Below are positions 1 to 33,687 of a stretch of 33,687 nt of DNA, in pieces. The stretch's first letter is position 1, and every line of letters starts with the position of its first letter. The stretch covers positions 1-33,687 of the forward strand of contig JAIFWI010000007.1 in assembly GCA_019661945.1 (NCBI GenBank), in the 5' to 3' direction. The position numbers and the translations under genes were made by a program. The stretch is from Candidatus Parcubacteria bacterium (lineage in GTDB: Bacteria > Patescibacteriota > Minisyncoccia > Phycocordibacterales > JAKAEA01). The notes beneath the pieces are model-generated. The model had not been told where the DNA came from and ran no database searches. It saw only the letters and a program-made list of their open reading frames with translations.

Positions 1-137
1 TGGCAGCTGATGACGAAGCTCAAGCCGCAATTGATATGTATAATGGCAAGGAACTTGATGGCCGAAGATTAACAGTCAACGAAGCTCGGCCAAAAGAAGA
101 TCGTCCAAAACGCGACTTCAATAATCGAAACTATTAA
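1..137 (+). CDS. RNA-binding protein (RRM family), C-terminal fragment, truncated by window start
   Basis: Reads ..AADDEAQAAIDMYNGKELDGRRLTVNEARPKEDRPKRDFNNRNY*, typical of the end of an RRM fold (GKELDGRRLTVNEARP) with a basic tail. Confidence 0.8.
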   Translation, partial: AADDEAQAAIDMYNGKELDGRRLTVNEARPKEDRPKRDFNNRNY

Positions 138-148
138 ATTCAGCGTGC

Positions 149-154
149 TATAAT
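149..154 (+). promoter_or_regulatory. -10 box TATAAT (extended TGc), 6 nt upstream of ATPase ATG; probable leaderless start
   Basis: tgcTATAATcggagcATG. Confidence 0.6.
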
Positions 155-160
155 CGGAGC

Positions 161-2836
161 ATGGAGTGGCATGCGCTGACGAAAGAAGATGTCTTTGAAA
201 AATTTGAAACGACTGAACATGGTTTGAATCACGGACAGGTTGAAGAAAACATTCGCCTCTACGGTTTAAATGTTCTAGAAGAACCGCATCAGAAGAGTTA
301 TTTCAGAATTTTTTTCGAACAATTTGAAAGCCCGATAATTTATATATTGCTTGTAGCGGCAGTGATTGTTTTTGGTATGGGCGAAATTGCCGATGGGCTG
401 ATAATTCTGGCAGTTCTTATAGTTAATGCAGGTATAGGTGCCATCCAGGAAGGCCGGGCCAAAAATGCTTTTCAGGCTCTCAAACATTTTGTCAAAACCA
501 ATGCCACCGTCATCAGAAATGGAGTTGAGACTATTATTCCAGACTATGAAGTTGTTCCCGGCGATATACTTTTACTAAAGGAAGGGGATAAAGCTCCAGC
601 AGACGCTCGTCTTATTGAGGCTCAATCTTTAAAAGTTGATGAGTCTGCTTTGACCGGCGAGGCTGAACCTGTCCTTAAGGTCTCTGACATCATCGAAGGT
701 AAGGATATTCTTATCTCTGAACAAAAAAATATGGTGTTTAAAGGCACCTATAGTGTCGGTGGTTATGCTAAAGCTATTGCCGTAGCCACTGGTTCAGAGA
801 CATATATTGGCAAAATTTCAAAAGAACTTCAACATATTGACGCCGATGTGCCTTTGAAAGCAAGTATCAAAAGTCTTTCACGTCTCATTATTTTAATTGT
901 TTGTATTTTTTCTGCTCTTATTTTTATTCTTGGACTTTTGAAAGGTTTTGGTATTGAGGAAATGTTTACAATCGTTGTAGCTTTAGCTGTTTCAATTATC
1001 CCTGAAGGTTTGCCAGTAGTTGTGACGCTTATTCTTGCCACAGGAGTATATCGAATGAGTAAACGAAATGCCTTGGTAAAAAAATTACAGGCTGTTGAAG
1101 CTTTGGGGCAGGCAAAAATAATTGCTGTTGATAAGACTGGCACTATTACGTATAACCAGATGATGCTACGCTCTTTGTATGTAGATGATACCTTATACGA
1201 GGTAACAGGTGAAGGATATGAACCGCAGGGCGAAGTGAAACAATCAGGAAAAATTATTGAAAATCTCAATCACCCAGATATTATCCTTATGGGTAAAATT
1301 GCAGCTCTGACGGCTGTTGCCTCTGTAGCGTATTCTGATGAACATAAAGAATGGCGTCGGATCTCTGGTGATCCGACCGAGGCTGCTCTTTTGGTTTTCT
1401 CCCAAAAAATTGGTTTCAGTCGTGATGATTTATTACGTGAGCATCCTCAAGTGTTGGAAATTCCTTTTGATTCAAATCTAAAATATCATGCTTCAGTAAA
1501 TCTTGTTGATGAAAAGCCGTTTCTTTTTATAGCCGGTGCACCTGAGGCAATACTTTTACATACAACGCGTATCTGGGTTCAAGGCAAAGCTCTGCATTTT
1601 ACTGACCATGAGCATGAGAAAATTGATAAGGCTATGAAATCTATGTCTTCACGTGGCTTGCGGGTTTTGGCTCTGGGTATCAATACTCATGCTCCCCAAT
1701 CTCTTCAGCCTGGCATACTTCCGGATATTTGCTTGGTCGGACTCGTCGGTATTAGTGATAGTTTGCGACCGGAAGTTCATCAAGCCGTGGCTGATGCAAA
1801 AGAGGCTGGCGTAACGGTAGTTATGATTACGGGCGATCATGTTGAGACTGCGCGGGCTATTGGCCTCGAGGCTCAGATTTACAAAGAAGGAGGTGAAGTT
1901 ATTACCGGCCATGATTTACAGACGATGAATGATGAGACTCTTTTACCACATTTACCGGATGTCCGAATTTTTGCTCGAGTGACACCTGAACATAAATTAC
2001 GAATTATCAATTTATACAGAAAGCAGGGTGAAATTGTAGCTATGACTGGTGACGGCGTTAATGATGCATTATCACTGGCTGCAGCAGACCTCGGTATTGC
2101 TATGGGCAAAGGCGGTACCGAAGTGGCTAAGGGAGCAGCCGATATTGTTCTTCTTGATGATAACTTTGGCAGCATTGTGGCTGCTATTCGTGAAGGCAGA
2201 AATATTTACATGACCATTAAAAAAGTTCTGCTTTATTTATTTTCGACAAGTTTTGGTGAATTGTGCACCATCAGTGGCGCCTTGCTCCTTGGCTTTACTT
2301 TACCAATTACTGCCAGCCAAATTATTTGGTTGAATTTTATTACTGATGGATTTTTGGTTATTGCTCTGGCACTTGAGCCCCAAGATCCGGAATCTGTTTT
2401 GGCTAATAATAAAAATTACATAAAGCTTTTTGATAGGCGTATGTTTCGGCGGATGATTATTATTGGCTTAACTATGGCTATTGGCAGCCTCTTTGTCTTT
2501 AATTATTTTGAAGGTATAAGTTTTGTTAAAGCTTCAACTATGACTCTGACAGTGCTCGCGGTCATGCAGTGGTTTAACGCATTCAACTGTCGTTCAGAAA
2601 TTGAATCAGTCTTTAAACAGAATCCTTTTAGAAATTCTTACTTAGCTGGAGCAATAGTAGTTGTTATTCTGCTTCAGCTTGCAGCTTTATATGTTCCTTT
2701 TATGCAACAAATTTTACACACAACAGGTTTGACCTTAGGTGACTGGATCTGGGTGGTGGCGATAAGTAGTATTATAATTATTGTCGAGGAATTCCGTAAA
2801 TATTTTTGTCGAAATATATTTAAAGGGGACGCTTAG
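161..2836 (+). CDS. Cation-transporting P-type ATPase (Ca2+/SERCA-PMCA-like)
   Basis: ORF 891 aa with DKTGTIT phosphorylation motif, TGES-like DESALTGEAEPV, MITGDHVETARAIG, TGDGVNDALSLAAADLGIAMG and a C-terminal cation ATPase membrane region. Confidence 0.95.
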   Translation: MEWHALTKEDVFEKFETTEHGLNHGQVEENIRLYGLNVLEEPHQKSYFRIFFEQFESPIIYILLVAAVIVFGMGEIADGLIILAVLIVNAGIGAIQEGRAKNAFQALKHFVKTNATVIRNGVETIIPDYEVVPGDILLLKEGDKAPADARLIEAQSLKVDESALTGEAEPVLKVSDIIEGKDILISEQKNMVFKGTYSVGGYAKAIAVATGSETYIGKISKELQHIDADVPLKASIKSLSRLIILIVCIFSALIFILGLLKGFGIEEMFTIVVALAVSIIPEGLPVVVTLILATGVYRMSKRNALVKKLQAVEALGQAKIIAVDKTGTITYNQMMLRSLYVDDTLYEVTGEGYEPQGEVKQSGKIIENLNHPDIILMGKIAALTAVASVAYSDEHKEWRRISGDPTEAALLVFSQKIGFSRDDLLREHPQVLEIPFDSNLKYHASVNLVDEKPFLFIAGAPEAILLHTTRIWVQGKALHFTDHEHEKIDKAMKSMSSRGLRVLALGINTHAPQSLQPGILPDICLVGLVGISDSLRPEVHQAVADAKEAGVTVVMITGDHVETARAIGLEAQIYKEGGEVITGHDLQTMNDETLLPHLPDVRIFARVTPEHKLRIINLYRKQGEIVAMTGDGVNDALSLAAADLGIAMGKGGTEVAKGAADIVLLDDNFGSIVAAIREGRNIYMTIKKVLLYLFSTSFGELCTISGALLLGFTLPITASQIIWLNFITDGFLVIALALEPQDPESVLANNKNYIKLFDRRMFRRMIIIGLTMAIGSLFVFNYFEGISFVKASTMTLTVLAVMQWFNAFNCRSEIESVFKQNPFRNSYLAGAIVVVILLQLAALYVPFMQQILHTTGLTLGDWIWVVAISSIIIIVEEFRKYFCRNIFKGDA

Positions 2837-3518
2837 AAGGTAAGCCAGGCCGGCGGGGGTATTTTTCATCGGTCGCTCTCATTTTTTCAATAAGAACGAG
2901 ACAACGTCCTTGAAGTCCTGAGATGGTAATAGGCACTATTTTTTTAATTTTTCCTCCAAGAATTTCTAAAGCATCTTTAGCCTCGGTTATTTCTTCTGGA
3001 TTATTCATTTTTTGAGCAATACACAATCCTCCGACTCTAAGAAAAGGTAGAGCATATTCGATAAGTATTGAAAGGTGAGCAACAGCTCGAGCGGTAACAA
3101 CATCATACTGTTCCCGGTATTTTGGATCGTGACCGAAATCTTCAGCTCGTCCATGAACTGCCTGTATATCGTGAAGTTTGAGTTTAGCAATACAATATTC
3201 AAGAAAAGATACTTTCTTGGCCACTGCTTCAAGAAGGGTGATCTTAATTTCCGGTCGGACAATTTTCACTGGAATTCCGGGAAATCCAGCTCCCGAGCCG
3301 ATATCCAGAAGCATGTGAGTATTTGCAGCCAGAACTATGGCAACAGTTAATGAATCAAGGAAATGCTTAATTACGACATTTTCCTCCCCAGTAATATTCG
3401 TCAAATTAACATTTTTATTCCATGCTTCGAGATCATTGTAATATGTTTCAAATACTTTTATCTGAGCTTTTGTAAGCGAGATACCAAGGGTATGTGCTTC
3501 TACTTGAAGTTCTTTCAT
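2820..3518 (-). CDS. rsmG: 16S rRNA (guanine527-N7)-methyltransferase RsmG
   Basis: ORF 232 aa with NLTNITGEENVVIKHFLDSL, LLDIGSGAGFPGIPVKI, VTARAVAHLSILIEYALPFLRVGG. 3' end overlaps the convergent ATPase. Confidence 0.93.
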   Translation of the reverse strand: MKELQVEAHTLGISLTKAQIKVFETYYNDLEAWNKNVNLTNITGEENVVIKHFLDSLTVAIVLAANTHMLLDIGSGAGFPGIPVKIVRPEIKITLLEAVAKKVSFLEYCIAKLKLHDIQAVHGRAEDFGHDPKYREQYDVVTARAVAHLSILIEYALPFLRVGGLCIAQKMNNPEEITEAKDALEILGGKIKKIVPITISGLQGRCLVLIEKMRATDEKYPRRPGLPSKRPL

Positions 3519-3550
3519 TGTGATGTTGCTATGCTCCTACTATAATACAT

Positions 3551-4264
3551 ATGAGCAGGTATTGTAAGCCTTTTTGTAAGTTCAAAATTAATTTGACGTC
3601 ACCAACTATGTCTTCGTATATCATGAAAAAAATAAGTTTTACCGTTGCCGATGGAGCCATAACCATTGCTGGAAATTATTGGCAAGGAAAAGGCGAACGA
3701 GCTCTGGTATTGCTGCATATGATGCCAGCAACAAAAGAAAGCTGGAATGTATGTGCCGAAGCATTCAATAAAGTAGGATATGATGTTCTTGCCATTGATT
3801 TACGAGGCCATGGAGAATCGGGTGGCGGAGTATATACCAATTTTAAAGATCAGGATCATCAGACTTCCGAACAAGATGTAGAAGGAGCGCGGATGTGGTT
3901 TGAGGATCGAGGTATACATCCAGAAAACATATATATTGGCGGGGCATCAATTGGCGCAAATCTCGCAATTCAGTATTTGGCTAAGCACTCTGAATGCAAA
4001 GCAATATTTTGTCTTTCAGCAGGACTCCGATATCGTGGGATTGAAACTCTTCCTTTGGTACGCAGACTTGAAGCTGCGCAGAAAATATTTCTTGCGGCTG
4101 CAAAAGATGATGAACGGGTGCCTGATGCTGCTATGCAGACAGAAGAGTTATATAGTGCTGCGACAGCCGAAAAACAACTGAAGATATTCGAAACAGGTGG
4201 TCACGGTACTGATATGTTCAATGAACATCCTGATCTCATCAATCTCATTATTAGTTATCTCTAA
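3551..4264 (+). CDS. Alpha/beta hydrolase (serine aminopeptidase/dienelactone-hydrolase-like)
   Basis: ALVLLHMMPATKESW, DLRGHGES, GGASIGANLA nucleophile elbow, C-terminal GGHG. Start could be 3608 or 3623. Confidence 0.85.
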   Translation: MSRYCKPFCKFKINLTSPTMSSYIMKKISFTVADGAITIAGNYWQGKGERALVLLHMMPATKESWNVCAEAFNKVGYDVLAIDLRGHGESGGGVYTNFKDQDHQTSEQDVEGARMWFEDRGIHPENIYIGGASIGANLAIQYLAKHSECKAIFCLSAGLRYRGIETLPLVRRLEAAQKIFLAAAKDDERVPDAAMQTEELYSAATAEKQLKIFETGGHGTDMFNEHPDLINLIISYL

Positions 4265-4269
4265 CTCTT

Positions 4270-4806
4270 ATGAAAATATCAAAGGCATTACCTCAATTCG
4301 AAGAAGAACCTTCGCTTTTTGTTGTAACAGGAAAGCAAGACGCGGCTTTTTACAAAGCATACGATGGCACTATTGAACAAATCGGAGAGATTAAAATTCC
4401 CACACCCCATTACTCAGACCGTGAAGGTCATTACCGGATGAAAGCCGGCGGTGCTGTGCCAAGTACCGGTGGATATGAGAGGCGAGATGATGTTGTAATC
4501 AGAGATTTCATTCATGAACTCAAATCACACCTGAAAAGTATGCATGCCAGCGATTATTCAAAAATGTATGTTTTCACACCATCCAAAGTAAAAAATACTA
4601 TTGCTGAGGCAGTGCCCGGACATTTACGCCGAAAAACGGCCGCGGTCATTGAGGGAAACTATTTTAAATCATCACCACTTGAGTTACTCCAAAAAGTAGC
4701 TTCAATCACAGCTGCTTCACAGATATTCATAAATCCTGAAGCGCGTAGAATTCTTGATCGTTCGCGTCAGGCTCGCCGTAGAATCCGAAGTCATTCGAAA
4801 GATTAG
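4270..4806 (+). CDS. Host-attachment-protein-like / baeRF-family-like protein
   Basis: ORF 178 aa; layout FVVTGKQDAAFYKAYDG..., YERRDDVVIRDFIHELKSHL, KMYVFTPSKVKNTIAEAVPGHLRRKTAAVIEGNYFKSSPLELLQ resembles the host_attach/baeRF fold. Confidence 0.5.
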   Translation: MKISKALPQFEEEPSLFVVTGKQDAAFYKAYDGTIEQIGEIKIPTPHYSDREGHYRMKAGGAVPSTGGYERRDDVVIRDFIHELKSHLKSMHASDYSKMYVFTPSKVKNTIAEAVPGHLRRKTAAVIEGNYFKSSPLELLQKVASITAASQIFINPEARRILDRSRQARRRIRSHSKD

Positions 4807-4829
4807 ATCCATTACGCGTCATTAAGTGT

Positions 4830-5096
4830 ATGATGGCTATTCTGTCTCGATTTCAGCAGAAGCTCAGGAAGCTTGATGTATCTTCAAGCTATGCATTTTA
4901 TGTTGGTTTAGGTGCAATTACCGTCTCATGCATAGTTACCGTCGTCACTTTTTTTAAGTTGTGGATTTTAGAAGATACCAGTCTGTGGATTTCGCTGCTT
5001 ATCTCAATCATTGTTTTTTACATTTTCACTGAACTATATACATTTCTAGCATTATGGACATTACGATTTTTTGAGAATCAAGAAAATGAATTATGA
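4830..5096 (+). CDS. Small membrane protein, unknown function (2 TM)
   Basis: 88 aa with two hydrophobic segments; stop overlaps the next start (ATGA). Confidence 0.6.
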   Translation: MMAILSRFQQKLRKLDVSSSYAFYVGLGAITVSCIVTVVTFFKLWILEDTSLWISLLISIIVFYIFTELYTFLALWTLRFFENQENEL

Positions 5097-5341
5097 AAGA
5101 CGATAATCATAAAGGAAAGATGACCGTATCCGAAGCGGGCCGAAAAGGTGGCCAGCGGACAGTTGAAACTCAGGGCCATGATTTCTATCATCATATTGGC
5201 AAAAAAGGCGGTGAAAGCAGGAAAAAAACCTTAGGACATGAAGGCTATGTTGAATTAGGCCGTCGCGGCGGCCAGACAGTTTCTCGCCGCCGCGGTCCAG
5301 AATTTTACCAGGAAATAGGCCGGAAAGGGGGCTCTTCATAG
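5093..5341 (+). CDS. KGG-repeat stress-induced protein (YciG/GsiB-like)
   Basis: Four imperfect repeats: EAGRKGGQ, HIGKKGGE, ELGRRGGQ, EIGRKGGS. Confidence 0.85.
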   Translation: MKDDNHKGKMTVSEAGRKGGQRTVETQGHDFYHHIGKKGGESRKKTLGHEGYVELGRRGGQTVSRRRGPEFYQEIGRKGGSS

Positions 5342-5372
5342 ATTCTTAATCTTTGCCTTGTATAGTTAAGCC

Positions 5373-5630
5373 ATGCCAACAATACACAATAATTTTTTGA
5401 CCGCCTACGATTCATTTGTCAACGAAATTTTCCTTTATTTCTTTACTAAAACTCTTCAGCGAGATGCTGCCAAGAGTCTAACACAAGAGGTTTTTACTAA
5501 AACCTGGAACGATCTTTCAGAACAGTCTGAGATGCACACTGCCGGACTATCACTGCGAAATATCCATAAACTTTTAAAGCAGAACGCTGAATCGATCTGT
5601 CTCAATCAAGAACTTTCTTTCGCGATGTAA
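5373..5630 (+). CDS. Short sigma-70 region-2-like protein (no region 4)
   Basis: AYDSFVNEIFLYFFTKTLQRDAAKSLTQEVFTKTWNDL matches the ECF sigma2 pattern (..DLTQEVFLRVW..). TATAGT at 5361-5366 precedes the ATG. Confidence 0.5.
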   Translation: MPTIHNNFLTAYDSFVNEIFLYFFTKTLQRDAAKSLTQEVFTKTWNDLSEQSEMHTAGLSLRNIHKLLKQNAESICLNQELSFAM

Positions 5631-5988
5631 GAAAAGCTACCTTTCTATATAGTTCACTGAGATTAAATGGCTTGGCAATAAAACCTTGGACGCCCATTTC
5701 TTTGGCAACTTTTTTGGCAGTTGGATGGGCTGAGGTTAGAATAATGGGGATTGCAGAAAATGATTTATGCTTTTTAATGTCTCGAATTACATCCCGTCCG
5801 TCAACACCTGATAGGAGTAGATCAAGCAGGATAAGATCAGGCTTGAATTTTTTGATGGTCTCCATACATTTTTTGGCCTTTAAAATTGGTTGGACAGCAT
5901 AACCTTCCATCTCGAGTGCCAGAGACAGAGCGTCACTTATAGCTTCGTCATCCTCAATGATAAGAATTTTTTTCATAAATTTTTTCAC
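5602..5988 (-). CDS. Response regulator, stand-alone receiver domain
   Basis: KKILIIEDDEAISDAL, LILLDLLLSGVDG, IILTSAHPT, GFIAKPF. Likely start 5976 or 5988. Confidence 0.92.
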   Translation of the reverse strand: MKKFMKKILIIEDDEAISDALSLALEMEGYAVQPILKAKKCMETIKKFKPDLILLDLLLSGVDGRDVIRDIKKHKSFSAIPIILTSAHPTAKKVAKEMGVQGFIAKPFNLSELYRKVAFLTSRKKVLD

Positions 5989-7646
5989 TAACTTAGTGGT
6001 AAGGTAAAAATAAAAACTGAACCCTTGCCCCTGGCCTTTTCAACCCAAATTTTGCCTTTGTGCCGACTAATAATCTCTTGTGAAATATATAATCCCATAC
6101 CAAGTCCTGGATAAGTGTCATCTTTTTCCACCTGATAAAATCGTTCAAAGATTTTTTGTTCCTCTTCCTTTTTAATGCCAATTCCAAAATCACGGATAAT
6201 CACTCGGATGTCATGGTCATTTCTTTCAGCCCGAATGATAATTTTCTTGCCATCAGGCGAATATTTTATGGCATTGGTAATGAGATTTATCAATACCTGG
6301 CTCAGACGTTCTCTGTCCCCATAGACTATTATCTCAGCATTTTTGACCTTAATCTCAATTGTATGATCGGTCGTCGCGGAAAGTTCATGAACTGTTTCTT
6401 TGATAAGTTGAATAATATTAAAGTTGTCCATTCTGAAATCAAGCTTACCGGCTTGGATTTTCGAAATATTAAGAAGGTCAGCGATGAGTGTTCCAAGTTT
6501 ATGAATCTGATTTTCCATGACCGCCAGCATTTTGCTGAATTCTTTGTGACCTTTTTCTGTCAGCTGACGTTCTAAGAGGTCTCGATAAATTTTTAGACTT
6601 GTCACTGGTGTTTTTAATTCATGGCTGGCCATGCTGATAAAGTTGTCTTTACGTGATTCCATTTCTCGGAGCCGTGCTTCAATCTGTTTTCGCTCTTCAA
6701 TTTCATGAGAAGCATTTTGGTAGAGTAGGGAATTTTCTACAGCAATTGATGCCCGAGACGAAAGTTTCTCGGCAGTTTCCAAATCAAGTTGAGTATAGTG
6801 CCGTCGCGATTCTGATGAAACTAAGGTGATAGCGCCGATAGTCTTTTTATGAGCCATAATTGGCACCATGATGACTGATGTAAATCCGATCTTTCGAAGC
6901 AGTGCTAAATGGCGTGGATTTTTAGCAGCTTGAGCAATAGCTTTGTCGGGTATATAGGAATACAATTCTGACGTACCGTTCTGAATTACTTTACCTAATC
7001 CACTTGTGGTGTCTTTAATATTAGATGGATACTGTTTTCGTACCAAACGCGCCCACTTCACTTTTTTGGGGTCTTTATGAATGACAGCAATATTCTCAAG
7101 GGTAGTACCATCTTTAACAAGATCAATGACGCACCAGTCTGCAATACGCGGTACGGCTAACTGCGCAACCTTTTGCAATGTCGTACGGTAGTCAAGTGAT
7201 GATGAAAAAGCTTTCACTGCTCCTGAGAGGAAGCGGAGGTTGTATTCTATATGCTTATGCGTAGTGATATCTTTATTAAAACCAATAGTTCCAATAAGGC
7301 CGTCCTTTGAATTTCTGATTTGGCGGATAGAAGAAAGGACGAAAATTCTGGTGCCATCTTTTTTATATTGGACAATTTCACCTTCCCATTGACCTTTTGC
7401 CCTGATAATGTCACGATAGGCGTCAATAGTAGAGTTAAGTAGGCGAGATTTGAGAAGCTCGGTTTCTTTTTTGCCCAAAGCCTCGCTTTTTTTCCAGCCA
7501 TAAAGGCGTTCAGCGGCTTTATTCCAGACTAATATCTGACCTTTTGCATCGACCGCGATTACCGCGTCAGGAAGGTTTTCAATATCAAAACTATGGGTAA
7601 TGTCGTAAACCGCTAATTCTTGTGATGGTAAAAGTACTTTTTTCAT
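5988..7646 (-). CDS. PAS-GAF sensor histidine kinase (HisKA-HATPase_c)
   Basis: PAS (AVIAVDAKGQILVWNKAAERLYGW), GAF, H-box MASHELKTPVTSLK, N-box NLITNAIKYSPDG, G-box GLGMGLYIS. Confidence 0.95.
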   Translation of the reverse strand: MKKVLLPSQELAVYDITHSFDIENLPDAVIAVDAKGQILVWNKAAERLYGWKKSEALGKKETELLKSRLLNSTIDAYRDIIRAKGQWEGEIVQYKKDGTRIFVLSSIRQIRNSKDGLIGTIGFNKDITTHKHIEYNLRFLSGAVKAFSSSLDYRTTLQKVAQLAVPRIADWCVIDLVKDGTTLENIAVIHKDPKKVKWARLVRKQYPSNIKDTTSGLGKVIQNGTSELYSYIPDKAIAQAAKNPRHLALLRKIGFTSVIMVPIMAHKKTIGAITLVSSESRRHYTQLDLETAEKLSSRASIAVENSLLYQNASHEIEERKQIEARLREMESRKDNFISMASHELKTPVTSLKIYRDLLERQLTEKGHKEFSKMLAVMENQIHKLGTLIADLLNISKIQAGKLDFRMDNFNIIQLIKETVHELSATTDHTIEIKVKNAEIIVYGDRERLSQVLINLITNAIKYSPDGKKIIIRAERNDHDIRVIIRDFGIGIKKEEEQKIFERFYQVEKDDTYPGLGMGLYISQEIISRHKGKIWVEKARGKGSVFIFTLPLS

Positions 7647-7686
7647 CGTACTATTGATATATTCGTCTTAAATCATAGCATGTTCC

Positions 7687-8379
7687 ATGAAGATACTTCT
7701 TATTGAAGATGACCAGGCACTCAATAGTTCTCTTAAAGCAAGCCTTGAACATGAAGGGTATGCCGTGACTCCGTTTTTGGATGGGGCTAAGGCCCTCAAG
7801 CACCTTCTTTTGAATTCCATGGATTATGACATGGTTATTGTCGACTGGATGCTGCCCGGAAAAAGTGGTGTGGAAATCTGTAAAGAGGCTCGGGAACGGA
7901 AAGTCCAGATTCCTATGCTCATGCTTACCGGCAAGGATGCTACGACCGATAAGGTAAACGCTCTCGATTCAGGTGCGGATGACTATCTGACTAAACCCTT
8001 TTCTTTGGATGAACTTTTAGCCAGGGTCAGAGCACTAATGCGACGTCCAAAACAAGCCTTAAAAAATGAACTCGCTTGCGGAAATATTATCTTAAATATA
8101 AGCACACGTAAAGTCTATTGTTCAAATAAAGAGGTACAGCTGACATTGAAAGAATTCAACATTTTGGAGTACTTTATCCGTCATCCCAATCAGGTCTTAA
8201 CTCGGGATGAAGTCTTGGATCATGTTTGGGATTATAATTTCAGCTCATTTTCAAATATTATGGATGTTCATATTAATAATTTACGAAAAAAGTTAAAAAA
8301 AGCCGGAGATAGTGCTAGTATTGAAACGGTCAGAGGAGTAGGATACAGACTTAAAGTGATTGAAAATAAAAATGACTGA
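7687..8379 (+). CDS. OmpR/PhoB-family response regulator
   Basis: Receiver (LLIEDDQALN, IVDWMLPGKSG, LTGKDA, YLTKPF) plus winged helix (LTLKEFNILEYFIRHPNQVLTRDEVLDHVWDYNF..VRGVGYRL). Confidence 0.95.
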   Translation: MKILLIEDDQALNSSLKASLEHEGYAVTPFLDGAKALKHLLLNSMDYDMVIVDWMLPGKSGVEICKEARERKVQIPMLMLTGKDATTDKVNALDSGADDYLTKPFSLDELLARVRALMRRPKQALKNELACGNIILNISTRKVYCSNKEVQLTLKEFNILEYFIRHPNQVLTRDEVLDHVWDYNFSSFSNIMDVHINNLRKKLKKAGDSASIETVRGVGYRLKVIENKND

Positions 8380-8575
8380 AGAACGGCAAAAATTAATGGA
8401 TATGCTGCATGATATGCGCTCACCCTTGGCGGCACTCGTTTTGAGCCTCGATCTTCTGGAAACTCAAAAAGCCGGAACGCTCAATAAAATGCAGACTCAG
8501 CTCTTGTCCTCTATGCGTCAGTCTGTTGAAAAACTCCGGCATACTATTGATCAATCGGTACTATCTCAGGTATAA
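8372..8575 (+). CDS. DHp (HisKA)-only histidine kinase fragment/phosphotransfer-like protein
   Basis: MTEERQKLMDMLHDMRSPLAALVLSLDLLE... has an H-box (HDMRSPL) and no ATPase domain before the stop; overlaps the OmpR regulator stop by 8 bp. A TTG start at 8360 is also possible. Confidence 0.65.
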   Translation: MTEERQKLMDMLHDMRSPLAALVLSLDLLETQKAGTLNKMQTQLLSSMRQSVEKLRHTIDQSVLSQV

Positions 8576-8606
8576 TAGAGTCATTACTAAATAAAACTCT
8601 ACTTTA

Positions 8607-8876
8607 ATGCGATTAGGATTTGTTGTTATGCTTGTCGGTGTGCTCTTCCTCTTTAAAAATGTAGGATTAATGTCTGAACTGCAATGGGATATCATTTGGC
8701 CGGTGATTGTTTTGCTTATTGGTATCTCAATGGTTTTAAGGCACAGTTGCCGCTGTGGCCGCTTCGATTGCATGCATTGCCGAGGTGATGGATTTAAAAA
8801 GTGGAAAGGCACATGCAATTGTGATTGCGGTGTTTGCAAAAATTGTGTCAACGAGCCCAACCAGCCAATGCGATAA
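8607..8876 (+). CDS. Small membrane protein with Cys-rich C-terminal tail (LiaI/DUF5668-like TM pair)
   Basis: Two TM segments (GFVVMLVGVLFLFKNVGL; DIIWPVIVLLIGISMVL) then nine Cys in HSCRCGRFDCMHCRGDGFKKWKGTCNCDCGVCKNC. Confidence 0.65.
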   Translation: MRLGFVVMLVGVLFLFKNVGLMSELQWDIIWPVIVLLIGISMVLRHSCRCGRFDCMHCRGDGFKKWKGTCNCDCGVCKNCVNEPNQPMR

Positions 8877-8915
8877 GTCATTGACTTTTATATAAGTAAA
8901 TACTAATATAAGCAC

Positions 8916-9212
8916 ATGACTGACATGTGCGATAAAATTCAGCAATTAGGCAAAGGAATCTCCAGTCCTTCGCGTTATAAAATTTTAGAGCTTTTGATGA
9001 GCGGTCCAAAGACCGTAACCGAGCTCGTAGACAGTATTGGCTTAACTCAGCCTGCTGTATCACAACATTTAGCCACGCTCAAATCATGTGAGCTTGTTGA
9101 AAGTATCAAGAAGGGCCAGGAAGTGTATTATTCGCTCCATGCCAAACATATGCTTCATATTTTGCGTAGTCTAACGTCAGATGTAGAGAAGTGTAAGAAA
9201 GTTACAAGCTAA
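8916..9212 (+). CDS. ArsR-family HTH transcriptional regulator
   Basis: SSPSRYKILELLMSGPKTVTELVDSIGLTQPAVSQHLATLKSCELVESIKKGQEVYYSL. Confidence 0.92.
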   Translation: MTDMCDKIQQLGKGISSPSRYKILELLMSGPKTVTELVDSIGLTQPAVSQHLATLKSCELVESIKKGQEVYYSLHAKHMLHILRSLTSDVEKCKKVTS

Positions 9213-9222
9213 TTATTTAAAT

Positions 9223-9834
9223 ATGGACTATAGAACTATTCCGGCAAGCGAAATTGTCACGAAGACTATCGAAGCATTAAAAGCTAATGGCATTAATGCC
9301 CAGGCTGTAAAAAACGGTGAAGAGGCTAAACAAAAAGTGTTAGAAATGATCCCTGAAGGCAGCCAGGTTATGACTATGACTTCGGTGACATTAGATACTC
9401 TGGGTATTTCGCAGGTGCTGAATGAATCTGGAAAATATGAATCAGTAAAGAAAATTCTTGGCACGCTTGATTCAAAAACTCAGGCCAGAGAAAAAAGAGC
9501 TTTAGGAGCAGTCCCTGATTATGCTGTCGGATCGGTTCATGGGGTGACAGAAGACGGGCATCTCATTATTGCTTCAAATACAGGTAGTCAATTACCGGCA
9601 TATGCCTACGGCGCTGGAAAAGTTATCTGGGTTGTCGGCACTCATAAAATTGTCAAAGACTTTGATACTGCCATGAATCGTCTCTATACCCACACTTTGC
9701 CGCTCGAATCAGAGCGGGCTAAAAAGGCATATGGTATGCCCGGCAGCAATGTCAGCAAAATGCTTGTCATAAATAAAGAAGTTGCTCCGGATCGGCTCCA
9801 CTTGATTTTTGTACCAGAAGCATTAGGCTTCTAA
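9223..9834 (+). CDS. LUD-domain protein (LutC/YkgG-like)
   Basis: Pattern ETIEALKANGINA..EAKQKVLEMIPEGSQVMTMTSVTLDTLGI...ALGAVPDYAVGSVHGVTEDGHLIIASNTGSQLPAYAYGAGKVIWVVGTHKIV. Confidence 0.8.
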   Translation: MDYRTIPASEIVTKTIEALKANGINAQAVKNGEEAKQKVLEMIPEGSQVMTMTSVTLDTLGISQVLNESGKYESVKKILGTLDSKTQAREKRALGAVPDYAVGSVHGVTEDGHLIIASNTGSQLPAYAYGAGKVIWVVGTHKIVKDFDTAMNRLYTHTLPLESERAKKAYGMPGSNVSKMLVINKEVAPDRLHLIFVPEALGF

Positions 9835-9835
9835 T

Positions 9836-10777
9836 ATGCGTCCGATAATCATATTTCTCCTTACCTTTATTACGTTAGGAATTGTGGCTATAGCTGGGCT
9901 TCTCGTAATGAGTCCCCGTAACACAACCTACATTGCTCAGGTAAAAAATGCTGTTGGGCTTGCATCCGAAGTGCCGACAAGCACCACTATACTTTTTGTC
10001 GGAGATATTATGCTTGGCCGAAATGTTGAGCTTTTAATGGATCAAAGAGGAGACAATTATCCCTTTGATAAAATCTCAGATTATTTAAACAGTGTTGATA
10101 TTGTAGTAGCAAATTTAGAGGGACCGGTGCTCACCAAGCATACTCGAACGCCATCAAATTCATTAAGTTTTAATTTTCATACCCGGATGCCTGACGTTTT
10201 GGCTGAGCATAATATTGGTATTGTATCGCTCGCTAATAATCACACTTTTGATTATGGTAAATCAGGATATGATCAGACGGTAACATATGCAACTCGGGCG
10301 GGTATTGATGTCGTCGGCCATCCATTTGCTTTTGCAGAACAGTATATCTTGCGAAAAACAATCAACAATCAAAAGTTCTTATTTATCGGTTTTAATATTA
10401 CCAATCCAAATTTTGATTTTAAAAAAGCTCGGGCTTTTACTCAGACATTGAAAAAAGAACCTGGGGAATTTATGATAGCTCTTGTGCATGGTGGGGAAGA
10501 ATACAAACTGAAATCAGGTACAAGACAGCAGACATTTTATCGAGGATTGGTAGATGATGGGGTTGAGATTGTCATTGCTCATCATCCCCATGTCACTCAA
10601 GAAGTAGAAGACTACAAGGGCAAGAAGATCTTTTATTCTCTTGGCAATTTTATTTTTGATCAATACTTTTCTAAAGATGTTCAACAAGGATTAATGGTTA
10701 AAGCTACTTTTAGTGACGGAAAAGTACAGTATGAAGAAGTGCCAATAAAAAGTGTTCGCAGCCAGCCCCAACTTTGA
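9836..10777 (+). CDS. CapA-family (poly-gamma-glutamate capsule/metallophosphatase-like) protein
   Basis: N-terminal TM, ILFVGDIMLGRNVE, VANLEGPV, SLANNHTFDYG, ALVHGGEEY, IAHHPHVTQEVEDYKGKKIFYSLGNFIFDQ. Confidence 0.93.
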   Translation: MRPIIIFLLTFITLGIVAIAGLLVMSPRNTTYIAQVKNAVGLASEVPTSTTILFVGDIMLGRNVELLMDQRGDNYPFDKISDYLNSVDIVVANLEGPVLTKHTRTPSNSLSFNFHTRMPDVLAEHNIGIVSLANNHTFDYGKSGYDQTVTYATRAGIDVVGHPFAFAEQYILRKTINNQKFLFIGFNITNPNFDFKKARAFTQTLKKEPGEFMIALVHGGEEYKLKSGTRQQTFYRGLVDDGVEIVIAHHPHVTQEVEDYKGKKIFYSLGNFIFDQYFSKDVQQGLMVKATFSDGKVQYEEVPIKSVRSQPQL

Positions 10778-10813
10778 CCGTATAGCATAAATGTGATAAT
10801 CTTATCAAAAGAG

Positions 10814-10836
10814 TTTCCTCCAGAGGATGGAGGAAA
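10814..10836 (+). promoter_or_regulatory. Leader hairpin TTTCCTCC-AGAGGAT-GGAGGAAA upstream of the 147-aa orphan gene
   Basis: Perfect 8-bp stem with a GGA-containing 7-nt loop, 28 nt upstream of the ATG. Confidence 0.5.
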
Positions 10837-10863
10837 GGAGCAGGGTCTCAAGAAGGAGCATCT

Positions 10864-11307
10864 ATGCGTTTCTTGGTCACTGGGCCATGTACTAAGACGG
10901 TTAACCTGGCAGCTCAGGAACTCTCCAGGTTGTTAGGACAGTCCGTGGGAGTGATTCATTGTATCTCGTTTGATCCACGGAGGCAGACGTCAATCCGCGC
11001 TCAGCCGCAGCAGTACTGTGGCTATAAAGTCAGAGGTGATCGAATTCGCTTAGGACGCTGGACGAGCGTCATCGGCACCGGACCTTACTACATCACAATT
11101 TATCTGCATGACCCATCCGTTTCCAATGCCAAGTTCAAGCATTTCTGGGGTACAGGGACACGTGCCTATCTTCAGGAGAAGACAATCTTTAAAACCATTG
11201 AGCTCAAGGATGAGCCACTTGAGAAAGTTCTGAGGTTGCTCTTGAGTGAATTTGGTCTAGCGCCAATCACTCATGAGCTTGCAGCTGACTATGCATACGT
11301 ACATTGA
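10864..11307 (+). CDS. Hypothetical protein, 147 aa
   Basis: Strong SD (aagaaggagcatctATG), GC-rich codons, own terminator. Confidence 0.75.
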   Translation: MRFLVTGPCTKTVNLAAQELSRLLGQSVGVIHCISFDPRRQTSIRAQPQQYCGYKVRGDRIRLGRWTSVIGTGPYYITIYLHDPSVSNAKFKHFWGTGTRAYLQEKTIFKTIELKDEPLEKVLRLLLSEFGLAPITHELAADYAYVH

Positions 11308-11315
11308 CGGTATCG

Positions 11316-11345
11316 AGCGCGTTCAAAGGAACGTGCTTTTTTCTT
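11316..11345 (+). terminator. Rho-independent terminator
   Basis: agcgcgttc-aaag-gaacgtgctttttt stem-loop plus T-run. Confidence 0.75.
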
Positions 11346-11685
11346 ACTTTAAATTGTCCTGGATGATCTGATCAATTTTAGCCGCCATTATAAAATCATT
11401 TTCTGAAAGGCCTTTTATTGAATGAGTGCTGAGCGTTACGGTAACTTTATTCCAGTTGTGGAGATTGAGATCTGGATGATGACCTTCAAATTCGGCAACA
11501 TCCCCGACTTCATTAATGAACGTCAGAGCATGTCTGAAATCAATAAACTGAAAATTCTTCTCTATTTTTTTATTATCAACTACCTTCCAAGCTTTTACAT
11601 TTTTTACATACTCTTGAATTTGCTTAGAATCCAGAGGGGCTGTGCCTTTTTCACACGGGATGCATTTCTTACTCTGGAGATTCTC
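11344..11685 (-). CDS. 4a-hydroxytetrahydrobiopterin dehydratase (pterin-4a-carbinolamine dehydratase)
   Basis: MENLQSKKCIPCEKGTAPLDSKQIQEYVKNVKAWKV..FEGHHPDLNLHNWNKVTVTLSTHSIKGLSENDF; ORF track start is 11715. Confidence 0.92.
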   Translation of the reverse strand, partial: ENLQSKKCIPCEKGTAPLDSKQIQEYVKNVKAWKVVDNKKIEKNFQFIDFRHALTFINEVGDVAEFEGHHPDLNLHNWNKVTVTLSTHSIKGLSENDFIMAAKIDQIIQDNLK

Positions 11686-12418
11686 CATATCGTGAATGAT
11701 TAAATCGTACACCAACTCGAATAGGTACTTCCTGAATAATTTTTACAATCTCATCTTCATTATCCACTATGGTATATAATTGGATGTCGGTTTCATCAAT
11801 AGCCTTATTTTTGGCAAACATCTGCTCATGCATGAAGCTATCGAGCGCTTTCCAGAATTCACCGCCAATAAGAATAACCGGCACTTTTTCAATTTTGTTG
11901 GTCTGAACCAGAGTCAGGATTTCAAATAATTCATCAAATGTTCCTAAGCCTCCGGGAAAAAATACATAGGCCTCAGCTGAAAATGACAGCATGACCTTTC
12001 GGGTAAAGAAATAGTAGAATTCTACGGTGTCCGTAAGATAGGGATTTCGGACCTGCTCATTGGCTAATTTAATAGTCAGCCCAAGTGATCTGCCCTCTGC
12101 TTCGAAAGCGCCACGATTTGCTCCTTCCATAATACCTGGTCCGCCACCGGTAACAATTGAATAACCAAGGCTGGACAGCCTATGAGCCAATCGCCGAGCT
12201 GTTTGATAGTGTTCATTATCTTCAGTAAATCGAGATGAACCAAAAAAGGTCACCGTCTTGGGCTGATCTTTAATAAAATCAAAGCCTCGATTGAATTCCT
12301 TATCAATTAAAGAGACTCTTTTCTGGATTTCCTCCTCAACTTCATGGAGGGTAATTGGCTCAATCGGTAAATCCTTAGCGGGTAGATTAACAACGGGTTT
12401 CTGGGCTTCTTCATTCAT
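11669..12418 (-). CDS. LOG-family (TIGR00730-type Rossmann) protein
   Basis: VTFFGSSRF, IVTGGGPGIMEGANRGA, AYVFFPGGLGTFDELFEILTLVQT; start trimmed from 12553 to MNEEAQ at 12418. Confidence 0.92.
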   Translation of the reverse strand: MNEEAQKPVVNLPAKDLPIEPITLHEVEEEIQKRVSLIDKEFNRGFDFIKDQPKTVTFFGSSRFTEDNEHYQTARRLAHRLSSLGYSIVTGGGPGIMEGANRGAFEAEGRSLGLTIKLANEQVRNPYLTDTVEFYYFFTRKVMLSFSAEAYVFFPGGLGTFDELFEILTLVQTNKIEKVPVILIGGEFWKALDSFMHEQMFAKNKAIDETDIQLYTIVDNEDEIVKIIQEVPIRVGVRFNHSRYGESPE

Positions 12419-12443
12419 GTAAAATAGTATATCATAGACTATT

Positions 12444-12914
12444 ATGAATATTTCAAAGCAAGAATGGATAACGTTAGCCGTCGGTTTAGTAATCATTATT
12501 GGTCTTATTTTTATTAATATTCGTGGGGCAGCATCTAATACCCTTTTAAACAATTCTATGGATTCACAAAATCAAGAACAAAGCTCAACTCCAGCACAAT
12601 TACAAATTACCGATGAGAAAGTTGGTACCGGTGCTGAGGCAAAAACAGGCAGTACTGTTTCTGTCCATTACACTGGCACATTCGCCAATGGCCAAAAATT
12701 TGATAGCTCTCGTGATGCCGGCAAACCATTTAGCTTTACATTGGGTGCAGGTAATGTTATCAAGGGCTGGGATCAGGGTTTGATTGGTATGAAAGTTGGT
12801 GGTAAACGTAAACTTGTCATTCCACCAGGGCTTGCCTACGGTCCAAATGACCATGGTCCAATTCCAGGAAATTCCACGCTTTACTTTGAAGTTGAACTTT
12901 TGGATGTAAAATAA
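12444..12914 (+). CDS. FKBP-type peptidyl-prolyl cis-trans isomerase, N-terminal membrane anchor
   Basis: VSVHYTGTFANGQKFDSSRDAGKPFSFTLGAGNVIKGWDQGLIGMKVGGKRKLVIPPGLAYG. Confidence 0.96.
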   Translation: MNISKQEWITLAVGLVIIIGLIFINIRGAASNTLLNNSMDSQNQEQSSTPAQLQITDEKVGTGAEAKTGSTVSVHYTGTFANGQKFDSSRDAGKPFSFTLGAGNVIKGWDQGLIGMKVGGKRKLVIPPGLAYGPNDHGPIPGNSTLYFEVELLDVK

Positions 12915-12916
12915 CA

Positions 12917-14116
12917 TTGCAATTCTCGATCGAAAAAAAGTTACAGGCTCATATGGGTCGGGCAGGAACTATTAAAACTCAGCATGGGGTTATTGAAACT
13001 CCGGCTTTTGTGACGGTTGGGACTCAAGGAACGGTGAAAGCCCTGACACCTGAGATAGTAAAAGATGCCGGTGCACAGGTAGTCCTAGCAAATACCTATC
13101 ATCTTTTTCTGCAGCCGGGAGATGAGATCGTAAAAAAAGCTGGCGGTCTTGGAAAATTTATGAATTGGTCTGGACCAACCATGACAGACTCTGGCGGTTT
13201 TCAAGTTTTCTCTCTTGGTGCAGCTTATGGTAAGGGAATTAGTAAAGTTGTTAGTAAAAATAAAGAATTATTACTTCCTGAAGCAGGTTACGATACTGAT
13301 GAAAAAGAAGCAAAACCTCGGCTGGTCCACATTGATCACGACGGTGTAATGTTTCGCTCACATATAAATGGCGATGCACATTATTTTACGCCTGAGAAAT
13401 CAATTGAAATTCAGCATAATCTTGGTGCTGATATTATTTTCGCTTTTGATGAATGTACTTCGCCGACCGAATCTATTCATTATCAGCGTGAGGCACTAGA
13501 TCGAACGCATCGCTGGGCAAAAAAAAGTCTGATTCATCATAAGAAACTCGGGGGAGAGCAGGCTCTTTTTGGCATTGTCCAGGGAGGTAGACATGAAAAT
13601 CTCCGCAAAGAAAGTGCTGCGGTTATTGGAGCAATGGATTTTGATGGCTTTGGTATTGGCGGTTCATTTGCTAAAGAAGATATGAATACAGCAGTCCAAT
13701 GGGTCAACGAAGTTTTACCGGAAGAAAAACCCCGCCATCTTTTGGGTATCGGCGAACCACTCGATTTATTTAATGCTGTCGAGAGTGGCTGTGATCTTTT
13801 TGACTGTGTCATTCCAACACGGCTTGGGCGAAACGGCACTATTTTTACAAAGCGCGGCAAAATTCATATTGGCAACGCTGAGTATGTCACTGATTTTTCA
13901 CCAATCGATGAAGGTTGTGAATGTTATACCTGCAAAAATTACACTAAAGCCTATATTGCTCACTTATTTCGCGGCAAAGAAATGTTAGCTGGTACGCTTG
14001 CCTCAGCGCACAATCTCTATTTTATAATTCATATGGTCAAAGGCATGCGCCAAGCTATACTTGATGGCAATTTTGAGGAATATAAAGAAAGTTTTTTAAA
14101 GCATTACAGAATTTGA
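12917..14116 (+). CDS. tgt: tRNA-guanine transglycosylase
   Basis: TETPAFVTVGTQGTVKAL-type start, TMTDSGGFQVFSL, GIVQGGRHENLRKESA, HLLGIGEPLDLF, DCVIPTRLGRNGTIFT, CECYTC zinc site. TTG start. Confidence 0.96.
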   Translation: MQFSIEKKLQAHMGRAGTIKTQHGVIETPAFVTVGTQGTVKALTPEIVKDAGAQVVLANTYHLFLQPGDEIVKKAGGLGKFMNWSGPTMTDSGGFQVFSLGAAYGKGISKVVSKNKELLLPEAGYDTDEKEAKPRLVHIDHDGVMFRSHINGDAHYFTPEKSIEIQHNLGADIIFAFDECTSPTESIHYQREALDRTHRWAKKSLIHHKKLGGEQALFGIVQGGRHENLRKESAAVIGAMDFDGFGIGGSFAKEDMNTAVQWVNEVLPEEKPRHLLGIGEPLDLFNAVESGCDLFDCVIPTRLGRNGTIFTKRGKIHIGNAEYVTDFSPIDEGCECYTCKNYTKAYIAHLFRGKEMLAGTLASAHNLYFIIHMVKGMRQAILDGNFEEYKESFLKHYRI

Positions 14117-14179
14117 AACACAGCATTATTTATGGTTAACTACCAGTAGTAGCACCTAGTCATTTTCACGGAGGTACTC

Positions 14180-14776
14180 ATGAGTCGACGGAGACGTGCC
14201 GCAGATCGCTTGAATCAGGCACAGAATACACTTGTAGCGATGTTAGGAAGCGCCCAAAATAGAGGGGATTTGTTGATGGACCTCATGTCGTGGCTGACGC
14301 ACTACTCGGGAGACAGCAATATTGTTGTCTGGATCACCGGAAAAGATGCCGAAGATAGTGATATGGCGTCTTTGCTTCACAGCAGTACTCCTGGCAGTGT
14401 GGAAGAATACGAGGTCTTGAAGCGTGTAGTGCTTCCGGCAATTCTCGAAGAAAAATTCATCAACTGGCCAAGCTTGTACTTGCCCAAGGTTATGTCATCA
14501 GGGGATAGGGGGCACTTCCCGGGTCACTGCTTCATCGGTGTGCGGTGTGATTACCAAGGTGTGCATCGCCTTGCAGTAACATCATACCGTCCTGCTGATC
14601 AAGGATTTTCAGGGTTTGATCAAAGCGCCTTAGAGATGATCAATCCACTTTTTGGGATAATGTTTCGCAGGCTTAGGCATGCAGTTGAGAATGATGGCCC
14701 AAAGCCTAAAACTCAACCTCCGCAAGACTCTTCAGAATGGTGGAGACGAGGTGGCTCGCCTCCCGCCTTCGGCTGA
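14180..14776 (+). CDS. Hypothetical protein, 198 aa (GAF-like, tentative)
   Basis: SD cggaggt 8 nt before the ATG; GC-rich; own terminator. Confidence 0.65.
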   Translation: MSRRRRAADRLNQAQNTLVAMLGSAQNRGDLLMDLMSWLTHYSGDSNIVVWITGKDAEDSDMASLLHSSTPGSVEEYEVLKRVVLPAILEEKFINWPSLYLPKVMSSGDRGHFPGHCFIGVRCDYQGVHRLAVTSYRPADQGFSGFDQSALEMINPLFGIMFRRLRHAVENDGPKPKTQPPQDSSEWWRRGGSPPAFG

Positions 14777-14802
14777 TCCGTACATGTACGGGTCTTTTTT
14801 TA
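14774..14802 (+). terminator. Rho-independent terminator
   Basis: gatCCGTACATGTACGGgtcttttttt. Confidence 0.75.
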
Positions 14803-14848
14803 TACGATAATTTAAGGTATGCTTTATATAGTTGAGCAAAGGAGGCCC

Positions 14849-15115
14849 ATGCCCCAAGACCCATCGTTCAAGAAAACGACTGCAGAAGAGACTTTTCGAA
14901 TACTTGAGAAGAGGATTAGGGAGTTGTTTATGGTGGTGTATCCCTCAACCCAAGAAACCTTGACTGGGACACTCACCCTTGAGGACCTTCTTGCCCGAAT
15001 GGATTATCTGCAACTCGGGCTGCAATACATACTCTTTGATAGTGAAGCAACCGGACGTGAAAACGCTCAGTTGCGGAAAATGCTAGAAAATACTGCGGAG
15101 GGGGATGATATATAG
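14849..15115 (+). CDS. Hypothetical protein, 88 aa (MPQDPSFKKT...)
   Basis: SD aaaggagg before ATG 14849; the ORF-track start at 14819 lies upstream of the SD. Confidence 0.65.
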   Translation: MPQDPSFKKTTAEETFRILEKRIRELFMVVYPSTQETLTGTLTLEDLLARMDYLQLGLQYILFDSEATGRENAQLRKMLENTAEGDDI

Positions 15116-15126
15116 TCCCCTTTTTT
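15100..15126 (+). terminator. Terminator overlapping stop codon
   Basis: gggga-tgatatatag-tccccttttttatt. Confidence 0.55.
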
Positions 15127-15172
15127 ATTGCTCGAGCTGGAAAATTTTCAAATAAAAGATATAGTGTAAGCC

Positions 15173-17200
15173 ATGTCTTCAGGTTTTAAAATTAAAAGTG
15201 AATACAAACCAGCGGGGGATCAACCAAAGGCTATCAAAGAGCTTGTGGAGGGTGTTAAGTCTGGAATGAGACATCAAACTCTGCTTGGTGTGACGGGATC
15301 GGGCAAAACCTTTAGTGCAGCCAATGTCATTCAGGCAATTCAAAAACCAACGCTTGTAATAGCTCACAATAAAACTCTAGCAGCACAACTTGCTCAAGAG
15401 TATAAAGAATTTTTTCCAGACAATGCCGTGCATTACTTTGTTTCATACTATGACTATTACCAGCCTGAAGCCTATTTACCGGTGACTGATACCTATATTG
15501 AAAAGGAAGCTCAAATAAATGAGGAAATTGAGCGATTGCGCCATGCCTCGACCCAAGGATTATTAACCCGCAAGGATGTCATTATTGTGGCTACTGTTTC
15601 GTGTATCTACGGTTTGGGCAGTCCGGTTGAATATGAGAAGGTAAATATGCGTATTGAAAAAGGCATGAAGATTTCTCGGGCTGAATTTATTCGGAAACTC
15701 ATTGATATTCATTATGAACGGACAACTGCTGATCTTGAATCAGGCTCATTTCGAGCATTAGGAAATTCTATAGAAATTATGCCGGTTAGTGACACTGTCA
15801 TTTATAGAATTGAATTATCTGGCGATACGATTGAATCTATTACAAAAATTGATGCCATTACTCGAAATATTATTGAAGAAATTACTTCATTCTTTTTATT
15901 TCCGGCAAAACATTTCATTACTGATCCATCCCAACTTGAGCGAGTTGTAAAAGGTATCCGAGCCGAACTCAAGGATCGGCTTGAGGAATTGAATAAAGCT
16001 GGGAAAATTCTTGAAGCAGAACGACTGAAGCGTCGCACCAATTATGATTTGGCTATGATTCAGGAAATTGGCTATTGTAATGGTATTGAAAACTACTCCC
16101 GTCATTTTTCCGGCAAGGCTCCAGGCGAGCCGCCAGATACACTGCTTTCATATTTTCCACGTAATTCAAAAGGTGAAGCAGAGTTTCTGACAATTATTGA
16201 TGAATCACACGTAACCGTACCTCAAGTTGGCGGAATGTATGCCGGGGATAAATCTCGCAAAGACACTCTTATTGAACATGGCTTTCGTTTGCCAAGTGCC
16301 AGCGATAACCGGCCACTGAAGTTTGATGAGTTTGAAAAGCGTATTGGTCAGACCATTTATACTTCAGCTACTCCTGGTAAATACGAAAAAGAAAAGAGCG
16401 AGCATGTTGCCGAACAAGTTATCCGTCCAACAGGATTAATTGATCCGGAACTTATTATTCGTCCTGTTGTAGAGAAAGGTGCTTTCAAGGGTCAGATTTT
16501 TGATTTTATTGCCGAAGCTGAGAAAGTTATTAAAAAAGGGGCCCGAGTTATTGCCACGACTCTTACCAAAAAGATGGCTGAGGATCTTTCGGAATATTTA
16601 AAAGAAAAAAAGATTAAAGCCGAATATTTGCATAGTGGCATTGGCACTATTGAACGAATTCAAATCCTAACAGATTTTCGAAGGGGAGTATTTGATATTA
16701 TAGTCGGAGTAAACCTTTTGCGTGAAGGTCTTGATCTGCCTGAAGTAGAGCTTATTGGAATTTTAGATGCTGATAAAGAAGGATTCTTGAGATCTGAAAC
16801 AGCCCTGATTCAAACTATCGGCCGAGCGGCCCGAAATGTGAATGGCCGAGTTATTTTATATGCTGATACCATGACTGGTTCAATGGAGCGAGCCATTGGC
16901 GAAACAAATCGCCGCCGAACACTCCAGGTTGAATACAATACAAAACACGGCATTACACCAAAGACAATTAAAAAGATGATTCACGATATTACTGACCAGA
17001 TTCGCAGTGATCATGAAAAAACCGTCAATGAATTACTGAAGTTTGATAAGGCTCGATTTGATAAGGATCCGAAGAAACTTATTAAAGAAAAGGAAAAGCA
17101 AATGTCTGATGCGGTCAAAGTATTAGATTTTGAAACTGCTGCCATCCTGCGCGATGAGATACGAGTACTTATTGACACGCTTGAAGCAAAAAGTAAATAG
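15173..17200 (+). CDS. uvrB: Excinuclease ABC subunit B
   Basis: GVTGSGKTFSAANVIQ, YYDYYQPEAYLP, DESHVTVPQ, LLREGLDLPEVELIGILDADKEGFLRSETALIQTIGRAARN, C-terminal UVR motif. Confidence 0.98.
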   Translation: MSSGFKIKSEYKPAGDQPKAIKELVEGVKSGMRHQTLLGVTGSGKTFSAANVIQAIQKPTLVIAHNKTLAAQLAQEYKEFFPDNAVHYFVSYYDYYQPEAYLPVTDTYIEKEAQINEEIERLRHASTQGLLTRKDVIIVATVSCIYGLGSPVEYEKVNMRIEKGMKISRAEFIRKLIDIHYERTTADLESGSFRALGNSIEIMPVSDTVIYRIELSGDTIESITKIDAITRNIIEEITSFFLFPAKHFITDPSQLERVVKGIRAELKDRLEELNKAGKILEAERLKRRTNYDLAMIQEIGYCNGIENYSRHFSGKAPGEPPDTLLSYFPRNSKGEAEFLTIIDESHVTVPQVGGMYAGDKSRKDTLIEHGFRLPSASDNRPLKFDEFEKRIGQTIYTSATPGKYEKEKSEHVAEQVIRPTGLIDPELIIRPVVEKGAFKGQIFDFIAEAEKVIKKGARVIATTLTKKMAEDLSEYLKEKKIKAEYLHSGIGTIERIQILTDFRRGVFDIIVGVNLLREGLDLPEVELIGILDADKEGFLRSETALIQTIGRAARNVNGRVILYADTMTGSMERAIGETNRRRTLQVEYNTKHGITPKTIKKMIHDITDQIRSDHEKTVNELLKFDKARFDKDPKKLIKEKEKQMSDAVKVLDFETAAILRDEIRVLIDTLEAKSK

Positions 17201-17209
17201 TGCTACTAT
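17181..17209 (+). promoter_or_regulatory. Promoter for csrA-like gene: TTGAAG-17 bp-TACTAT
   Basis: -35 at 17181-17186, -10 at 17204-17209, 17-bp spacer. Confidence 0.55.
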
Positions 17210-17237
17210 CGGGCCAGACGTTCGTTCACCAGCGTAG

Positions 17238-17267
17238 GTGGACATGGCACGGATGCCACGCATCCAC
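17238..17267 (+). promoter_or_regulatory. csrA leader hairpin with GGA in the loop
   Basis: GTGGA-ca-TGGCA-[CGGA]-TGCCA-cgca-TCCAC, 18 nt before the ATG. Confidence 0.55.
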
Positions 17268-17285
17268 GTACAACAAGGAGCACCT

Positions 17286-17777
17286 ATGCTGGTTCTTTCA
17301 CGAGAACGTGATCAAACGATCACGATTGGTGATGAGATTGAAGTGACTGTCGTAGACATTCGCGGGGATAAGGTTCGTCTGGGCATAAATGCTCCAAAGC
17401 ACGTTCCTGTCCATCGCTATGAGGTGTACGACGCTATTCTTCGCGAAATGCAGGACATGGCCGCAGAAGCTCGGCAGACCAGGGAGATTCCGATTCCGTT
17501 TTGGATTGCCAACAGAAAGCCTGAAGAACTCGAGGATCCACTTCTATGGCAGTCGCTGACGTACTTTAGTCTGTGCAGGTCAATCAGGCATGCCAGGCAG
17601 TATGTCGACATCATCAAGCGGCGATATGGCATACCGCGAGATTTGGCCCGGCTGACACCAGAAGAAGTTTGGGGCGAGCTTAGGGCCGCCCAAAAGAAGG
17701 GCGATATTCCGCGTATGGAAGCATGCGTTCTCGAGCTTGAACAGCGTGGAAGTAGGACACAAGTGGCGTCCGGTTGA
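17286..17777 (+). CDS. csrA: CsrA-family carbon storage regulator with ~105-aa C-terminal extension
   Basis: MLVLSRERDQTITIGDEIEVTVVDIRGDKVRLGINAPKHVPVHRYEVYDAI is a clear CsrA domain; SD caaggagcacct. The ORF-track start at 17238 lies inside the leader hairpin. Confidence 0.88.
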   Translation: MLVLSRERDQTITIGDEIEVTVVDIRGDKVRLGINAPKHVPVHRYEVYDAILREMQDMAAEARQTREIPIPFWIANRKPEELEDPLLWQSLTYFSLCRSIRHARQYVDIIKRRYGIPRDLARLTPEEVWGELRAAQKKGDIPRMEACVLELEQRGSRTQVASG

Positions 17778-17796
17778 TTACCGTACGCTTTTTTCA
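17764..17796 (+). terminator. Terminator overlapping stop codon
   Basis: gcgtccgg-ttgatta-ccgtacgcttttttc (one mismatch). Confidence 0.55.
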
Positions 17797-17836
17797 TTTA
17801 TTAAAAAATGTGGTATAGTCTATTTGTTTGGTAATA

Positions 17837-17904
17837 CCCCTACGCGCAAAGCGAGGGGACGTTTCGCTATATGACTACCCCACTTCGCTAAAGCTACACG
17901 GGGC
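17837..17904. repeat. Two consecutive hairpins in the uvrA leader
   Basis: CCCCTacgcgcaaagcgAGGGG and CCCCacttcgctaaagctacacGGGG. Confidence 0.55.
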
Positions 17905-17915
17905 AAAGCAAAAAC

Positions 17916-20600
17916 ATGTCAAAAGTTGAATTACACAGCGATAATAAAGATAAAATCATCGTAAAGGGGGCGCGGACACATAACCTCAAGAATATTACAG
18001 TTGAAATGCCGCGCAACAAGATGGTGGTTTTCACCGGGCTTTCAGGATCAGGAAAGTCTTCTTTAGCTTTTGATACGATTTTTGCTGAGGGTCAGCGTCG
18101 CTATGTCGAATCGCTTTCTTCATATGCGCGGCAATTTTTACGTCAGATGCAAAAGCCGGATGTTGATGAAATCATTGGTCTCTCTCCTGCTATTTCCATT
18201 GATCAGAAATCTCGTTCAAATAATCCTCGTTCAAATGTGGCTACCATTACCGAGATCTATGATTATTTGCGTATTTTATATGCCCGCATTGGTAAACCTC
18301 ATTGTTTAGTGTGCGGTCGAGAAATAAAAAAACTCTCTCAAGAAGAAATTATGCACACGGTGCTCGACACAGTTTCAAAGATAGATATGTCAGGAAAGCA
18401 GAAACAAGTCATGGGCGTGAAATATGATGACATGAAACTCCAAATCTGGTCGCCGCTTGTGGTTGGCCGAAAGGGTGAATATTATCAAATGCTCTATGAT
18501 CTTTTAGGTAAAGGCTACACTCAGGTGAAAGTGGATGGCAAGGCTCAGAAACTTCGTGAGCAAATCATTTTAGATAAAAATAAGAAACATGATATTGATG
18601 TCCTCGTCGATGAAATCTATTTGAGTGAATTTAAGGATGCAAAGGCAAATTCTAAAGAGCGCTTGAGCGAAGCGGTTGAAAAAGCGCTTGAAGAATCAAA
18701 GGGATTATTGAAAATAGAAAGTCCCGAAGGGGAGAAACTCATTTCTTCAAAATTCATGTGTCCGTATGACGGTTTTTCATATCCAGAAATTGAACCGCGA
18801 CTGTTTTCATTTAATTCTCCATATGGGGCATGTGCAACCTGTAATGGTCTTGGCACAAAATATTTCTTCGGCGAAGAATTATGTCCAACCTGTAATGGCA
18901 CTCGGCTTCGCGAGGAAGCTTTACATGTTTTCTTGGGGGATAATGATGCGCTTCAGCTTCCTGAGAAAATTGCAAGGTCCTCGGGTCGGGTCACCAGACC
19001 ATTGCAATTTTCTCAGGAAGCCTCCGCGCAAAGGGGTCTCAACATCTCCAGTTTAGTTGGCCTCTCAATCAAGGATGCCTATACATTTTTTCAAAATCTA
19101 AAACTCAGTCCCAAAGACCGAAGCATTGCCAAAGTTGTGCTCAGGGAAATTGAGTCACGTCTCGTTTTCATGATTGATGTTGGCATTGAATACCTCACTT
19201 TGAATCGTCGGGCTAACACTTTGTCTGGTGGTGAAGCACAACGAATCCGTTTAGCATCACAGCTGGGCTCTGGTCTTGTCGGCGCATTGTATGTTTTAGA
19301 TGAACCGACAATTGGTTTGCATCAGCGCGATAATGATCGGCTTATTAAAACACTGCTCAATCTCCGTGATTTAGGAAACACTATTGTTATTGTCGAGCAT
19401 GACGAGGATACTATTTTTTCTTCTGATTATATAGTGGATATTGGACCAGGTGCAGGAGTACATGGCGGTGAAATTGTCGCTTCGGGATGGCTTGATAAAT
19501 TGCTGACTGCAAAAAAGAATGATTCGAAATCTGTAACTTTGGCATATTTGCGTGGTGAAAAGAAAATTGAAATTCCAGAAGAGCGCCGCACTCAGGACAA
19601 GGGTAAAATCATGATCCGCAACGGCAATATTTTCAATATTAAGAATATGGATGTAGATGTGCCGCTTGGCAGACTGATTACAATTACCGGTGTCTCTGGT
19701 TCGGGTAAGTCTACATTTATGTATGAAATTATTCATAAGAATGTTCAGGCCCGTTTTGACCGCCGTTACCGCTCAAATGAGACATACAATGCTTCAAGCT
19801 TTGTTGGTACTGAATATCTTGGCCGGGCAGTGTTGATTGACCAATCAGCCATTGGCCGTACGCCTCGCTCAAATCCAGCGACATATACCGGGGCATTTAC
19901 CTTTATTCGCGATATGTTTGCTACAACCTCTGAAGCCCGAGCTCGGGGTTGGAAAGCTAATCGTTTTTCGTTCAACGTAAAAGGTGGACGTTGCGAAGCA
20001 TGTCAGGGTAACGGCGAAATTGCTGTTGAAATGAGCTTCTTACCGACGGTGTATGTGCCGTGTGATGTTTGTGATGGCAAGCGTTTTATGAAAGAGACAC
20101 TTGAAATTAAATACAAAAAGAAAAATATTTACGAAGTCTTGAAGATGACGGTTGAAGAAGCTGTGGATTTTTTTGATGATATTCCGGCTATTTCTGATCG
20201 ATTGAAAACATTGAATGAAGTCGGACTTGGCTATCTTGAACTTGGACAGTCTGCTACAACCCTTTCTGGCGGTGAGGCGCAGCGAGTAAAAATTTCTTCA
20301 GAACTATACCGGCCACATGTTCAGAAAACTATTTATCTTTTGGATGAGCCGACTATTGGACTTCATTATGAAGATGTCAAAAAACTTATAGAAATTCTCC
20401 AGAAATTGGTGGATAAAGGCAATACGGTCATTGTCATTGAGCACAATATGGATTTGGTGAAGTCATCTGACTATATTATAGACATTGGACCGGAAGGCGG
20501 AGTCGGTGGCGGCAATATTGTGGCAAAGGGCACACCAGAGGAAGTGGCTAATAATCCCAAAAGCTATACCGGAAAATATTTGAAGAAAGTTTTGAAGTAA
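17916..20600 (+). CDS. uvrA: Excinuclease ABC subunit A (with in-frame palindromic insertion)
   Basis: [37 protein letters not shown], zinc motifs [45 protein letters not shown]. Confidence 0.98.
18948..19029. repeat. Palindromic element inserted in uvrA
   Basis: Perfect 20-bp arms GCTTCCTGAGAAAATTGCAA (18956-18975) / TTGCAATTTTCTCAGGAAGC (19002-19021) around core GGTCCTCGG..CCAGACC; shared with the uvrC element. Confidence 0.85.
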
Positions 20601-20628
20601 AAAAAAGCCACGATGGTGAGTCGGGCTA
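20601..20628 (-). terminator. Terminator of minus-strand small ORF
   Basis: Minus strand AGCCCGA-ctcacca-TCG(t)GGCTTTTTTTT. Confidence 0.6.
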
Positions 20629-20802
20629 GGCGTTATAGAGCTTTGCAAGGTGGTCAATCATGGCAGAAATGCTATACACAATTGTGATGATGCACAGTAT
20701 TACTGGCACAGTGTCGAGTCCGTCGATGAAGCTGCCGATTGCCTTCAGCGACTTGCTCTTCTGTCGCTTGATCCACGGGTCAGTGCAGTTGTTGTAACTC
20801 AT
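20626..20802 (-). CDS. Small membrane protein, 58 aa (missed by ORF track)
   Basis: MSYNNCTDPWIKRQKSKSLKAIGSFIDGLDTVPVILCIITIVYSISAMIDHLAKLYNA*; SD AAGGAGGAG just upstream; one TM; own terminator. Confidence 0.7.
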   Translation of the reverse strand: MSYNNCTDPWIKRQKSKSLKAIGSFIDGLDTVPVILCIITIVYSISAMIDHLAKLYNA

Positions 20803-20858
20803 TACTCCTCCTTGTGTGGTTGAAGTTGCTTCCGGTCCTCGAATACATTACTATCTAA

Positions 20859-22202
20859 ATGATGAATAGTCAAGTGCAGAGCAGAATAAAAGACCTTCCA
20901 GACACACCGGGTGTGTACTTTTTCCTCGGCTCGCCGAAGCATGGCGAAGGCGGCAAAGCCGAAATTCTCTACATTGGCAAGGCTACATCACTTCGAGACA
21001 GGGTTCGAAGTTATTTTGGTAATGATGTTATCAACACTCGTGGGCCTTTTATTGTCGATATGGTTACTCTGGCGCAGGATATTGATTTTACGAAAACTGA
21101 TTCGGTGCTTGAGGCGCTGCTGCTTGAGGCGAATTTAATTAAAAAGCATCAGCCAAAGTACAATACAAAAGAGAAGGATAATAAAAGTTATAACTATGTA
21201 GTTATTACCGATGAGGATTTTCCAAAAGTTTTGACAATTAGAGGAAGAATGTTACTAAGATCGCTTCAGCAGCCTGGGAAATTTTCAAGGTCCTCGGATC
21301 TCCCGTCTGCGCGGGCCAGACCATTGAAAATTTCCCAGGCTGCTTACGCTTCAGCCGAGTATAAATTTATATTTGGTCCATTTCCACACGGCGCTCAGCT
21401 GAAAGAAGCGATGAAGATTATTCGCAGAATTTTTCCATTTCGAGATGATAAGTGCACTCCAAATCAAGGCAGGCCTTGTTTTAATCGGCAGATAGGCCTT
21501 TGTCCTGGAGTATGCACTAGTGAGATTTCAAAAGAAGAATATGCTGAACAGATTCAGAATCTGAGACTATTTTTTGAAGGTAAGAAGAAAACCCTGCTCA
21601 AGAATCTTGAAAAACAGGTGAAGGAGTATGCCAAAAGACAGGAGTTTGAAAAAGCCGGTCAGACTCAAAAAACAATATTCGCCTTAAATCATATCCAAGA
21701 CATTGCTCTGCTTAAACATAAACTCGATCAGTCAGCTGGTGGTGAATTTGCTCGCAATGATAGATCAGGAGTATTCCGTATTGAAGCATATGATGTCGCT
21801 CATAGTTCCGGAAAAAATGTGGTTGGAGTGATGGTTGTAGTAGAAGATGGTGAAGTAAATAAATCTCAGTACAGAAAATTTAAAATAAAACTAAATCCTG
21901 GTGTGAATGATACCGGGGCACTTAAGGAAATTTTACGTCGGCGGTTAGGGCATCTCGAATGGCCAATGCCAAATCTTATTGCTGTTGACGGCGGCCAGGC
22001 TCAAATTAATGCTGCCGAAACAGTGCTTAAAGAACGAAATTTTAACATTCCTGTTGCTTCAGTTGTGAAAGATGAGCGTCACAAACCTCGAGAAATAATG
22101 GGCAATGGCACTAATCATGAGCAATCTATACTTCTGGCCAATAGCGAGGCCCACCGTTTTGCTATAACCTATCATCGAAAAAAGAGGGATAAGATAGCTT
22201 GA
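20859..22202 (+). CDS. uvrC: Excinuclease ABC subunit C, lacking C-terminal HhH region
   Basis: GIY-YIG (PGVYFF...ILYIGKATSLRDRVRSYF), CFNRQIGLCPGVC, UVR-like segment, RIEAYDVAHSSGKNVVGVMVV, LIAVDGGQAQINAA, EAHRFAITYHRKKR then stop. Confidence 0.95.
   Translation: MMNSQVQSRIKDLPDTPGVYFFLGSPKHGEGGKAEILYIGKATSLRDRVRSYFGNDVINTRGPFIVDMVTLAQDIDFTKTDSVLEALLLEANLIKKHQPKYNTKEKDNKSYNYVVITDEDFPKVLTIRGRMLLRSLQQPGKFSRSSDLPSARARPLKISQAAYASAEYKFIFGPFPHGAQLKEAMKIIRRIFPFRDDKCTPNQGRPCFNRQIGLCPGVCTSEISKEEYAEQIQNLRLFFEGKKKTLLKNLEKQVKEYAKRQEFEKAGQTQKTIFALNHIQDIALLKHKLDQSAGGEFARNDRSGVFRIEAYDVAHSSGKNVVGVMVVVEDGEVNKSQYRKFKIKLNPGVNDTGALKEILRRRLGHLEWPMPNLIAVDGGQAQINAAETVLKERNFNIPVASVVKDERHKPREIMGNGTNHEQSILLANSEAHRFAITYHRKKRDKIA
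21258..21355. repeat. Palindromic element inserted in uvrC
   Basis: Perfect 20-bp arms GCAGCCTGGGAAATTTTCAA (21269-21288) / TTGAAAATTTCCCAGGCTGC (21324-21343), core GGTCCTCGG..CCAGACC; CGCTTCAGC at 21262-21270 and 21347-21355. Confidence 0.85.
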
Positions 22203-22219
22203 CGGTAGAGTTTAAATAT

Positions 22220-22508
22220 GGAAAATAGATAGTTGGAAGTCACATCGCGTGCGCTGGAGCGCGCGCAGGTCTCAGCAGGTGAGGGCGTTTTTATGATCGT
22301 TCACGTCTCGACGGAACGGAAGACTGGCTGGAGAAACCGGCGGAAGAAGCACAAACTCACACCACCGCACCAGGCGGAACGGGCAGAACTCGCAGTTCAG
22401 GATCAGCGGCACCAGGAGGAAGACCGGGAAGAAGAGGAGCACGACGACGAATAGCGCATACGCGCTCAGGACCTACGCGGCGGACACAAGTGTCCGCCGC
22501 TTTGATTT
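22220..22508 (+). other. GC-rich, GGA-rich locus with terminator: candidate structured RNA or tiny ORF (22293-22454)
   Basis: About 15 GGA trinucleotides by eye; hairpin GCGTGCGC-TGGA-GCGCGCGC (22247-22266); possible 53-aa ORF MIVHVSTERKTG...EEEEHDDE; terminal hairpin. Confidence 0.4.
22478..22508 (+). terminator. Strong hairpin terminator
   Basis: GCGGCGGACA-caag-TGTCCGCCGC TTTGATTT. Confidence 0.7.
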
Positions 22509-22550
22509 ATTGTTACAAAATCTCTCTCATCTTTGTTATACTATATATAC

Positions 22551-23519
22551 ATGTCCAAGCTCCATGTCGGAATTTTGCGCGGTGGTCCATCAAGTGAATA
22601 TGAAGTCTCGCTTAAAACTGGCGCGGCTGTTTTAAAACATCTACCTGATCACTATCAAGCACATGATATTTTTATTTCCAAAGACGGTGTCTGGCATCGC
22701 GATGGTTTAGAAAAAAGTCCCGAACGGGCTTTGAAACATGTTGACGTTGTATTTAATGCCCTGCATGGAGAATTTGGTGAAGATGGCCAAGTTCAGAAAA
22801 TTTTAGATAGGCATGGTATTCCGTACACGGGTTCGGGAGCGCTCTCTTCGGCTATCGGCATGAATAAAGTTCTGAGTAAAAAAGCTTTTGAACACTATGG
22901 TGTTCGAACTCCATATTATGCTGCCATTCGTAAAAGTGATGATCGGGCTGAAAAAACAGAGTACATTTTTAAACATTTCATGGTGCCATTTGTAGTAAAG
23001 CCCGCATCGAGCGGCTCTTCTGTTGGTGTCACTATTGTAAAGAATTTTGGTCAATTTCCAGCCGCTCTCGATAAAGCTTTTGAAGTGGGTGATACAGCAT
23101 TAGTTGAAGAATTCATCAGAGGTCGTGAAGCAACATGTGGTGTGGTCAATCATTTCCGAAATCAAAAAACATATCCGCTTTTGCCCGTAGAGATTATTCC
23201 AGCTGATACCCAAGAATTTTTTGACTATGATGCGAAATACAATGGTCAGTCACAAGAAATTTGTCCGGGAAATTTTTCTGAGGAGGAGAAGGCTGAGATC
23301 CAGCGTTTGGCCAGACTTGTGCATGAAGCTTTGAACCTGAGACATTATTCCCGGACTGATATGATGGTGACACCTGGCCGTGGCGTTTATGTTTTAGAAG
23401 TAAATACATTACCTGGGCTTACACCACAATCTCTGGTGCCCCAATCTCTCGAAGCAATCGGCTGTTCATTTAAAGATTTTTTAGATCATCTCGTTCGATT
23501 GGCTCTAGATAGAAAATAA
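22551..23519 (+). CDS. ddl: D-alanine--D-alanine ligase
   Basis: LRGGPSSEYEVSLKTG, VFNALHGEFGEDGQVQKILDRHGIPYTGSG, FVVKPASSGSSVGV, LPVEIIP, VLEVNTLPGLT. Start ATG 22551, with TATACT 8 nt upstream. Confidence 0.97.
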   Translation: MSKLHVGILRGGPSSEYEVSLKTGAAVLKHLPDHYQAHDIFISKDGVWHRDGLEKSPERALKHVDVVFNALHGEFGEDGQVQKILDRHGIPYTGSGALSSAIGMNKVLSKKAFEHYGVRTPYYAAIRKSDDRAEKTEYIFKHFMVPFVVKPASSGSSVGVTIVKNFGQFPAALDKAFEVGDTALVEEFIRGREATCGVVNHFRNQKTYPLLPVEIIPADTQEFFDYDAKYNGQSQEICPGNFSEEEKAEIQRLARLVHEALNLRHYSRTDMMVTPGRGVYVLEVNTLPGLTPQSLVPQSLEAIGCSFKDFLDHLVRLALDRK

Positions 23520-23565
23520 AGACTCTTTGCATAAAGTGAAAAATAATGTAGAATAATCGTTGTTC

Positions 23566-23638
23566 GGGCCGGTAGCTCACCTGGTAGAGCGCCTCATTTG
23601 CACTGAGGAGGTAGGGGGTTCGAGTCCTCTCCGGTCCA
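23566..23638 (+). tRNA. tRNA-Ala (anticodon UGC), CCA not fully encoded
   Basis: Cloverleaf: acceptor GGGCCGG/CCGGTCC, D-stem GCTC/GAGC, anticodon stem CCTCA-TTTGCAC-TGAGG, T-arm GGGGG-TTCGAGT-CCTCT. Confidence 0.93.
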
Positions 23639-23642
23639 CAGC

Positions 23643-23668
23643 AAAAAATCGCCAAGCGGCGATTTTTT
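23643..23668 (+). terminator. tRNA terminator
   Basis: AAAAAATCGCC-aagc-GGCGATTTTTT. Confidence 0.8.
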
Positions 23669-23669
23669 C

Positions 23670-23797
23670 GTGGACCGGAAGCAAGCAAACTGCTTTGCTT
23701 GCGGGAGGACGAGAAAGCCGGAGCGCGACGGCGCGAGGCGGGGTCGCGCAAATTCGCAGTAGCGAATTATGTGTGACCGAGACTCTCCGGTCCACCA
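23670..23797 (+). repeat. tRNA-3'-end-flanked multi-hairpin element
   Basis: gtggaccgga (23670-23679) / tccggtccac (23786-23795) closing stem; internal gcaagcaaa/tttgcttgc, aattcgc/gcgaatt, ggtcgcgca/tgtgtgacc; ends in a copy of the tRNA 3' end with CCA. Confidence 0.65.
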
Positions 23798-23866
23798 ATT
23801 TGACTTAGTTTTTTGTATATTGCATTCTGTTTCGTAGACAGGTCCTTTTACCGCAAGGAGGTATCT

Positions 23867-24433
23867 ATGCGCAAGATTATACTGCTCGCTCTGGTCGGAA
23901 TCGTTTTCGCGGCTTTCACGGTCGAGGCGAACCAGCCAACGACCAAGCCGTCTCGACATCGTCCTACCAAGGCTGAGTGCAAGTACGGTGATGACCCCAT
24001 CTGGCAGGATCGTGCTGTGACCGAACTCATCGTTGTCCATCACAGCGCTACAAGTGGCGGCAATGTTGAGCGATTCGCTGAATACCACAAGGGAAAACCG
24101 GACAAGTTCAACGACATCGGCTATCACTTCGTTATCACCAACGGTAGCGGCGGACCAGATGGCGAAGTCCAGGAAGGCCGGTGGGAGTCTGCAGTTGGTG
24201 CCCACGATCCGAAGGAGAAGAGAAACTTTCGGTCGGTAGGTGTCTGCCTTGTCGGTGAAAATGTATTTACCGACAAGCAGAAGAGTGCACTCATCGATAA
24301 GCTTGCAGGGCTTTGCAAAAAGTACAAGATCAAGCCCTCTGCAGAAACGATCGTGCGCCACCACGATCGCTGCCCAGGTCGAGGTCTTGATCTTGATCAG
24401 ATAATCGCGGAGGTGAAGAAAAAGATTGGCTAG
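23867..24433 (+). CDS. Secreted N-acetylmuramoyl-L-alanine amidase / PGRP-like protein
   Basis: Signal peptide MRKIILLALVGIVFAAFTVEA; amidase_2/PGRP features ELIVVHHSAT, FNDIGYHFVI, GRWESAVGAHD, SVGVCLVGEN, IVRHHDRCPGRGLDLDQI. SD aaggagg. Confidence 0.9.
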   Translation: MRKIILLALVGIVFAAFTVEANQPTTKPSRHRPTKAECKYGDDPIWQDRAVTELIVVHHSATSGGNVERFAEYHKGKPDKFNDIGYHFVITNGSGGPDGEVQEGRWESAVGAHDPKEKRNFRSVGVCLVGENVFTDKQKSALIDKLAGLCKKYKIKPSAETIVRHHDRCPGRGLDLDQIIAEVKKKIG

Positions 24434-24514
24434 AGCTGCGACGGCATACCACCGGGGCGGTTTTTTTATGCTAGGGTATCCCACCTTGGGCTTGTTTATG
24501 ATATTATTAAACCC

Positions 24515-25621
24515 ATGTTTAGGACGTTTAAGAAACATAGTACACCTGCACAGACATCTAATACTGATATATCGGCATCCCAGCTTCAAACTGAAAAGGA
24601 AGAGCTTGAAATTATTGCTATGAATATGGAGGAAGGGGTGATTCTCCTTGATAACACCAAGAATGTTATTCTGGCCAATCGTTATATTAAAGAAATACTC
24701 AATATTGATATCGAATCTAAGGATAATTCCCAGGTCCTCAAAAAATTTTCGGAAGTATTGAATATTAATCCCCAGGACTATTTAGCGCCGCTTGATAAAT
24801 TTGTCCGTGTTACAAAAAAAGAATTTGATGCCGGTCGGAAAGTATATGATGTGTCATTTAGTTTAGCTCCTTCAGAAAGTACCCAGCATTATCTTATTTG
24901 GGTTCGAGATATTACTCAGCCTAAACTTCTTGAACGGGCTAAAACAGAATTCATTGCTTTGATTGCTCACCAGCTACGCACGCCTCTTACGGGAACAAAG
25001 TGGACACTCAATATGTTTTTAGATGGAGAAATTGGTGAAATTACTCCTGAGCAGAAAGGTTTTATTTCAAAATTGTATGACAGCAACGAACGTTTGATAC
25101 TTATTACCAACGATCTTCTCGAATCTCAGAAATTAGATTTGGCGGATACTCAATATTCCTTCAATTCCGTTCAGATATTCGATATCATTGATAATCTTGT
25201 CGGTGAGCTAAAAACAAATATTCAAAAAAAGCATATCACTGTTAATGTTCTAAGAAACACAGTTCCGATGCTGGAAATAGATCCGGATAAGATTCGCTTG
25301 GTTTTTCAGAATTTGCTGGATAATGCCGTTAAATATACAATGGAAGAGGGAACTATTACCATCGATGCTCATCCTGATAATGAGCAGGTAGTTATTAGTA
25401 TCACCGACACGGGAGTTGGTATTCCCAAAGATCAACAAGCTGATATTTTCAACCGATTTTACCGGGCATCAAATGCTCAGCATATTACCGGTTCTGGTTT
25501 GGGATTATTTCTTGTTAAGAAAATTATTGAGGGTCATGGAGGCAAGGTTTGGTTTGAAAGTGTTGAGTCGAAAGGGTCAACTTTTTATATAGCATTACCA
25601 TTACACAGAAAACATACATAA
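24515..25621 (+). CDS. PAS sensor histidine kinase
   Basis: PAS-like N-terminus (NMEEGVILLDNTKNVILANRYIKEIL), H-box LIAHQLRTPLTGTKW, NLLDNAVKYTMEEG, TDTGVGIPKDQQADIFNRFYRA, GSGLGLFLVKKI. Confidence 0.95.
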   Translation: MFRTFKKHSTPAQTSNTDISASQLQTEKEELEIIAMNMEEGVILLDNTKNVILANRYIKEILNIDIESKDNSQVLKKFSEVLNINPQDYLAPLDKFVRVTKKEFDAGRKVYDVSFSLAPSESTQHYLIWVRDITQPKLLERAKTEFIALIAHQLRTPLTGTKWTLNMFLDGEIGEITPEQKGFISKLYDSNERLILITNDLLESQKLDLADTQYSFNSVQIFDIIDNLVGELKTNIQKKHITVNVLRNTVPMLEIDPDKIRLVFQNLLDNAVKYTMEEGTITIDAHPDNEQVVISITDTGVGIPKDQQADIFNRFYRASNAQHITGSGLGLFLVKKIIEGHGGKVWFESVESKGSTFYIALPLHRKHT

Positions 25622-25622
25622 T

Positions 25623-26012
25623 ATGTCAAATGAATTAAACGGAAAAAGAGTTCTATGGGTTGAAGATGATGAATTTTTGGGCACAATTGTTGAGAAAAAG
25701 TTACTTGCTAAGCAATGCATATTAACTCATGTCACTACAGGGGAACAGGCTCTTAAGTATCTGGACACAAATCTGGTTGATATCATTGTCTTGGATATTG
25801 TCCTTCCTGGTATGAGTGGTTTTGAGATTCTGAAGCATATTAAATCAGCCGAGAAACTCAAGGAAGTTCCTGTCGTACTTTTGTCGAATTTAAATCGTCC
25901 TGAAGACATGGAAATGGGCGTAAAGCTTGGTGCCGAAAGATTCTTAGTAAAGGCCACATTGTCATTGGATGACATTGTTGATCAGATTGCTGATACTCTT
26001 CACAAACAATAA
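25623..26012 (+). CDS. Response regulator, stand-alone receiver
   Basis: RVLWVEDDEFLG, IIVLDIVLPGMSGFEIL, VVLLSNLN, FLVKATLSLDDI. Confidence 0.94.
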   Translation: MSNELNGKRVLWVEDDEFLGTIVEKKLLAKQCILTHVTTGEQALKYLDTNLVDIIVLDIVLPGMSGFEILKHIKSAEKLKEVPVVLLSNLNRPEDMEMGVKLGAERFLVKATLSLDDIVDQIADTLHKQ

Positions 26013-26014
26013 GT

Positions 26015-27277
26015 ATGGATTCTCCTTTTCAAAATCCTATTAAGAAACTTCGTACCTATAAGGATGACATTATTTCCCTTATCCGGCAGCAGAAAATTTC
26101 TGAACAAGATTTGAAAAAAATGGACCCGATGCTTATTCGGGAAGCCAAGATGAGTCCTGTTGATGAACATATTAAAGTCAATATTCCTATTCCTACATCG
26201 AAGGCTAAAACTTCTATTGAAGGTCTGCAAAATGCAATTAATGCAAATTATAATGTAAAGCCTGCTCAACCTAAAAAAGAGCCATACATAAAAACAACAA
26301 GGGATGCACCGCGGCCTACGCCTCTGCCGGTGCCTAAACCAGTATCGCCTCCACCACCTCCAAAGCCAGCTCCACCTCCTCCGCCGAAGCCAGTTCCACC
26401 ACCGCCTCCACCTGCTCCTCCTAAAGAACTTTCACTGAAAGAAAAATTAGAAAATCAGGAAAGGGAATTAGCAGCAGAAGTTGATAAAGCTATGGCTGTT
26501 ATGCATGACCTCGAATCAAAGAAGGCATCGTTAAATGATCAGAAAGCCATGGTACAAGCTCAAGCTGAACCGATCAAAGCTCGTGAGAAAGATCTTGAAC
26601 GGGATGAAGCCTTAATTCGCAAAGAGGAAGGTGCGACAAATTACCAAACTCAATTAGGCGCATTAGAACAGCAACGCTGGAAGCTTGAAGACGAGCGTCA
26701 TGTCGTAGAAGGACAGCGTTTTACCATAGATCAGCAACTTGCTGGACTTCTCGAACAAGATAAAGCCTTGGAGACTTCTATTGAGCAGGCTAAAAAAAAT
26801 GTTCAGACGATAAAGAAAAAAATTGATCATGTTCATAAAATGTTGGCGGCGCTTGTAGCTGAAGAAGAAAAAAAAGAAGAACTAAAGCAGTTGGCTGCGA
26901 TTGAAGCAAAAAAAACAGAAGTAGAAAAAGAATGGTCTGCGATTAAAATACAAAAGCAGCTTCTTATGGGTAAACATGAGTCAGTTAGATCCAGAGAAAA
27001 ATCTATTGCCGATGAGATAATGAGAATCGAAGCAGAGGAGCAACGGCTGACCGATGCCGAGTCGAAGCATAAACAGGAAGAGCTGCGTTATACCAAGGAT
27101 CAACAGCTTCGAACCGTTGAGCAGGAGAGATTACAAGTTGAGGCTGAACTTAAACAAAATGAAGAGAAGCTTAACGTTCTTGAGCAGCAATCGGCTGATG
27201 TTATCTCACATGAGCATGCTTCTAAAGAAAAAATTAGAGAACTTGATCTTGCTATAAAAGCTGCGGAAGAGCACTAG
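26015..27277 (+). CDS. Proline-rich / long coiled-coil protein of unknown function
   Basis: Pro-rich linker PVSPPPPPKPAPPPPPKPVPPPPPPAPP, then ~280 aa of Glu/Lys/Gln-rich heptads. Immediately downstream of the HK-RR pair. Confidence 0.8.
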   Translation: MDSPFQNPIKKLRTYKDDIISLIRQQKISEQDLKKMDPMLIREAKMSPVDEHIKVNIPIPTSKAKTSIEGLQNAINANYNVKPAQPKKEPYIKTTRDAPRPTPLPVPKPVSPPPPPKPAPPPPPKPVPPPPPPAPPKELSLKEKLENQERELAAEVDKAMAVMHDLESKKASLNDQKAMVQAQAEPIKAREKDLERDEALIRKEEGATNYQTQLGALEQQRWKLEDERHVVEGQRFTIDQQLAGLLEQDKALETSIEQAKKNVQTIKKKIDHVHKMLAALVAEEEKKEELKQLAAIEAKKTEVEKEWSAIKIQKQLLMGKHESVRSREKSIADEIMRIEAEEQRLTDAESKHKQEELRYTKDQQLRTVEQERLQVEAELKQNEEKLNVLEQQSADVISHEHASKEKIRELDLAIKAAEEH

Positions 27278-27369
27278 AACACATTATTGCTCTGCTTGCA
27301 AATATATCTCATAGTTTTATAATTGTCTTACTACCACCATGATAGTAGCCATAGTAAGCAATAAAAATT

Positions 27370-27861
27370 ATGAAATACACAATTCAACGATCTGTAAAAA
27401 AGATCACCCAAACGGGAAAACCTTTCATTAAGGCAACTCTTAAAGACGAGATCGGTCAGGAAATGGATAATGTTTCCATTTGGTCTGATTTCCCAAACTT
27501 TGAGAGTTTGCAGCCTGGTGTAGAGACCACAGGCGTAATTGAGACCAGTTCTCAAGGCTTTCGAAATCTGAAACCTGCAACAATGCAGAGAATGGTTCAG
27601 GCTGAGCAGCAGCCTCTACGTAATCCCGGATATGATCATCGAATGGAAATGATTCGACGTTCTCAGGAGAAAAAGTATGAAGCCATTGCATTCTTTAATG
27701 CTACTAATTCTGCAATTTCTCTTGTCTCCAATATGAAAGCAAAGCTCATGAATGGCACTGTTAACCGTTCGACCATGAAGCAGGAGATTACCTTCTGGCG
27801 GGATTGGTTTATTGATGAATGGAAAAGAAATCAAGGTTCTGGTGGCAAGGCCCAGCACTAG
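27370..27861 (+). CDS. Hypothetical protein, possible OB-fold N-terminus
   Basis: 163 aa; VKKITQTGKPFIKATLKDEIGQEMDNVSIWSDFPNFESLQPGVETTGVIETSSQGFRNLKP, then a charged C-terminus. Confidence 0.7.
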   Translation: MKYTIQRSVKKITQTGKPFIKATLKDEIGQEMDNVSIWSDFPNFESLQPGVETTGVIETSSQGFRNLKPATMQRMVQAEQQPLRNPGYDHRMEMIRRSQEKKYEAIAFFNATNSAISLVSNMKAKLMNGTVNRSTMKQEITFWRDWFIDEWKRNQGSGGKAQH

Positions 27862-27867
27862 GATAAA

Positions 27868-27895
27868 GAAAAAAGGCCCCAAAGGCCTTTTTTCG
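27868..27895 (+). terminator. Rho-independent terminator
   Basis: aaaaaAGGCCcc-aaa-GGCCTtttttt. Confidence 0.75.
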
Positions 27896-27912
27896 TGCTA
27901 TATTCCTATACT

Positions 27913-28077
27913 ATGAGCGAACTGTGGATGTTTACTCTCAAATGGACGACCATAACCCTGACCGCTCTGGGGCTCTTTTACTATTTTTATCTCTGGTGGC
28001 TTATTTTCAGGCACCTATGGTTTATCGTTATAGCAGTTGTGGCATATATCTCTATGAAGAATTTTTTAAAAGAGTAA
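27913..28077 (+). CDS. Small membrane protein
   Basis: MSELWMFTLKWTTITLTALGLFYYFYLWWLIFRHLWFIVIAVVAYISMKNFLKE; TATATT 8 nt upstream of the ATG. Confidence 0.5.
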   Translation: MSELWMFTLKWTTITLTALGLFYYFYLWWLIFRHLWFIVIAVVAYISMKNFLKE

Positions 28078-28126
28078 AAATTTTCTATGAAACGTTTAGG
28101 TATAATCCAGAGTTACTACTAGTACA

Positions 28127-28867
28127 ATGTCACACATTATTATTCTTGCTGGCGGAAAGGGCAGCCGGATGCAGTCAAATACCCATAAAGTTCTTCACGA
28201 AGTTAAGGGAGTACCTATCATTTCCAGGCTTTTACAAAATATTTCTCCCATTTGTTCAACACCAACTATTATTATTGGTCATAAGGCAGACGAAGTCAGG
28301 GAGGCTACCCACTATGCCTATTCATATGTCGAACAGAAGGAGCAACGTGGTACTGGACATGCCGTCATGTGTGCGCGAGAGGCTTTGAAAGATAAACCTG
28401 ACGAGACTATTATTATTCTACCTGGGGATCACCCCTTAATTGAGGCTCGGACACTTTGGCAGCTGCAGTCACTTCACACATTGCATAATGCAACGGTGAC
28501 ACTGGCCACTAAAATTGTGCCACATTTTGAAGGAATACATTCAATTTTTAAACATTATGGCAGGGTTATACGCAATAAAGATGGCATGGTTCTAAAAATA
28601 GTTGAATATAAAGATGCTTCAGCAGAAGAACGAGAGTGCCTTGAAGTAAACCTGAGCTATTATTGTTTCAACGCGCAATGGCTTTGGCAGCATATTACAG
28701 CCCTTTCTTCTCATAATGCTGCCTCAGAGTATTATCTGACTGATATGGTAAAAATTGCCACTGACCAGGGCCTCAGAGTAGCGGCATATCCAATTCAACA
28801 AATGGCTGAATGCTTAGGTATTAATACGCCTGAACAATTATTGATGGTTGAGGAGGCTCTTGTCTAA
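28127..28867 (+). CDS. NTP transferase, GlmU N-terminal (uridylyltransferase)-like, no acetyltransferase domain
   Basis: IIILAGGKGSRMQSNTHKVLHEVKGVPII, EQRGTGHAVMCAREAL, ILPGDHPLI; 246 aa. Confidence 0.88.
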   Translation: MSHIIILAGGKGSRMQSNTHKVLHEVKGVPIISRLLQNISPICSTPTIIIGHKADEVREATHYAYSYVEQKEQRGTGHAVMCAREALKDKPDETIIILPGDHPLIEARTLWQLQSLHTLHNATVTLATKIVPHFEGIHSIFKHYGRVIRNKDGMVLKIVEYKDASAEERECLEVNLSYYCFNAQWLWQHITALSSHNAASEYYLTDMVKIATDQGLRVAAYPIQQMAECLGINTPEQLLMVEEALV

Positions 28868-28879
28868 TTCTAATTTAGC

Positions 28880-28923
28880 CAATCAAAAACTGCCCGACCG
28901 GAAGGAGGGACAGTTTTTGATTA
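28880..28923. terminator. Bidirectional terminator between convergent genes
   Basis: AATCAAAAACTGccc..gggaCAGTTTTTGATT. Confidence 0.8.
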
Positions 28924-28941
28924 AGTAGAAGAAAGCTCAAA

Positions 28942-29331
28942 CTACATTGTCATACTTGGGTTTGAGTCCATCATCATGCTGCTCTTTCGTGCAGTAAAAC
29001 CGGCAATGAGAAGAACGATACCAAGGACAAGGTGAAAATAGGTATCATGGGTATTTTGTTTAACAAATCCCAAGAGCATGTCTCCTTCGATAAGACCGTC
29101 GACAAAGAGTACAAGATATACTACGCCGAAAATCTTAAGCCAAAGGGCAGATGCTCCTTCTCCAGCTCCTGCGCCGATAAGAAGTACAATACCGATAAGA
29201 AGGTGAACAACGTTATGAATGGTATCAGTAACAAAGTATCCATCTGTACCGACAATAGGATTGGAAAAAAATCCGAGAACTCCTACGAGTACAAAAACGA
29301 TACCAAATACTACTGCTAATTTTTTTGCCAT
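28942..29331 (-). CDS. DUF4383-like membrane protein
   Basis: MAKKLAVVFGIVFVLVGVLGFFSNPIVG...HNVVHLLIGIVLL..KIFGVVYLVLFVDGL..FHLVLGIVLLIAGF; start trimmed from 29418. Confidence 0.8.
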   Translation of the reverse strand: MAKKLAVVFGIVFVLVGVLGFFSNPIVGTDGYFVTDTIHNVVHLLIGIVLLIGAGAGEGASALWLKIFGVVYLVLFVDGLIEGDMLLGFVKQNTHDTYFHLVLGIVLLIAGFTARKSSMMMDSNPSMTM

Positions 29332-29446
29332 ATGTTTTGTGTTTTTATAACAGTCTCGACCTTTGCCTATAATTATACACATATTGAAGAGCTTATAAAA
29401 ACCCCTTGTGGATAACAAGCGAACTTTCAGCTATACTTCGTTCATT

Positions 29447-30658
29447 ATGACTGCTTCCCCTATAACCTTTGTTCTTTTCGGTGCTACGGGCGATTTGGCT
29501 CAAAAGAAGATCGTACCAGCATTGCTCGGCCTTTTTAAGGCTGGAATAATGCCACAGGGTTCGCGGATTATTGCATTTTCGCGCCGGCCGTGGACGGATG
29601 ATGATTATCGGCATTTTATTGCACCTTCACTTGAATCGGTCAGAGATATTTCTGAGCAGGATAAAAAGATCTTTTTAAGCACTCTCTATTATGTTCAGGG
29701 AACTTTTGATGACAAAGCAGCGTATGAGAGATTGAAGAGTACCATTAACAATACTCAAGTACTTTTTCATTTGGCTATTCAACCAGAATTTTACGAAATA
29801 GTTTTCACGCAGCTTGGTCAATTGGGTGTAGTAAAGCAGGATTCAAAAATACTTATAGAAAAGCCATTTGGCTCTAATATAGAAACAGCCCTGCAGTTGG
29901 AAAAAGTACTTCAGAACTATTTTCATGAGGATCAGATGTATAGGATCGACCATTACCTAGCAAAGGATGGCTTATGGAATATTATTGAAACTCGAAAGCA
30001 AGACGAAGCCTTGGAATCACGACTTAATGCTCGATTTGTTCAATCTGTTGAGGTACGGCTTTTTGAGAAGATTGATATTCAGGGTAGAGGAGAGTTTTAT
30101 GAAACTATTGGAGCATTACGGGATGTTGGTCAAAATCATGTTTTAGAAATGCTTGCAGTTTCGGCTATGGATTTGCCTGAGACTATTATATCCATGCCTC
30201 AGGCCAGGGCAGATGCTCTTAAAAACCTTAAACCAGGCAAGCTTTTAATGCGAGGTCAATATGAAGGGTATCGACACGAGCAAGATGTAAAGCCTGAATC
30301 ACAGACTGAAACGTATTTTAAAATTGAAACAGAACACCACAATAAACGCTGGCTGGGGGTACCATTTATTATTGAAGGAGGAAAGGCCCTTGATGAGAAG
30401 AAGGCAGAAGTAGTCATCTCGTTTAAGAATGGCAATGAGAAGGTTTTTAACATCGATGATGGAAAAAGGCTTGTCCCGCGGAGCCTTAGCGGAGTGGGAG
30501 ATGCATATGAAATACTCATTGAAAAAGCTCTTGAAGGTGATAAGAACTATTTTGTAAGCATTGATGAGATTATAGCGTCATGGAAATTTATTGATGAAGT
30601 ATTGAAAAATGTTAGTACAGTCCCCTTAACATTTTACAAAAAGGGAAGCGCTTTATGA
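29447..30658 (+). CDS. zwf: Glucose-6-phosphate 1-dehydrogenase
   Basis: FVLFGATGDLAQKKIVPAL, LIEKPFGSN, YRIDHYLAKDGLWNI, FYETIGALRDVGQNHVLEMLAVSAM. Start trimmed to ATG 29447. Confidence 0.95.
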   Translation: MTASPITFVLFGATGDLAQKKIVPALLGLFKAGIMPQGSRIIAFSRRPWTDDDYRHFIAPSLESVRDISEQDKKIFLSTLYYVQGTFDDKAAYERLKSTINNTQVLFHLAIQPEFYEIVFTQLGQLGVVKQDSKILIEKPFGSNIETALQLEKVLQNYFHEDQMYRIDHYLAKDGLWNIIETRKQDEALESRLNARFVQSVEVRLFEKIDIQGRGEFYETIGALRDVGQNHVLEMLAVSAMDLPETIISMPQARADALKNLKPGKLLMRGQYEGYRHEQDVKPESQTETYFKIETEHHNKRWLGVPFIIEGGKALDEKKAEVVISFKNGNEKVFNIDDGKRLVPRSLSGVGDAYEILIEKALEGDKNYFVSIDEIIASWKFIDEVLKNVSTVPLTFYKKGSAL

Positions 30659-31371
30659 AAATCATTGTAGAAAAAGATACATTGGTTGAAAAGATTGGGC
30701 AGGCTTTAGATGAAATGATTAAGAGTCGTGGAAATAAACCATTACTTTTATTATTATCAGGTGGCTCATCACTCGAACTTCTTAACTATGTTCAAGAAGA
30801 TTCGCTTTCGGCTGATATAACTATCGGAATGCTCGATGATAGATATTCATACGATAGTTCAGTCAATAGTTATTCATTATTGCAAAGCCCAGGGTTTGCT
30901 TCTGATTTTTATAAAAAGGCAAGGAAAGCCGGAGTGAGGTTTCTAGATTCTACTCCTTTCCAATTTGAAACGTTAAATGAATATGCTAGCCGTTATGAAA
31001 AAACAATTGAAGAATGGATGATAAAAAATCCAGAGGGTATTATCCGAGCGACAGTTGGAATTGGCCCTGATGGACATACCTCAGGAGTTTTGCCCTATCC
31101 AGAAGATCCAGAGAAATTTAATACATTATTTAATGGTGAAAAGCTTATCATTGGTTATGATGTCGAAAATAAGAATCCATTTCGTTATCGTTTAACGAGT
31201 ACATTCACATTTATGCGTCAGTTTAATGAGGTTCTGACATATATGTCAGGAGAAAACAAAATGGAAGCTTTGAAAAAAGTTATAGCAGAAGAAGGAAGTT
31301 TGGCTGAAACACCTGGGCGAATTGTTCGAGAGCTCAAGAATGTAACCATATATACAGACATAGAGCTCTAG
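30655..31371 (+). CDS. pgl: 6-phosphogluconolactonase-like protein
   Basis: LLLLSGGSSLELLNYV, MLDDRY, VGIGPDGHTSGVLPYP; ATGA overlap with zwf. Confidence 0.85.
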   Translation: MKIIVEKDTLVEKIGQALDEMIKSRGNKPLLLLLSGGSSLELLNYVQEDSLSADITIGMLDDRYSYDSSVNSYSLLQSPGFASDFYKKARKAGVRFLDSTPFQFETLNEYASRYEKTIEEWMIKNPEGIIRATVGIGPDGHTSGVLPYPEDPEKFNTLFNGEKLIIGYDVENKNPFRYRLTSTFTFMRQFNEVLTYMSGENKMEALKKVIAEEGSLAETPGRIVRELKNVTIYTDIEL

Positions 31372-31385
31372 GTTATAATGTGCCC

Positions 31386-31610
31386 ATGTCAATCAAACAA
31401 TATTTAATGAAGAAAATGCTGAAATCGAAGATGAAAGACATTCCCGAGGCTGAGCGGGATAAAATATTTACTGCTATAGAAAAGAATCCACAATTATTCC
31501 AAAAAATTGCTGAAGAAGTTCAACAGAAAATGAAAGAAGGTAAAGATCAGATGTCAGCCAGCATGGAAGTTATGAGCAAATATCAGAACGAACTTAAAGA
31601 CTTAATGTAA
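31386..31610 (+). CDS. Small conserved-looking hypothetical protein
   Basis: MSIKQYLMKKMLKSKMKDIPEAERDKIFTAIEKNPQLFQKIAEEVQQKMKEGKD..; TATAAT 6 nt before the ATG. Confidence 0.7.
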   Translation: MSIKQYLMKKMLKSKMKDIPEAERDKIFTAIEKNPQLFQKIAEEVQQKMKEGKDQMSASMEVMSKYQNELKDLM

Positions 31611-31611
31611 T

Positions 31612-32208
31612 ATGTTCGGCTTAGGTACACAAAAAAAGAAAAAGATTTATATTTTTCTCGGCCAAGAGGATAAGGAGACATTTTGTGGTGCTTTAGCTGA
31701 TGAGTATGAAAAAGGTGCGAAAGAAGGAGGACATGAAGTTCGCCGGGCAAATATTGGTGATCTCAAATTTGATCCACTTTTACACAAAGGCTACAAAGTT
31801 ATCCAAGAATTAGAACCCGATTTAAAAAAAGTTCAGGAAGATATGCGCTGGGCTGAGCATATTGTCGTCATTTACCCAACATGGTGGAGCATGATGCCGG
31901 CAATCTTGAAGGGATTTTTTGATCGAGTTTGGATTCCTGGTTTCGCTTTTCATTTTCATCCCCGCCTTGGCTGGGACAAACTGCTGAAGGGTCGTACTGG
32001 ACATGTCTTTATCACCATGGATTCCTGGCCACTCCTTTCACGAATGCTTTTTGGCGACTCAACCAACGAAATCGGCCGAGCCATTTTAGGATTTGCCGGC
32101 ATTCATCCGGTGAATATTCAGAAAATCGGACCACTGAAGCATGCTACAGATGCTCGTAAACAAAAAATAAAAGAAAAAATATATCATTTGGGCTTGAAAG
32201 GAAAGTGA
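31612..32208 (+). CDS. NAD(P)H dehydrogenase (flavodoxin-fold, MdaB/KefF/NQO-like)
   Basis: IVVIYPTWWSMMPAILKGFFDRVWIPGFAFHF..LLKGRTGHVFITMDS. Confidence 0.9.
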   Translation: MFGLGTQKKKKIYIFLGQEDKETFCGALADEYEKGAKEGGHEVRRANIGDLKFDPLLHKGYKVIQELEPDLKKVQEDMRWAEHIVVIYPTWWSMMPAILKGFFDRVWIPGFAFHFHPRLGWDKLLKGRTGHVFITMDSWPLLSRMLFGDSTNEIGRAILGFAGIHPVNIQKIGPLKHATDARKQKIKEKIYHLGLKGK

Positions 32209-32222
32209 CTTTACTTTATAGT
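32194..32222 (+). promoter_or_regulatory. Promoter TTGAAA-17 bp-TATAGT
   Basis: -35 at 32194-32199, -10 at 32217-32222; upstream of the SD-led 100-aa ORF. Confidence 0.65.
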
Positions 32223-32272
32223 GTTTTTTAGGAAGTCATTTTTTCGACTGTTGAACTCGTGCAAGGAGGCAT

Positions 32273-32575
32273 ATGACCTACTTTCCTCGAATCATCCAGA
32301 AGTTGCCTATCGGTGATGATTGGTACATGCATTACGAAAGCTTGGCTCATTGCGGGCTTTCGCTCAGACGTCATGAGTCTCGGAGTAGAGCAGAGAATGC
32401 ATCTCTCAATGATTACGAGCAGAAACTGATGGACAAAGAAATAAAGGCAGAATTTGATGAGGCACGGCTTGTAAGTATTTGGCAAAAGGTTAACACCAAA
32501 GCCGGAATTACAGCCACTCATTACATTTTGCCGCACTGGCGCAGTCAAAAGTCCAAGCACAATGAGGTGGCATAA
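32273..32575 (+). CDS. Hypothetical protein, 100 aa
   Basis: SD caaggaggcat before ATG; terminator overlaps stop. Confidence 0.7.
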   Translation: MTYFPRIIQKLPIGDDWYMHYESLAHCGLSLRRHESRSRAENASLNDYEQKLMDKEIKAEFDEARLVSIWQKVNTKAGITATHYILPHWRSQKSKHNEVA

Positions 32576-32590
32576 CAATGTCGCCTTTTT
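32563..32590 (+). terminator. Terminator overlapping stop codon
   Basis: aGGTGGCA-taacaa-TGTCGCCttttttc. Confidence 0.6.
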
Positions 32591-32662
32591 TCATTCATTA
32601 TTTTTTCATGAAAATATGATGTACTATGTACTAGGTATGTACACCTTGAAAGGAGGTGAACC

Positions 32663-32935
32663 ATGAAGGCCCAAGATGTACCTCGTCCGGCAGAAAAGCC
32701 TCAAACGTTTGAGGACCGGATGAGGGAGTTGGCCGAGCGCTATTTGCAGATCGAAGCCGCTGTGGCTGCAGAGCTGCACAAACCCCACGTTACTGAGCTG
32801 AACTGGCCGCCTCGGGCACATACGCTCTGGCGGAGGCTCAAGCTCTACGTTGAGGCAGAGGCTCAGGAGCGCGGGGAGAATTTTCGTAAGAAGTTGCAGG
32901 AAGCGATAACTGCAATTACTTCGCACAGGTCTTGA
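32663..32935 (+). CDS. Hypothetical protein, 90 aa
   Basis: SD aaaggaggtgaaccATG; GC-rich; own terminator. Confidence 0.7.
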   Translation: MKAQDVPRPAEKPQTFEDRMRELAERYLQIEAAVAAELHKPHVTELNWPPRAHTLWRRLKLYVEAEAQERGENFRKKLQEAITAITSHRS

Positions 32936-32970
32936 CCATGGAGGAATGATGCAGGTGAGGTCACATCTCG

Positions 32971-33006
32971 GAGCCGGCAACAAGAAGTTCGCCGGCTTAC
33001 TTATTG
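32971..33006 (+). terminator. Terminator-like hairpin
   Basis: AGCCGGC-aacaagaagttc-GCCGGCTtacttatt. Confidence 0.5.
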
Positions 33007-33032
33007 GCTAATTGTTGTGTTAGGCTTATGGA

Positions 33033-33548
33033 ATGGACCCAAGTATTCCAGAGTTTGGAATTAAAAGGGAGAATGAAGAACGTCGAGATGGAGGATGTGG
33101 CATTGTCTTTGATCCAAAAAGTCAGAAATATGCTATCGGCAAGCACCATGATGGCAGTTTATTTCGGCTGTTTTCAGGTGGTGTTACTTCAAAAGAGGAT
33201 ATTAAAGAAGGAACATTACGTGAAGTAACTGAAGAAAGCGGTTTATATGATTTTGAATATGTTGAAAAAATAAGTCAGGCGTTCACTCATTATTATAATA
33301 GTTTGCGAAAAGTAAATCGTGTCGCTCTAGCTACGTGTTTTTTAATAATTTTAAAAAGTACTGACCTCAAACTTGTTGAATTGGAAGAGCACGAGAAATT
33401 TTCTCTTGCTTGGGCTACATCAGAAGAAATTTTAACTAACTGGCAGTCGCAAAATGAAAACCATGATCTCGATCACTGGATTTACTTTATAAAAAAAGCT
33501 GTAGCACGAGCTGTTGAATTGGGTTACGACAACGTGAGTAAAATATAA
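33033..33548 (+). CDS. NUDIX hydrolase
   Basis: FSGGVTSKEDIKEGTLREVTEESGLYDF approximates the Nudix box GX5EX7REUXEEXGU. Confidence 0.85.
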   Translation: MDPSIPEFGIKRENEERRDGGCGIVFDPKSQKYAIGKHHDGSLFRLFSGGVTSKEDIKEGTLREVTEESGLYDFEYVEKISQAFTHYYNSLRKVNRVALATCFLIILKSTDLKLVELEEHEKFSLAWATSEEILTNWQSQNENHDLDHWIYFIKKAVARAVELGYDNVSKI

Positions 33549-33592
33549 AAGAAAAAACCGCGGCGGATTAGGCCGAGGCATGCACTCCAATT

Positions 33593-33687
33593 TTAGCTTC
33601 CGTGCGACTTCTTTTCGATTTTGCTTACCCGGATGTTGGAGGTCGTTCCTCCATCAAGGTAGACGGTATCACCTGGATCGATCTTGT
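33593..33687 (-). CDS. 3' end of a hypothetical gene, truncated by window end
   Basis: Minus strand ..KIDPGDTVYLDGGTTSNIRVSKIEKKSHGS*, followed by a terminator-like hairpin and T-run (33550-33580). Confidence 0.55.
   Translation of the reverse strand, partial: KIDPGDTVYLDGGTTSNIRVSKIEKKSHGS

Follow-up and report, generated by a model that had tools for sequence, protein, structure and literature searches.

A near-wholly palindromic, probably transposable element is carried in frame in uvrC and uvrA of a Parcubacteria genome

The uvrC and uvrA genes of a Candidatus Parcubacteria bacterium are each interrupted, in frame, by a copy of a palindromic element that is present in 16 copies in the 860-kb genome. 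We take these inserts to be a non-autonomous, near-wholly palindromic transposable element of about 66 to 115 nt that inserts as a complete hairpin and duplicates about 6 to 7 bp of its target, and we put the probability of this reading at about 0.8. The element inserts as a whole unit, duplicates its target in a subfamily, is dispersed, occurs in frame within genes and changes its two arms in a compensatory manner. The stretch of DNA analyzed here (the window, 33,687 nt) is contig 32 of the genome, and the analysis covered almost all of this genome, stretch by stretch.

The inserts in uvrC and uvrA

An earlier note on this DNA had described palindromic inserts in the two genes with a shared tip, matched arm changes and a common reading frame, and all of these features are present (Table 1). 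The arms of both elements are Watson-Crick paired at 20 of 20 positions, and therefore, every difference between the uvrC and uvrA arms is matched on the opposite arm. Both tips start with GGTCCTCGG and end with CCAGACC. Together with the bulge, the tip measures 35 nt in the uvrC element and 26 nt in the uvrA element; both lengths are 2 mod 3, and the difference of 9 nt agrees with the claim that the cores differ by a multiple of 3. Hence, the units with their 20-bp arms are 75 and 66 nt long, and both frames are kept. The folding z-scores are −8.06 for the uvrC element and −8.14 for the uvrA element, with 0 of 200 shuffles as stable. The elements in the window had no match in Rfam.

Table 1. 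Positions of the host genes and of the parts of the two elements in the window
Feature	Positions	Strand	Basis
uvrC, host gene, 447 aa, interrupted in frame	20859..22202	+	Pfam UvrC_RNaseH and GIY-YIG; alignment with relatives
CGCTTCAGC, left member of direct repeat around uvrC element; uncertain, possible target-site remnant	21262..21270	+	sequence; direct-repeat test in own genome
uvrC element, left arm, 20 nt	21269..21288	+	20/20 paired with right arm
uvrC element, tip, core type A, GGTCCTCGGATCTCCCGTCTGCGCGGGCCAGACC	21289..21322	+	common to 8 other copies, one difference in total
uvrC element, bulged A, 3' of tip	21323..21323	+	fold; A or G in nearly all copies
uvrC element, right arm, 20 nt	21324..21343	+	20/20 paired with left arm
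CGCTTCAGC, right member of direct repeat around uvrC element	21347..21355	+	sequence; direct-repeat test in own genome
uvrA, host gene, 894 aa, interrupted in frame	17916..20600	+	Pfam; alignment
uvrA element, outer stem, left strand, TGCGC	18947..18951	+	inverted repeat; fold
uvrA element, left arm, 20 nt	18956..18975	+	20/20 pairing
uvrA element, tip, core type D	18976..19000	+	sequence comparison of copies
uvrA element, bulged A	19001..19001	+	fold
uvrA element, right arm, 20 nt	19002..19021	+	20/20 pairing
uvrA element, outer stem, right strand, GCGCA	19026..19030	+	inverted repeat; fold

Alignment with relatives places both inserts in linkers of variable length, between FPKVLTIRGR and YKFIFGPF in UvrC and between LHVFLG and GLNI in UvrA. 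In the predicted model of UvrC, the insert is a loop (residues 141-165) with a pLDDT below 50, and the remaining protein is well predicted. Judging from the sequences and this model, the hairpins of uvrA and uvrC are most likely translated as flexible loops. A 23-nt inverted pair (20826-20848 and 23662-23684, 87% complementary) is also found in the window; its first member lies just before uvrC and contains GGTCCTCG.

Copies, empty sites and target duplications

Closer inspection of the genome revealed the element within genes only in uvrA and uvrC. The remaining 14 of the 16 copies are intergenic or stand at gene ends, and most of the intergenic ones directly follow or overlap a stop codon; their sites include groES-groEL, grpE-dnaK, gatC-gatA, and ruvX and its neighbor. 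The earlier view of an element in two excision-repair genes is therefore right as to the two copies, which are real, but not as to any specificity for such genes. The unit is 66 to 115 nt long and is an inverted repeat over its whole length. Nine copies have tip A, two each have tips A', B and C, and tip D is found in uvrA alone; across the nine A tips there is one difference in total. A covariance model run on the genome found no further copy besides one palindrome without a tip (L113:12656-12710, E 5e-5). This palindrome of 43 bp, with only TGG at its center and arms that resemble those of the copy at L114:3962 at 18 of 20 positions, lies about 30 nt from another copy upstream of dnaK and is an element that lost its tip. 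A second, unrelated palindrome family (core CTCGCAGAACCCGCGTCAAATTCTGCTGAATTTGCTGCTCCGCTCG...GCGCGAG) has three copies with locus-specific paired arms in the same genome (L134:1900-2020, L172:3887-4001 and L172:5386-5492), one of which adjoins a copy of the main element.

The pairing of the arms is maintained by compensatory change. In an alignment of 14 copies, 92.9% of the cells are paired. Of the 24 base pairs in the main helix, 17 differ among copies at both positions, and no pair varies at one position alone. The covariation test that the earlier note had proposed gave a score of 0.567, compared to 0.147 ± 0.021 for shuffled alignments (0 of 500 reached it) and at most 0.145 for slid structures, which served as a control. 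Left and right arms of the same copy pair at 17.9 of 20 positions, and left arms pair with the right arms of other copies at 10.3 of 20. Covariation beyond the shuffles indicates conserved pairing and is not proof of an RNA function.

A comparison with empty sites, likewise proposed before, was possible with the closest searchable relative, a complete 982-kb genome of the same family (G002), in which no copy of the element was found and whose syntenic gaps are without the whole unit. At collinear gene pairs with a tip-A copy (unit of 75 nt), the gap exceeds that of G002 by 74, 75, 78 and 79 nt; the excess is 94, 89 and 115 nt with longer tips, and 150 and 223 nt where two palindromes sit. Control gaps differ by +7 and −1 nt (own genome minus G002). 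Because the gains match the tip and both arms, not the tip or the tip and one arm, the element inserts as a whole unit. Single gaps are no proof alone, since at one gene pair, where a palindrome from a different family (F2) sits, the gap differed from G002 in the opposite direction (−65 nt).

Two other origins of the units were considered and rejected. Insertion of the tip into pre-existing palindromes is at odds with the net insertion of whole units and with a single tip-less palindrome against 16 filled ones. Copying of the arms from the host gene end seemed likely, as the arms contain stop codons, but the gene ends of G002 show that these codons came with the element (the EVE-like gene has gained ISSFAA and rnhB has gained SLRKKSRIF...), and the gain in length is too large. 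The copy after rnhB extended that reading frame. The C-termini of RNase HII (L114:8304-8954) and of the EVE-like protein (L109:15343-15819) are altered relative to G002 by insertion at the gene end.

Target duplications were found in Campbellbacteria. One genome (G254) has the same tip on conserved arms (GAATTACGAAATGC...) at 46 listed places, and its congener G197 has this tip at at least 10 places by BLAST and at none by DNA pattern. For two of the G254 insertions, G197 has a clean empty site, and the comparison reveals 6-bp target duplications (ATATTA and TGTTAT). In this subfamily, a perfect 7-bp direct repeat is present in 26 of 62 strand-wise records (31 copies), compared to 3.4% with swapped flanks, and the repeats lie mostly exactly 5 nt outside AATTA...TAATT. 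The signal is weaker in the genome under study, yet present: flanks match at 6 or more of 7 positions in 11 of 16 copies (3.8 by swapping), and perfect 7-bp repeats flank 3 copies (0.44 by swapping). The direct repeat CGCTTCAGC around the uvrC element is not claimed as a target duplication, since its offset of 85 nt is not a multiple of 3. The TTC/TTC internal loop beside the arms may be a remnant of duplicated targets. Covarying arms, syntenic sites without the unit in a relative, and exact empty sites and target duplications in a congener pair support the suggestion that this is a structured, frame-compatible mobile element.

The copies may have been moved by a transposase acting in trans. 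A search for shared ends gave no clear candidate, with no transposase bracketed by the ends of the Campbellbacteria element in the loci examined.

Histories of tips and arms

In the genome under study, identity over the outer 12 nt of each arm is no higher between copies with the same tip (0.342) than between copies with different tips (0.344), and the inner 8 nt are 0.75 alike. The tip-A copies are 0.99 identical in the apical part and 0.67 in the arms, with an outer arm identity at the shuffled level in a gapped alignment. In five Nomurabacteria, vertically inherited copies at a common position in the gene for CCA transferase show the reverse order (apical part 0.56, arms 0.79). In Campbellbacteria, the arms are conserved (0.92-0.97). 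That identical tips stand on arms with no relation outside the inner 8 nt would mean that the tip was homogenized or spread separately from the arms. Furthermore, about 10% of the arm positions are unpaired and only about 0.3% of the tip positions differ; this points to old arms and to tips that were made alike recently.

The same decoupling would also be explained if every insertion made its own arms at the target, by fold-back synthesis or by copying of the flank, so that the arms were locus specific from the start. The similarity of the outer arms, which is independent of the tip and falls to the shuffled level with gaps, is what such a process would leave. However, the proportion of unpaired arm positions relative to tip differences argues that the arms are older, the net insertion is the full unit and not the tip plus one arm, the Campbellbacteria arms are conserved, the arms of L114:3962 and of the tip-less L113:12662 are alike although they stand at different loci, and empty UvrD alleles bear no trace of an arm (see below). 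We therefore consider arms made anew at each site unlikely.

The reading we prefer for the separate behavior of tips and arms is gene conversion centered on the tip. Tips may have been homogenized between copies of this genome, for example, by the repair of breaks at extruded hairpin tips with another copy as the template, and the arms would meanwhile have drifted under the pairing constraint only. It is imaginable that the tip of 34 to 55 nt is copied between resident palindromes independently of the arms, by conversion or homing of hairpin tips that might follow the cleavage of extruded hairpins, but we propose this tentatively and at less than even odds. If it is true, a selfish tip rides on arms that are shaped only by pairing and the host reading frame. 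A tip history that is separate from the arm history is a testable sign of conversion acting on DNA hairpins.

Hosts, distribution and known systems

Within the order, a DNA pattern for the tip matched 16 of 397 genomes, and the reversed control gave no match; among 381 genomes drawn from the phylum, none outside the order matched. Since the pattern misses divergent copies, these genome counts are lower bounds. Named matches with arms are from Nomurabacteria, Kaiserbacteria, Adlerbacteria, Campbellbacteria and other Parcubacteria. Matches in genome contigs of phyla other than Patescibacteria and 15 matches in viral contigs, all without arms, were rejected as chance. As far as searched, the element is confined to one order of Patescibacteria.

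Of 70 records examined (a few of which repeat one locus), 45 have the tip inside an open reading frame of 180 aa or more; the tip is read in all forward frames and in reverse. According to NCBIfam, the host proteins are RecG, LigA, PcrA/UvrD, UvrB, UvrC, RecJ, DNA polymerase I, CCA transferase and LeuS, as well as PheS, PheT, Tgt, MnmA, PrmC, RseP, ParB, YchF and NifS. Repair and replication genes are frequent in these counts, which were made without regard to gene length or linker content, and Di Nocera and co-workers noted the same of the hosts of REPs (PMC3733652). The concentration of surviving copies behind stop codons and in variable linkers of proteins may reflect the loss of insertions elsewhere.

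PcrA/UvrD of one genus (8 genomes) illustrates the polymorphism of such linkers. At a first site, the element is present in two genomes, an unrelated palindrome in one, and five are empty, with no trace of an arm in the empty alleles; a second site holds further palindrome families. In genus g90 (L353, L355, L356 and L360), a third in-frame palindrome family (GGTGTCTCGCAGGC...GACAGCGACCC, peptide GVSQADEPRGSA) sits in the same two UvrD linkers and has further matches elsewhere in those genomes. These are very reduced genomes, and yet several unrelated palindrome families occupy the same linkers of the same essential enzymes; the shared-linker insertions are a natural experiment in how proteins gain loops.

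Most copies directly follow a stop codon, often within an operon (groES-groEL, grpE-dnaK, gatC-gatA), and their structure is strongly conserved, as might be expected if the palindromes were host-functional structured RNAs (mRNA 3'-end stabilizers or processing/attenuation hairpins) selected at each locus, with the two coding copies incidental. Such a function is unlikely, as the closest relative with a complete genome lacks the element in the corresponding intergenic gaps, insertional polymorphism and target duplications occur in Campbellbacteria, and the element is in frame within dozens of unrelated proteins, in both orientations and all forward frames.

REPs are palindromes found mostly downstream of coding regions but also inside uvrA, uvrB, UvrD, polA and other repair genes (PMC3733652), and the element resembles them in both respects. 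That the palindromes are REPs moved by RAYT (Y1) tyrosine transposases is nevertheless improbable. REPs are indeed known in the uvrA, uvrB and UvrD genes of other phyla (PMC3733652), and RAYT-like Y1 genes are present in 14 of 16 genomes with the element, compared to 6 of 12 without it; on the other hand, two genomes with the element have no Y1 gene, and the Y1 genes examined (32 loci) are flanked by their own, different palindromes. In Paceibacterota (L327-L352), for example, these are gene specific and have a center of 0 to 1 nt (in L342, ACCTTAAGCAAGAAC-G-GTTCTTGCTTAAGGT). Despite the higher frequency of Y1 genes alongside the element, we name no mobiliser, since these genes carry other palindromes. 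REPs measure 20 to 40 bp and have an unpaired GTAG or CGTC tag, whereas the element measures 66 to 115 nt, is untagged in most copies (GTAG stands beside 1 of 16) and duplicates its target. We therefore rejected membership among the REPs. Least probable of all is an intervening sequence or translational bypass element that is removed from the RNA or skipped by ribosomes: the hairpins within genes are very stable, but the frames are open, the lengths preserve the frame, most copies are outside genes, and the inserts lie in length-variable linkers and in a predicted flexible loop, so that removal from the RNA would not be needed.

In-frame palindromic elements have been described before in Rickettsia and, in the form of REPs, in the repair genes of other bacteria; in the literature searched, we found no earlier report of them in the Candidate Phyla Radiation. 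The element behaves like an RPE and like a MITE. The RPEs of Rickettsia and the WPEs of Wolbachia are palindromic repeats of about 100 to 150 bp that lie in frame in many unrelated proteins, at exposed or variable sites (PMC10969869, PMC3767692), and the element shares with them the in-frame palindrome in many unrelated proteins of small-genome bacteria. It differs in that it belongs to a different phylum, carries a 34-nt tip on copies with unrelated outer arms, and has 6- to 7-bp target duplications at exact empty sites, of which the RPE study consulted makes no mention. The exact empty sites and target duplications offer a handle on the movement of palindromes, which the RPE and REP literature has left open. 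With MITEs and foldback elements, it has in common that it is short, noncoding and dispersed, with terminal inverted repeats (here the whole element), no transposase gene, and target duplications at exact filled and empty sites in the Campbellbacteria subfamily. No autonomous partner was found in the loci examined. Unlike MITEs, nearly the whole element is one hairpin, with divergent, covarying arms and a homogeneous tip.
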